A stretch of 51,000 bases of DNA from Actinomycetota bacterium (GTDB taxonomy: Bacteria > Actinomycetota > Nitriliruptoria > Nitriliruptorales > Nitriliruptoraceae): assembly GCA_017852335.1 (NCBI GenBank), contig JAFMLG010000002.1:38849-89848 (forward strand), read 5' to 3'. Below the pieces are notes generated by a model. It had not been told where the DNA came from, made no database searches, and saw only the letters and a list, made by a program, of their open reading frames with translations. Both the position numbers and the translations under genes were made by a program. Shown piece by piece: positions 1 through 51,000 of this stretch; within the stretch, counting starts at the first letter, position 1, and each line of letters begins with the position of its first letter.

Positions 1-10
1 CGTTCGTCAA
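1..10 (-). promoter_or_regulatory. Partial promoter/operator at the window edge
   Basis: The first bases read, on the minus strand, TTGACGAACG. The GACGAACG part is the beginning of the 13-base sequence found in the promoters at 7221-7249 and 10393-10422, and TTGACG could be a -35 box. The rest lies outside the window. If real, it would drive a gene to the left on the minus strand under the same regulator. Bases 11-92 hold no gene that I can see. Confidence 0.3.
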
Positions 11-92
11 ATACGGGAGAACTGGGCCTCTGGCTCACGGAACGGGGGCGCGGTCCGGGGCCGAACCGTGCGCCGCCACGACCCGTCAGGCC

Positions 93-1421
93 TCAGGACC
101 GCATCCGCGCGACCAGTCCCGTGTCGTACGTCCCGGCCGCGAACCCGGGGTCGTCCAGCACCTCGGCCAGGAACGGCAGGTTCGTGGTCACGCCCTCCAC
201 CTCGAACGCCGCGACGGCCGCCCGGGCGCGGTCCAGCGCCGCGGCCCGGTCCGCCCCGTGGACGACGAGCTTCGCCAGCATCGGGTCGTAGAACGGCGTG
301 ACCACGTCGCCGGACCGGACGCCGGCGTCGACCCGCACCCCCTCCCCCGTCGGCTCGAGCCACCGGGTCAGCGTGCCGGGGCGGGGCAGGAACTTCACGG
401 GGTCCTCGGCGTAGACGCGCAGCTCGATCGCATGCCCCTGCGGCAGCACGGCGTCCGGGTCGAAGCCGGGTGCCTCCCCGGCCGCGACCCGCAGCTGCTC
501 GGCGACGAGGTCCAGCCCCGTGACCATCTCGGTGACCGGGTGCTCGACCTGGATGCGGGCGTTGACCTCGAGGAACACGAACTCGTCACCCGACACGAGG
601 CACTCGAAGGTCCCGGCGTTCCGGTACCCGATGGCGGCGGCGCCGCCGGCGATCGCCGCGGTCATGCGCGCCCGCAGGTCGGGCGCGACACCCGGGGAGG
701 GGCTCTCCTCGACGACCTTCTGGTACCGCCGCTGGACCGAGCAGTCGCGCTCGCCGAGCACGACCACGCGGCCGTCCGCGAGGCCCAGGACCTGGACCTC
801 GACGTGCCGCGCGTCGGGGAGGTAGCGCTCGATGAGGATGCTGCCGTCCCCGAAGAACCGCTCGGCCTGGTCGCGGGTCGCGGTGAACGCGGCCGCCAGT
901 CCGTCGAGGTCCTCGACGATGCGCATGCCGATGCCGCCGCCACCGGCCGCCGCCTTCACGATGAGCGGCGCACCCGCCCGCGCGCCGATCGTCAGCGCCT
1001 CGGCCTCGTCGGCGGCCGGCCCCCCGGCGTTCACCGGGACGCCGGCAGCCGCCATGACGTCGCGCGCGGCCCGCTTGTCGCCGACCGCCTCGATCGTCGC
1101 CGGCTCGGGACCGACCCAGACCGCCCCCGTGGCGCCGACGGCACGGGCGAACCCGGCGTTCTCCGACAGGAACCCGTAGCCGGGGTGGACGGCCTCCGCG
1201 CCCGTGCGTCGCACGACGTCGATCAGGGCGGCCGCGTCGAGGTAGCTCTGCGCCGCCGGCGGCGGGCCGATGAGGTGCGCCTCGTCCGCGAGCTCGACGT
1301 GCAGCGCCCCGGCGTCGGCCTCGGAGTGGACGGCGATCGTCCGGATGCCGAGCTCCCGCGCGGTCCGGATGACGCGGCAGGCGATCTCACCGCGGTTGGC
1401 GACGAGCAGGGAGCGGAACAT
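93..1421 (-). CDS. accC: Biotin carboxylase subunit of an acyl-CoA carboxylase
   Basis: This 442-residue protein is the ATP-dependent biotin carboxylase half of an acyl-CoA carboxylase, which carboxylates the biotin carried on a BCCP domain. It begins with the biotin carboxylase N-domain (VANRGEIACRVIRT, residues 8-21). It then has the glycine-rich ATP-grasp loop KAAAGGGGIGM and the active-site stretch EVNARIQVEHPVTEMVTG, and ends with the C-domain. Start ATG 1421 has GGAGG five bases upstream. The length equals biotin carboxylase alone: there is no C-terminal biotin carrier (no MKM motif), unlike the roughly 650-residue alpha subunits of propionyl- or methylcrotonyl-CoA carboxylases. The carrier must be another gene, not in this window. 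It is the last gene of the minus-strand operon that starts at 7160, 59 bases after the carboxyltransferase, which is its probable partner. Substrate class is not decided by this subunit. Confidence 0.93.
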   Translation of the reverse strand: MFRSLLVANRGEIACRVIRTARELGIRTIAVHSEADAGALHVELADEAHLIGPPPAAQSYLDAAALIDVVRRTGAEAVHPGYGFLSENAGFARAVGATGAVWVGPEPATIEAVGDKRAARDVMAAAGVPVNAGGPAADEAEALTIGARAGAPLIVKAAAGGGGIGMRIVEDLDGLAAAFTATRDQAERFFGDGSILIERYLPDARHVEVQVLGLADGRVVVLGERDCSVQRRYQKVVEESPSPGVAPDLRARMTAAIAGGAAAIGYRNAGTFECLVSGDEFVFLEVNARIQVEHPVTEMVTGLDLVAEQLRVAAGEAPGFDPDAVLPQGHAIELRVYAEDPVKFLPRPGTLTRWLEPTGEGVRVDAGVRSGDVVTPFYDPMLAKLVVHGADRAAALDRARAAVAAFEVEGVTTNLPFLAEVLDDPGFAAGTYDTGLVARMRS

Positions 1422-1480
1422 CGGGACCTCCGGGCGCGCTGGCGACGACCGGGCGCCGGGCCCGGCCGCTCGGGGACGGG

Positions 1481-3031
1481 TCAGACGGGGTAGACGCCGT
1501 TTCGCCGCTCGTACGGCGGCATCGGACGCTGCGCGTACAGGGCGAACCGACGGGCCAGCTCACCGCGCAGCTCGTCGCCCTGGACGACGGCCTCGACGGC
1601 GTTGTCCGAGGCCACCTGGAGGATGTCGATGTCCTCCTCGTACTCGGCCTGCTTCTCCATCACGAAGCGACGGCGCTCGTCGAGGTCCTCCATCTCGTCG
1701 AGCTTCCGGGCGTAGATGGCGTTGATGGCCGCGGCCGGACCCATCAGGGCCGGGCGGGCGGTCGGGAGCGCCAGCTGGGCGTCCGGCCAGGTCGGCGCGC
1801 CCGACATCGCGAGGTACCCGCCGCCGTAGGACTTCCGGACCATGACCGAGATCCGCGGCACACGGGCCTCGCAGACGGCGTACAGCATCTTCGCGCCGTG
1901 GCGGATGATGCCCTGCCGCTCGACGGTCGACCCGATCATGAACCCCGAGATGTCCTGCAGGAACAGCAGGGGGACGCCGTACGCGTTGCAGAGCCAGACG
2001 AACCGGGCCGCCTTGTCCGAGGAGTCGGGGAACAGGACGCCGCCCTTGAACTTCGAGTTGTTCGCGACGACGCCGACGGCCCGCCCCTCGATGCGCGCGA
2101 ACCCGGTCACGAGCTCCTTCGCCCAGAGGGCCTTCATCTCGTACCACGAGCCCTCGTCGACGATCGCCTCGACCAGCTCGTGGACGTCGAACGCGAGGTT
2201 CTCGCGCTCGGGGACGATCTCGACCACCGGACGGTGCTCCGCCGGCTCGCGCGGGGCGGCCATCGGGACCGGCTCGTCCCACTTCGACGGGACGAAGGAC
2301 AGGTAGTCGCGCAGGGCCGCGATCGCCGCCGCCTCGTCCTGGACCAGCACGTCCCCGAGGCCCGAGACGGCGCAGTGCATGCGGGCGCCGCCCATCTCCT
2401 CGAGGCTGACCTTCTCGCCGGTCGCCATCTCGGCCAGCCGCGGCGAGCCGAGGTACGCGGTCGCCTGCCCCTCGACCATCACGATCAGGTCGCAGAGGGC
2501 CGGGATGTAGGCGCTGCCGGCCGGGGACGGGCCGAACATCGCGCAGAGCTGCGGGACGCGGCCGGAGATGCGGATCTGGTTGGCGAAGATGTTGCCCCAG
2601 GCGCGGCGTCCGACGTAGGACTCGAACTGCTCGGTGATGCGGGCACCGGCCGAGTCGACGAGGTAGACGATCGGCACGCCCATCTCGACGGCCTGCTCCT
2701 GCAGGCGCGTGATCTTCACGAAGGTCTTCTGACCCCAGGTCCCGGCCTTCACCGTGTAGTCGTTCGCGATGACGGCGACGGGCCGGCCGTGGACGCGGCC
2801 GAAGCAGGTCACGACGGCGTCCCCCGGCAGGCCCTCGGCGCTGCGGGCGAGCAGGCCGTCCTCGACCTCGACGTCGTCGTCGAAGAGGAGCGCGAGCCGC
2901 TCGCGCACCAGCATCTTCCCGGCGGCGTGCTGCTTCTCGCGGGCGGCCTCGGAGCCGCCGAGCGACGCGGCGGCGACGGCCTCCCGGATGCGCTCGCCCG
3001 GCGTCGCGGGGGCGGTCTCTGCTGCGGTCAT
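1481..3031 (-). CDS. Acyl-CoA carboxylase carboxyltransferase (beta) subunit
   Basis: This 516-residue protein transfers CO2 from carboxybiotin to an acyl-CoA. It has the two crotonase-like halves of the carboxyltransferase family. The N-half carries VYLVDSAGARI and GPSPAGSAYIPALCD. The C-half carries NNSKFKGGVLFPDSSDKAARF and GGGYLAMSG (glycine-rich oxyanion turns). Around the usual PCC/MCC specificity stretch it reads LQDISGFMIGS followed by RQGIIRHGAKMLY, a mixture of MCC-beta-like and PCC-beta-like features, so propionyl-, methylcrotonyl- or geranyl-CoA cannot be separated. The reading frame stays open to 3433, but ATG 3031 has AGGAG seven bases upstream and the family N-terminus follows it; the earlier part overlaps the mutase. 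It lies 31 bases after the mutase gene and 59 before the biotin carboxylase gene. Operon position suggests it makes the methylmalonyl-type substrate of the mutase, or runs it in reverse (inference). Confidence 0.92.
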   Translation of the reverse strand: MTAAETAPATPGERIREAVAAASLGGSEAAREKQHAAGKMLVRERLALLFDDDVEVEDGLLARSAEGLPGDAVVTCFGRVHGRPVAVIANDYTVKAGTWGQKTFVKITRLQEQAVEMGVPIVYLVDSAGARITEQFESYVGRRAWGNIFANQIRISGRVPQLCAMFGPSPAGSAYIPALCDLIVMVEGQATAYLGSPRLAEMATGEKVSLEEMGGARMHCAVSGLGDVLVQDEAAAIAALRDYLSFVPSKWDEPVPMAAPREPAEHRPVVEIVPERENLAFDVHELVEAIVDEGSWYEMKALWAKELVTGFARIEGRAVGVVANNSKFKGGVLFPDSSDKAARFVWLCNAYGVPLLFLQDISGFMIGSTVERQGIIRHGAKMLYAVCEARVPRISVMVRKSYGGGYLAMSGAPTWPDAQLALPTARPALMGPAAAINAIYARKLDEMEDLDERRRFVMEKQAEYEEDIDILQVASDNAVEAVVQGDELRGELARRFALYAQRPMPPYERRNGVYPV

Positions 3032-3062
3032 GGGTGCTCCTGTCGTGCGCACGGGTCGGGGG

Positions 3063-4652
3063 TCAGGCGCGGTCCGCGCCGTACCGCCCCACGACCTCGG
3101 AGAGGGCGTCGGTGATCTCGCCGACGGTGGCCAGGGCCTCGACGGCCTCGATGGTGGCCGGGACGATGCTGCGGCCGGCGCGCGCGTCCTCGCGCAGGCG
3201 GTCGAGCGCGGCGGCGTGGGCGGCGGCGTCGCGGCGGGCGCGCAGGTCCGCGACCGCGTCGCGCTGGCGCTGCTCGGCGGCCGGATCGGCCCGGAAGACG
3301 CGGAGGTCCTCGTCGCCCGGGTCGTCGACGCCGATGACCCGGCGCCGTCCGGTGTCGACGTCCCGCTGCTGCCGGTACGCGCCCTCCTCGATCCGGGCGT
3401 GGAACCAGCCCTGCTCGATGCAGGCCAGCGCACCGCCCTGGGCCTCGATCTCGGCCAGCGTGGCCTCGATGCGGCGCTCGAGCTCGTCGGTGAGGTGCTC
3501 GACGTACCAGCTGCCGCCCAGGGGGTCCGCGACCGCGGTGAGGCTGGTCTCGTGCAGCAGGATCTGCTGCGTGTGCAGCGCCGTGAGCGCCGCGTCCTCG
3601 GTCGGGACGCCGAGCGCCTCGTCGTACGCCGAGACGTGCAGCGTCTGCGCCCCGCCGAGGACGGCCGAGAGGGCCTCGAGGGTCGTCCGGGCCACGTTGT
3701 TCAGCGGCCGCTGCGCCGTCAGGCGCGACCCGGCGGTGAAGGCGAAGATGCGCAGCGCCCGGCTCTCGGGCCGCTGCGCACCGAGCCGCTCGGACATGAT
3801 GCGGTCCCAGACGCGCCGGGCGGCCCGGAACTTCGCCACCTCCTCCAGCAGGTCCATGTTCGCCGAGAGGAAGGTGAACAGCGACGGCGCGAACCGGTCG
3901 ACGTCGAGACCACGGGCCATCGCCGCCTCGCAGTAGGCGATGCCGTTCGCGAAGCTGAACGCGATCTCCTCGACGGGATCGGACCCCGCCTCGCGGATGT
4001 GGTAGCCGCTGATGGTGACCGGGGTCCAGGCCGGCAGGTGCTCGGCGCAGTGCTCGATGACGTCGGCGACGATGCGGAGCCCCGCCGCCGGCTCGTGGAT
4101 GTAGGTCCCCCGGGCGAAGTACTCCTTCAGGACGTCGTTCTGGATCAGGATGCGGATGCCGCCGGGGTCGATGCCACGGCGGCGGCAGACCGCGACCACC
4201 AGCGCCAGCCAGATGTGCCCGATGGCGTTCGCGGTGGTGCGGATCTGGCGGACCTCGCCGAGGTCGATGCCCTCGAACAGCCGCTCCATGTCCTCGAGGC
4301 TGTCGATGGCGACGCCGACCTTCCCGACCTCGCCGAGCGCCAGCGGGTGGTCCGAGTCCAGCCCCATCTGGGTCGGGAGGTCCAGCGCCACGCTGAACCC
4401 GGTCACGCCGGCGGCGATCAGCTGCCGGAAGCGCTGGTTGGTCTCCTCGGCGGTGCCGAACCCGCCGTACTGCCCCATGATCCAGGGGGCGGTCCGGTAC
4501 CCGTCGGGCGTGATGCCCCGGGTGAACGGCGGGGCGCCGGGCTCGCCGACCCGCGCCGCGGCGTCGGGCGCGACGTCCTCCGGGCCGTACGCGGCCCTGA
4601 CGGGGATGTCACCCCCCGCCGTGGTCCACCCGTCGTCCGCCCCCGTCGCCAT
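3063..4652 (-). CDS. Acyl-CoA mutase large (catalytic) subunit, methylmalonyl-CoA mutase type
   Basis: This 529-residue protein is the TIM-barrel part of a B12-dependent acyl-CoA mutase, which interconverts methylmalonyl-CoA and succinyl-CoA or a relative. Family landmarks are GQYGGFGTAEETNQRF (60-75), the barrel motif ALDLPTQMGLDSDHPLA, IQNDVLKEYFARGTYI (170-185) and SGYHIREAG with the conserved His218. Tyr62 and Arg181 align with Tyr89 and Arg207 of the Propionibacterium enzyme, which favour a dicarboxylic substrate; isobutyryl- and hydroxyisobutyryl-CoA mutases have Phe/Gln or Ile/Gln there. There is no C-terminal cobalamin-binding DxHxxG domain, so a separate small subunit (about 135 residues) is required and is not in the window. 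Residue Gly60 stands where many family members have Arg (RQY). The operon neighbours, 14 bases from the thiolase and 31 from the carboxyltransferase, fit a propionate or branched-acyl pathway. No strong ribosome binding site is seen at ATG 4652. Confidence 0.88.
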   Translation of the reverse strand: MATGADDGWTTAGGDIPVRAAYGPEDVAPDAAARVGEPGAPPFTRGITPDGYRTAPWIMGQYGGFGTAEETNQRFRQLIAAGVTGFSVALDLPTQMGLDSDHPLALGEVGKVGVAIDSLEDMERLFEGIDLGEVRQIRTTANAIGHIWLALVVAVCRRRGIDPGGIRILIQNDVLKEYFARGTYIHEPAAGLRIVADVIEHCAEHLPAWTPVTISGYHIREAGSDPVEEIAFSFANGIAYCEAAMARGLDVDRFAPSLFTFLSANMDLLEEVAKFRAARRVWDRIMSERLGAQRPESRALRIFAFTAGSRLTAQRPLNNVARTTLEALSAVLGGAQTLHVSAYDEALGVPTEDAALTALHTQQILLHETSLTAVADPLGGSWYVEHLTDELERRIEATLAEIEAQGGALACIEQGWFHARIEEGAYRQQRDVDTGRRRVIGVDDPGDEDLRVFRADPAAEQRQRDAVADLRARRDAAAHAAALDRLREDARAGRSIVPATIEAVEALATVGEITDALSEVVGRYGADRA

Positions 4653-4666
4653 CGCCGTGACCGTCG

Positions 4667-5881
4667 TCAGCCGTCGACGCGGACGACGGTCGCCTCGGCC
4701 TCGCCGAGCCCACCGCAGAGCGTGGCCAGACCGAAGTAGGGCCGCGTGTCACCGGCCTCGGCGCGGCGGCGCCGCAGCTCGTTGATCAGGGTCAGCACCA
4801 GCCGCGCACCGGTCGCCCCGGTCGGGTGCCCCAGCGCGATCGCGCCGCCGTTGACGTTCGTCCGGGCGCGCAGCTCCTCGGCCCGGTCGCGGTCACCGTC
4901 GGCCATCCGCAGGGTGGTGACCAGCGGGACGGCCGCGAACGCCTCGTTGATCTCGATGAGGTCGATGTCGTCGTAGGTCAGGCCGGCCTTCTCGAGCGCC
5001 AGCCGGGCCGACTCGGCGGGGATCGACGCGATGCGGTCCGGGTGACCCGAGGCCATCGCCGAGCCGACGATCGTCGCGAGGGGTGCGGTGCCGCGGCGGC
5101 GCGCCTCCTCGACGTCCATCAGCACCAGGGCGGAGGCGCCGGTGCTCAGACCCGGCGCGTTGCCGGCGGTCACCGTCGGGCTGCCGTAGATGAGCGGCAG
5201 GCGGGCCAGCTTCTCGAGCGTCGTGCCCGGGCGCGGCGACTCGTCGGCCTCGAGGACGACCGGGTCGCCCTTGCGCTGCGGGACGGAGACCGGGAGCAGC
5301 TCCTCCGTGAACCGACCGGCCTCGTGCGCGGCGGCCCACCGCTCGTGGCTCCGGACGGCCCAGGCGTCCTGCTCCTCGCGGGTGACACCGAACTCGACCG
5401 CCTCCTCGCCGGCCTGGACGGCGCGGGGCTTCCCGGTCATCGGGCAGGCGATGACCAGCTGGTCCTTCAGGGTGACGTCGCCGAGACGGGCGCCCCACCG
5501 CTCCTGCGTCAGGAAGTACGGGACGCGGCTCATGTTCTCGGTGCCGCCGGCCAGCGCGACGCCGACGTCGCCGGTCCGGATCGCGCGCGCCGAGAGGTTC
5601 ACGGCCGCCATCGACGAGCAGCAGGCGCGGTCGACGGTGTACGCCACCCGCTCGGGCGGGATCCCGGCCTCGATCAGCACCTGACGGGCGATGGAGCGGT
5701 CCGCACCGGGGAGGTTGACGCCGACGGCGACCTCCTCGACGTCCTCCGGCGCCACGCCGGCCCGACGCACGGCCTCGGCGAAGACGGGACCGCCCAGCTC
5801 GGGGAGCGAGAGGTCGCGGAGGGTGCCCCCGAACGACCCGAACGGCGTCCGGACCGAGCTGACGACGGCGACCTCGTTCAT
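4667..5881 (-). CDS. Thiolase (acetyl-CoA acyltransferase)
   Basis: This 404-residue thiolase either cleaves 3-ketoacyl-CoA with CoA or condenses two acyl-CoAs. The acyl-accepting cysteine lies in [18 protein letters not shown]. The active-site NEAF motif, the histidine in [18 protein letters not shown], and the second cysteine in [11 protein letters not shown] are all present. The last motif is CGGLG rather than the common CGGGMG. The length matches the degradative/biosynthetic thiolase family (about 390-410). The frame is open upstream to 6028, but ATG 5881 is preceded by GGAGG at seven bases and gives the normal N-terminus [15 protein letters not shown]. It is second in the operon, 64 bases after the CoA-transferase and 14 before the mutase, and would supply the thiolytic step of acyl-CoA breakdown. 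Chain-length specificity cannot be read from the sequence. Confidence 0.93.
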
Positions 5882-5945
5882 CCTGCTGCCTCCCTCGCGG
5901 CCCCCTCCGGGTCCGCGCCTGCGGTGGTCGGGGGACGCCGGCGCC

Positions 5946-7160
5946 TCAGACGACGCCGGCCTCCCGGAGCGCCCCGATCTGCTCGGGGCTGCGGCCGAGC
6001 CCCGCCAGCACCTCGTCGGTGTGCTCACCGAGGAGCGGCGCGGGCCGCGCGATCGGCTCGGTGCTGGCGGACATCTTGACGGGCGGACCGACCAGCCGGA
6101 CCTGCCCGAGGACCGGGTCCGGGACGTCGATCATCAGCTGGCGGGCCTCGACGTGGGGGCAGGCCGCGATGTCCTCGGCGGTCTGGACCGGCCCGACGGG
6201 CAGCCCGGCGGCGAGCAGCGCCTCGGTCGCCTCGGCGCGGGTCCGGCCGGCGAACCAGGCCCGGATGGCGTCGCCGAGCGGCCCGTCCATGCCGCGCGCG
6301 CGCTCGGGACCGGACCGCGCGCCCTCGGCCCCGGCGAGGTCCGGCCGCTCGATGGCGGTGCAGAACTTCGCCCAGTCCTTCTCGGTCGCGACGATCAGCG
6401 CCACCCAGCCGTCCGAGCACTCGAACGGACCCCACGGCGCCATGTACAGCTCCCGGCCGCGCTCGAGGACGTCCCCGGCCAGCGAGTGTGCGCTGACGGA
6501 GCGCTCGGCCAGCGCGACGATGGTGTCGTACATCGAGACGTCGACGTACTGACCGAGGCCGGTCCGCTCGCGCTGCAGCAGCGCCAGCGCGATCGCGTGC
6601 GCCGCGTTCATCCCGCTGACGATGTCGCCGAGGGCGACACCCAGCCACGTCGGCGGACCGCCCTGCTGGCCGCAGGTGTGCATCAGCCCGCCCATCGCCT
6701 GAGCGACGATGTCGTAGGAGGGCCGACCGCTGTACGGGCCGGTGAACCCCTCCATCGACCCGAAGCCCGAGATGCTGGCCATGATCAGGCCGGGGTGGTC
6801 GCGCGAGAGCTCGGCGTACCCGAGACCCATCTCGTCGAGGAGCCCCGGCCGGAAGTTCTCGACGACGACGTCCGAGGCCAGCGCCAGCTCGCGGAACACC
6901 TCACGGCCGCGCTCGTCCTTCAGGTCGAGCGTGATGCTGCGCTTGTTGCGGTTGAACCGGAGGAAGTAGCCGCTGCGCTCGGTGCCGTCGGGGCCGGCCA
7001 CCTTCGGCGCACCGCCGCGGGCGGTGTCACCGGAGCCCGGACGCTCGACCTTGATGACGTCGGCGCCCTGGTCGGCCAGCATCATGGTGCAGTAGGGGCC
7101 GGCGACCTGGATCTCGAAGCTCAGCACCTTGACGCCGTCGAGCGGCTTGGGTCCGGTCAT
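5946..7160 (-). CDS. Family III CoA-transferase (CaiB/BaiF type)
   Basis: This 404-residue protein moves CoA between carboxylic acids and would activate the substrate of this catabolic cluster. Its N-terminus has the family motifs LDGVKVLSFEIQVAGPYCTM and ADQGADVIKVERPGSGD. NRNKRSITLDLKDERGREVF and VVENFRPGLLDEMGLGY follow. GRPSYDIVAQAMGGLM contains the aspartate expected to carry the CoA thioester intermediate. A late LLGEHTDEVLAGLG closes the family pattern. Start ATG 7160 has AGGAG seven bases upstream. It is the first gene of a five-gene minus-strand operon (CoA-transferase, thiolase, mutase, carboxyltransferase, biotin carboxylase) driven by the promoter at 7221-7249. The acid donor and acceptor are unknown; the family includes formyl-, succinyl-, carnitine- and racemase-type members. 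Confidence 0.92.
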   Translation of the reverse strand: MTGPKPLDGVKVLSFEIQVAGPYCTMMLADQGADVIKVERPGSGDTARGGAPKVAGPDGTERSGYFLRFNRNKRSITLDLKDERGREVFRELALASDVVVENFRPGLLDEMGLGYAELSRDHPGLIMASISGFGSMEGFTGPYSGRPSYDIVAQAMGGLMHTCGQQGGPPTWLGVALGDIVSGMNAAHAIALALLQRERTGLGQYVDVSMYDTIVALAERSVSAHSLAGDVLERGRELYMAPWGPFECSDGWVALIVATEKDWAKFCTAIERPDLAGAEGARSGPERARGMDGPLGDAIRAWFAGRTRAEATEALLAAGLPVGPVQTAEDIAACPHVEARQLMIDVPDPVLGQVRLVGPPVKMSASTEPIARPAPLLGEHTDEVLAGLGRSPEQIGALREAGVV

Positions 7161-7220
7161 CGTGGCGCTCCTGGGACGTCCCGACGGACGGGCCCCCTGC
7201 CCGACCTCACGACCCCATCG

Positions 7221-7249
7221 ACGCTAGCGAGCGTTCGTTCGTCATGCAA
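7221..7249 (-). promoter_or_regulatory. Promoter with operator-like 13-mer in the spacer (site 1)
   Basis: On the minus strand a -35 box TTGCAT (7249-7244) and a -10 box TAGCGT (7226-7221) are 17 bases apart. The spacer contains GACGAACGAACGC (7243-7231), identical to a 13-mer in the promoter at 10393-10422. It lies between the end of the atuA C-domain gene and the CoA-transferase gene, about 60 bases before ATG 7160. A repressor bound here would sit on the core promoter. The nearby TetR-family gene (10399-11031) is the obvious candidate (inference). Confidence 0.6.
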
Positions 7250-7568
7250 CGCCGGCGGCGTCCCCGTCCTCGAGCGGCATCCGCAGCAGCGCGGTGCTCA
7301 TGGCCTTCCCCGTCTGGTCGAACCGGACGGTCGAGGTCGCGCCGCCGCCGAGGGCGCGCTCGCAGACGACGTTGTACGAGTGGATGTTCGGCATGGGGTG
7401 CACGTGCACCGCGCCCCGGACCCAGTCGCCGAAGTGCGCGCGGATGCGCTCGGGCGTCAGCGCCCGACCGATCCGCTCGTAGTCCTCGGGCCGCTTCGCG
7501 ATGATCCCGATGTTCGACACGTCACCCTTGTCGCCCGAGCGCGCGTACGCCACGTCCACGAGCCTCAT
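7242..7568 (-). CDS. AtuA C-terminal-like small protein
   Basis: This 108-residue protein starts MRLVDVAYARSGDKGDVSNI, the signature of the domain found at the C-terminus of AtuA/DUF1446 proteins from acyclic terpene utilisation clusters. Here it is an independent gene. A later MPNIHSYNVVCERALGGG is also typical. Its biochemical role is unknown; it probably forms a complex with the N-terminal AtuA protein at 8355-9710. Start ATG 7568 overlaps the stop of the enoyl-CoA hydratase gene by four bases (ATGA), and GGAGG lies upstream, so it is translationally coupled. Its stop codon touches the operator of the next operon. It is the last gene of the maoC-atuA-ech-atuA(C) operon. Confidence 0.8.
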   Translation of the reverse strand: MRLVDVAYARSGDKGDVSNIGIIAKRPEDYERIGRALTPERIRAHFGDWVRGAVHVHPMPNIHSYNVVCERALGGGATSTVRFDQTGKAMSTALLRMPLEDGDAAGVA

Positions 7569-8353
7569 GCCGTCCCCTCCGTGCCGGTCCAGTCCGGTCG
7601 TCGCTTGGCGAGGAAGGCGTCGATCCCCTCCCGCAGGTCGTCGGTGTGCAGGAACGCGCCGCGCATCGCCCGGCCGAGCCGGACGCCGGCGTCGTGGGGC
7701 AGCTCGGCGACGTCGGCGAGCAGCCGCTTCCCCATCGCGACCGCCGTCGGAGGTGACGCGGCCAGGGCCGCGGCCGCCTCGGCCGCGGCGGCCGGCAGGT
7801 CCTCGTCGTCGACGACCCGGTGCACCAGACCCAGCCGCTGCGCCTCCTCGGCGTCCACGATGCGGCCCGTCAGGGCGAGCTCCTGCGCGGCGCGGAACCC
7901 GACCGCCCGGACGAGCGTCGGGAGCACGACGATCGGGAACAGCCCGAGCCGCACCTCGGTCACCCCGAGGGTCGCGCCGCGCGCGGCGATCGCGAGGTCG
8001 CAGGCCAGCACGAGCCCGCAGGCGCCGGCCAGGGCCGGGCCGTTCACCGCGGCCACGACCGGCGTCCCCAACCGCGGGGGCTCCCGCATCAGCCGCTCCC
8101 AGACGGTCCCCGTGTCCCAGTCGTCGGTCGCGGAGGCCTCGTCGACCTCGGCACGGAAACGGCGCAGGTCGCCCCCGGCCGAGAACGCCGACCCGGCCCC
8201 GGTGATGACGACGCAGCCGATCGCGGGATCGCGGTCGGCCGCGTGGAGGGCGTCGAGCAGCTCGCCGACCGCCGCGTAGTCGAGCGCGTTCCGACGATCC
8301 GGGTCGTCGAGGACCAGGGTCAGGACGCGTCCGTCGCGGCGGTGGGTCAGCAC
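7565..8353 (-). CDS. Enoyl-CoA hydratase/isomerase family protein
   Basis: This 262-residue crotonase-fold protein acts on acyl-CoA thioesters. The oxyanion-hole regions are SAGGDLRRF and NGPALAGACGLVLACDLAIA, and the second catalytic region is GVTEVRLGLFP. Compared with classic enoyl-CoA hydratase, the second glutamate is present (TEVRLG) but the first (normally in GGCEL) is replaced by Gly in GACGL. That fits an isomerase or another crotonase reaction as well as a hydratase. Start is GTG 8353, one base after the stop of the AtuA gene, with GAGG upstream. Its 3' end overlaps the next gene by four bases. The position between the two AtuA parts points to a shared pathway; the true substrate is unknown. 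Confidence 0.88.
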   Translation of the reverse strand: MLTHRRDGRVLTLVLDDPDRRNALDYAAVGELLDALHAADRDPAIGCVVITGAGSAFSAGGDLRRFRAEVDEASATDDWDTGTVWERLMREPPRLGTPVVAAVNGPALAGACGLVLACDLAIAARGATLGVTEVRLGLFPIVVLPTLVRAVGFRAAQELALTGRIVDAEEAQRLGLVHRVVDDEDLPAAAAEAAAALAASPPTAVAMGKRLLADVAELPHDAGVRLGRAMRGAFLHTDDLREGIDAFLAKRRPDWTGTEGTA

Positions 8354-8354
8354 G

Positions 8355-9710
8355 TCACACCTCGAGGACGTCGACCGCGGTCTCGACCGCGTCCCGGGGG
8401 ATCAGCGTCGGCCAGAGCGAGGTCACCGGGCGCGGCCGACCCGGGGGCAGGATCGCCGACCCGACGCCGCCGAGGGTCCAGAGGTGGAGGATCTCGCGGC
8501 GGACCGCCTCTGCCTCCTCCCGGGTGTCGCAGTGCGCGGCCACGCGGAGCCCGACCTCGTTCAGGTCACCCGTCGGGTCCGGCGCGGTCGGGCCGTGCAG
8601 CGCGTTGACGCCGAGCTCCTCGAACACGATCTCGCGGGGCCGGACGCCCAGCGCGTCGAGGCGGCGACGCACGATCTCGGCGCCCTTGCGGGCCTTCGGC
8701 AGCGCGTCCGGCCAGGAGAACATCGCGACGCCCTCGCCGATCCAGCCGTCGTCGAACCCGACGCAGACCTTCAGCGTGTCCGGCCGCTCGCGGCCCGTCA
8801 TGCCCGTCGCCCGGACGCGGTCCGGACCGACCTGACGGAACACCGGACCGGTGAAGTCCGCCACGCCGTCGGGCATGAGGTACGAGCGCGGGTCCGAGAT
8901 CTCGTAGACGAGCTGCTCCTTCAGGGTCATCTCGGTCACGAGACCGCCGGTGCCGTCGAGCTTCGTGAACTCGGCCTCGCCGGACTCCTCGACCTCCGCG
9001 ATCGGGAACCCGATGTCCCACGTCGCGCCGGCCTCGGCCCAGAAGTTCGAGACCGACCCCGTCGCGAGTGCGGCGCACTCGAGGAGGTGCCCGATGGTGA
9101 CCGCGGCACCGATCAGCTCGGGGTCGTCGTACGACCACCCGAACTCGTGCATCAGCGGTCCGACGTACAGCGCGTTGTCCGAGGCCCGCCCCGTGACCAC
9201 GACGTGCGCGTCCCGCTGCAGGCCCTCGACGATGCCCTCGGCCCCGATGTACGCGTTCGCGGCGACGACCCGGTCGAGGATGCGACCGATGTCCTCCTCG
9301 CCGGTGTCGAGGTTCGGGAACCGGTGGCCCTCCGCGTGCAGCCGGAGCATCGTGGCATGGACGTCGTCGCCGGTCACGACCGCGACGCGCGTCCCCTCGA
9401 GGCCGTGGCGGCGGGCGACGTCGATGACCCGCTCGCCGGCGGCCGCCGGGTTCGCGCCACCGGCGTTGGTGACCAGCCGGACCCCGCGCGCCCGGGCCTC
9501 GGGGAGGATCGCCTCCATCCACGGCACCACGTCGGCGATGAACCCGCGCGACGGGTCCTTGGACCGCTGCCGCTGCAGGATCGAGAGCGTCAGCTCGGCG
9601 AGGTGGTCGAAGCAGAGGTAGTCGACCCGCCCCGAGGCCGCCAGCTTCACGGCGGGCTCGAGGAGGTCGCCCCAGTAGGCGGAGCCGGCGCCGAGTCGGA
9701 CGGTGCGCAT
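8355..9710 (-). CDS. AtuA-like DUF1446 acyl-CoA catabolism protein
   Basis: This 451-residue protein matches the N-terminal domain of AtuA (DUF1446), known from the citronellol/geraniol (acyclic terpene) pathway of Pseudomonas and common in acyl-CoA operons. Landmarks are RLGAGSAYWGDLLEPA at the start, VTNAGGANPAAAGERVIDVA, and VVTGRASDNALYVGPLMHEFGW. The mechanism is not established. In Pseudomonas the small C-terminal domain belongs to the same protein; here it is a separate gene (7242-7568), with the enoyl-CoA hydratase gene between. ATG 9710 is preceded by AAGGGA. It follows maoC by 76 bases and precedes ech by one base. Confidence 0.85.
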   Translation of the reverse strand: MRTVRLGAGSAYWGDLLEPAVKLAASGRVDYLCFDHLAELTLSILQRQRSKDPSRGFIADVVPWMEAILPEARARGVRLVTNAGGANPAAAGERVIDVARRHGLEGTRVAVVTGDDVHATMLRLHAEGHRFPNLDTGEEDIGRILDRVVAANAYIGAEGIVEGLQRDAHVVVTGRASDNALYVGPLMHEFGWSYDDPELIGAAVTIGHLLECAALATGSVSNFWAEAGATWDIGFPIAEVEESGEAEFTKLDGTGGLVTEMTLKEQLVYEISDPRSYLMPDGVADFTGPVFRQVGPDRVRATGMTGRERPDTLKVCVGFDDGWIGEGVAMFSWPDALPKARKGAEIVRRRLDALGVRPREIVFEELGVNALHGPTAPDPTGDLNEVGLRVAAHCDTREEAEAVRREILHLWTLGGVGSAILPPGRPRPVTSLWPTLIPRDAVETAVDVLEV

Positions 9711-9786
9711 CGGGATCCCTTCGGTGGGAGCGGGTGCGGTGGAGTCGGTGGTCGAGTCGGGCCGGGTCGGGCGGCCGGCCGGCCGA

Positions 9787-10341
9787 TCAGCCGCCGTCGG
9801 CCGGACGCGGGTCGCGGACCCGCATGAGGAAGCCGGAGCGGAAGGTCAGGACGGTCTCGTCGCGCTGGTTCCGGACGTCGTAGGCCAACGTGACCCGGCC
9901 GCGCTCGGGCCGGCGCGTCGGGACGTGCTCGACCACGGTCGCGAGGACGTGGATGGTGTCCCCGGGCAGGACGGGCCGCGGCAGCCGGACCTCGTCGAGT
10001 CCCAGCCACGCGATCACGGCGTCGCCGAAGAAGCCGGTCTGGATCACGAGACCCAGCGACAGCGCCAGCGAGAGGGGCCCGTGCGCGATCACCGATCCGA
10101 AGTCGGTCCGGGACGAGGCGTCCTGGTCGACGTGGAGGGGCAGCCAGTCCCCGGCGAGGTTGGCCCAGGAGACGACGTGCGTCTCGGTGACCGTCATCCC
10201 CCGCGTGCGCAGATGCGTCCCGGCGGCGAAGTCCTCCCAGTACCGGTCGTACGGGCGGAACTCCGGTCCGGCCGGCACCGCGTCGGCGGCGCCGGTGGCG
10301 TCCGCGGCGGCACCGGGCGCCGCCTCGTCACGGCCCCGCAC
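9787..10341 (-). CDS. MaoC-like dehydratase
   Basis: This 184-residue hot-dog-fold protein is of the MaoC/R-hydratase type, which hydrates 2-enoyl-CoA. The catalytic motif appears as NLAGDWLPLHVDQDAS (Asp and His of the usual GDxNPxHxD, with Asn replaced by Leu), followed by FGSVIAHGPLSLALSLGL. PRPVLPGDTIHVLATV and the final GFLMRVRDPR also fit. Residues 1-30 are Ala/Gly/Pro-rich and probably disordered. Start GTG 10341 has GGAGGAGG five bases upstream. It is the first gene of the operon driven by the promoter at 10393-10422, just downstream of tetR. A second hydratase-like gene (ech) in the same operon suggests two different hydration or isomerisation steps. Confidence 0.88.
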   Translation of the reverse strand: MRGRDEAAPGAAADATGAADAVPAGPEFRPYDRYWEDFAAGTHLRTRGMTVTETHVVSWANLAGDWLPLHVDQDASSRTDFGSVIAHGPLSLALSLGLVIQTGFFGDAVIAWLGLDEVRLPRPVLPGDTIHVLATVVEHVPTRRPERGRVTLAYDVRNQRDETVLTFRSGFLMRVRDPRPADGG

Positions 10342-10392
10342 GACGACCTCCTCCCCCGTTCGGACCGTCCGCCGCGCGGGCGGACGACGGCC

Positions 10393-10422
10393 AACATACT
10401 AGCGTTCGTTCGTCGCCGTCAA
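10393..10422 (-). promoter_or_regulatory. Promoter with operator-like 13-mer in the spacer (site 2)
   Basis: Minus-strand promoter for maoC: -35 TTGACG (10422-10417), 18-base spacer, -10 TATGTT (10398-10393). TAGTAT with a 15-base spacer is an alternative. The spacer holds GACGAACGAACGC (10414-10402), identical to site 1 at 7231-7243. It overlaps the last codons of tetR, whose C-terminus TNER-stop is encoded by the operator itself. This placement suggests repression of maoC-atuA-ech by the TetR protein (inference). Confidence 0.6.
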
Positions 10423-11031
10423 CGGGGGCAGGACCGGACACAGCGGTCCGAAGGTCCGGGGCAGCAGCTCCTGGACCTCCTCGAGCGAGAGCCGGCCGTC
10501 GGGCCGGTACCAGACCGCCACGTTGGTGCAGATCGCCAGGGCGGCGAGCGTCGCCAGCTGGACGTCGGGGATCTCGAGCTCGCCGGCGGTCACCCCGGCC
10601 TCGAGGGCCTCGCGGAGCATCAGCTCGTACCGGTCCCGGAGCGCCACGATCTCCCGGCGGTTCGCGTCGTCGAGACCGCGCAGCTCGGTGTTCCCGATGA
10701 ACGTCTCCTTGCGGCGCTCGGCGTGGAACCGGATCGAGGTCCGGAGGAAGGCCCGGACCCGGGCGACGGGCCGCTCCCCCGCCGCGGCCATCTCGCGCTC
10801 GGTCTCCTCGATGAGCTCGACGAGGACCGTCCGCATGATGTCCCCGAGGAGCGCCTCCTTCGAGTCGATGTGGTTGTAGAGGCTGCCGACCTGGAGGCCG
10901 ACGGCGTCCGCCAGCTGGCGCAGCGACGTCGCGTAGTACCCCTCGCGGTGGAACAGGTCCACCGCGGCCTCGAGGATGCGCTGCCGGGGCGTCGACGCGG
11001 CCCCGTCGGTCCCGTTCGTGTTCGCGGTCAC
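10399..11031 (-). CDS. TetR-family regulator, KstR2-like C-domain
   Basis: This 210-residue repressor-type regulator has the N-terminal TetR helix-turn-helix (residues 17-62: RQRILEAAVDLFHREGYYAT, then LRQLADAVGLQVGSLYNHI). The C-terminal ligand domain ends ICTNVAVWYRPDGRLSLEEV, a pattern I associate with KstR2-like TetR proteins, which often bind acyl-CoA ligands. It is therefore a good candidate for the regulator of the surrounding acyl-CoA genes, binding the 13-mer at 7231-7243 and 10402-10414. Start GTG 11031 has a strong GGAGGAGG eight bases upstream. It is divergent from the PqqD-like gene at 11224. Its own promoter region contains an inverted repeat (11119-11130) that may allow autoregulation. 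Ligand identity is unknown. Confidence 0.92.
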   Translation of the reverse strand: MTANTNGTDGAASTPRQRILEAAVDLFHREGYYATSLRQLADAVGLQVGSLYNHIDSKEALLGDIMRTVLVELIEETEREMAAAGERPVARVRAFLRTSIRFHAERRKETFIGNTELRGLDDANRREIVALRDRYELMLREALEAGVTAGELEIPDVQLATLAALAICTNVAVWYRPDGRLSLEEVQELLPRTFGPLCPVLPPLTATNER

Positions 11032-11109
11032 GCCGACCGCCTCCTCCCCCTGCCGCGCCCGGCTCCCCCCGGGCGCCCGACACCGGCCCGTTCCGACCGG
11101 TGCGGGGGA

Positions 11110-11130
11110 ATCCTAGGCGAACGCCCGTTC
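11110..11130 (-). promoter_or_regulatory. tetR promoter with inverted repeat
   Basis: On the minus strand a -10-like TAGGAT (11115-11110) is preceded by the perfect inverted repeat GAACG-GG-CGTTC (11130-11119), which falls in the expected -35/-10 spacer. Its arms share CGTTC/GAACG with the two operator-like sites of the regulon but not the full 13-mer. It could be an autoregulatory site. The leader before GTG 11031 would be about 70 bases. Confidence 0.4.
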
Positions 11131-11209
11131 ACGGACGTGAAGGCCGCCCCCGGGGTCGGGCGGCGGTCCGGCCGGGGGCGGACGGCCCGGCGGCGCGGCG
11201 TCCGGTGCC

Positions 11210-11215
11210 TAGAGT
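11210..11215 (+). promoter_or_regulatory. -10 box of a probably leaderless transcript
   Basis: TAGAGT ends eight bases before ATG 11224. With the usual 6-7 base distance from -10 to transcription start, the mRNA would begin at or next to the ATG. No ribosome binding site is present, which agrees. No clear -35 box is seen. Confidence 0.45.
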
Positions 11216-11223
11216 CCGCCCCC

Positions 11224-11499
11224 ATGACGACGCCCGAGCCCGCGCCCGACCCCACCGACGCCTCCGGGCCGGTGCGACACGATCCGACCGCCCTGCGGCT
11301 GCGCGACGGCCTGCGGGTCGAGGTCCTCGAGGACGAGGCGCTGGCGCTCGATCCGCGGGAGGGCGTCGTCCACCGGCTCGAGGGCGCCGCCGCGCGCATC
11401 GTCGCGGCGCTCCGCGACGGGCGGACGCCGGCCCTCGCCGACGACCGGGACCACCTGGTGGTCACGGCGCTGATCGAGGCCCGGATCGTCGAGTCGTAG
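11224..11499 (+). CDS. Stand-alone PqqD-like (RRE fold) protein
   Basis: This 91-residue protein has a proline/aspartate-rich N-terminus (about 20 residues) followed by a PqqD-like domain. The domain runs from LRLRDGLRVEVLEDEALALD through a EGVVHRLEGAAARIVAAL stretch to a C-terminal helix ending ALIEARIVES. This order (two strands, then a helix after the H-x-L-x-x-x-A pattern) is that of the RiPP recognition element, which binds leader peptides of ribosomal peptides such as PQQ and mycofactocin. No radical-SAM enzyme, precursor peptide or peptidase of such a pathway is next to it, so its partner is unknown. The start is chosen because of the leaderless promoter at 11210-11215. It is divergent from tetR. 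Confidence 0.65.
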   Translation: MTTPEPAPDPTDASGPVRHDPTALRLRDGLRVEVLEDEALALDPREGVVHRLEGAAARIVAALRDGRTPALADDRDHLVVTALIEARIVES

Positions 11500-11569
11500 G
11501 GCCGGAGCCCTCGGACGGGCGGACGCGGCCGACCCGTCCGGCCGGCCGAATTCCCCCGACGCCTCTCCG

Positions 11570-11575
11570 TACGGT
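11570..11575 (+). promoter_or_regulatory. -10 box upstream of the secreted HExxH protein
   Basis: TACGGT, the same hexamer seen upstream of 13567 and of 34260, lies 62 bases before ATG 11638. No convincing -35 box is visible. The assignment rests on the recurring TANNNT pattern. Confidence 0.3.
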
Positions 11576-11637
11576 CTCCGCAGGTTCACGGACCGGGCAC
11601 GACTCGGGCCCGGCGGGCGACGACGGCGGGGGTCGCG

Positions 11638-12177
11638 ATGCGGACGGACACGGAGGTGCGGACGACGGCGCGACGGCGGGCCGCTGCGGTCGCGGTCGCG
11701 GTCATGGCGGTCGCCGGGACGCTCCTGACCGCGCCGCCGGCGGAGGCGGCCCCCCGTGGGGCCGACCCCCAGCAGCGGATCGAGGCGATCGCCGACCGGA
11801 CCGGGTTCGACTGGCGCGCCGTCGGCGGCGAGTTCGTCGTCGGGTGCGCCCCGTCGACCGTCCAGGCCCGGTGCACGATGGGCGCCTACGTCACGAGCGA
11901 GCGCCGGATGTACGTCTCGCCCCGCGCCTTCGCGACCACGGCGCTCCTCGAGTACGTGGTGCTGCACGAGCTCGCGCACCTGTGGCAGTTCACGGCCTCG
12001 CCGCCGGAGCTCCGGGTCGGGGTCCTCGCGCCGTTCGGCTTCTCCGGCGTCCACGCGCTGGAGGTCGGCGCCGACTGCCTGGCGCGCCACCTGGGCGCCC
12101 GGTTCCCCGGGCACTACGGCTGCCCCGAGGAGGCCCTCCCGGTCGTCGGGGCGCTGTACGCGGCGACGGTCGGCTGA
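11638..12177 (+). CDS. Small secreted protein with HExxH zinc-peptidase motif
   Basis: This 179-residue protein starts with a signal peptide: basic residues 8-14, a hydrophobic core at about 15-31, and likely cleavage after AEA (about residue 37). The mature part contains HELAH (His110, Glu111, His114), preceded by LLEYVVL, and 28 residues later LEVGADCLARH with Glu142 in the position expected for a gluzincin third ligand. This pattern suggests a minimal secreted zinc peptidase, but no known family is recognised and substrate is unknown. Four cysteines (70, 79, 147, 162) could form two disulfides. The gene is monocistronic, 138 bases after the PqqD-like gene, and converges with the CDGSH gene 22 bases away. 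Confidence 0.7.
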   Translation: MRTDTEVRTTARRRAAAVAVAVMAVAGTLLTAPPAEAAPRGADPQQRIEAIADRTGFDWRAVGGEFVVGCAPSTVQARCTMGAYVTSERRMYVSPRAFATTALLEYVVLHELAHLWQFTASPPELRVGVLAPFGFSGVHALEVGADCLARHLGARFPGHYGCPEEALPVVGALYAATVG

Positions 12178-12199
12178 CGACCCGTCGGGACGGCACCCC

Positions 12200-12427
12200 T
12201 CACCAGGGGTAGGGCTGCGCCTCCGGGGTCGGTGCCGAGTCGAACCCCGCCTCGCGGTGGCTGCCGTCGCAGAACGGACGCACCTTCGACCGCCCGCACC
12301 GGCAGAGGGCGACCGTCCCCTCCGGGACGTCGGCCCAGGCCTCGCCGTCCGACCCCACCAGACGGATCGGCCCCTTCACGGTCAGCGGACCGTTCGTCGT
12401 GACCCGGACCTCGACCCCGTCGCTCAT
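12200..12427 (-). CDS. CDGSH-type iron-sulfur protein
   Basis: This 75-residue protein has the full CDGSH signature, CRCGRSKVRPFCDGSH (Cys42, Cys44, Cys53, His57), which binds a redox-active [2Fe-2S] cluster by three Cys and one His. The N-terminal 30 residues form the usual beta segment (GPLTVKGPIRLVGSDGEAW). No targeting signal is present, so it is cytoplasmic. Start ATG 12427 overlaps the stop of the upstream metallopeptidase gene (ATGA), so the two are co-translated. Small bacterial CDGSH proteins are electron or cluster carriers; the partner is unknown. Confidence 0.9.
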   Translation of the reverse strand: MSDGVEVRVTTNGPLTVKGPIRLVGSDGEAWADVPEGTVALCRCGRSKVRPFCDGSHREAGFDSAPTPEAQPYPW

Positions 12428-13260
12428 GCCGCACTCCCCTCGTCGACGCCGAGCGAGAGCTGGACGGCGGCCCGTCCGACCGGCCCCGTGTCGACCGCGG
12501 CGGAGTCGTGGTCCGCGGCGACCCCGACCGGAGCGTACGCGCGCGACACGGTCCCGGCGTCGAGCTCGGCGCGGATCCGCCGCCACTCGGGGACGTGGTG
12601 GTCCATGAGGCGGACGAAGCGCGGCCCGTGGGACGGCTCGATCAGGTGGACCAGCTCGTGGACGACGACGTACTCGAGTCCCTCCGGCGGCCGCGTCACC
12701 AGCTCGAGCGCCAACCAGATCCGTCGCTCCTGCGGCTCGCACGTCCCCCAGTGCGTGCGCATCCGACGGATGCCGAGGAACCGCGGGTCGACGGCGAGCC
12801 GCTCGGACCACGTCGACACCAGCGGCGCCGCCGCGGCGCGGAGGTGCCGGCGCTGCCAGCGCTCGATCGCGGCGAGGCGGCGGGCCTCGTCCGCGTCGAC
12901 CGGTGCGCGGAGCAGCAGGGCGTCGGGCGTCAGCGCCGCGCGAGCACGTCCCGGCACCGTCCTCACCTCGAGCGGCACGGGCCGACCGAGGACCCACCAC
13001 GTCTCCCCGGCGACGCCGCGCGCGAGCGGCGGTCGCGTCAGCGCGTCGCGGCGCTCCTCCTCGCGGATGCGATCGCGGTTCCGGAGGATCCAGGCGAGGT
13101 CGGCGAGGACCGCCGCCCGGACGGCGCGGTCCGAGGCGCGCAGCGGCGCCGAGACGACGACCCGGCCGTCGGGCGGGAGGACGCGGAGGTAGATGCGGCG
13201 CATGCGCCGCCGCACGACGGTGACGTCGAGCGTGACACCGCGCGCGGTGACGGTCAGCAC
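12424..13260 (-). CDS. YgjP-like (SprT/M48-type) metallopeptidase domain protein
   Basis: This is a YgjP/DUF45 family protein of about 278 residues. The N-half is a beta-rich domain (VRRRMRRIYLRVLPPDGRVV, as in YgjP). The C-half carries RMRTHWGTCEPQERRIWLAL and then VVVHELVHLIEPSHGPRF, with zinc ligands His201, Glu202 (catalytic), His205 and His211. Some family members were linked to restriction-modification loci, but this one is chromosomal beside a CDGSH gene. The start is uncertain: GTG 13260 gives the normal N-terminus, GTG 13305 is also possible, and neither has a clear ribosome binding site. The open frame runs further into tRNA-Val, which must be non-coding. The C-terminal 50 residues are low-complexity. 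Confidence 0.82.
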   Translation of the reverse strand: MLTVTARGVTLDVTVVRRRMRRIYLRVLPPDGRVVVSAPLRASDRAVRAAVLADLAWILRNRDRIREEERRDALTRPPLARGVAGETWWVLGRPVPLEVRTVPGRARAALTPDALLLRAPVDADEARRLAAIERWQRRHLRAAAAPLVSTWSERLAVDPRFLGIRRMRTHWGTCEPQERRIWLALELVTRPPEGLEYVVVHELVHLIEPSHGPRFVRLMDHHVPEWRRIRAELDAGTVSRAYAPVGVAADHDSAAVDTGPVGRAAVQLSLGVDEGSAA

Positions 13261-13351
13261 CGCGGAGCGCGTCGGAGCGCGCGGTGCGGAGGGGCGGGTC
13301 GGCACGGGTCCGGGTCCGGGACGGGCGCCGCCGGAGGGGCGGGCGGACCGG

Positions 13352-13357
13352 ATGCTA
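13352..13357 (-). promoter_or_regulatory. -10 box for the metallopeptidase-CDGSH pair
   Basis: On the minus strand TAGCAT lies between tRNA-Val and the YgjP-like gene, about 45-90 bases before the candidate GTG starts. No clear -35 box is visible, so this is a weak assignment. Confidence 0.3.
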
Positions 13358-13430
13358 GGTCCGAGGCGTCCCCGGGGGAAGGGGGTCGCCCACGTCCGCG
13401 GACGGTGCCCGGTGGGTCCGAGCGGGAGGG

Positions 13431-13506
13431 TGGTGGGGCGTAGAGGAGTCGAACCTCTGACCTCTTGCGTGTCGAGCAAGCGCTCTGCCAGCTGAGCTAA
13501 CGCCCC
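13431..13506 (-). tRNA. tRNA-Val (anticodon GAC)
   Basis: A complete cloverleaf folds on the minus strand: acceptor GGGGCGT/ACGCCCC, D stem GCTC/GAGC, anticodon stem CTTGC/GCAAG, T stem AGAGG/CCTCT with loop TTCGACT, discriminator A and encoded CCA (13433-13431). The anticodon loop is TCGACAC, so the anticodon is GAC (Val), which agrees with A73, A35 and C36. Position 33, almost always U, is C here; tRNA-Cys in this window has the normal U33. All stems pair perfectly, so it does not look like a pseudogene. Confidence 0.95.
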
Positions 13507-13537
13507 GGAGCGGCGGCTCGCGCCGACCGAGGCCCCG

Positions 13538-13544
13538 TACGGTA
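13538..13544. promoter_or_regulatory. Overlapping divergent -10 boxes
   Basis: The 7 bases TACGGTA read TACGGT on the plus strand, 23 bases before the lipoprotein GTG, and TACCGT on the minus strand, about 32 bases before the tRNA-Val 5' end. The surrounding CCGTACGG is palindromic. This could serve both divergent genes. Confidence 0.35.
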
Positions 13545-13566
13545 GCGGGGGGCGAGGGGGTCGGCC

Positions 13567-14178
13567 GTGGCGCGGACGTCGGACGGACGGCGTCGGTCCG
13601 TGCGGGGCGCCGCGGTGGTGACCCTGCTGCTCGCCGCGGCCTGCGCTCCGAGCACGACCGTGGGACCCGCCGCGCCGGTCCCGCCGTCCACGGCACCACC
13701 GGGGCCGAGCCCGGCCGAGGAGCCCGCCGGGGACGGCGCGCCGGAGGCCCCCGGCACGACCCCGGACGACGGCACGACGGCGGACGCGGACGGGGCGGCC
13801 GTGCCCGGACCCTGCGACCCGGCCGTCGAGGCCGCGGTCGCCGGGACCGTCGCGGCGCAGCTCGACGCGCTGGCGGTCGGGGACTTCGCGGCCGCGTACG
13901 CCTGGGCCAGCCCGTTCTTCCGGACCGTCGTCGACCCGGACCGGTTCACGACGATGATCCGGACCGAGTACCCCGAACTGCTGGACGTCGCGTCCCGCCG
14001 CCTCGAGGGCTGCAACGTCCTGAACCGACGCGCCGTCCTGGTCGTGGCCCTCACCGCCGGCGACGGTGCCCGGCGCACCCTCGCCTACGAGCTGGGCGAG
14101 TCCGAGGAGGGGTGGCGGATCGACGGCGCCTACGACGTCGCCCCCCGCGAGCCGGCCCCCGAGGCGCCCGAGGTCTGA
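13567..14178 (+). CDS. Lipoprotein with DUF4864-like C-domain
   Basis: This 203-residue protein has a lipoprotein signal: RRR, a hydrophobic core, and lipobox LAAAC with Cys26 as the lipidated residue. Residues 27-80 are a Pro/Thr/Ala/Asp-rich linker typical of a cell-envelope spacer. The C-terminal domain (about 85-195) reads AQLDALAVGDFAAAYAWASPFFR, then RTEYPELLD and a terminal strand GWRIDGAYDV. It resembles the DUF4864/SnoaL-like fold, with no known activity. The start is GTG 13567. It converges with putA, 42 bases away. Function unknown. Confidence 0.78.
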   Translation: MARTSDGRRRSVRGAAVVTLLLAAACAPSTTVGPAAPVPPSTAPPGPSPAEEPAGDGAPEAPGTTPDDGTTADADGAAVPGPCDPAVEAAVAGTVAAQLDALAVGDFAAAYAWASPFFRTVVDPDRFTTMIRTEYPELLDVASRRLEGCNVLNRRAVLVVALTAGDGARRTLAYELGESEEGWRIDGAYDVAPREPAPEAPEV

Positions 14179-14179
14179 C

Positions 14180-14193
14180 GGGCCGCGCGGCCC
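14180..14193. terminator. Short palindrome between convergent genes
   Basis: GGGCCGCGCGGCCC is a perfect 14-base palindrome lying between the lipoprotein gene stop and the putA stop. It could form a small GC hairpin acting on both strands. There is no T tract, so the role is uncertain. Confidence 0.25.
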
Positions 14194-14220
14194 TCCGGCC
14201 GGGCGGCGGCCCCCCGTTCG

Positions 14221-17200
14221 TCAGCCGACGACCCGGCCGTAGCGGTGGAGCGTCCGGCTGATCGCCTGCTCGCGCAGCAGCCGGCCCAGCTCGATGTCGC
14301 CGCTGGCGACGACGGGCGCGACGACCACGCGCAGCCCGGCCTCCTCGCACGCCGCGCGCAGCGCGACCTCGACGGCGCCGACGACGCGGACGACCGCCTG
14401 CTCGAGCTCGGGATCCCCCGTGGCGACGCGGGCGGCGAGGCCGGCGTCCGTCTCGACGACGGTCGACGGGGTCGCGACGCCGACGGCCCGTGCCGCCGCC
14501 GCGACGAGCCCGCCGTCGACGTCGGGGTCGATGCTCGCCCGCGCGGGCGCACCCGTCCGGTCGGCGGCGGCGAGGACGCGCGCGACGTCGCGCGCCGAGG
14601 CGCCGGCGCCGACGCGCACGACGACCGCGCGGTGCGGCAGGTGCCGGAGCGCGTTGCGCTCGACGCGCAGCCCGGTCGCGTCGTGCTCCCCCGCGTACCG
14701 CAGCGACCAGGCCCGCTCGTCATCGGCCCGGGCCCACCCCAGCCACGCGACGTCGTCGAGGGCGGCGACCTCGGGACCGTCGGACCACCGGCCGAGCTGC
14801 GCGACGTACGCCGGTCCGCCGGCCTTCGCGCCGGGTCCGACCGCGGACCGCTTCCAGCCGCCGAAGGGCTGGCGCTGGACGATGGCGCCGGTGATGTGCC
14901 GGTTGACGTAGGCGTTGCCGACCTCGACCCGGGCCAGCCACCGCTCGACCTCGTCGTCGTCGAGGGAGTGGATGCCGCCGGTCAGCCCGTACCCGGTGCC
15001 GTTCTGCCAGGCGATGGCCTCGTCGAGGTCCCGCGCGTGCATCAGCCCCAGGACCGGCCCGAAGCACTCGTGGGTGTGGAAGTGCGACCCGGGCCGGACA
15101 CCCGTCTTGATGCCCGGCGTCCAGAGGTGCTCGTCCGGGCCGACGCCCGGGGCATCGGTGACGCGTCGGGGCTCGACCAGCCACGCCTCCCCCGCGTCGA
15201 GCGTCGTGAGGTGCCGCTCCAGCGGCCCGCGCGGCGGTCCGATCAGGCGGTTCAGGTGCGTCGAGAGGTCGTGCGCCGGCCCGACGGAGAGCGACGTCGC
15301 CGCGTCGACGAGCTGCTCGAGGAACCGCCGCGACGTCGCGACGTCGCCGACGAGGATGCCGAGCGAGGCGGCCGAGCACTTCTGGCCGGCGTGACCGAAG
15401 GCGCTGCGCACGAGGTCCGCCGCCGCGAGGTCGAGGTCGGCCGACGGCGTGACGATCAGCGCGTTCTTCCCGGACGTCTCGGCGAGCAGCTCGAGGTCGC
15501 CGCGCCAGCCCCGGAACATCCGGGCGGTCTCGAACGCGCCCGTCAGGACGACCGCGTCGACGTCCGGGTGCGTCACCAGGTGGCGACCGGTGTCGTCATC
15601 GGGCACGCGGAGCAGCTGCAGCAGATCGGCGTCGACCCCGGCGGCATGGGCGGCCGCCACGATCACCTCGGCGCATCGCGGGACCTCCGGGGCGGGCTTC
15701 AGGATCGCGGCGCCACCGGCGGCCAGGGCCGCCAGCGCGCCGCCGCCGGGGATCGCGACGGGGAAGTTCCACGGCGGCACGACGAGGACGACCCGGTGCG
15801 GCGCGAACGCGGCGCCCGGGACGGCCTCGAGGTCGAGCGCGCGGTCGGCGTAGTACCGGGCGAAGTCGATCAGCTCGCTGATCTCGGGGTCGGCCTCGCC
15901 GATCGTCTTGCCGCCCTCGGCCATCATCGCCGTGAGCAGCTCGCCGCGGCGGGCCGCCAGCTCGCGGGCGACGCGGCGCAGGACCTCGCGTCGCTCCGCG
16001 GCCGGGACGGCCCGCCACCGCTCGCCGGCGGCCCGCGCGGCCGCGACGACGGCGTCGACGCGACCAGGGTCGGTGACCAGCGGCGCGACGGGCACGACGC
16101 CGGCGGCCGCCGTCCGCGCGACGTCGAGGGCCCAGGCGCGGTTCGCGGCCAGCGCGGGGTCGGTGTCCGGTTCGTTGACGAACGTCGGGGACGCGTCGGT
16201 CGCGACGACCGTCGGGTCCTCGGCGCCGCGCCGGCGGTCCTGCGTGCGGCGCGGGGCGGTCGCGACGGTGTGACGGAGGGCGAGCGAGGCCCGGAACCGC
16301 TCGGCCTCGTCGGCCAGCGCGGTGGCGCCGTCCTCGGCCGCCAGCACCGTGCGCAGGAAGTTCTCGGGACTGGCCACCTCCTCGAGACGACGGACCAGGT
16401 ACGAGATGGCGACGTCGAAGTCGGCGGGGTCCACGACCGGCGTGTACAGCCGTACCCCGCCGGTCGCCTCGCGGACCGCCCGGGCCGGTCCCGGCGCCAT
16501 GCCCTGGAGCATCTCGACGTCGAGCCGGTCGGCGACGCCGCGGGCCTCGGCCAGCGCGACGGTCCAGGCGACGTCGAGGAGGTTGTGGCTGGCCAGCCCG
16601 ATGCGGGCCCCGACGAGCCGCTCGGGATGCAGCGCGGCGTCGACGAGCCGCTCGAAGCTGGCGTCGGTCTCGCCCTTCGTCGCGTACGGGGCCCGGGCCC
16701 AGCCGCGCAGCTCGGACTCGACCCGCTCCATCGAGAGGTTCGCGCCCTTGACGAGGCGGACGCGCAGGTCCGCCCCTCCGGCCGCGCTGCGCTCGGCCGC
16801 GAACGCCAGCAGCCGCTCGAGCGCCGCGTGCGCGTCGGGGAGGTAGGCCTGGAGCACCACGCCGGCGCGGAGGTCGCGGAACTCCTCCTCGGCCAGCACG
16901 CGGAGGAAGACGGCGAGCGTCAGGTCGAGATCGCGGTACTCCTCGACGTCGAGGTTCACGAACACGGGCGGATCGGCGGCCAGCGCCGCCCGGTACAGCG
17001 GCCGCAGCTCGGCCGCGACCCGCTCCACGGTCGCGTCGAGGTCCCAGACCAGCAGCTGGGCCGCGATCGAGGACAGCTTCACCGAGACGTAGTCGACGTC
17101 GGACCGCGCGATCAGCGCGACGGTGGCGTCGCGCCGGGCGCGGGCCTCGCGGTCGCCGAGGACCGCCTCGCCGAGCAGGTTGACGTTCAGGGTCCCGCCG

Positions 17201-17691
17201 ACGGCGTCGCGGGCCCGCGTCAGGCGGGGGCCGAGCCGGTCCGGCGACGCGTCGAGGACGAGGTGACCGACGAGGTCCCGCAGCCGGCGCCGGGCCAGCG
17301 GGACCACGACGCCCGGCAGCGCGGGGGCGGCGAGCGCGCCCAGCCCCAGCAGCCCCCGGTCGACCGGGGCGAGGAAGTCCGCGCCGGCGACCGCGGCCGT
17401 CAGCCCGTCGTCGCCCACGACGACGCGGCGCAGGGCGCCGGCCGCGACCCGGTCGCTCTCGGCCCGCGTCACGCGGTCGACGAACCCGACCGCGAGGTCC
17501 AGGCCGGGCTCGGAGGCGACGAGCCGCGCGAGCTGACGGCCGGTCCGTCGTTCGACCCGCGAGACCGAGGTCGCGCCGGCGAGCCACCGGCCCGCGGTCG
17601 CGACGGCGGCGTCGGCCAGCGCGTCGGCCGCGGGGTCCGTCGGGGCGGGGACCGGGGGGACGTCCGCCGGGGTCGTCGCGTGGTCCGGCAC
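14221..17691 (-). CDS. putA: Bifunctional proline dehydrogenase / P5C dehydrogenase
   Basis: This 1156-residue enzyme oxidises proline to glutamate through P5C. The FAD-dependent proline dehydrogenase barrel (about 60-450) shows VNLLGEAVLGD, YVSVKLSSIAAQL, LQAYLPDAH, RLVKGANLSMERVE and LYTPVVDPADFDVAISYLVR followed by the RRLEE signature. The NAD-dependent aldehyde dehydrogenase part (about 490-985) has PPWNFPVAIPGGG, LLAETSGKNALIV (Glu) and GHAGQKCSAASLGI with catalytic Cys772. A C-terminal region of about 150 residues resembles the truncated aldehyde-dehydrogenase-like domain of long PutA proteins. There is no N-terminal ribbon-helix-helix DNA-binding domain, so it is not an autorepressor. 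GTG 17691 has GGAG upstream; the frame runs farther, but only repetitive Arg/Pro sequence lies there. It is divergent from the binding protein at 17808, beside amino-acid transport genes. Confidence 0.95.
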   Translation of the reverse strand: MPDHATTPADVPPVPAPTDPAADALADAAVATAGRWLAGATSVSRVERRTGRQLARLVASEPGLDLAVGFVDRVTRAESDRVAAGALRRVVVGDDGLTAAVAGADFLAPVDRGLLGLGALAAPALPGVVVPLARRRLRDLVGHLVLDASPDRLGPRLTRARDAVGGTLNVNLLGEAVLGDREARARRDATVALIARSDVDYVSVKLSSIAAQLLVWDLDATVERVAAELRPLYRAALAADPPVFVNLDVEEYRDLDLTLAVFLRVLAEEEFRDLRAGVVLQAYLPDAHAALERLLAFAAERSAAGGADLRVRLVKGANLSMERVESELRGWARAPYATKGETDASFERLVDAALHPERLVGARIGLASHNLLDVAWTVALAEARGVADRLDVEMLQGMAPGPARAVREATGGVRLYTPVVDPADFDVAISYLVRRLEEVASPENFLRTVLAAEDGATALADEAERFRASLALRHTVATAPRRTQDRRRGAEDPTVVATDASPTFVNEPDTDPALAANRAWALDVARTAAAGVVPVAPLVTDPGRVDAVVAAARAAGERWRAVPAAERREVLRRVARELAARRGELLTAMMAEGGKTIGEADPEISELIDFARYYADRALDLEAVPGAAFAPHRVVLVVPPWNFPVAIPGGGALAALAAGGAAILKPAPEVPRCAEVIVAAAHAAGVDADLLQLLRVPDDDTGRHLVTHPDVDAVVLTGAFETARMFRGWRGDLELLAETSGKNALIVTPSADLDLAAADLVRSAFGHAGQKCSAASLGILVGDVATSRRFLEQLVDAATSLSVGPAHDLSTHLNRLIGPPRGPLERHLTTLDAGEAWLVEPRRVTDAPGVGPDEHLWTPGIKTGVRPGSHFHTHECFGPVLGLMHARDLDEAIAWQNGTGYGLTGGIHSLDDDEVERWLARVEVGNAYVNRHITGAIVQRQPFGGWKRSAVGPGAKAGGPAYVAQLGRWSDGPEVAALDDVAWLGWARADDERAWSLRYAGEHDATGLRVERNALRHLPHRAVVVRVGAGASARDVARVLAAADRTGAPARASIDPDVDGGLVAAAARAVGVATPSTVVETDAGLAARVATGDPELEQAVVRVVGAVEVALRAACEEAGLRVVVAPVVASGDIELGRLLREQAISRTLHRYGRVVG

Positions 17692-17756
17692 GGGGGGGCT
17701 CCGTCCGCCGTGCCGCGGCGACGGGGCCCGCCGCCGGCGCACCGGCTCCGCGGGCG

Positions 17757-17778
17757 AGGGTAGGTACGTCGTTACGCT
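17757..17778. promoter_or_regulatory. Divergent -10 boxes between putA and the binding-protein gene
   Basis: On the minus strand TACCCT (17762-17757) lies about 65 bases before the putA GTG. On the plus strand TACGCT (17773-17778) lies 29 bases before GTG 17808. Neither has a good -35 box. The 116-base intergenic region would hold both promoters. Confidence 0.35.
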
Positions 17779-17807
17779 GCCGCGAACCGGTCCGGAGCGG
17801 TGCGAGG

Positions 17808-19142
17808 GTGTCCAGGACGTCACCACGGCGTGGTCGCGCGCGCGACGACGTGCGGGGCCGCCGCGCCGTCGTCCTCGCCGCGGCGCTCGCCGTCGGGCTC
17901 GCGGCCTGCGCGCCCGAGCCGCTGCCGGAGCCGGAGCCCGAGCCGGTCCGCGTTGACGAGACGCTCGGCGTCGTCCGGATCCCCGACGGCGGCGAGCTGC
18001 AGCTGCGTCTCGTCGTCGACGCGACCGGCGACGACGCGCGCGCCGCGACGGTGGTGGCGGCCGCACGGGCCGCGCTCGAGGACTTCGGACCGGTGCAGGG
18101 CGTGCCCGTCGCGCTCGGCGCCCCCCTCGACGGCGGCTGCAGCGTGACGGGCGGGACCTCCGCCGCGGTCGCGGTGGTCGCGGAGGGCGCGGTGCTCGGC
18201 GTGGTCGGGCCGACCTGCGACGCGACCCTGGCGGGCGCCGCACCGACGCTGGCCGAGGCCGGCCTGGTCGTCGTCTCGCCCGGTGTCGTCACGCCGGACT
18301 TCACGCAGGTCCCGCTCGGCGTGCCGGGTCCCGACCGGGTCGAGGGGCTCCTGCGGACGGCGCCGAACCTCCTCCTCGAGGCCGTCGGGGCCGCCCGGTT
18401 CGCCTTCGAGGAGCTCGGCCACGACCGCGCCGCGACGGTCACCGACGGCACGGCCGGCTCCGAGGCCCTCGCCGCCGCGTTCACGACCGCGTTCGAGGAC
18501 CTCGGCGGCACGGTCGTCGCGGCGGAGCGCCTCCCCGAGGATGTGGACGCCGACCTCTTCCCCATGCTCGAGACGATCGCGTCCGAGGACGTCGCCGTCG
18601 GCTGGCTGCCCGTGGCGCCGGACCGCCTCCCGGCGCTGTCCGGCACGTGGGCGTCCGGGGTGCGGCTCGGCAGCACGGTCCGCATCGCCCCGAGCACCTC
18701 GGCGCACCCCGACGTCCTGGCCGACGACCGCAGCGCGGGCCTGCACGTCACCCGACCGCTGCTGACGCCGGACGAGGCGACCAACTCGGTGACCGGGATG
18801 GCCGCCGGCCCGGTCCTCGAGCGCATCGCCGGCCTCCTCGCCGAGGACGACGCGGAGGCCGCCCCCGTCACCGGCTGGTGGGCACCGGCCTACGACGCGA
18901 CCGTCCTGCTGCTGCGCTCCATCGACGACGTCTCCATCCTCGACGCCGACGGCAGCCTCGTCGTCAGCCGGGCCGAGCTCCGGGTCGCGCTCGCGACCGC
19001 GGTGATGGGCGGGCTCTCGGGCCGGATCGCCTGCGACGACCTCGGCGACTGCGGGACGACCGCCGTGGAGATCCGGCTCCGCGGCCTCGAGGGGGGCACG
19101 GACCCGGCCGAGCTCCCGCTGGTCCACCTCGTCCTGCCCTGA
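17808..19142 (+). CDS. Type-1 periplasmic-binding-like lipoprotein (LIVBP fold)
   Basis: This 444-residue lipoprotein has lipobox VGLAAC (Cys34) followed by a Pro-Glu repeat linker (PEPLPEPEPEPV). The remainder resembles substrate-binding proteins of branched-chain amino acid/amide ABC transporters. Features are LGVVGPTCDATLAGAAPTLA (the G-P-x-C/S segment of the first lobe), LVVVSPGVVTPDFT, FEELGHDRAATVTDG, and WWAPAYDATVLLLRSID near the second lobe hinge. It is more divergent than the LivK protein that follows, and it may be a receptor or a second binding protein with different ligand range. The start is GTG 17808 with GAGG directly before; another start downstream is possible. It is divergent from putA, which makes a proline- or amino-acid-related role plausible (inference). 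Confidence 0.75.
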   Translation: MSRTSPRRGRARDDVRGRRAVVLAAALAVGLAACAPEPLPEPEPEPVRVDETLGVVRIPDGGELQLRLVVDATGDDARAATVVAAARAALEDFGPVQGVPVALGAPLDGGCSVTGGTSAAVAVVAEGAVLGVVGPTCDATLAGAAPTLAEAGLVVVSPGVVTPDFTQVPLGVPGPDRVEGLLRTAPNLLLEAVGAARFAFEELGHDRAATVTDGTAGSEALAAAFTTAFEDLGGTVVAAERLPEDVDADLFPMLETIASEDVAVGWLPVAPDRLPALSGTWASGVRLGSTVRIAPSTSAHPDVLADDRSAGLHVTRPLLTPDEATNSVTGMAAGPVLERIAGLLAEDDAEAAPVTGWWAPAYDATVLLLRSIDDVSILDADGSLVVSRAELRVALATAVMGGLSGRIACDDLGDCGTTAVEIRLRGLEGGTDPAELPLVHLVLP

Positions 19143-19157
19143 CCCGACGGGGTGGGC

Positions 19158-19176
19158 TCGGGCCGGACGGGCCCGA
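19158..19176 (+). terminator. Possible terminator hairpin
   Basis: TCGGGCC (19158-19164) and GGCCCGA (19170-19176) form a perfect 7-bp stem with a 5-base loop, 16 bases after the stop at 19142. No T run follows. It may end the transcript before the livK promoter. Confidence 0.3.
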
Positions 19177-19202
19177 CCCGAGCGGTCCCGCCGGGCTCCT
19201 AC

Positions 19203-19208
19203 TACCCT
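19203..19208 (+). promoter_or_regulatory. -10 box for livK
   Basis: TACCCT lies 96 bases before the livK ATG, leaving a leader of roughly 90 bases. No clear -35 box. The same hexamer is found before the mrp operon. Confidence 0.35.
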
Positions 19209-19303
19209 TGTCGGCGGCCCGGGTTCACGGGCCCTCCCCTGACGCACCGCCTCCGCGCGGGCACGGTCGTGCGGGAGCCAGCAGGACCCAAGGAGTCGAC
19301 CCG

Positions 19304-20602
19304 ATGAGGTTCACCCGAAGCAGCAGGGCCGTCGCGGCCCTCGCCGCCCTCGCCCTCACCGTCGCCGCGTGCGGCGCCGAGGAGGAGGCGGCCGAGGAGA
19401 CCACCGAGGCCACCGAGACCACCGAGGAGTCCACCGACGAGGCGCCGGCCGATGCCGGGTCGCTCCTCCTCGGCTACCTCCTCCCCGAGACCGGCCAGCT
19501 GGCCTTCCTCGGTCCCCCGATGATCTCCGGCGTCCAGCTGGCCGTCCAGGAGATCAACGACGCCGGTGGCCTGTTCGGCGCCGCCGTCGAGCTGATCAGC
19601 GCCGACGAGGCCGGTGACGCCGGTCGCGCCGCCGAGGAGGGCAACCGCCTCCTGGCCGCGGGCGTCGACGCCATCGTGGGTGCCGCCTCGACGTCCATGA
19701 CCCTCTCGGTCATCGACGCCGTGACCAGCGCCGGGGTCGTCCAGTGCTCGCCGTCCAACACGGGCATCGGCCTGACCACCTACCCGGACAAGGGCTACTA
19801 CTTCCGCACCGCGCCGAGCGACGTGCTCCAGGCGCCGGTCCTCGCCGAGACGATCCTGAACTCGGGCGCGGCCAACGTCGCCGTCGTGGCGCGTGCGGAC
19901 GACTACGGCCGTCCGTTCATGGAGGAGACCGTCGCGAACCTCGAGTCGCGCGGTGCCACCGTCACCCTGCAGGAGGCGTACGACCCGGAGTCGGCGACCT
20001 TCGACTCGGTCGTCGAGGCCATGCTGAACTCGGGCGCGGACGCCTACGCCGTCATCTCGTTCGTCGAGGGCGCGCAGATCGTCTCGGGCCTGCTGGCGGC
20101 CGGCGTCGCGCCGACCGCGATCTTCGGTGCCGACGGCATCGCGGGCGCGGCGTTCGCGGACAACTTCTCGGGCCCGGAGGTGCTGGAGGGCATGACCTTC
20201 ACCGCGCCGACCGCGCTCGTCCCGCCGGACTTCGAGGCCCGTCTGCTCGAGTTCAACCCGGACCTCGTGGACTTCCTGTTCGCGCCGAACTCGTACGACT
20301 GCGTCAACCTGATCGCCCTCGCGGCGGTGCAGGGCGGCTCGACCGACGCGGCGACGATCCGGGACAACATGATCTCGGTCTCGACGGGTGACAACGTCTG
20401 CACGACGTTCGCGGAGTGCCTGCCGTTCCTCGAGGCCGGCGAGACCGTCGCGTACCAGTCGTCCGCGGGCGGCGCGCTGAACCTGATCGAGGTCCGTGAG
20501 GGCGGCGGCGAGCCGTCGCAGGGCACGATCGAGGTCAGCAAGTGGGTCGACGGCGAGTTCACCTCGCAGGGCCTGGTCACCGGCAACCTGCTGGTCGACT
20601 GA
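19304..20602 (+). CDS. livK: Branched-chain amino acid type ABC substrate-binding lipoprotein
   Basis: This 432-residue binding protein has signal and lipobox LTVAAC (Cys23), an acidic Glu/Thr linker (24-45), and the LIVBP fold. Its first-lobe landmarks are LGYLLPETGQLAFLGPPMIS, VQLAVQEINDAGGLFG and DAIVGAASTSMTLSVIDAV; FAPNSYDCVNLIALAAVQGG comes later. It delivers substrate to the LivHMGF permease encoded on the opposite strand (20678-24573). ATG 19304 has AAGGAG eight bases upstream, a strong start. Codon use is highly biased, consistent with strong expression. The gene has its own promoter and a clear terminator. The ligand could be a branched amino acid, an amide or urea; residues do not settle this. 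Confidence 0.92.
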   Translation: MRFTRSSRAVAALAALALTVAACGAEEEAAEETTEATETTEESTDEAPADAGSLLLGYLLPETGQLAFLGPPMISGVQLAVQEINDAGGLFGAAVELISADEAGDAGRAAEEGNRLLAAGVDAIVGAASTSMTLSVIDAVTSAGVVQCSPSNTGIGLTTYPDKGYYFRTAPSDVLQAPVLAETILNSGAANVAVVARADDYGRPFMEETVANLESRGATVTLQEAYDPESATFDSVVEAMLNSGADAYAVISFVEGAQIVSGLLAAGVAPTAIFGADGIAGAAFADNFSGPEVLEGMTFTAPTALVPPDFEARLLEFNPDLVDFLFAPNSYDCVNLIALAAVQGGSTDAATIRDNMISVSTGDNVCTTFAECLPFLEAGETVAYQSSAGGALNLIEVREGGGEPSQGTIEVSKWVDGEFTSQGLVTGNLLVD

Positions 20603-20624
20603 CCCGAGGGATCCATCCGGGCGG

Positions 20625-20652
20625 GGGCCCGCGGCCGCGAGGTCGCGGGCCC
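20625..20652. terminator. Bidirectional terminator between livK and livF
   Basis: GGGCCCGCG (20625-20633) pairs with CGCGGGCCC (20644-20652) in a 9-bp perfect stem with a 10-base loop. TCCCCTTTCCCC follows on the plus strand. It lies between the convergent livK and livF genes. Confidence 0.6.
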
Positions 20653-20677
20653 TCCCCTTTCCCCGGTCGAGCCCGGG

Positions 20678-21409
20678 TCAGCGCGCCTTCGCGAGCGTCC
20701 CGAGGTACAGCTCGATGACCTTCGGGTCCTCGAGCAGCTCACGGCCGGTCCCCGTGTGGGCGTTGCGGCCCTGGTCGAGGACGTAGCCGCGGTCGCAGAT
20801 CTGGAGGCAGGTCCGGGCGTTCTGCTCGACCATCACGACCGAGATGCCGGCGTCGTTGATGCCCTCGATGCGGTCGAAGACGCCGTCCTGGTTCGCCGGC
20901 GAGAGGCCCGCCGACGGCTCGTCGAGCAGCAGGACCTTCGGGTCCATCATGAGCGCCCGACCCATCGCGACCATCTGGCGCTCGCCGCCCGAGAGCAGCC
21001 CGGCCCGCTGCCGGGCCCGGTCGGCCAGCAGCGGGAAGATCGAGCAGACGAAGGCGTACCGCTCGGTCCACGCGTCGGGGCGGAGGTACAGCCCCATCTC
21101 GAGGTTCTCGACGACCGAGAGGCTCGGGAAGACGTTGCGGACCTGCGGCACGTACCCGACCCCGCGCGACACGAGGTCGTGGGCCGGCATGCCGGTGATG
21201 TCCTCGCCGCCGAGCTGGACGCTGCCGGAGCGGACGGGGACCAGGCCGAAGATGGTCTTGATCAGCGTCGACTTCCCGGCGCCGTTCGGTCCGATGATCC
21301 CGACCAGCTCGCCCCGACTCAGCGTCAGGCTGCAGCCGTTCAGGATGTCGACGTCCGGGACGTACCCGGCGATGACGTCGCGGGCCTCGAGCACGAGCTC
21401 CCCGCTCAC
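20678..21409 (-). CDS. livF: ABC transporter ATPase LivF
   Basis: This 243-residue ATPase of a branched-chain amino acid type importer carries Walker A GPNGAGKST, Q-loop VPQ, signature LSGGERQMVAMGRALM and Walker B VLLLDEPSAGLS. The following SVVMVEQNA is the H-loop region; as usual in LivF the glutamine-asparagine form (EQN) is present. Start is GTG 21409, overlapping the livG stop by four bases (GTGA) with a GGGGG stretch upstream. It is last in the order livH-livM-livG-livF on the minus strand. ATP hydrolysis occurs at the inner face of the membrane. Confidence 0.95.
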   Translation of the reverse strand: MSGELVLEARDVIAGYVPDVDILNGCSLTLSRGELVGIIGPNGAGKSTLIKTIFGLVPVRSGSVQLGGEDITGMPAHDLVSRGVGYVPQVRNVFPSLSVVENLEMGLYLRPDAWTERYAFVCSIFPLLADRARQRAGLLSGGERQMVAMGRALMMDPKVLLLDEPSAGLSPANQDGVFDRIEGINDAGISVVMVEQNARTCLQICDRGYVLDQGRNAHTGTGRELLEDPKVIELYLGTLAKAR

Positions 21410-22308
21410 GCCGTCCCCCTCTCGTGCGGCGGCCGCTTCCGCGGCGGACGGTCCCGACCGTGGCTGGCCCCCAGATAGGCGTCGATGACGGCCTCGTCGG
21501 ACCCGATCGACTCGGGCGGGCCCTCGGCGATGACGCGCCCCTCCGCGAGGCAGACGACCCAGTCCGAGATGTCGAACACGACGTCCATGTCGTGCTCGAC
21601 GAACACGACCGTCCGGCCCTCGCGGTCGCGGAGGTCCTTGACGTGCCCGAGCAGCGACTGGGTCAGCGCGGGGTTCACGCCGGCCATCGGCTCGTCCAGC
21701 ATGACGAGCGACGGCTCGACCATCAGCGCCCGCGCCATCTCGAGCAGCTTCCGCTGGCCGCCGGACAGCGTCCCCGCGAACTGGTCGCGCATGTGGTCCA
21801 GCTTGAACCGGACGAGCAGCTCCTCGGCGCGCTCGCGCAGCGCCGCCTCCTCGCGGCGCCACGCCGGCGCGAGGAGCGCCAGCGACAGCCGCTCCCCCGC
21901 CTGACCCGCCCCGCCGAGCATGAGGTTCTCGAGGACGGTCATCCGGCTCAGCGCCTTCGTGAGCTGGAACGTGCGGACCATGCCGCGCCGCGCCACGGCG
22001 TACGCCGAGGTGCTCCCGAGGGGCTCCCCGTCGAACGACCAGGTCCCGGCGTCGGGGGTGTCGAACCCGGTCAGCAGGTTGAACAGCGTCGTCTTCCCGG
22101 CGCCGTTCGGCCCGATCAGTCCGGTGATCAGGCCGCGCTGGATCTCGAGGTGGGCGACGTCGACGGCGGTGACGCCGCCGAAGGACCGGCGGAGCCCGTC
22201 GACGACCAGCACCGGGTCGGGCTTCGCGACGCCCGGCTCGCGGGCGACGCCGGCCAGGGGGCCGATCGTGCGACCGGACCCGGCGGGGACGTGGGCGTCA
22301 GCGGACAT
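21406..22308 (-). CDS. livG: ABC transporter ATPase LivG
   Basis: This 300-residue ATPase is the partner of LivF. Walker A is GPNGAGKTTLFNLLTG, the signature LSGGQRKLLEMARAL and Walker B LVMLDEPMAGVNPAL; VVFVEHDMDVVF is the H-loop. The insert between Walker A and signature (about residues 90-160) is typical of LivG. The N-terminal 25 residues are extra and may be flexible. ATG 22308 lies inside the last codons of livM (11-base overlap), so the genes are coupled. Confidence 0.95.
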   Translation of the reverse strand: MSADAHVPAGSGRTIGPLAGVAREPGVAKPDPVLVVDGLRRSFGGVTAVDVAHLEIQRGLITGLIGPNGAGKTTLFNLLTGFDTPDAGTWSFDGEPLGSTSAYAVARRGMVRTFQLTKALSRMTVLENLMLGGAGQAGERLSLALLAPAWRREEAALRERAEELLVRFKLDHMRDQFAGTLSGGQRKLLEMARALMVEPSLVMLDEPMAGVNPALTQSLLGHVKDLRDREGRTVVFVEHDMDVVFDISDWVVCLAEGRVIAEGPPESIGSDEAVIDAYLGASHGRDRPPRKRPPHERGTA

Positions 22309-23281
22309 CGAGGCGGAGCTCCTCCCGGTCGCCGAGGATGCCCTGCGGTCGGAACACCATCAGTGCCATCAGCAGGGCCCCGACCACGATCAGGGTGGTG
22401 GCGCCGACGGCCTGCCCGGCCGAGACACCGGGGATGACCCCGGACTCGACCACGGTCCGGACCCCGGACTGGAGCCCCGTGATCAGGAACCAGAACAGGA
22501 CGGTGCCGGCCAGCGGCCCCACGGCGGTCGCGGTCCCCCCGAGGATGACCATCGTGAACGCGAAGAACGTGACCTGCGGCAGGAACATGTCGGGCTGGAT
22601 CGTCTGGAGCGAGAGGACGAACACCATCCCGCCGATGCCGCCCAGCACGCCGCCGAGGATCAGGCTCTGCATCTTGTAGAGGAACACGTTCTTCCCGAGA
22701 CTCCGGGCCGCGTCCTCGTCCTCGCGGATCGACCGCAGCACGCGGCCCCAGGGACTGCGCATCAGTCGGTGGACCGCGATCGAGAGCAGCACGGCGACCC
22801 CCCAGCCGACGGTCATCGCCCACATGCGGTTCCCGCTGAACGCGAGCGCCCCGAGGTAGCGGTCGCCGGGGAACGGCGAGACCGCGTAGAACTCGCCGGC
22901 GAACTGGCGCAGGCCGTACACGCCGCCGGTCACGTCCTCGCTGGTCGAGTTCCGGCTGAGGAACCGCAGGATCTCGGCTGCCGCGATGGTGGTGATCGCG
23001 AGGTAGTCGGCCCGGAGCCGCAGCGTCGGCGCCCCGAGCAGCAGCGCCAGCACGACGGCGGCCGCGAGCCCCGAGAGCAGCCCGACCCAGAGCGGCTGGC
23101 CGTACACGGCGACGGGGATGGCCAGGCCGTACCCGCCGACCAGCATGAACCCGACCTGCCCGAAGTTCAGCAGTCCCGTGTAGCCGAAGTGGATGTTCAG
23201 ACCGATCGCGAGCAGCGCGTACGCCGCGGCCGTCGGCCCGATGGCGGCGCGGAGCGCGTCGAAGACGACCGTCTCGATCAT
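22298..23281 (-). CDS. livM: ABC transporter permease LivM
   Basis: This 327-residue inner-membrane permease has about nine hydrophobic segments. The LivM landmark GYTGLLNFGQVGFMLVGGYG is near residues 33-52, and SPWGRVLRSIREDEDAARSLG is the cytoplasmic coupling (EAA-like) loop. VILGGTATAVGPLAGTVLFW and FRPQGILG at the C-terminus also fit. ATG 23281 overlaps the livH stop by four bases (ATGA). It pairs with LivH to form the channel. Confidence 0.94.
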   Translation of the reverse strand: MIETVVFDALRAAIGPTAAAYALLAIGLNIHFGYTGLLNFGQVGFMLVGGYGLAIPVAVYGQPLWVGLLSGLAAAVVLALLLGAPTLRLRADYLAITTIAAAEILRFLSRNSTSEDVTGGVYGLRQFAGEFYAVSPFPGDRYLGALAFSGNRMWAMTVGWGVAVLLSIAVHRLMRSPWGRVLRSIREDEDAARSLGKNVFLYKMQSLILGGVLGGIGGMVFVLSLQTIQPDMFLPQVTFFAFTMVILGGTATAVGPLAGTVLFWFLITGLQSGVRTVVESGVIPGVSAGQAVGATTLIVVGALLMALMVFRPQGILGDREELRLDVR

Positions 23282-24573
23282 CCGATGCGCTCCCGTCGGC
23301 CCAGGATCCCCTGGGGTCGGACCAGCAGGATGACGGCGAGGACCAGCAGGGCCCAGACGTACTTGATCTGACTCGAGAACCAGACGGTGCTGACCTCGCT
23401 GACGAGCCCGACGACGATCCCGCCGACCATCGCGCCGTACGCCGAGCCGAGCCCGCCGAGGATGACCCCGGCGAACATCAGCAGCAGCAGCCGGAAGCCC
23501 ATGAGGTAGTCGACCGACTCGATCAGGCCCAGGAACGTGCCGCCGATGCCCGTCAGGGCCCCGCCGAGGATCCAGACGGCGAGGATGACGCGCTGGACGT
23601 CGATCCCGGAGGACTCGGCGAGGTCGCGCTCGTCCGCGACGGCCCGCATCGCCTTCCCGAGCCGGGTGCGGTTCAGCAGCAGGCCGACGCCGGTGAGGAT
23701 GGCGAGCGACAGCCCCATCACGACGATCTCGGTCGGCTGCAGCCGGACCAGGCCGATCTCGAGCGCCGTCTGGAGGGTGTACTCGCCGTACGAGCTCCGC
23801 GACCCGCCGAAGAACAGCAGCGCGAGGTGCCGGAGCACGAACCCGAGCCCGATCGAGACGACGAGCATCGCGATCAGCCCCGTCTGACGGGCCCGGAGCG
23901 GCCGCCAGAGGAACCGGTCGAGGCCCCCCGAGAACGCCGCGCTGGTCAGGACCGCCAGCGGCACGGCGATCAGGAACCGCAGTCCCAGCGTCACGTTCAG
24001 GAAGAAGGTGAGGAACGCGCCGACGGTGACGAGGTCCCCGTGGGCGAAGTTCACGAGCCCGGTCGTCCCGAAGATCAGGGAGAGCCCGACGGCGGTCATC
24101 GCGATGATCAGGCCGAACTTCAGGCCGTTCACCGCGTTCTGGGCGAGCAGCCGACCGAAGGTCGGCCCCTGGTCGACGGGCTCGCCGAGCGCGAAGACCG
24201 CCGCGGAGCGGGCGTTCTCGAAGACGTTCACCGCGACCGTCGTGCGGTCGGGATCCCGGAGCGTCACCCCGTCGGGCAGCGAGGCGACGTCGAGCTCGAC
24301 GACGTACGCGCCCGGACCCGGCAGCCCGAGCTCCCACGCGCCGTCGGCGCCGCTGCGGACCTCGCCGACCGGGGTCCCGTCCTCGGCGGTCACGACGATC
24401 AGAACGCCCGCGACCGGCTCCCCGCCGTCGCTGAGCCGCCCGGCGATGGTCTCGCTCGACTGGGCCAGCGCCGCCACGGGGAGGAGCAGGGCCGCCAGCA
24501 GCCCGATCACCGCGCCGAGCCGGGCCCGGACGTCCGGGCGTGGCCGGGCAGGGGTCACCGACGGGTCCCGCAC
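23278..24573 (-). CDS. livH: ABC transporter permease LivH with extra N-terminal domain
   Basis: This 431-residue protein is about 130 residues longer than normal LivH (290-310). It starts with a signal-like segment (residues 18-38, ending ALAQS). A beta-rich domain (about 42-128) follows, with GRLSDGGEPVAGVLIVV, GADGAWELGLPGPGAYVVEL and DRTTVAVNVFEN. The pattern of alternating strands and the DG-AW-L turn is that of a carboxypeptidase-regulatory/SpaA-like fold. Residues 140-431 are a normal LivH permease (GTTGLVNFAHGDLVTVGAFL; MRAVADERDLAESSGIDVQR coupling loop; LLVRPQGILG end). GTG 24573 has GGGGGAG seven bases upstream. The extra domain would lie outside the membrane and could touch the binding protein (inference). 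First gene of the liv operon. Confidence 0.9.
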   Translation of the reverse strand: MRDPSVTPARPRPDVRARLGAVIGLLAALLLPVAALAQSSETIAGRLSDGGEPVAGVLIVVTAEDGTPVGEVRSGADGAWELGLPGPGAYVVELDVASLPDGVTLRDPDRTTVAVNVFENARSAAVFALGEPVDQGPTFGRLLAQNAVNGLKFGLIIAMTAVGLSLIFGTTGLVNFAHGDLVTVGAFLTFFLNVTLGLRFLIAVPLAVLTSAAFSGGLDRFLWRPLRARQTGLIAMLVVSIGLGFVLRHLALLFFGGSRSSYGEYTLQTALEIGLVRLQPTEIVVMGLSLAILTGVGLLLNRTRLGKAMRAVADERDLAESSGIDVQRVILAVWILGGALTGIGGTFLGLIESVDYLMGFRLLLLMFAGVILGGLGSAYGAMVGGIVVGLVSEVSTVWFSSQIKYVWALLVLAVILLVRPQGILGRRERIG

Positions 24574-24600
24574 ACGACGTCTCCCCCGTCGGACCGCCCG

Positions 24601-24606
24601 AGCATA
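24601..24606 (-). promoter_or_regulatory. -10 box of the liv operon
   Basis: On the minus strand TATGCT (24606-24601) lies 27 bases before GTG 24573 and just downstream of tRNA-Cys. No convincing -35 box. The liv operon could also be read through from the tRNA. Confidence 0.4.
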
Positions 24607-24641
24607 GGGGCCGGGCACGAGCGGGGGGACCCGTGCGCGGC

Positions 24642-24715
24642 TGGAGGCGGGGACGGGAATCGAACCCGTGATCGGGGATTTGCAGTCCCCTGCCTTACCA
24701 CTTGGCCACCCCGCC
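24642..24715 (-). tRNA. tRNA-Cys (anticodon GCA)
   Basis: The minus strand folds as a tRNA: acceptor GGCGGGG/CCCCGCC, D arm GCC/GGC, anticodon stem GGGGA/TCCCC with loop CTGCAAA (anticodon GCA, normal U33), T arm ACGGG/CCCGT with TTCGATT. Discriminator U73 is the identity base for Cys. CCA is encoded (24644-24642). It lies between rsgA and livH. Confidence 0.97.
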
Positions 24716-24743
24716 GGGTGCGGCGCGGAGGGTAGCCAGCACG

Positions 24744-25793
24744 TCACCCGGGCCCGTCGGGCACCGCGTCCTCCCCCTCGTCGACGTCGCCGCGGCCCTC
24801 GAGCGCGGCGGCCAGCCGCTCGAACGCGGCCCGGCGCGCGGGCGGGAGCACGGCGTCCGGCAGGCCGCAGCCCGGTTCGCCCGCGTGCCGGCAGTCGTCC
24901 AGCGCGCACCGCAGGTCAGCGAGCTCCGGGAAGCAGCGCGCGAGCCCGGCCCGGTCGAGCATCCCGAGCCCGAGCGAGCGCACGCCGGGGGTGTCGACGA
25001 GCGTGCCGCCACCCGGCAGCGGGAGCGCGCGGGCCGCGACCGTCGTGTGCCGACCGCCCCGGGCCCCCACGTCCCCCACGGCGCGGTCGGCCTCGGGGAC
25101 GACGGCGTTGACGAGGGAGGACTTCCCGACGCCCGAGTGCCCGGTCAGCACCGTCCAACCGGAGGCGATGCGCGCGCGCAGCTCGTCCAGCCCCGCCCCG
25201 GTCACGACCGAGGTGGGGAGGACCTCGTCGACGGCCCCCTCGTAGGGGGCGAGCGCCGCGGCGAGGTCCGCCGCGGTCGGGCCGTCCGGCGCGTCGACGA
25301 GGTCGGCCTTCGTCACGACGAGCAGGACGCGGAGTCCCCCGTCGACCGCGGCGACGATGGCACGGTCCGCGAAGCGCAGGCCGGCCGCGAGGTTGTCGGC
25401 CCCGACGACGACGGCGACGCGGTCGACGTTCGCGGCCACGACCCGCTCGCGGTGGTCGAGGTCGTCCGCCGTCCGGCGCAGCACGGTCGCCCGCGGGAGG
25501 CGCTCGACGAGGCGGGCGGCGCCGCGATCGCGGTCGCCGCTGACCCGGACGCGGTCCCCGACCGCGACCCGGGCGCCGCGGAGCGCACCGCCGTACCGCG
25601 CGGGGAACGGGACGCCGGGCGCGTCCTCGGCGACGACCGTCGCCCGCCCGCGGTCGAGCGCCACCACCCGCGCGGTCGCGGCCCGGCTCCGGGCGGCCCG
25701 GGCGGCGGCCGACGGCTCGGGCCGGCCCCGCGGACCGCGCGGGTCGTCCTCGTCCCAGGCGTCGGCGATGGCGTCGGCGTCGATGCGGGGCAT
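24744..25793 (-). CDS. rsgA: Ribosome small-subunit-dependent GTPase RsgA
   Basis: This 349-residue GTPase helps maturation of the 30S subunit. The N-terminal OB-fold region covers about 40-110. The circularly permuted GTPase follows: NVDRVAVVVGAD, TKADL (G4) first, then GHSGVGKSSLVNAV (G1), RHTT (G2) and DTPGVRSLG (G3). The C-terminal zinc domain has CFPELADLRCALDDCRHAGE followed by PGCG, with the Cys/His ligands expected. ATG 25793 gives MPRIDADAIADAWDEDD, and AGGA lies upstream; an in-frame ATG 27 bases earlier is less likely. It is divergent from acs. Also named YjeQ. Confidence 0.95.
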   Translation of the reverse strand: MPRIDADAIADAWDEDDPRGPRGRPEPSAAARAARSRAATARVVALDRGRATVVAEDAPGVPFPARYGGALRGARVAVGDRVRVSGDRDRGAARLVERLPRATVLRRTADDLDHRERVVAANVDRVAVVVGADNLAAGLRFADRAIVAAVDGGLRVLLVVTKADLVDAPDGPTAADLAAALAPYEGAVDEVLPTSVVTGAGLDELRARIASGWTVLTGHSGVGKSSLVNAVVPEADRAVGDVGARGGRHTTVAARALPLPGGGTLVDTPGVRSLGLGMLDRAGLARCFPELADLRCALDDCRHAGEPGCGLPDAVLPPARRAAFERLAAALEGRGDVDEGEDAVPDGPG

Positions 25794-25837
25794 GGGCGCA
25801 TCCTGCCATCCCCGGCCCATGCGCGCCCGGTCCGGAT

Positions 25838-25843
25838 TAGCCT
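25838..25843 (+). promoter_or_regulatory. -10 box for acs
   Basis: TAGCCT lies 52 bases before the acs GTG. The 10-mer TAGCCTCGAC is identical to the one at 45992 before the photolyase-like gene. No clear -35 box. Confidence 0.4.
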
Positions 25844-25894
25844 CGACCGCGGGAGGGTGGCGTCGGGGGACGCCGCCGCGCCGGGAGGGACGCC

Positions 25895-27850
25895 GTGGCG
25901 GACGCGATCGAGGGCCTGCTCGAGGAGGACCGGCGGTTCCCGCCCCCCGACGGCTGGGTCAGTCGGACCGGCGTGACCGACGAGGGGCTCCGCGAGCGCG
26001 CCGCGGACGACCCCGAGGGGTACTGGGCCGGTGAGGCCGGCCGCCTCGACTGGATGCGGCCGTTCACCGAGGTCCTGGCCTGGGACGCCCCCCACGCGCG
26101 GTGGTTCGCGGACGGGACCCTGAACGCCAGCGCGAACTGCCTCGACCGTCACGTGGCCGCCGGCCTCGGGGATCGCGTCGCGTACCACTGGGAGGGCGAG
26201 CCCGGCGACACGCGCACCCTGACCTACGCGGACCTCCTGGCCGAGGTCGGCCGGACCGCGAACGCGCTGCGCGCGCTCGGCGTGCGCCGCGGGGACCGCG
26301 TCGCCGTCTACCTCCCGATGATCCCCGAGCTGCCGATCGTGATGCTGGCCTGCGCCCGCATCGGGGCGGCCCACTCGGTCGTGTTCGGCGGGTTCAGCGC
26401 GGCCGCGCTGCGCCAGCGCATCGAGGACGCGACCTGCCGGGTGCTCGTGACGGCCGACGGCGCGCACCGCCGCGGCGACACGTTCCCGCTGAAGGAGCAG
26501 GCGGACCTCGCCGTCGACGGTGACACGCCGGTCGAGCGGGTGCTCGTCGTGCGCCGGACCGGTCAGGAGGTCGCGATGCGCGACGGCCGCGACGTCTGGT
26601 GGCACGACCTCGTCCCGACCCAGGACGCCGCCTGCGCCCCCGAGGAGATGGGGGCCGAGGACCTGCTGTTCCTGCTCTACACGTCGGGCACGACCGGCCG
26701 CCCGAAGGGGATCATGCACACGACCGGCGGGTACCTGACGCAGGCCGCCTCGACCCACCGTCTGGTGTTCGACCTCGACCCCGCGCACGACGTGTACTGG
26801 TGCGCGGCCGACATCGGGTGGGTGACCGGGCACTCGTACATCGTGTACGGGCCGCTCGCGAACGGCGCGACGTCGGTGCTGTACGAGGGGACGCCGAACT
26901 TCCCGCGCGAGGACCGGCTGTGGTCGATCGTGGCCCGGTACGGCGTGACGCAGCTGTACACCGCGCCGACCGCGATCCGCGCCTTCATGAAGTGGGGCCG
27001 CGAGCATCCCGACGGGCACGACCTCTCGACGCTGCGCGTGCTCGGCAGCGTCGGCGAGCCGATCAACCCCGAGGCCTGGATGTGGTACCGGGAGGTCATC
27101 GGCGGCGGGCGCGCGCCGGTCGTCGACACGTGGTGGCAGACCGAGACCGGTGGGATGATGGTCGCGCCGATCCCGGGCGGGACGGTGACCAAGCCCGGCT
27201 CGGCGACGTTCCCGCTGCCCGGCGTCTCGATCGACGTGGTCGACGAGGCCGGCGACCCCGTCGGCGTCCCCGGGGGCGGGTACCTCGTGATCGACCGGCC
27301 CTGGCCGGGGATGCTCCGCGGCATCTGGGGGGACGAGGAGCGGTTCGTCGAGACCTACTGGTCGCGGTTCCCCGGCCGGTACTTCGCGGGGGACGGCGCG
27401 AAGCGCGACGCCGACGGGTACCTCTGGCTCCTCGGCCGGGTCGACGACGTGATGAACGTCTCGGGCCACCGGCTCTCGACGACCGAGATCGAGTCGGCGC
27501 TGGTCAGCCACCCGAAGGTCGCCGAGGCCGCCGTGATCGGCCGGGCCGATCCGCAGACCGGACAGGCGGTCGCGGCGTTCGTGACGGTCCGCGGCGGCGT
27601 CGAGGCCGACGACGCGCTGGCCCGCGAGCTGAGGGAGCACGTCGCGACGATGATCTCACCGATCGCGAAGCCGGCCTCGCTGCTGTTCACCGCCGACCTC
27701 CCGAAGACCCGGTCCGGGAAGATCATGCGCCGCCTGCTCCGCGACATCGCCGAGGACAAGCAGCTCGGCGACACGACGACCCTGGCCGACGCCGGCGTGG
27801 TCGACGCGATCAAGGGCCGGTACCTCGCGGAGGCCTCCCCCGAGGAGTGA
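25895..27850 (+). CDS. acs: Acetyl-CoA synthetase (AMP-forming)
   Basis: This 651-residue enzyme makes acetyl-CoA from acetate, ATP and CoA through acetyl-AMP, in the cytoplasm. Motifs are LLYTSGTTGRPKGIMHTTGG (AMP-binding), DVYWCAADIGWVTGHSYIVY, VDTWWQTETGG (Trp of the acetate pocket) and DVMNVSGHRLSTTEIE. The C-terminal PKTRSGKIMRRLL carries the lysine that is the acetylation control site in Acs enzymes. Length matches the family (about 650). Start GTG 25895 has GGGAGGG seven bases upstream. A hairpin follows at 27856-27873. It is monocistronic, divergent from rsgA. Confidence 0.96.
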   Translation: MADAIEGLLEEDRRFPPPDGWVSRTGVTDEGLRERAADDPEGYWAGEAGRLDWMRPFTEVLAWDAPHARWFADGTLNASANCLDRHVAAGLGDRVAYHWEGEPGDTRTLTYADLLAEVGRTANALRALGVRRGDRVAVYLPMIPELPIVMLACARIGAAHSVVFGGFSAAALRQRIEDATCRVLVTADGAHRRGDTFPLKEQADLAVDGDTPVERVLVVRRTGQEVAMRDGRDVWWHDLVPTQDAACAPEEMGAEDLLFLLYTSGTTGRPKGIMHTTGGYLTQAASTHRLVFDLDPAHDVYWCAADIGWVTGHSYIVYGPLANGATSVLYEGTPNFPREDRLWSIVARYGVTQLYTAPTAIRAFMKWGREHPDGHDLSTLRVLGSVGEPINPEAWMWYREVIGGGRAPVVDTWWQTETGGMMVAPIPGGTVTKPGSATFPLPGVSIDVVDEAGDPVGVPGGGYLVIDRPWPGMLRGIWGDEERFVETYWSRFPGRYFAGDGAKRDADGYLWLLGRVDDVMNVSGHRLSTTEIESALVSHPKVAEAAVIGRADPQTGQAVAAFVTVRGGVEADDALARELREHVATMISPIAKPASLLFTADLPKTRSGKIMRRLLRDIAEDKQLGDTTTLADAGVVDAIKGRYLAEASPEE

Positions 27851-27855
27851 TCCTC

Positions 27856-27873
27856 GGCGGGTCCCGACCCGCC
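27856..27873 (+). terminator. Terminator hairpin after acs
   Basis: GGCGGGTC (27856-27863) pairs with GACCCGCC (27866-27873); the tight loop would open a base pair or two. Flanking CCTC and GAGG could extend the stem with a bulge. No T run follows. Confidence 0.4.
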
Positions 27874-27901
27874 CCCGAGGGGGTGGCGGACCCCGCACGG
27901 A

Positions 27902-27907
27902 TACCCT
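27902..27907 (+). promoter_or_regulatory. -10 box of the mrp operon
   Basis: TACCCT lies 48 bases before the mrpA GTG, in the only gap between acs and mrp. No clear -35 box. Confidence 0.35.
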
Positions 27908-27955
27908 CCCCCACCGCGTCGCCGTCCCCGGCGCCGCGTCCGGAGGGCTCCCGCC

Positions 27956-30787
27956 GTGCTGCTGCCGCTCGCGGTGGCCGCGCCGCTCGTCGCCGCGGCG
28001 CTGCTGCCCCTGCTCGGGCGTCGGTTCGGCCGTGACGTGGCCCTGCCGGCCGCCGCGGTGCTCGCGGCCGTGGCCGTCGGGCTCGGTCGGCGGGTCCCGG
28101 CGGTCCTCGACGGTGCGACCGCGACCTGGACGCGGCCCTGGCTGCCGGGGACCGGGGTGGAGGCGGCCCTCCGCCTCGACGGGCTCGCCCTGCTGTTCGC
28201 GCTGGTCGTCACGGTCGTCGGCGTGCTCGTCATGCTGTACGCGCGGTGGTACTTCGCGGCGGACGACCCCGCCGCGGTCCGCACGGTCGCCCTGCTGACG
28301 CTGTTCGCCGGCGCCATGCTCGGCGTGGTCCTCGCCGACGACGTGATCCTGCTGTTCGCCGCGTGGGAGCTGACCAGCATCACGAGCTTCTTCCTGATCG
28401 GCGGCGACGGGACGAAGGGGGCGAGCGGCGCCCGCCGTGCGCTGCTCGTGACCGCGCTGGGCGGGCTGGCGCTCCTGGGGGCCGCCGTCCTCCTCGCCCA
28501 GGCCGCCGGGACCACGTCGCTCGCGGGTGTCCTGGCCGCCGGCCCCGAGGTCCGCGCGGCCGGCACCGCCACGGCCGCCGTCGCCCTCGTCGTCCTCGCC
28601 GCCGCCACGAAGTCCGCCCAGGTGCCGTTCCAGTTCTGGCTGCCGGGGGCGATGGTGGCCCCGACGCCCGTCTCGACGTACCTCCACGCCGCCACGATGG
28701 TGAAGGCCGGCGTCTACCTCGTCCTCCGGCTGGCCCCGGCGTTCCAGGGGCTGGCCGTCTGGCACGGGACGCTGGTCCTGCTCGGCGGGACGACCGCGGT
28801 CCTCGGGGCCTGGGTCGCCGTGACGCGCCGGGACCTGAAGGCGCTGATGGCGTACTCCACGGTCAGCCAGCTCGGGCTCCTCGTCGCCCTGGTCGGGCTG
28901 GGCACGCCGCTCGCGCTCGGGACCGCCGGGCTGCACGTGCTGGCCCACGCGCTGTTCAAGGCCGCGCTGTTCATGACCGTCGGCGTCGTGGACCACGCCA
29001 CGGGGACGCGCGACCTCGACCGGCTGGGCGGCCTCGGACGGGCGCTGCCCGGGACGGCCGTCGCGGCGACGCTGGCCGCGGCCGGGATGGCCGGGGTCCC
29101 ACCGCTGCTGGGGTTCGTGACGAAGGAGGAGGCCCTCGCGGCGTTCCTGAAGGGCGCCGGCACCTACGGCGCGCCGGCCTGGACCGGGGACGTCGGCCTC
29201 GCGCTGATCGTCGTGGCCAGCGTCGGGACCGTGGCGTACTCGCTGCGGTTCGTGCTGGGGACGTTCGCCGGACCGCTGCGGACCCCGGTGCACCACCGGC
29301 CGGGCGGCGGCCTCGAGGCGCCGGCCGTGGCGCTGGCGGCCGCCTCCCTCGTCGCCGGCGTCCTCGTCGGGACCCTCACGCCGGTCCTCGACCTCCTCGG
29401 CCGCGACCTCGGCGGCGGTGCGCCCGGCGTCGAGCTGAAGCTCTGGCACGGCGTGACGCCGCTGCTGCTGACCACGCTCGGGGTGCTCGCGGCCGGACTG
29501 GCCGTCGAGCTCGGCCGCGGCCGGCTGGTCGGGGTGCTGCGGGCCGGCCGGCTCCCCGACGGCGCCGCCGCGTTCGACGCGACGTACGACGGGACCCTGC
29601 GGCTGGGCGGCCGCGTCCGCGCCATCTCCGAGCTCCACGGCCTCCCGGCGTTCCTCGGACCGCCGCTGGTCGTCGCGGTCGGGCTGCTGCTCGTCGGGCT
29701 GGTCACCGTCGCGCCGACCGGTACGCCGCCGGACGGTCAGGCGCTCGACTGGGTGCTCGTCGCCCTGCTCGCCATCGGCGTCCTCGGGGTGACGCAGTCG
29801 CGGTCGCGGATCGGCGCCGTCGCCGGCCTCAGCCTGGTCGGGTTCCTCGTCGCCGGCTGGTTCGTCCTCCACGGCGCCCCCGACCTCGCGCTGACGCAGC
29901 TGCTGGTCGAGGCGCTGACCGTCGCGCTGGTCGTGGTCGTGTTCCGTCGGCTGCCCGACACGTTCGCCGCCGGCGCGCGGCTCCGGCGCGGCACGGCCGC
30001 CGCGGCCGCGGCCGCCCTCGGGCTCGGGCTCGGCGGCGTGACCTGGCTGGCCGTCGGCCGGACGGGTCGCAGCGCCGTCGGGGACCGGTACCTGGCCCGC
30101 GCGGAGGAGCTGACCGGCGGCCGCAACGTCGTCAACACCATCCTCGTCGACTTCCGCGCGCTGGACACCCTCGGCGAGATCGCCGTCCTCGCGGTCGCGG
30201 CCGCCGGCATCTTCGCCCTGATCCGGACCCCGGCGGAGCGACCGCTCGGACCCCCGCGGGCGCTCCCCCTCGACCGGGGCGGCGACCCGCGGTGGCGGGG
30301 CTCCGGCGGCATCGAGGGTCCGATCCTCCGGCTGATGACCGAGCTGGTCGCACCCGTGCTGCTCGTCGTGGCCGGCTGGCTGCTCTGGCGCGGTCACCAG
30401 GACGTCGGGGGCGGCTTCATCGGCGGGCTGGCCGCCGGCGCGGCCGCCGTGCTTCTGTACCTCAGCCAGGGCCACGAACGCCTCTGGGGCTCGCGGTGGT
30501 TCCGGACGCTGCCGCTGACCGGCGCGGGCCTGGGCGTCGCGCTGGCCCACGCCCTCTCCGGCCCCCTGACGGGCGGCGCCTTCCTGCCCGGCGGGAAGCT
30601 GACCGTCCTGGGCGTCACCGTCGCGCGGTCGCTCGTGTTCGACGTCGGGGTGTTCGTCGTCGTCGTCGGCATGGTCATCGGGATCCTGCGCCACCTCGGA
30701 CAGGGGCTCCCCGAGGACGAGCCGGCGGCGGACCGCGGCGGGCCCGACGACCGGGACCCGGCCGGCGACGCGGGGGTCCGGGCATGA
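27956..30787 (+). CDS. mrpA: Na+/H+ antiporter subunit MrpA fused to MrpB
   Basis: This 943-residue membrane protein forms the large subunit of the multi-subunit Mrp cation/proton antiporter. The first ~500 residues are NuoL/ND5-like (WELTSITSFFLIGGDG, KSAQVPFQFWLPGAM, TPVSTYLHAATMVKAGVYL, LHVLAHALFKAALFMTVG). The MrpA-specific region has APDLALTQLLVEALTVALVV and VNTILVDFRALDTLGEIAVL. The last ~150 residues are MrpB-like (LLWRGHQDVGGGFIGGLAAG). No stop separates them, so MrpA and MrpB are one protein, as in other actinobacteria. The operon continues mrpC-D-E-F-G, each start overlapping or touching the last stop. GTG 27956 has GGAGGG upstream. The complex expels Na+ and helps pH control. Confidence 0.95.
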   Translation: MLLPLAVAAPLVAAALLPLLGRRFGRDVALPAAAVLAAVAVGLGRRVPAVLDGATATWTRPWLPGTGVEAALRLDGLALLFALVVTVVGVLVMLYARWYFAADDPAAVRTVALLTLFAGAMLGVVLADDVILLFAAWELTSITSFFLIGGDGTKGASGARRALLVTALGGLALLGAAVLLAQAAGTTSLAGVLAAGPEVRAAGTATAAVALVVLAAATKSAQVPFQFWLPGAMVAPTPVSTYLHAATMVKAGVYLVLRLAPAFQGLAVWHGTLVLLGGTTAVLGAWVAVTRRDLKALMAYSTVSQLGLLVALVGLGTPLALGTAGLHVLAHALFKAALFMTVGVVDHATGTRDLDRLGGLGRALPGTAVAATLAAAGMAGVPPLLGFVTKEEALAAFLKGAGTYGAPAWTGDVGLALIVVASVGTVAYSLRFVLGTFAGPLRTPVHHRPGGGLEAPAVALAAASLVAGVLVGTLTPVLDLLGRDLGGGAPGVELKLWHGVTPLLLTTLGVLAAGLAVELGRGRLVGVLRAGRLPDGAAAFDATYDGTLRLGGRVRAISELHGLPAFLGPPLVVAVGLLLVGLVTVAPTGTPPDGQALDWVLVALLAIGVLGVTQSRSRIGAVAGLSLVGFLVAGWFVLHGAPDLALTQLLVEALTVALVVVVFRRLPDTFAAGARLRRGTAAAAAAALGLGLGGVTWLAVGRTGRSAVGDRYLARAEELTGGRNVVNTILVDFRALDTLGEIAVLAVAAAGIFALIRTPAERPLGPPRALPLDRGGDPRWRGSGGIEGPILRLMTELVAPVLLVVAGWLLWRGHQDVGGGFIGGLAAGAAAVLLYLSQGHERLWGSRWFRTLPLTGAGLGVALAHALSGPLTGGAFLPGGKLTVLGVTVARSLVFDVGVFVVVVGMVIGILRHLGQGLPEDEPAADRGGPDDRDPAGDAGVRA

Positions 30788-31107
30788 GCGCCGCGGTGGT
30801 CGTCGGACTCCTCGCCGCCGGCGGGACGTACCTCGTCCTGCAGCGCGGCGTGGTCCGGGTCGCGCTGGGGTTCACGCTGCTCGGCCACGCGGCGACCACG
30901 CTGCTCATCGCGGCCGGCGGGGCCGACGCCCGCGGCGTGCCGTTCGCCGGGGCCGGCCCCGGGGCCGCCGACCCGCTCCCCCAGGCGTTCGCGCTGACCG
31001 CGATCGTGATCTCGCTGGGACTGACCGCGTTCCTGCTCGCGCTCGCCTTCCGGAGCCGCGACGTGCACGGCAGCGACGACCTCGAGACCACCGAGGGCGA
31101 ACGATGA
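30784..31107 (+). CDS. mrpC: Na+/H+ antiporter subunit MrpC
   Basis: This 107-residue NuoK-like protein has three membrane segments: the first about 5-18, the second about 26-44 (ALGFTLLGHAATTLLIAAGG) and the third about 67-88 (PLPQAFALTAIVISLGLTAF). PQAFALTAIVI is the MrpC/NuoK landmark. ATG 30784 overlaps the mrpA stop by four bases (ATGA). The tail of about 20 residues is charged. It is part of the Mrp complex. Confidence 0.94.
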   Translation: MSAAVVVGLLAAGGTYLVLQRGVVRVALGFTLLGHAATTLLIAAGGADARGVPFAGAGPGAADPLPQAFALTAIVISLGLTAFLLALAFRSRDVHGSDDLETTEGER

Positions 31108-32579
31108 GCGGCCTGATCCCCCTCGCCTTCGCCTTCCCACTGACCGCTGGCGCCCTCGGGACGCTGCTGCGGGGCCGGCGGGCCGCACAGCGCCTCCTGA
31201 CCGTCGCGGCGGCGCTGGTCGTGCTGGCCCTCGGGGTCGTCCTCCTCGCGGAGGTCCGGACCGGCGGCGTCGTGACGGACGACGTCGGGGCGTGGCCGGA
31301 CGGGCTCGCGATCGTCCTCGCCGTCGACCCCCTCGCGGCGCTGATGCTCTGCGTCACCGCCGGGGCGACGCTGGTCGCGCTCACCGTCGCCTGGGCCCGG
31401 GGCGAGGACGACCACCCGCTGTTCCACCCGCTCGTCGCGTCGCTGCTCGCCGGCGTCGCGCTCGCGCTCGTGACCGCCGACCTGTTCAACCTGTTCGTCG
31501 CGTTCGAGGTCATGCTGATCGCGTCGTACGTGCTGCTCGCGCTCCGCGGCGGACGCGACCAGGTCCGGGCCGGCGTCGTGTACGTCGGCACGAACCTCCT
31601 GGCCTCGGCGCTGTTCCTGCTCGGCGTGGGCCTCGTCTACGGCGCCACCGGCACCGTGAACCTGGCAAGGCTGGCCACGGCCGTCCCCGGCGACCCGGCG
31701 GCGCTGGCCGGCCTCTCGCTGCTGCTCGTCGCCGTCGCCGCGAAGGCCGGACTGGTCCCGCTGCACGGCTGGCTGCCCCGCGCCTACGTCCACGCCGGGC
31801 CGGCCGTGACCGTGCTGTTCTCGGGCCTGCTGACGAAGGTCGGCGTGTACGTCCTGTACCGCCTGACGTCGCTGATCCTCGTCGACGTGACCGGCCTGGC
31901 GCCGTGGCTCGTCGCGGTCGCGGCCGTCACCATGGTCGTCGGCGTGGTCGGGGCGGTCGGCGGGAAGGACATGCGCGGCATCCTGACCTTCCACATGGTC
32001 AGCCAGGTCGGGTACCTCGTCCTGCCGCTCGGACTGATGACGGTGGACGCCGTCGCCGCCGGCGTCCTCTACCTCGTCCAGTACGTCGCGGTGAAGGCGG
32101 CGCTGCTCGCCGTCGCGGCCGCGACCCGGTCGCTCGAGGGCAGCGACCGCCTCGCCGACCTCGGCGGGCTGCTGCGCACCCGGCCGGCGCTCGGGATCGC
32201 GTTCCTCCTCCCGGCGCTGGCCCTCGCGGGGCTGCCGCCGACGTCCGGCTTCGTCGGGAAGTACCTGCTGATCGACGCGGCGTTCGCCGCGGGCTCGTGG
32301 TGGGGCGGAGCGGTCATGCTCGGCGTCAGCCTGCTGACGCTGCTCTCCATGATCAAGATCCTGACCGGGGCGTTCTGGGGCGAGCGCCCCGAGCGACCCG
32401 ACCCCGGGCACGTGCTGACCGCGACCCGACGCCGCGTGCTGGTCGGCGTCCCCCTGGCCATCGGGGTCGCCGCGGTGCTGCTCGGCCCGGCCGCGGCCCC
32501 GCTCCTCGAACTCGCGCGGGACGTCGCGACGGGCCTGGTCGACCCGTCCGGGTACCTGACCGCGGTGGTGCGACCGTGA
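31104..32579 (+). CDS. mrpD: Na+/H+ antiporter subunit MrpD
   Basis: This 491-residue NuoM/NuoN-like proton channel subunit has about 14 hydrophobic segments. The family lysine and histidine segments include AAKAGLVPLHGWLPRAYVHA, GPAVTVLFSGLLTKVGVYVL and GILTFHMVSQVGYLVLPLG. LPPTSGFVGKYLLIDAAF follows. ATG 31104 overlaps the mrpC stop (ATGA). With MrpA it forms the ion paths of the antiporter. Confidence 0.95.
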   Translation: MSGLIPLAFAFPLTAGALGTLLRGRRAAQRLLTVAAALVVLALGVVLLAEVRTGGVVTDDVGAWPDGLAIVLAVDPLAALMLCVTAGATLVALTVAWARGEDDHPLFHPLVASLLAGVALALVTADLFNLFVAFEVMLIASYVLLALRGGRDQVRAGVVYVGTNLLASALFLLGVGLVYGATGTVNLARLATAVPGDPAALAGLSLLLVAVAAKAGLVPLHGWLPRAYVHAGPAVTVLFSGLLTKVGVYVLYRLTSLILVDVTGLAPWLVAVAAVTMVVGVVGAVGGKDMRGILTFHMVSQVGYLVLPLGLMTVDAVAAGVLYLVQYVAVKAALLAVAAATRSLEGSDRLADLGGLLRTRPALGIAFLLPALALAGLPPTSGFVGKYLLIDAAFAAGSWWGGAVMLGVSLLTLLSMIKILTGAFWGERPERPDPGHVLTATRRRVLVGVPLAIGVAAVLLGPAAAPLLELARDVATGLVDPSGYLTAVVRP

Positions 32580-32932
32580 TGCGCTGGCCGCTGCGTCTGC
32601 TCGCGTTCCTCGTCTGGTTCGCGAAGGAGGTCGCGGTCGCGAACCTCCGCGTCGCACGGCAGGCGCTGACCCCGGGTCTGGACATCGACGCCGCGATCGT
32701 CCGGGTCCCGACGCGGTGCCGCACGCCCTTCGAGCTGGTCGTGTTCGCGAACTGCATCACCCTGACGCCGGGCACCATCACCCTCGAGGCCGACGAGGCG
32801 GCGCGGGTGCTGTACGTCCACGGGATGTTCGTCGCGGACCGGGCCGAGTTCCGCGCGCGCCTGGCCGACATGGAGCGCCGCGTGCTGGGGGCCGTCCGGC
32901 CCCGGATCGACCGCGGGGAGGTCGGGGTGTGA
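32579..32932 (+). CDS. mrpE: Na+/H+ antiporter subunit MrpE
   Basis: This 117-residue protein matches the MrpE/MnhE family. A hydrophobic N-terminus (LRLLAFLVWFAKEVAVANLR) is followed by the conserved TPFELVVFANCITLTPGTIT and a soluble C-terminal part with VLYVHGM. It is shorter than MrpE of Bacillus (about 158) because it lacks the first membrane segments. ATG 32579 shares one base with the mrpD stop (TGATG). Confidence 0.92.
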   Translation: MRWPLRLLAFLVWFAKEVAVANLRVARQALTPGLDIDAAIVRVPTRCRTPFELVVFANCITLTPGTITLEADEAARVLYVHGMFVADRAEFRARLADMERRVLGAVRPRIDRGEVGV

Positions 32933-33186
32933 TGCCGCTGGACCTGATGCTCGGTGCGCTGGGGGCGGCGTTCGCCCTCGCGATGATCCGCGTCCGCCGC
33001 GGCCCGACCATCGCCGACCGGGCCATCGCCGGGGACGTCGCGCTGTACGGCGTGATCGGCGCGGTCGCGCTGCTGGCGCTGCGACAGGACGCGCCCCAGT
33101 TCCTCGACGTGGTCCTGGTGGCGACGCTGCTGGGGTTCCTGGCCAGCGTCGCCCTCAGCCTGCTGATCGGGAGGGAGCGGCGATGA
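32932..33186 (+). CDS. mrpF: Na+/H+ antiporter subunit MrpF
   Basis: This 84-residue protein has three membrane segments and the family landmark MIRVRRGPTIADRAIAGDVA near residues 18-37. QFLDVVLVATLLGFLASVAL follows. ATG 32932 shares one base with the mrpE stop (TGATG). Typical MrpF length is about 90. Confidence 0.93.
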   Translation: MPLDLMLGALGAAFALAMIRVRRGPTIADRAIAGDVALYGVIGAVALLALRQDAPQFLDVVLVATLLGFLASVALSLLIGRERR

Positions 33187-33578
33187 GCCCGGTCGCGCTG
33201 GCGCTCGTCGGGCTGGGCTCGGCGCTGATCCTCCTGGCCGCCGTCGGCGTCCTGCGGTTCCCCGACGTGCTGACGCGGGCGAACGCGGCCTCCAAGGCGA
33301 CGGGACTGGGGCTGGCGGTGCTGCTGCTGGGGGTCGCCGTCGAGGTCGGGACCCCGCGGGGCTGGACGGTGCTGGGCCTGGCGGTGGTGCTGCAGCTGGT
33401 CACGACGCCGGTCGCGGGGCACGTCCTGGCGCGGGCCGCGTACCGATCGGGCGCCCCGCTCTGGGAGGGGACGCGGAGCGACGACCTCCGGACGTACTAC
33501 CGGACGCACCCGCGGCTCCGCGACGAGGTCCGGCCGCCGGACCACGATCCCGGCCCCGGCGCGGACCCGACGGCCTGA
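33183..33578 (+). CDS. mrpG: Na+/H+ antiporter subunit MrpG
   Basis: This 131-residue protein has three membrane segments and the MrpG motif VGVLRFPDVLTRANAASKAT (about 22-41). TTPVAGHVLARAAYRSGAPL is the conserved end. The extra tail (PHLR-type charged residues and Pro/Asp) is unstructured. ATG 33183 overlaps the mrpF stop (ATGA). Last gene of the mrp operon; it converges with the epimerase gene only 6 bases away, so no terminator fits between them. Confidence 0.93.
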   Translation: MSPVALALVGLGSALILLAAVGVLRFPDVLTRANAASKATGLGLAVLLLGVAVEVGTPRGWTVLGLAVVLQLVTTPVAGHVLARAAYRSGAPLWEGTRSDDLRTYYRTHPRLRDEVRPPDHDPGPGADPTA

Positions 33579-36178
<2,600 letters not shown>

Positions 36179-36179
<1 letters not shown>

Positions 36180-38590
36180 TGGCGGCACGCAAGGGCACGC
36201 GGCGGTCGGCGCAGCAGACGCTCGCGGTCGGCGACACGCGCGACGTCACGATCGACGAGCGCATGGAGCAGGCCTTCCTCGACTACTCGATGTCGGTCAT
36301 CGTCAGCCGCGCGCTCCCCGACGTGCGGGACGGCCTGAAGCCGGTCCAGCGCCGCATCCTCTACTCGATGTGGGAGTCCGGCCTCCGGCCCGACCGCCCC
36401 TACCGCAAGTGCGCCTCGGCCGTCGGCGAGGTCATGAAGACGTACCACCCGCACGGCGACTCCTCGATCTACGACGCGCTCGTCCGCATGGCCCAGGAGT
36501 TCACGACCCGGGCCCCCCTGGTCGACGGCCACGGCAACTTCGGCTCGATCGACGGGGATCCCCCGGCCGCGATGCGCTACACCGAGGCGCGGCTCTCCCC
36601 GCTCGCGATGTCCCTGCTCGACGGCATCGACGAGGACACCGTCGACGTCGTCGAGAACTACGACGGGTACGCCACCGAACCCGTCGTCCTGCCGGCGCGG
36701 TTCCCGAACCTCCTGGTGAACGGCGCGACGGGCATCGCCGTCGGCATGGCGACGACCATCCCGCCGCACAACCTCGGCGAGGTCGTCGACGCCTGCCTGG
36801 CCCTCGTGAAGCGGCCCGACGCCTCGGTCGACGACCTGATGCGCCACGTCCCCGCGCCGGACCTCCCCGGCGGGGCCCGCATCGTCCCCGGTCCCGGCAT
36901 CCGTGAGGCGTACGTCTCCGGACGCGGCGCGATCGTGGTCGAGGGCGTCGCCACCGTCGAGGAGCGCAGCGGCATGCCGCGCGTCGTCATCACCGAGATC
37001 CCGTACCAGGTGAACAAGGCCTCGCTGCTCGAGCGGATGGCGGCCCTCGTCGCCGACAAGCGGCTCGAGGACGTCCGCGACCTCCGGGACGAGTCGTCGC
37101 GCGACGGCATGCGGATCGTCGTCGAGTGCAAGCGCGGCGCCGACCCGGCCGCCGTCCTCGCGGCGCTGTACCGCCTGACGGACCTGCGCACGACGATCAA
37201 CGTGAACATGGTGGCGCTGGTCGACGGTGCGCCCCGGACCCTCGGGCTGCGGGAGGCGCTCGTCGCCTACCTCGCCCACCAGCGCGAGGTCCTGACCCGA
37301 CGCACGCAGCACCGCCTGACGCGGGCCCGCGACCGGGCCCACGTCGTCGAGGGGCTGCTCACCGCCATCGACCGGCTCGACGAGGTCATCGCGACGATCC
37401 GGGCCGCCGACAGCGCCGAGGAGGCGCGCGTCGCGCTGATGGAGGGGTTCGCGCTGACCGAGGTCCAGGCCCGGGCGGTGCTCGACCTGCAGCTCCGCCG
37501 ACTCGCCGCGCTCGAGCGGGCGGCCCTCGAGGACGAGTACCAGGAGCTGCTCGGTCTCATCACCGAGCTCGAGGGCATCCTCGGCGACGCGACGGTCCTC
37601 GACGGCGTCCTCGTCGCCGAGCTCCGGACCCTGCGCGACCGCTTCGCCGACCCGCGCCGCACGCGGATCGAGGAGGCCGCCGCGACCGAGGACGGGGACG
37701 ACCGTGGGACCCCGGCCTTCGCGGCCCAGGAGGTCACCGTCGCCGTCACCCGCGGCGGGACGGCGAAGGTCACCGCCCGGCGCCGGACGACCCCGGCGCT
37801 GACCGCGGCCGCGGACCCGGCCGTCGCCGTGCTGCCCTGCACCACGGCGGACACGCTGCTGCTGCTCGACGCCGGGGGGACGGCGCACCGCGTCGCCGTC
37901 GCCGACCTCCCGGTCGCCCGACCCTCGCAGCGCGGGACCCACGTCGGCGGGCTGCTCGGTGGGGGCCCGGACGCACCGGTCGTCGCCGCGGTCGTCGTCC
38001 CGGACGGGACCGACGACCTGACCCTCGTCACCCTCAGCGCCCGCGGCCTCGTGAAGCGCGGCGACCTCACCGAGGTCGCCGGCTCGCGGCAGCGCTCGCT
38101 GGCCGCGGCCGGCGTCCGCGACGGCGACGAGCTGGTCGCGGCGGCCCTCTGTCGCGACGCCGACGAGCTGGTCCTCGCGACCGACGGCGGGACGGCCCTG
38201 CGGATCGCGGCCGAGGAGGTCCGGCCGATGGGCCGCACGGCGGCCGGGGTCCAGGGCGTCCGTGTCGACGACGGCCGGGCCGTCTCGCTCGGCGTGATCG
38301 CCGCCGGTGCGGACCCCGACGCGACGGCGCTGCTGGCCGTGACCGCGGCCGGGACGGCCCGTCGCTTCCCGCTGTCGGAGCTGCCCGTGGCGGGTCGCGG
38401 CGGGAAGGGCCTGAAGGTCGGCGAGGCGCCGCTGGTCGCCTGCGTCCCGGCCACCGCGGTCCATCTCGTCGTCGCGGGTGAACCGACGGTGCTGCGGGCG
38501 TCCGACCTGCCCGAGGGCCGGCGCACCGCCCGCGGGACCGCCCTGGCCGGCGCCGTGGCGCCCGGGGCGGCGGTCGAGCCGCCGGCGTGA
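36179..38590 (+). CDS. gyrA/parC: Type IIA DNA topoisomerase subunit A (gyrase/topoisomerase IV)
   Basis: This 803-residue subunit cuts and rejoins DNA. The N-domain has [20 protein letters not shown], the quinolone region [17 protein letters not shown] and catalytic Tyr in [16 protein letters not shown] coiled coil (about 400-470) is followed by a beta-pinwheel. The GyrA-box (QRRGGKG), needed for negative supercoiling, is not found in the first blade, which reads [31 protein letters not shown] follows two blades later in ParC-like context; [11 protein letters not shown] occurs only in the last blade. I therefore suspect a ParC-type enzyme, but gyrase cannot be excluded. ATG 36179 shares one base with subunit B. 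Confidence 0.9.
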
Positions 38591-39207
38591 GCGACGCCGC
38601 GACGCCCGGGACGCCCCTCCCGGCCGCCGTGACCTCGCGGATGGCGGCGGCCGTGGCCGACCTCGGCCGCGGGCTCGTCCTCCGGACGGTCCGGGACGAC
38701 GACCGGCCCTCCCTGCGCCGGGTCGTCGGCGGGGCGTACGCCGAGTTCGGCTGCGGCGAGCTCTGGAGCGAGGGCGAGGACGCCGACCTCGAGGCGCCGG
38801 CGACGTACGCCGCCGCGCACGGACGGCGGTGGTGGGTCGTGACCGCTCCGGCCCCCGCTCCTCCGGACGGTGAACCGGGACCGCGGGTCATCGCCTCCTG
38901 CGCGCTCGGCCCCCTCCGCGACCGCGCCGGCCGACCGACCGTCGCGCTCCACCGCCTCTACCTCGAGCCGTCGGCCCGCGGCGGCGGCCTCGCGACCGCC
39001 CTGGTGGGCGCGGCGGCCGCGGCGGCCGGGGCGGCAGGCGCCGCCGTCCTGATCGCCTGGTCCGACACGCGCCTCACCGCCGCGCATGCGCGGTACGCGG
39101 CGCTGGGGTTCCGCCGCGCCCCGGACACGCGCGAGCTGCACGACCCGGCCGGGACCGTCGAGTACCGCTTCGAGCTGGACCTCGCGCCGGCCGCGGGCGG
39201 GCGCTGA
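38587..39207 (+). CDS. GNAT-family N-acetyltransferase
   Basis: This 206-residue protein has the GNAT core: beta strands around ASCALGPL and [20 protein letters not shown], which contains the acetyl-CoA loop (RGGGLA of the R/Q-x-x-G-x-G/A motif). Motif B is [15 protein letters not shown]. The N-terminal 45 residues precede [12 protein letters not shown]. The acceptor is unknown. Start GTG 38587 overlaps the subunit A stop (GTGA), so it is co-translated with the topoisomerase genes. Confidence 0.85.
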
Positions 39208-39213
39208 GGCCCG

Positions 39214-39230
39214 ACCGACCACCGGTCGGT
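39214..39230. repeat. Perfect inverted repeat beside the pot promoter
   Basis: ACCGACC-ACC-GGTCGGT, two 7-base arms around three bases, ends two bases before the -35 box of the pot operon and seven bases after the acetyltransferase stop. It may be an operator, or a short terminator of the topoisomerase operon; it lacks a T run. Confidence 0.5.
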
Positions 39231-39232
39231 GC

Positions 39233-39260
39233 TTGCGTCGCGGGGGTCATGCCCTATCGT
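39233..39260 (+). promoter_or_regulatory. Promoter of the pot operon
   Basis: -35 TTGCGT (39233-39238), 16-base spacer, -10 TATCGT (39255-39260). This is among the better promoters in the window. It leaves a leader of about 180 bases to ATG 39449. That leader is GC-rich, could fold, and resembles no riboswitch that I know. Confidence 0.5.
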
Positions 39261-39448
39261 TCGCCCTCCGGCGCCCGCGAGGGCCCCGGTCCCCCGCTTC
39301 CCCGGACATGACCCCGTGACCCGCACCCCGCCGCCCCGAGCGACCGCACCGGCCGACCGGCCGGACCGCGGCGGCTCGCCGGCCTGACGCGACGGCCCCC
39401 ACCCGCCGGGACCGTCCGCACCGAGCGACCCGAGCGAGGAGGGAGCCG

Positions 39449-39514
39449 ATGCGCAGGCACGACCGCCGTCACGCCCCCGCGCCGGACCGGTGCACCGCGG
39501 GGCCCCTCGGTTGA
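39449..39514 (+). CDS. Small leader ORF coupled to potA
   Basis: A 21-residue ORF begins at ATG 39449 behind a strong GAGGAGGGAG ribosome binding site, better than that of potA itself. Its peptide begins MRRHDRRHAPAP and contains five Arg, two His and one Cys (residue 15). Its TGA (39512-39514) overlaps the TTG (39511-39513) that opens the potA frame, as expected for translational coupling. It may be a leader that links potA translation to arginine or polyamine supply, or simply a coupling device (inference). It is not a known family. Confidence 0.5.
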   Translation: MRRHDRRHAPAPDRCTAGPLG

Positions 39515-40623
39515 GCGCCACGGCCGGGACGGTCCCCGCCGTCTCCCTGCGCCGGGTCACGAAGCGCTTCCCCGAGACGCGCCTCGACGACGAGGTGGTC
39601 GCGGTCGACGAGCTCGACCTCGACGTCACGGACGGTGAGTTCTTCGCCCTCCTCGGACCGTCGGGCTGCGGGAAGACGACGACGCTGCGGATGGTGGCCG
39701 GGTTCGAGTTCCCGACGGAGGGCAGCGTCCACATCCACGGCACCGAGATGGGACGCCGACCGCCGGACCGCCGCCCCGTCAACACCGTCTTCCAGTCCTA
39801 CGCCCTGTTCCCCCACATGACGGTGGCCGAGAACGTCGCGTTCGGCCTCCGCATGCGGGACGTCGCCCGCGACGAGGCCCGGCGCCGGGTCGCGGAGGCG
39901 ATCGAGCTGGTCCAGCTGCGGGGGCGCGACGGCGCGATGCCGGGTGACCTCTCCGGCGGGCAGCAGCAGCGCGTCGCGCTGGCCCGGGCGCTCGTGAACC
40001 GTCCGAAGGTGCTGCTCCTCGACGAACCCCTCGGAGCCCTGGACCTCCGCCTGCGCGAGGCCATGCAGGTCGAGCTGAAGCAGCTGCAGGCGCTCCTCGG
40101 CATCACCTTCGTCCACGTCACCCACGACCAGGAGGAGGCGCTCGCGATGTCCGACCGCCTCGCGGTGATGGACGCCGGACGCCTCGTCCAGGTCGGGACA
40201 CCGGCCGAGGTGTACGAGCGGCCGCGGACCCGGTTCGTGGCCGAGTTCCTCGGGGACGCGAACCTCCTCACGGCCGAGGCGGTCGACGCCGAGCGGGTCC
40301 GGCTCCCCGACGGCACCGTCGTCCGCATCGCGTCGGGTCGGTCCGCCGGCGCGGCCGTCCACCTCTCGCTGCGTCCCGAGCAGCTCGACCTGGTCGCGGC
40401 CGGCACGCCGGTCGAGCCCCACCTCGACGCCGTCGAGGGCACGGTGGCCCGCATCGGGTACTTCGGGAGCGCCATCGAGTACGACGTGGCGCTGGACACC
40501 GGTGGTCCCGAGGTCCTGGTCACCGCCCGGCTCGGGAACGCCCGCGGGGTGGTGGCCCGCACCGTCGGTGAGCGGGTCCGGATGCGGTGGACGCCGGACA
40601 GCGTCACCGTGCTCGAGGACTGA
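39511..40623 (+). CDS. potA: Polyamine-type ABC transporter ATPase PotA
   Basis: This 370-residue ATPase energises an importer of spermidine/putrescine type. It has Walker A LLGPSGCGKTTTLRMV, Q-loop FQSYALFPHM, signature LSGGQQQRVALARALV, Walker B VLLLDEPLGALDLR and H-loop VHVTHDQEEALAMSDR. The C-terminal regulatory OB fold (TOBE, about 275-360) is present. I chose TTG 39511 because it overlaps the stop of a leader ORF with a strong ribosome binding site; GTG 39490 in the same frame lacks one. It is followed by the permease genes with a 2-base gap. Confidence 0.92.
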   Translation: MSATAGTVPAVSLRRVTKRFPETRLDDEVVAVDELDLDVTDGEFFALLGPSGCGKTTTLRMVAGFEFPTEGSVHIHGTEMGRRPPDRRPVNTVFQSYALFPHMTVAENVAFGLRMRDVARDEARRRVAEAIELVQLRGRDGAMPGDLSGGQQQRVALARALVNRPKVLLLDEPLGALDLRLREAMQVELKQLQALLGITFVHVTHDQEEALAMSDRLAVMDAGRLVQVGTPAEVYERPRTRFVAEFLGDANLLTAEAVDAERVRLPDGTVVRIASGRSAGAAVHLSLRPEQLDLVAAGTPVEPHLDAVEGTVARIGYFGSAIEYDVALDTGGPEVLVTARLGNARGVVARTVGERVRMRWTPDSVTVLED

Positions 40624-40625
40624 CG

Positions 40626-41546
40626 GTGGTCGGCGTCGCCCCCGCTCCCGCGCCGGCCCGCCGGCGCGGTCCCCGCCCACCGGCACCGCCGGGACCCGAG
40701 CGGGAGGCCGCGCGGGCCGCGGCCCGCCGCGGCGCGCTGATCGGTCTGCCGCCCCTGGTCACGATGGTCCTGCTGTTCGCGGTCCCCCTCGGCATCGTCG
40801 CCGTGTACTCGGTCGCGACTCGGGGCCGGACGGGGCGGACCGAGCTCGCGGACTGGAACCTCGACGCGTACGCCCGGCTGCTCGAGCCGCTCGTCCTCGA
40901 GATCGCCGGGCGGTCGCTCGGGTACGCGGCGCTGACGACGCTGCTCTGCCTCGCGATCGGGTACCCGTTCGCCTACTGGCTGACCACGCGGCGGCCCGGC
41001 GTCCGGGCGGTGCTCCTGGTCCTCGTGATGCTGCCGTTCTGGTCGAACTTCCTCGTCCGGACCTACGCCTGGCGGGTGCTGCTCGGCAGCGACGGTCCGA
41101 TCGTCACGGCCCTCGCGGCCGTCGGTCTCGGGGAGGTCCGGCTGCTGTTCACCCCGTTCGCCGTCGTCCTCGGCCTGGTCTACGGCTACCTGCCGTTCAT
41201 GGTCCTGCCGCTGTACTCGTCGCTGGAGCGACTGGACCTGCGCCTCGTCGAGGCGGCCCGCGACCTCGGGGCGACCGGCTGGGAGGCGTTCCGGCGCGTG
41301 ACCTGGCCGCTGTCCCGGCCGGGCGTCGTCGCCGGCTCGGTCCTGGTGTTCATCCCGTCGTTCGGCGCGTACGTCACGCCGGAGCTCCTCGGCGGGTCGC
41401 GCACGACGCTGGTCGGGTCGTTCGTCGTGCGGCAGTTCCTCTCGGCCCGGGACTGGCCGTTCGGCTCGGCGCTCTCGATGGCGATCCTCGTGGTGATGCT
41501 GGCGGCGACGGTCGCGTACTTCCGGGCGCAGGAGCGGCGGTCGTGA
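40626..41546 (+). CDS. potB: Polyamine-type ABC transporter permease PotB
   Basis: This 306-residue inner-membrane permease has six membrane segments. A Pro/Arg-rich N-terminus (about 35 residues) is followed by LIGLPPLVTMVLLFAVPLGI. LPFWSNFLVRTYAWRVLL is a PotB landmark. The EAA-type coupling loop reads LVEAARDLGATGWEAFRRV. GTG 40626 lies two bases after the potA stop and GAGGA precedes it. It pairs with PotC. Confidence 0.93.
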   Translation: MVGVAPAPAPARRRGPRPPAPPGPEREAARAAARRGALIGLPPLVTMVLLFAVPLGIVAVYSVATRGRTGRTELADWNLDAYARLLEPLVLEIAGRSLGYAALTTLLCLAIGYPFAYWLTTRRPGVRAVLLVLVMLPFWSNFLVRTYAWRVLLGSDGPIVTALAAVGLGEVRLLFTPFAVVLGLVYGYLPFMVLPLYSSLERLDLRLVEAARDLGATGWEAFRRVTWPLSRPGVVAGSVLVFIPSFGAYVTPELLGGSRTTLVGSFVVRQFLSARDWPFGSALSMAILVVMLAATVAYFRAQERRS

Positions 41547-42466
41547 GCACGGTGACCGGGACCGGGTCGACGGCGCGGGGCGCCGGGCGCCGCGGTGCGC
41601 GCCGCGAGCCCGAGGCCGTCCGCCCGCAGGGGCGCGCGGCCCGCCTGCTGACCGGCCACGGCTGGCTGACGTTCGCGTTCCTCTACCTCCCCATCCTCGT
41701 CCTGGTGGCGCTGTCGTTCAACGACAACCGCTTCGTCGGCGTCTGGGGCGGGGCGACGCTGCGCTGGTACCGCGAGCTCGGGAGCGAGCCGGCGATCTTC
41801 GACGCGCTGCGGAACTCGTTGGTCGTCGCCCTCGTCTCGACGGTGCTCGCGACGGCGCTCGGGACCGCCGCGGCGATCTCGCTGGACCGGTTCCGGTGGC
41901 GGGGCCGCCGCGCCTTCGACGGCCTCCTGTTCCTGCCCGTCATCGTCCCCGACGTGACGCTGGCGGTGATGCTGCTGCTCCTGTTCGTCCAGGTCCTCGA
42001 CCTGCTCGCGGCGGTCCTCGGGGTCCGCGCCACCTTCGGGCTCGGGACGATCACCCTCAGCCACGTCGCGTTCAACGTCGCGTTCGTCGCCGTGGTGGTC
42101 CGGGCCCGTCTCGCCCGCCTCGACCCGCGCCTCGAGGAGGCCGCGGCCGACCTGTACGCCGGCCCCTGGCGGACCTTCCGGCACGTCACGCTGCCGCTGA
42201 TCGCCCCCGGCGTCGCCGGCGGGGCGCTCCTGGCGCTGACGCTCTCCCTCGACGACGTCGTCGTGACCAGCTTCGTGGCGGGCCCCGGGTCGACGACCCT
42301 CCCCGTCTACGTCTTCGGCCTGATCCGGCGGGGGGTGACGCCGTTGATCAACGCGGTGTCGGTCCTGATGCTGGCCGGGTCGATGCTCCTCGTCGTCGTC
42401 TCGCTGGCCCTCCAGGGCCGGCGCGGCGGTGGCGCCGTACGTGCGGCCGTCCCCGGCCGGACCTGA
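41543..42466 (+). CDS. potC: Polyamine-type ABC transporter permease PotC
   Basis: This 307-residue permease has FLYLPILVLVALSFNDNRF at the first membrane segment and LRWYRELGSEPAIFDALRNS after it. The coupling loop is LEEAAADLYAGPWRTFRHVT, and LTLSLDDVVVTSFVAGPG is a PotC landmark. Residues 1-40 are basic and cytoplasmic. GTG 41543 overlaps the potB stop (GTGA). It completes the membrane channel with PotB. Confidence 0.93.
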   Translation: MSTVTGTGSTARGAGRRGARREPEAVRPQGRAARLLTGHGWLTFAFLYLPILVLVALSFNDNRFVGVWGGATLRWYRELGSEPAIFDALRNSLVVALVSTVLATALGTAAAISLDRFRWRGRRAFDGLLFLPVIVPDVTLAVMLLLLFVQVLDLLAAVLGVRATFGLGTITLSHVAFNVAFVAVVVRARLARLDPRLEEAAADLYAGPWRTFRHVTLPLIAPGVAGGALLALTLSLDDVVVTSFVAGPGSTTLPVYVFGLIRRGVTPLINAVSVLMLAGSMLLVVVSLALQGRRGGGAVRAAVPGRT

Positions 42467-42480
42467 CCCGAGGAACGACG

Positions 42481-43575
42481 ATGCGAACCCTGACCCACCG
42501 CGGCCGTGCGGCCGCCGTCCTCGCCGTCACGGCCCTGCTCGCCGCGGCGTGCACCGGCGGTGAGGACGAGTCCGCGGCCGCCGTCTGCGCGCCCGGCGAG
42601 ACCGACGGCGACCTCCTGCTCTACAACTGGAACGACTACGTCGACCCCGACCTGGTCCCGGCCTTCGAGGCCGCGTACGGCGTCGAGGTCGTCGAGGACT
42701 ACTACACCTCGAACGAGGAGCTGCTGGCCCGCGTCAGCGCCGGCGGCGCCGGCTACGACGTCGTCGTCCCCTCCGACTACGCGGTCGCCATCATGGTCGA
42801 GGAGGGGACGCTGCTCGAGCTGCAGCACGACGCGATCCCGAACCTCGCGAACCTCCGGGCGGACTTCACCGACCCGTCCTACGACCCGGGGAACGCCCAC
42901 TCGGTCCCGTACCTCTGGGGCACGACCGGCCTCGGCGTGAACACGGCGCTGCTCGGCGACGTCGAGCCGTCCTGGGCCCTCGTCTTCGACCCCGAGGTCG
43001 CGGGCGCCCTGCCGGGCCGCGTCTCGCTCCTGGACGACCCGCGGGAGGTCCTCGGCGCGGCGCTGCACTACCTCGGCCTCGACCCGAACACGACGAGCGA
43101 GGAGGACCTCCAGCGGGCCGCCGACCTCGTCGCGGCGGCCCGGGACTGGACCGCGGCGTACGACTCGGGGACGTACGAGGACCTGCTGCTCAGCGGCGAG
43201 GTCGTCGTCGCCCACGGGTACAGCGGGAACTTCCTCGAGGCGTTCGACGGCGCCGAGGGGTACGCGTACGTCGTGCCGCAGGAGGGTGCGACCGTCTGGA
43301 CCGACGCGATGGCCGTGCTGGCCGACGCGCCGCACCCCTGCACGGCCCATGCCTTCATCGACTTCGTCCTGACCGCCGAGCGCGGTGCGGCGCTGACGGA
43401 GTACATCTACTACCCGTCGCCGAACGCGGCGGCCGAGGCGCTGATCGACCCCGAGATCCTGGACGACCCGGCCGTCTACCCGGCGCCGGCGACCCAGGAG
43501 CGGCTGCAGTTCCTCCGCGACACCGGCGAGTTCGAGACGCGGTACACGGACCTGTACGTCGAGGCGACCAGCTAG
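42481..43575 (+). CDS. potD: Polyamine-type ABC substrate-binding lipoprotein PotD
   Basis: This 364-residue lipoprotein has signal and lipobox LLAAAC (Cys24). The PotD/PotF fold is shown by LLLYNWNDYVDPDLVPAFEA at the start of the mature part, YDVVVPSDYAVAIMVEEG, SVPYLWGTTGLGVNT and an acidic ligand pocket later (EVVVAHGYSGNF; VVPQEGATVWTDAMAV). These match spermidine/putrescine-binding proteins. ATG 42481 has GAGGA upstream, 14 bases after the potC stop. A strong hairpin at 43597-43631 ends the operon. Exact ligand is not proved. Confidence 0.93.
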   Translation: MRTLTHRGRAAAVLAVTALLAAACTGGEDESAAAVCAPGETDGDLLLYNWNDYVDPDLVPAFEAAYGVEVVEDYYTSNEELLARVSAGGAGYDVVVPSDYAVAIMVEEGTLLELQHDAIPNLANLRADFTDPSYDPGNAHSVPYLWGTTGLGVNTALLGDVEPSWALVFDPEVAGALPGRVSLLDDPREVLGAALHYLGLDPNTTSEEDLQRAADLVAAARDWTAAYDSGTYEDLLLSGEVVVAHGYSGNFLEAFDGAEGYAYVVPQEGATVWTDAMAVLADAPHPCTAHAFIDFVLTAERGAALTEYIYYPSPNAAAEALIDPEILDDPAVYPAPATQERLQFLRDTGEFETRYTDLYVEATS

Positions 43576-43596
43576 GCGCCGCGGCCGACCCGATCC

Positions 43597-43631
43597 CCGG
43601 GCCCGGATCCCCTCGGGGGGTCCGGGCCCGG
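43597..43631. terminator. Bidirectional hairpin terminator after potD
   Basis: CCGGGCCCGGATCC (43597-43610) pairs with GGGTCCGGGCCCGG (43618-43631), 13 of 14 bases, with a 7-base loop. It lies between the convergent potD and sugar-mutase genes and works in both directions by symmetry. No T run follows. Confidence 0.6.
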
Positions 43632-43636
43632 TCGCG

Positions 43637-45391
43637 TCAGAGGCCGGCGGCCGCGACCGCGGCGTCGGCCAGCTCCGTCACACGGGCCGCGAGGTGCACC
43701 TCGGCCGCCGCCAGCGCCGCGGCGTCCGCGTCCGGCCCGACGTCGACCCGGACGTCGACGTACACCTTCGCCTTCGGTTCGGTGCCCGACGGCCGCACCA
43801 TGACGCGGCCCTCGTCGAGGGCGAACGCGACGAGGTCGTGGAGTCCGAGCCACGGCGGGCGGCCCGAGGCGCCGGTCCGGTAGTCGGTCACGGCGCGCAC
43901 CGCGGCCCCGGCCAGCTCGGCCGGCGGCGCGTCGCCGATGCGGGCCATCGCGTCGGCGATCCGCCGCCGGCCCTCGGCCCCGACGTGGGTCACCGACCGC
44001 TGCCCGCTGACCCAGAGGCCGTGCCGGCGGTGGAGGTCGGCCAGCAGGTCCAGCACCGTCCGGCCCTCGGCCGCCAGCCCGCGGGCGAGGTCGGCGAAGG
44101 CCACCGCGGCCGAGACGCCGTCCTTGTCGGCGACGACGGTCCCGACGGCGGTCCCGAGCGCCTCCTCGAAGCCGTGGACCAGCTCGTACCCCTCGGGCTC
44201 CAGCGCCCGGGCCGCCGCGCAGATCCACTTGAACCCGGTCAGCGTCACCTCGTTCCGGGCGCCGTGGGCCGCGGCGACCGCCGCGACCATCGGCGTCGAG
44301 ACGATGCTCGACACCTCGAGCGGCGTGCGACCCTCGGCACGGACGGCGTCGGCCCGGCCGGCGAGGCAGTGCTCGGCCAGCAGCACGCCGATGCGGTTGC
44401 CGCTCAGGACCGCGAACCCGCCCGCGCCGTCCGGCACCGCGACGGCGAGCCGGTCGGCGTCGGGGTCGTTCGCGAGGACCAGATCCGCGCCGACGTCGGT
44501 GGCCAGCGCCAGGACCGCGTCGAGCGCACCCGGCTCCTCGGGGTTCGGGAACGCGACGGTCGGGAAGGCCCCGTCGGGCTCGGCCTGCGACGGCGCGACG
44601 TGGACGTCGATGTGCCCGGCGTCCGCCAGCGCCGCGAGGACCAGGTCCCGGCCGACGCCGTGCAGCGGCGTGTACGCGATGCGCAGCGGCGTCCTCCGCG
44701 CGGCGTCGGACGGCGCCGGACGGGCGGCCGGCAGCGCGGCGCGGTACCGGGCGGCGACGTCGTCACCGAGGACGCGGACCGCGGGGTGCGCGTCGAGGTC
44801 CGCGGCCGCGACGGAGGGGACGGCGACGGCGGGCCCGACCGCGTCGATGGCGGCCGCGATGGCGGCGTCGGTCGGCGGGACGATTTGGGCCGCCCCCTCG
44901 ACGTAGACCTTGTAGCCGTTGTCCTGCGGCGGATTGTGGCTGGCGGTGACGACGACCGCGGCCGCCGCGTCGAGGTCCCTCTGGGCGAAGGCGCAGAGCG
45001 GCGTCGGCGCGTACACCGGGAAGCGGTGGACGACGAAGCCGGCGGCCGCGAGCACGCCGCAGACGTCCGCGGCGAACCGGGCCGAGTCGTGCCGTGCGTC
45101 GTACCCGACGACGACCCCGCGCTCGCGAGCCGTCGGGTCGGTCGCCGCGAGGTGGTCGGCGAGGCCGCGGGTGGTGCGGATCACGACCGCCCGGTTCATC
45201 CGGTTCGGCCCGGGCCCGACCCGACCGCGCAGTCCCGCCGTCCCGAACTCGAGCGCCGTCCCGACGAGGTCCGCGAGGTCGGCGTCCGTCGTCGCCGGGT
45301 CGGCGAGGACGGCCTCGAGCTCGGCCCGGGTCGCGGGGTCGGGATCACCGGCGACCCAGGCCGCCGCGGTCGCGCGCAGGTCGTCGGGCAC
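43637..45391 (-). CDS. Phospho-sugar mutase (phosphoglucomutase/phosphomannomutase)
   Basis: This 584-residue alpha-D-phosphohexomutase moves a phosphate between C1 and C6 of a hexose. The phosphoserine loop is VVVTASHNPPQDNGYKVYVE, the metal-binding loop NDPDADRLAVAV, the sugar-binding loop HGFEEALGT and the phosphate-binding loop VRPSGTEPKAKVY. Length agrees with PGM2-like phospho-sugar mutases (550-600). GTG 45391 has GAGGAG at six bases and a TAGCGT box about 50 bases upstream, so it can be made on its own. The same frame, however, continues upstream without a stop into an SRPBCC domain (see the next entry). Substrate (glucose, mannose or other) is not certain. Confidence 0.88.
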   Translation of the reverse strand: MPDDLRATAAAWVAGDPDPATRAELEAVLADPATTDADLADLVGTALEFGTAGLRGRVGPGPNRMNRAVVIRTTRGLADHLAATDPTARERGVVVGYDARHDSARFAADVCGVLAAAGFVVHRFPVYAPTPLCAFAQRDLDAAAAVVVTASHNPPQDNGYKVYVEGAAQIVPPTDAAIAAAIDAVGPAVAVPSVAAADLDAHPAVRVLGDDVAARYRAALPAARPAPSDAARRTPLRIAYTPLHGVGRDLVLAALADAGHIDVHVAPSQAEPDGAFPTVAFPNPEEPGALDAVLALATDVGADLVLANDPDADRLAVAVPDGAGGFAVLSGNRIGVLLAEHCLAGRADAVRAEGRTPLEVSSIVSTPMVAAVAAAHGARNEVTLTGFKWICAAARALEPEGYELVHGFEEALGTAVGTVVADKDGVSAAVAFADLARGLAAEGRTVLDLLADLHRRHGLWVSGQRSVTHVGAEGRRRIADAMARIGDAPPAELAGAAVRAVTDYRTGASGRPPWLGLHDLVAFALDEGRVMVRPSGTEPKAKVYVDVRVDVGPDADAAALAAAEVHLAARVTELADAAVAAAGL

Positions 45392-45982
45392 GTCCGTCTC
45401 CTCGTGTCCCCGTGCGCCCCGGCGCGGGGTGGGGCCGTCGGACGCTAGCCACGCGGCGGCGGCGCGGCCGGCGATGGTGCGCAGCTGCACCGCCTCCATC
45501 GCGCCGTGCCCGACGTCGAACGCCCGCCACGCGACCCGCACGGCGGCCCGGCCGAGCGGCCCCGGGGCCGGCAGCGACAGCAGCGTCTCGACGCCGAGTC
45601 GCGTCGTCGCACCGTCCGGCCCATCCGGCGCCAGCGTGAACCGCCAGGTCCAGCGCAGCGGACCCGGCGGCAGCACCAGGGTCAGCTCGCGCGGCGCGTC
45701 CAGGACCGCGACCTCCAGCCACCGGCGGCGCGAGAGCGGGACCCGGTCCCCCACGGCGAGGTCCTGGAGGGTCGGCTCGACGCGGCGGGCCGACCACCCG
45801 GTCGCGAACCGGCCGACGCCGAACGCCTTCTCGAGCGCGTCCACCGCGTACCAGCCGCCGCGGTCGAACCCCATCTGGACCAGCCACGGCCAGACGGCCG
45901 CCGGGGGCGCGGCGACGACGACCGTCCGGAGCCGGCGGTACGGGACCCGACCCGGTCCGGTGACGTCGACGGGGTCGGCCAC
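43637..45982 (-). CDS. Longer form: SRPBCC domain fused in frame to the sugar mutase
   Basis: From GTG 45982 (AGGAG five bases upstream) the frame of the sugar mutase runs 197 more codons without a stop. They encode an SRPBCC/START-like domain: APPAAVWPWLVQMGFDRGGW, a SARRVEPTLQDLAVGDRVPL loop, strands around LTLVLPPGPLRWTWRFTL, and a terminal helix VQLRTIAGRAAAAWLASDG. Such domains bind hydrophobic ligands and are usually separate proteins. The linker to the mutase (PTPRRGARGHEETD) is encoded by the same bases that form the mutase ribosome binding site. Either a 781-residue fusion is made, or both long and short products. A lost stop codon in assembly is also possible. Confidence 0.5.
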   Translation of the reverse strand: MADPVDVTGPGRVPYRRLRTVVVAAPPAAVWPWLVQMGFDRGGWYAVDALEKAFGVGRFATGWSARRVEPTLQDLAVGDRVPLSRRRWLEVAVLDAPRELTLVLPPGPLRWTWRFTLAPDGPDGATTRLGVETLLSLPAPGPLGRAAVRVAWRAFDVGHGAMEAVQLRTIAGRAAAAWLASDGPTPRRGARGHEETDVPDDLRATAAAWVAGDPDPATRAELEAVLADPATTDADLADLVGTALEFGTAGLRGRVGPGPNRMNRAVVIRTTRGLADHLAATDPTARERGVVVGYDARHDSARFAADVCGVLAAAGFVVHRFPVYAPTPLCAFAQRDLDAAAAVVVTASHNPPQDNGYKVYVEGAAQIVPPTDAAIAAAIDAVGPAVAVPSVAAADLDAHPAVRVLGDDVAARYRAALPAARPAPSDAARRTPLRIAYTPLHGVGRDLVLAALADAGHIDVHVAPSQAEPDGAFPTVAFPNPEEPGALDAVLALATDVGADLVLANDPDADRLAVAVPDGAGGFAVLSGNRIGVLLAEHCLAGRADAVRAEGRTPLEVSSIVSTPMVAAVAAAHGARNEVTLTGFKWICAAARALEPEGYELVHGFEEALGTAVGTVVADKDGVSAAVAFADLARGLAAEGRTVLDLLADLHRRHGLWVSGQRSVTHVGAEGRRRIADAMARIGDAPPAELAGAAVRAVTDYRTGASGRPPWLGLHDLVAFALDEGRVMVRPSGTEPKAKVYVDVRVDVGPDADAAALAAAEVHLAARVTELADAAVAAAGL
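45389..45447 (-). promoter_or_regulatory. Internal promoter and start of the sugar mutase
   Basis: Within the long frame, TAGCGT (45447-45442) could be a -10 box, followed after about 40 bases by GAGGAG and GTG (45391-45389). TAGCGT is used at two other likely promoters in this window. It supports expression of the mutase alone. Confidence 0.4.
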
Positions 45983-45991
45983 CGCGGCTCC

Positions 45992-45997
45992 TAGCCT
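45992..45997 (+). promoter_or_regulatory. -10 box of the photolyase-like gene
   Basis: TAGCCT lies 31 bases before ATG 46029. Its context TAGCCTCGAC equals that of the acs promoter. It lies only 9 bases from the divergent SRPBCC start, so the two genes share a 46-base control region. Confidence 0.4.
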
Positions 45998-46028
45998 CGA
46001 CCCGACGCGACGGTCGGAGGCGGGGAGC

Positions 46029-47330
46029 ATGCCCGACGCACCGCGCCGCCTGCCGACCCCGCCACCGCCGGCCACGGAGGGTCCCGACCCGACGGTCACG
46101 GCCTGGGTGGCCGCGCACCTCGGGGACCTCTGCGACGGCGGCCCCGCCGCCGTCGCCGCCTCGCCCCGGTTCCGGGGCGGGCAGCGCGCGGCCGACGCCG
46201 CCCTCGCCGCCCTCGACCTCCGCGGGTACGCGTCGGACCGCAACGAGGTCTGGCCGGCCGCGCGCCGCGGTGCGACCGGGCTCTCGCCCTGGATCCGGCA
46301 CGGGCTGCTGCCGCTGCCGCGGGTCTGGGCCGCGGCCGCCGACGCCCCGGCACGCGACCGCGAGAAGTTCCGCGACGAGCTCCTGTGGCAGGAGTACGCC
46401 CGGCACGTGCAGGCCCGCCTCGGGCCGCGGCTGCGCGACGGCCTGCGCCACGAGCTCCTCCCCGGCCTGCCCCCGGGGGCGGACCCGTGGCACGAGGACC
46501 GCGCCGCCGGCATGGCCTGTCTCGACCTCGTCCTCGGCGAGCTCAACGAGGACGGCTGGCTGCCGAACCAGGCCCGCATGTGGATCGCGTCCCACTGGGC
46601 CGTCCGCGCCGGCGCGGCCTGGCGGGAGGGCGAGGACGCGCTGTTCCGGCGCCTGCTCGACGGCTCGCGCGCGGCGAACCGGCTCGGCTGGCAGTGGACG
46701 GTGGGGACGGGGACCGGTCGCCCCTACGGCTTCTCACGGTGGCAGGTCGAGAAGCGGGCACCGGGACTGTGCGGCACCTGCGACCTCGCCGCGTCCTGCC
46801 CGATCGAGGACTGGCCCGAGGATCCGCCGCTCAGCGCGGTCCCGCCCGACCCGCGCCTCCGCGACGACCCCGACCCGGGCGCGACCGCCGGGCCCGCGGG
46901 CGTCGAGCGTCACGGCGACGACGACCCCACCACCGTCTGGCTGACGGCCGAGTCCCTGGGTGACGACGACCCGGCGCTCGCGGCGCACCCGGACCTCCCC
47001 GTCGTGTTCGTGTTCGACGCCCCGCTGCTGGCACGGCTCCGCCTGGACGGACGTCGACTGGTGTTCCTGGCCGAGGCGCTCGGCGACCTCGCGACCCGCC
47101 GCGAGGTCGAGGTCTGGCGCGGCGACGTCGTGGCGACGCTGGCCGCGGACGGCGCGGCCGGCGGCCGGTCGCTCGCCGTCACGCACGCGCCGGTCCCGGG
47201 GTTCCGGCGCCGGGCGGCCGCGGTGCCGGTCGCGGTCCGGCACCCGTGGCCGTGGCTGCGACGTCCGGCCGGCGGGCGCATCGGATCGTTCAGCGCCTGG
47301 CGGGGCGGGCGGGACGGCCGGCGGCGCTGA
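46029..47330 (+). CDS. Photolyase/cryptochrome-like protein with permuted domain order
   Basis: This 433-residue protein has the FAD-binding domain first (about 80-265): GATGLSPWIRHGLLPLPRVW, REKFRDELLWQEYARHV, LNEDGWLPNQARMWIASHW and NRLGWQWTVGTGTGRPYGFS. A photolyase-like alpha/beta domain comes last (about 300-425): TVWLTAESLGDDDPALAAHP, LPVVFVFDAPLLARL, RRLVFLAEALGDL and VEVWRGD. Classic photolyases have the reverse order. Cys164 (GMAC) and the cluster Cys248-x2-Cys251-x5-Cys257 resemble the four ligands of the [4Fe-4S] cluster in FeS-type bacterial photolyases. Activity may be DNA repair or light sensing. ATG 46029 is preceded by GGGGAG. Divergent from the SRPBCC gene. Confidence 0.82.
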   Translation: MPDAPRRLPTPPPPATEGPDPTVTAWVAAHLGDLCDGGPAAVAASPRFRGGQRAADAALAALDLRGYASDRNEVWPAARRGATGLSPWIRHGLLPLPRVWAAAADAPARDREKFRDELLWQEYARHVQARLGPRLRDGLRHELLPGLPPGADPWHEDRAAGMACLDLVLGELNEDGWLPNQARMWIASHWAVRAGAAWREGEDALFRRLLDGSRAANRLGWQWTVGTGTGRPYGFSRWQVEKRAPGLCGTCDLAASCPIEDWPEDPPLSAVPPDPRLRDDPDPGATAGPAGVERHGDDDPTTVWLTAESLGDDDPALAAHPDLPVVFVFDAPLLARLRLDGRRLVFLAEALGDLATRREVEVWRGDVVATLAADGAAGGRSLAVTHAPVPGFRRRAAAVPVAVRHPWPWLRRPAGGRIGSFSAWRGGRDGRRR

Positions 47331-47414
47331 CACCGGCCGATGTGGGAGGATGCACCCCGCGGACGTCGTCCTGACGGGCCGGGGGCCCCGCACGGGCCAC
47401 GGGGAGGTGACCGG

Positions 47415-49553
47415 ATGACCCGAGCCCCGATGACCCGCGCCCGCGGCGCGGCGGTCCGCCTCGTCGCCGCGGCACGGGAGCTGGCCGGCCACCTCCCCCC
47501 GCTCGACCCGACGCGGGACGGGCTGCAGCTGCTGCTCGGCGCCGCCGTCGGCCTCGCGACCGGTGTCGTCGCCTGGGCGCTGATCACCGGCGTGCACCTC
47601 GTCGCCGGGGCGGCGTTCGCCGACCCGACGCCGGCCTGGCAGGTCGTGCTCGTCCCGACGCTCGGCGGTCTCGTCGTCGGGCTGCTCGTCCGGTACGTCG
47701 TCCCCGAGGTGGCCGGAGGCGGCGTCGTCTCGACCCTCGAGGCCGTGGCGATCCACCGCGGACGCATCCGGCGCCGCGTCGCCCCCGGTGGCGTCGTCGC
47801 GACGTCGGTCGCGCTCGGGACCGGCGCCTCCGGCGGCCGCGAGGGGCCGATCGTCCTGTTCGGCGGCGCCGTCGGATCCGTGATCGCCGGCCTCGGTCGG
47901 CTCGACGAGGAGCGGACCCGGTCGCTGGTCGCGGCCGGGGTCGCGGCCGGCATCGCGGCCTCGTTCAACGCCCCGATCGGCGGGATGCTGTTCGCGATCG
48001 AGCTGCTGCTCGGGGGGCTGCGCCGGGCCGGCTCGCTCCAGGTCATCGTCGTCGCCGCCGTGGTCTCGTCGGTGACGGCCCGCCAGCTGGTCGGCCCGGG
48101 TCTGCCGCTGTTCGACCCCGCGACGCCGGCCCGGCTGGGCGACCCGGCGGAGCTGCTCGTCCACGCCGCGATCGGTCTGCTGGCCCTCCTGGTCGCCCAG
48201 GGCTTCCGCCGGGGCGAGCACGTCGCCGGCCGCGTGGCCGCGCGCCTCCGCGACCGCGTCGGGACCGTGGCGACGGTCGGGCTCGGCGGCCTCGGCGTCG
48301 GGCTGATCGCGCTGGTCGTCCCGGAGGTCCTCGGCGAGGGCGCGGGGCTGCCCGCCATCCCGGGCGCGTCGCGCGAGCCGATCCGCATGATGCTCGAGGG
48401 CATCTCGGGGACCGGCTGGGCCGCCGCGGGCGGGCTGCTCCTGCTGCTGGTCGCGAAGCTGCTCGCGAGCGTCGTCTCGATCGGGACGGGGTCGGCCGTC
48501 GGGACGCTGGCGCCGACGCTGTTCACCGGCGCGGCGCTCGGCGGCGCGGTCGGGGCGATCGCCGTCCCGGCGCTGGGGCTGGGATCGCCGACGGCGTTCG
48601 CGCTGGTCGGGATGGCCGCCGTGTTCGCCGCCGTCGTCCGCGCGCCGCTGACCGCCGTCATCCTCGTCTTCGAGCTGACCGGCAACTACGAGCTGGTCCT
48701 CCCGCTGATGCTCGCGGTCGGCATCGCGAGCTTCGGCGCCGACCGCCTCGGCTGGCGCTCGCTGTACCTCGAGAGCCTCCGCGCACGCGGCGTGACGCTC
48801 GCCCGCCCCGACGACGTCGACGTCCTGCAGCTGGTCACCGTCGCCGAGGTGATGACGCCGCCGGACCGCCCGCACATCACCGTCCGCGCGGACGAACCGG
48901 CCGACGCGCTCCGTGACCGGTTCGCCCGTGAGTCGCTGCACGGCGCCGTCGTGGTCGGCCGCGACGACCGTCTCGTCGGGGTCGTCGCCCTCAGCGACCT
49001 CTCCCGCACCGGCACGACGGCCGCGGACCTCGCGACGACGCGGGCGGTGACCGCCAGTCCCGACGAGCCGGCGTTCCGTGCCGTCCAGCGCATGGCGAAC
49101 CTCCAGGTCGGCCGCCTCCCCGTCATCGACCCCGCGACGCGCCGGGTCGTCGGCGTGTTCCGGCGGGCCGACGTCGTCCGGGCCTACGACCGCGGCATCG
49201 AGCGGACGGTCGCGACCCGCCTGACCCGCGACGCGCAGCGGATGCGGGACGTGACGGGCCTGCAGGCCGTCGAGCTCGTCGTCCGCGCCGGCTCCGCGGC
49301 CGACGGCCGGGCGGTCCGCGACGTGCCGTGGCCCAAGCGCACGGTGCTGACCGGCGTCCGGCGGGGCACCGAGGCGATCGTCCCGGACGGCACGCTGGTG
49401 CTCGGCGCCGAGGACCAGGTCGTCGCGCTGACCGCCGAACCCGAGGAGGTCCTGGCGCTGCTCCGGGACCCGGCGGCGCCGCCCACGAGCCCCGACCCGA
49501 CCGACACGACCTCCGACCCGACCCTCCCGCCCGAGACCGGAGCCCCCGCATGA
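47415..49553 (+). CDS. CLC-family chloride channel/antiporter with CBS and RCK-C domains
   Basis: This 712-residue membrane protein begins with a CLC core (about 30-440). It shows GTGASGGREGPIVLFGGAVG (the gating Glu in GREGP) and SIGTGSAVGTLAPTLFTGAA. The first selectivity segment reads VPEVAGGGVVST, without the Ser of GSGIP. Two CBS domains follow (VAEVMTPPDRPHITVRADEP; VTASPDEPAFRAVQRMANLQ), then a TrkA-C-like domain (AVELVVRAGSAADGRAVRDV, near 610-690). CBS pairs often bind adenine nucleotides and control gating. ATG 47415 has GGGGAGGTGA upstream. The stop overlaps the isocitrate dehydrogenase start (ATGA). Confidence 0.93.
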   Translation: MTRAPMTRARGAAVRLVAAARELAGHLPPLDPTRDGLQLLLGAAVGLATGVVAWALITGVHLVAGAAFADPTPAWQVVLVPTLGGLVVGLLVRYVVPEVAGGGVVSTLEAVAIHRGRIRRRVAPGGVVATSVALGTGASGGREGPIVLFGGAVGSVIAGLGRLDEERTRSLVAAGVAAGIAASFNAPIGGMLFAIELLLGGLRRAGSLQVIVVAAVVSSVTARQLVGPGLPLFDPATPARLGDPAELLVHAAIGLLALLVAQGFRRGEHVAGRVAARLRDRVGTVATVGLGGLGVGLIALVVPEVLGEGAGLPAIPGASREPIRMMLEGISGTGWAAAGGLLLLLVAKLLASVVSIGTGSAVGTLAPTLFTGAALGGAVGAIAVPALGLGSPTAFALVGMAAVFAAVVRAPLTAVILVFELTGNYELVLPLMLAVGIASFGADRLGWRSLYLESLRARGVTLARPDDVDVLQLVTVAEVMTPPDRPHITVRADEPADALRDRFARESLHGAVVVGRDDRLVGVVALSDLSRTGTTAADLATTRAVTASPDEPAFRAVQRMANLQVGRLPVIDPATRRVVGVFRRADVVRAYDRGIERTVATRLTRDAQRMRDVTGLQAVELVVRAGSAADGRAVRDVPWPKRTVLTGVRRGTEAIVPDGTLVLGAEDQVVALTAEPEEVLALLRDPAAPPTSPDPTDTTSDPTLPPETGAPA

Positions 49554-50998
49554 CCGCCCGTCACCGCATCACCGTCGCCCACGGCGACGGCATCGGCCCC
49601 GAGATCATGACCGCCGTGCTGCGGATCCTCGAGGCCGCCGGCGCGCCGCTCGAGCCCGAGGAGGTGGTCGTCGGCCGGGCCGCCTACGAGGCCGGTCACC
49701 CCACCGGCATCCCGCCCGAGGCCTGGGAGGCGATCCGCCGCAACCCGGTCCTGCTGAAGGCGCCGATCACGACCCCGCAGGGCGGCGGGTACCGGTCGCT
49801 GAACGTGACCATCCGGACCACCCTCGGGCTGTTCGCGAACGTCCGGCCGACCGTCGCGTACTCGCCGTTCGTCCACTCGCTGCATCCCGGGATGGACCTG
49901 GTCATCGTCCGCGAGAACGAGGAGGACCTGTACGCCGGCATCGAGCACCGACCGACCCCCGAGGTCGTGAAGGCGGTGAAGCTGGTCTCGCGCCCCGGCA
50001 GCGAGCGCATCGTCCGGTACGCGTTCGAGCACGCCCGGGCCCACGGTCGCCGGACGGTCACCTGCATGACCAAGGACAACATCATGAAGCAGGCCGACGG
50101 CCTGTTCCACCGGGTGTTCGACGAGGTCAGCGCCGAGTACCCCGACGTCCGGGCCGAGCACCAGATCATCGACATCGGTGCGGCCCGGCTGGCCGCCCAG
50201 CCCGAGCGGTTCGACGTCATCGTGACCCTCAACCTGTACGGCGACATCCTCTCGGACATCGCGGGCCAGGTCGCCGGCTCGGTCGGGATCTCGGGGTCCG
50301 CGAACATCGGTGCGACCCACGCGATGTTCGAGGCGGTCCACGGAAGCGCGCCCGACATCGCCGGCCGCGGCGTGGCGAACCCCTCCGGGCTGCTGAACGC
50401 GGCCGTCCAGATGCTGGTCCATCTCGGCGAGGCCCCGACGGCCGAGCGGATCGCGAACGCCTGGCTCGCGACCCTCGAGTCGGGTCTGCACACGGCGGAT
50501 CTCCACCGCGAGGGGCTGAGCGAACGGGAGGTCACGACCGAGGAGTTCACCGACGCGGTGATCGCCCGGCTCGGTACCGAGCCGGAGCGCCTCCGGCCGG
50601 CCCGGTTCGAGACCCGACGGGTCGCGGTCCCGGCCCCGGCGAGCGTCGCCGAGGCGGCCGAGACGGTCGGTGTGGACGTGGGCCTGCGGTGGGACGAGGC
50701 CGGGCGGGACCCGGCCGTGCTGGTCGCCGCGATCGCGGCGGCGCTCGGTGACCGCCGCCTGCGGACGACCCTGGTCACGAACCGGGGGGTCCAGGTGCAT
50801 CCCGGCACCGCCCCGACGGCGCTGCTGACCGACCACTGGCGGTGCCGCCTGCAGCCGGCGGACGGCGGGACGACGACGGCCGCCGAGATCCTCGACGCGG
50901 TCGGGGCACTGGTCGCGGCCGGCCTCGCGGTGGTCGGGACGGACCACCTGCACCGCTTCGACGGCGTCGAGGGGTTCTCGTCGGGGGCGACCGGTTGA
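49550..50998 (+). CDS. icd: Isocitrate dehydrogenase, Thermus-type with C-terminal domain
   Basis: This 482-residue enzyme turns isocitrate into 2-oxoglutarate and CO2 in the TCA cycle. Landmarks are GDGIGPEIM, IVRENEEDLYAGIEH, TKDNIMKQADGLF and DILSDIAGQVAGSVGISGSA. The C-terminal ~130 residues (VVAPAPAS-type linker, then VTNRGVQVHP and DHWRCRLQPADG) match the extra domain of Thermus thermophilus IDH. The coenzyme segment is HGSAPDIAGRGVANP. Asp269-Ile270 replace the Lys-Tyr of NADP enzymes, which points to NAD. ATG 49550 overlaps the CLC stop (ATGA). The window ends two bases after its stop. Confidence 0.9.
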   Translation: MTARHRITVAHGDGIGPEIMTAVLRILEAAGAPLEPEEVVVGRAAYEAGHPTGIPPEAWEAIRRNPVLLKAPITTPQGGGYRSLNVTIRTTLGLFANVRPTVAYSPFVHSLHPGMDLVIVRENEEDLYAGIEHRPTPEVVKAVKLVSRPGSERIVRYAFEHARAHGRRTVTCMTKDNIMKQADGLFHRVFDEVSAEYPDVRAEHQIIDIGAARLAAQPERFDVIVTLNLYGDILSDIAGQVAGSVGISGSANIGATHAMFEAVHGSAPDIAGRGVANPSGLLNAAVQMLVHLGEAPTAERIANAWLATLESGLHTADLHREGLSEREVTTEEFTDAVIARLGTEPERLRPARFETRRVAVPAPASVAEAAETVGVDVGLRWDEAGRDPAVLVAAIAAALGDRRLRTTLVTNRGVQVHPGTAPTALLTDHWRCRLQPADGGTTTAAEILDAVGALVAAGLAVVGTDHLHRFDGVEGFSSGATG

Positions 50999-51000
50999 GG

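Follow-up and report, generated by a model that had tools for sequence, protein, structure and literature searches.

Our analysis assigned the gene at positions 46029 to 47330 on the plus strand of the window, i.e. of the whole stretch of 51,000 nucleotides that was analysed, to a published kind of photolyase with reversed domain order, which is named NewPHL, SPL or Phr4-6 in the literature, and within this kind to the branch with four Fe-S cysteines. Sequence and structure model point, with a probability of about 85%, to a reversed-order photolyase of the Fe-S-cysteine branch of NewPHL/SPL/Phr4/5/6 that splits CPDs by light. The domain order, both folds and the conservation of the cysteines and of the active site can be read from sequence and model. 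The preliminary description had proposed a distinct subfamily. This part is not supported because reverse-order photolyases have been published since 2020 (NewPHL, SPL, Phr4/5/6), and the same kind is described by Haney et al. 2022 (PMC9426592) and in PMC13274461.

The reading frame is a genuine and well conserved gene. Start and end were as previously described, with an ATG at 46029, 433 codons and a stop codon ending at 47330. GC contents of the three codon positions were 0.82/0.61/0.95, the third position being high, and homologues with 60-72% identity coincide with the window protein in both start and end. The genome carrying the window is actinobacterial and 1.7 Mb in size, and a homologue is present in a genome of the same genus (G002). 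The following features were located:

46029..47330, plus strand: reverse-order photolyase gene of the SPL/NewPHL type (433 aa), from the ATG start through the stop codon
46016..46020, plus strand: likely ribosome-binding site GGAGG, 8 bases 5' of the ATG in the sequence
46161..46823, plus strand: FAD-binding catalytic half, about residues 45-265, from Pfam, PDB sequence search, model and profile comparison
46518..46520, plus strand: Cys164 of the MAC segment, candidate Fe-S ligand, invariant in 66/66
46770..46772, plus strand: Cys248, candidate Fe-S ligand, invariant in 66/66
46779..46781, plus strand: Cys251, candidate Fe-S ligand, invariant in 66/66
46797..46799, plus strand: Cys257, candidate Fe-S ligand, invariant in 66/66
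46824..46916, plus strand: linker joining both halves (residues 266-296), with low sequence conservation
46917..47303, plus strand: C-terminal alpha/beta domain (photolyase antenna-type), residues 297-425, from model, profile, Foldseek and permutation

From the sequence we infer that the window protein binds FAD and a cluster and that it acts on CPDs in a light-dependent way. The N-terminal half would bind FAD. A CPD would be flipped into the active site of this half, as the conserved residues suggest, and would be split via electron transfer from the light-excited reduced FAD. The four cysteines most likely hold a [4Fe-4S] cluster of chiefly structural importance, and the C-terminal alpha/beta domain stands in for the usual N-terminal antenna domain.

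FAD_binding_7, in the FAD half (residues 115-230, E 1e-12), was the only Pfam match of the protein, and a PDB sequence search matched class I photolyases over residues 51-233. The alignment to E. coli photolyase obtained with phmmer paired E117 with E274, W120 with W277, N180 with N341, M184 with M345, W198 with W359, N217 with N378, W221 with W382, and W223 with W384. All eight residues are invariant in the family with the exception of M184, which is conserved in at least 90%. Kept as in class I members are the CPD-contacting and flavin residues E274, W277, N341, M345, N378, and W384 (E. coli numbering). In the tryptophan triad W382-W359-W306 the first two are present as W221 and W198, and W306 found no counterpart in the alignment to the window protein. 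According to established knowledge on class I enzymes, the kept active-site residues fit CPD repair by reduced flavin. Light-driven CPD repair is the most likely function suggested by the conserved residues. A light sensor of the cryptochrome kind that does not repair DNA would agree with the observation that most loci lack a conserved operon with DNA-repair genes, and the class I and FeS-BCP photolyases of these genomes could handle repair. However, every CPD-photolyase substrate-contact residue tested is invariant or nearly so, no output domain is fused, and no conserved regulator adjoins the gene, so that a mere sensor appears very improbable.

Based on the model as well as on profile and permutation tests, residues 297-425 are a photolyase alpha/beta domain placed C-terminally. 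They are very well conserved among homologues: their mean column identity was 71% (alignment A3) compared with 52% for the whole protein (alignment A2). The AlphaFold2 model of the whole protein had a pLDDT of 93.9 and a pTM of 0.93, and in a Foldseek search with this model photolyases aligned with the FAD half only (about 220 columns, TM about 0.4). Folded alone with AlphaFold, the C-terminal domain reached a pLDDT of 86.7 and displayed the strand-helix order of the photolyase alpha/beta domain. The PDB matches ranked 1-14 in a Foldseek search with the C-terminal part alone were all photolyases or cryptochromes, among them 1owl (probability 1.00, TMq 0.63, E 3e-3). The C-terminal profile matched class I photolyases with a probability of 94% (E 1.3e-7), aligning domain-profile residues 6-113 with class I residues 3-134. 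The observed score was 52; the 60 controls with shuffled columns reached 25 at most, and the profile in reverse order reached 14. The alpha/beta domain of the preliminary description, for which a different fold had been named as counter-evidence, thus proved real in both Foldseek and profile comparisons.

Furthermore, residues 297-433 were moved to the front in silico and the rearranged protein was scored against the class I photolyase profile. With the permutation undone in this way, the score of 158 with 194 aligned columns became 204 with 346 columns, in a single collinear alignment over residues 2-378. Scores were lower when the breakpoint fell inside one of the two domains. Cutting at 240 also yielded 204, as expected from its position between the matched regions. 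Pfam, PDB, profile and permutation evidence agree with the earlier claim that the FAD domain precedes the alpha/beta domain. This is an inverted topology, and the class I order is absent. The wording that it is the reverse of all classic photolyases is correct as far as classic ones are concerned; as a general statement it fails, since reverse-order photolyases were already published.

The weak match to Pfam DNA_photolyase, found in just 2 of 66 homologues, was counted against the main reading. It might be supposed that in a FAD-only short photolyase an unrelated alpha/beta domain follows and mimics the photolyase fold, as the relation is invisible to single-sequence searches (Pfam and NCBIfam searches returned nothing usable for the C-terminal domain) and a PDB sequence search with the alpha/beta profile returned no photolyase. 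This explanation is already disfavoured by the profile match and the permutation test, for which shuffled and reversed profiles served as controls, by the structural match of the C-terminal part, and by more distant proteins from Deinococcus, and we consider it hardly credible. The Deinococcus C-terminal domains match Pfam DNA_photolyase with E-values of 1e-3 to 2e-4. In profile comparisons they match the window's C-terminal domain (99%, E 1e-18) as well as class I photolyases (96%, E 2.5e-9), and form a useful bridge from the Pfam family to the window's domain.

The reversed-order CPD photolyase would also contain an Fe-S cluster. As stated in the preliminary description, the cysteine spacing is C-x83-C-x2-C-x5-C, and C164, C248, C251 and C257 are invariant in all 66 aligned homologues. 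In a profile alignment with FeS-BCP photolyases from related genomes the four cysteines pair with the cluster cysteines of that family, MAC with MAC and C-x2-C...CP with C-x2-C...CP, which bears out both the likeness to FeS-type ligands and the similarity of the MAC segment. The Deinococcus relatives retain the four cysteines, and the alphaproteobacterial relatives lack them. Most likely, the cysteines hold a [4Fe-4S] cluster whose role is mainly structural.

Apart from the cysteines at equivalent places, including MAC, the window protein differs from the FeS-BCP (PhrB/CryB) prokaryotic (6-4) photolyases, which have the classic order, a DPRP-type (PF04244) N-terminal domain, a larger C-x12-C loop and an only distantly similar FAD half. 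PF04244, the N-terminal domain of FeS-BCP, had no match in the window protein, and the C-terminal alpha/beta domain did not match the FeS-BCP profile. The FAD half obtained a far better score with the class I profile (99.4%) than with that of FeS-BCP (67%), and the alpha/beta domain matches class I. An identity as a permuted PhrB, as implied by the term permuted FeS photolyase, is thus excluded. Class I CPD photolyases are nearest to both halves and share the active-site residues. They differ from the window protein in domain order, and the window protein has the Fe-S cysteines and lacks the third tryptophan.

SPL of Rhodococcus fascians, an actinobacterial protein, was reportedly found by Xu et al. 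2021 to contain FAD and an Fe-S cluster and to repair CPDs. NewPHL of Dinoroseobacter and Methylobacterium (Emmerich et al. 2020) is reported to have the reverse order and to repair CPDs. A homologue of the window protein with 61% identity is encoded in Rhodococcoides kroppenstedtii (L095), a relative of R. fascians. SPL resembles the window protein in its N-terminal FAD half, the four cysteines and a class I-like active site, and is reported to lack an alpha/beta domain, whereas the window protein and the Rhodococcoides homologue have one C-terminally. PMC9649867 describes SPL as devoid of the alpha/beta domain and cites it as an Fe-S CPD photolyase. PMC13274461 equates 'NewPHLs or SPLs' and attributes to them 'an inverted domain topology'. 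NewPHL and the Prochlorococcus Phr7 share with the window protein the N-terminal FAD domain, a C-terminal domain and CPD repair, but Phr7 lacks the cysteines and its C-terminal 'Z-domain' is short and diverged. For Phr7/NewPHL, Haney et al. refer to Emmerich et al. 2020 (PMC9426592). The apparent NewPHL relatives on alphaproteobacterial plasmids are likewise without cysteines, and their C-terminal domains lack a profile match to class I.

Reverse-order photolyases of picocyanobacteria, namely marine Synechococcus and Cyanobium, occur in split (Phr4/Phr5) or fused (Phr6) form (Haney et al. 2022, PMC9426592). The cysteines of Phr4/Phr6 (C169, C254, C257, C263) are spaced C-x84-C-x2-C-x5-C (PMC9426592), which equals the spacing in the window protein within one residue; reverse order and the existence of split and fused forms are also shared. 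Judged from their published description, Phr4/5/6 differ in being cyanobacterial and predicted (6-4) enzymes. A phr4 mutant was sensitive to UV-C, and an expressed reverse-order Fe-S photolyase shielded E. coli from UV-C in a manner that was not light dependent (PMC9426592). This light-independent protection, the (6-4) prediction of Haney et al. for Phr4/Phr5, and the absent W306 counterpart speak against the main reading. The same architecture might serve repair of (6-4) photoproducts, which Haney et al. proposed from the cysteines. Prokaryotic (6-4) photolyases typically have Fe-S cysteines, and the published prediction is accompanied by the UV-C phenotype for Phr4/5 (PMC9426592). Nevertheless, we regard this as unlikely, since the FAD half resembles class I CPD photolyases much more than FeS-BCP, the CPD-contacting residues are retained, and FeS-BCP, the usual (6-4) enzyme, is also encoded in 9 of the 11 genomes of our phylum sample that carry the gene.

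The window protein connects three names in the literature, SPL, NewPHL and Phr4/5/6. In our literature search, which extended to sources other than the text of the primary SPL paper, no published mention of the C-terminal domain in the actinobacterial lineage was found. Our study adds the actinobacterial fused form, fused and split forms in Deinococcus, and the finding that the gene is strongly associated with FeS-BCP genes. The 'short' photolyases of actinobacteria lack no domain; the alpha/beta domain has moved to the opposite end. This bears on the proposal that SPLs, supposedly without alpha/beta domain, are ancestral to the entire photolyase family. Moreover, the natural fused and split forms make it testable whether both halves function as separate polypeptides.

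The family is widespread in Actinomycetota, and plasmids of Deinococcus and alphaproteobacteria encode more distant proteins in the same reversed order. Of 61 related genomes, 20 carry the protein (19 in full, 1 truncated where the contig ends), and a further genome has a fragment at the edge of a contig. Scanning GTDB genomes identified 410 relatives. The best 80 of these were mostly from Actinomycetota and all had the C-terminal domain; as they were ranked by whole-length match, which favours complete forms, they cannot show the frequency of FAD-only forms. Of 150 evenly sampled Actinomycetota genomes, 11 contained the gene. No relative of the window protein was found in a scan of viral contigs, and in phage records only the FAD half was matched.

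On the plasmid of Deinococcus sp. QL22 (L129:1351-2642) two genes with a 4-base overlap follow each other in the order of the fused protein, encoding a FAD protein of 257 aa and an alpha/beta protein of 173 aa (Pfam DNA_photolyase E 2e-4). The alphaproteobacterial C-terminal domains had no profile match to class I and a weak one to the Deinococcus domains. In a FAD-domain tree the actinobacterial forms were placed beside class I (97/93) and away from the Deinococcus and alphaproteobacterial forms, a placement to be distrusted because of the very long FeS-BCP branch. A single clade of reverse-order forms was not rejected in the AU test (p 0.10) on this tree, which is without published NewPHL/Phr4-6 sequences. 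Similarity of the C-terminal domains suggests that at least the actinobacterial and Deinococcus forms share an origin.

FeS-BCP genes were found in 19 of 21 related genomes with the reverse-order gene and in 6 of the 40 that lack it (Fisher p 9e-9), and in the phylum sample in 9 of 11 compared with 11 of 139 (p 1e-7), p-values that are too small since related genomes are not independent. Outside the window's class the numbers were 2 of 4 and 9 of 139 (p 0.03), an approximate comparison because the comparator row retains own-class genomes without the gene. The co-occurrence pattern also varies within genera. The window's genome (G000) has three photolyases, of class I (C45), reverse-order (C76) and FeS-BCP (C78) type. 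In five loci (L018, L020, L049, L078, L098) the FeS-BCP gene lies within 5 kb; assuming a genome of 2.5 Mb, the chance probability is about 4e-5. It is tempting to speculate, though we consider it rather doubtful, that Fe-S reverse-order and Fe-S (6-4) photolyases form a co-inherited pair matched to CPD and (6-4) lesions, sometimes encoded by neighbouring genes, that the reversed order arose by fusion of a FAD gene followed by an alpha/beta gene as in Deinococcus QL22, and that SPLs may not be domain-less ancestors.

Among about 100 loci no neighbourhood was conserved across the family, except for FeS-BCP (5) and a divergent gene (6). The latter, encoding a product of about 200 aa, precedes the photolyase gene in the window, where it lies on the minus strand upstream of 46029, and in L056; relatives occupy the same place in 6 loci. 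Its product appeared polyketide-cyclase/START-like by eye and had no Pfam match. In L078 (JANQFK010000046.1), a MAG titled Myxococcota, an actinobacterial-type reverse-order photolyase gene adjoins a FeS-BCP gene, which represents either gene transfer or a binning error. Five MAGs titled Bifidobacterium breve (L054, L059, L060, L082, L089) encode relatives, several of which appear nearest to aquatic actinobacterial ones, and these titles look wrong. The alphaproteobacterial reverse-order photolyase genes L121, L127 and L128 are located beside DUF3429 genes, and in two of the three also beside genes for NAD(P)-binding proteins.
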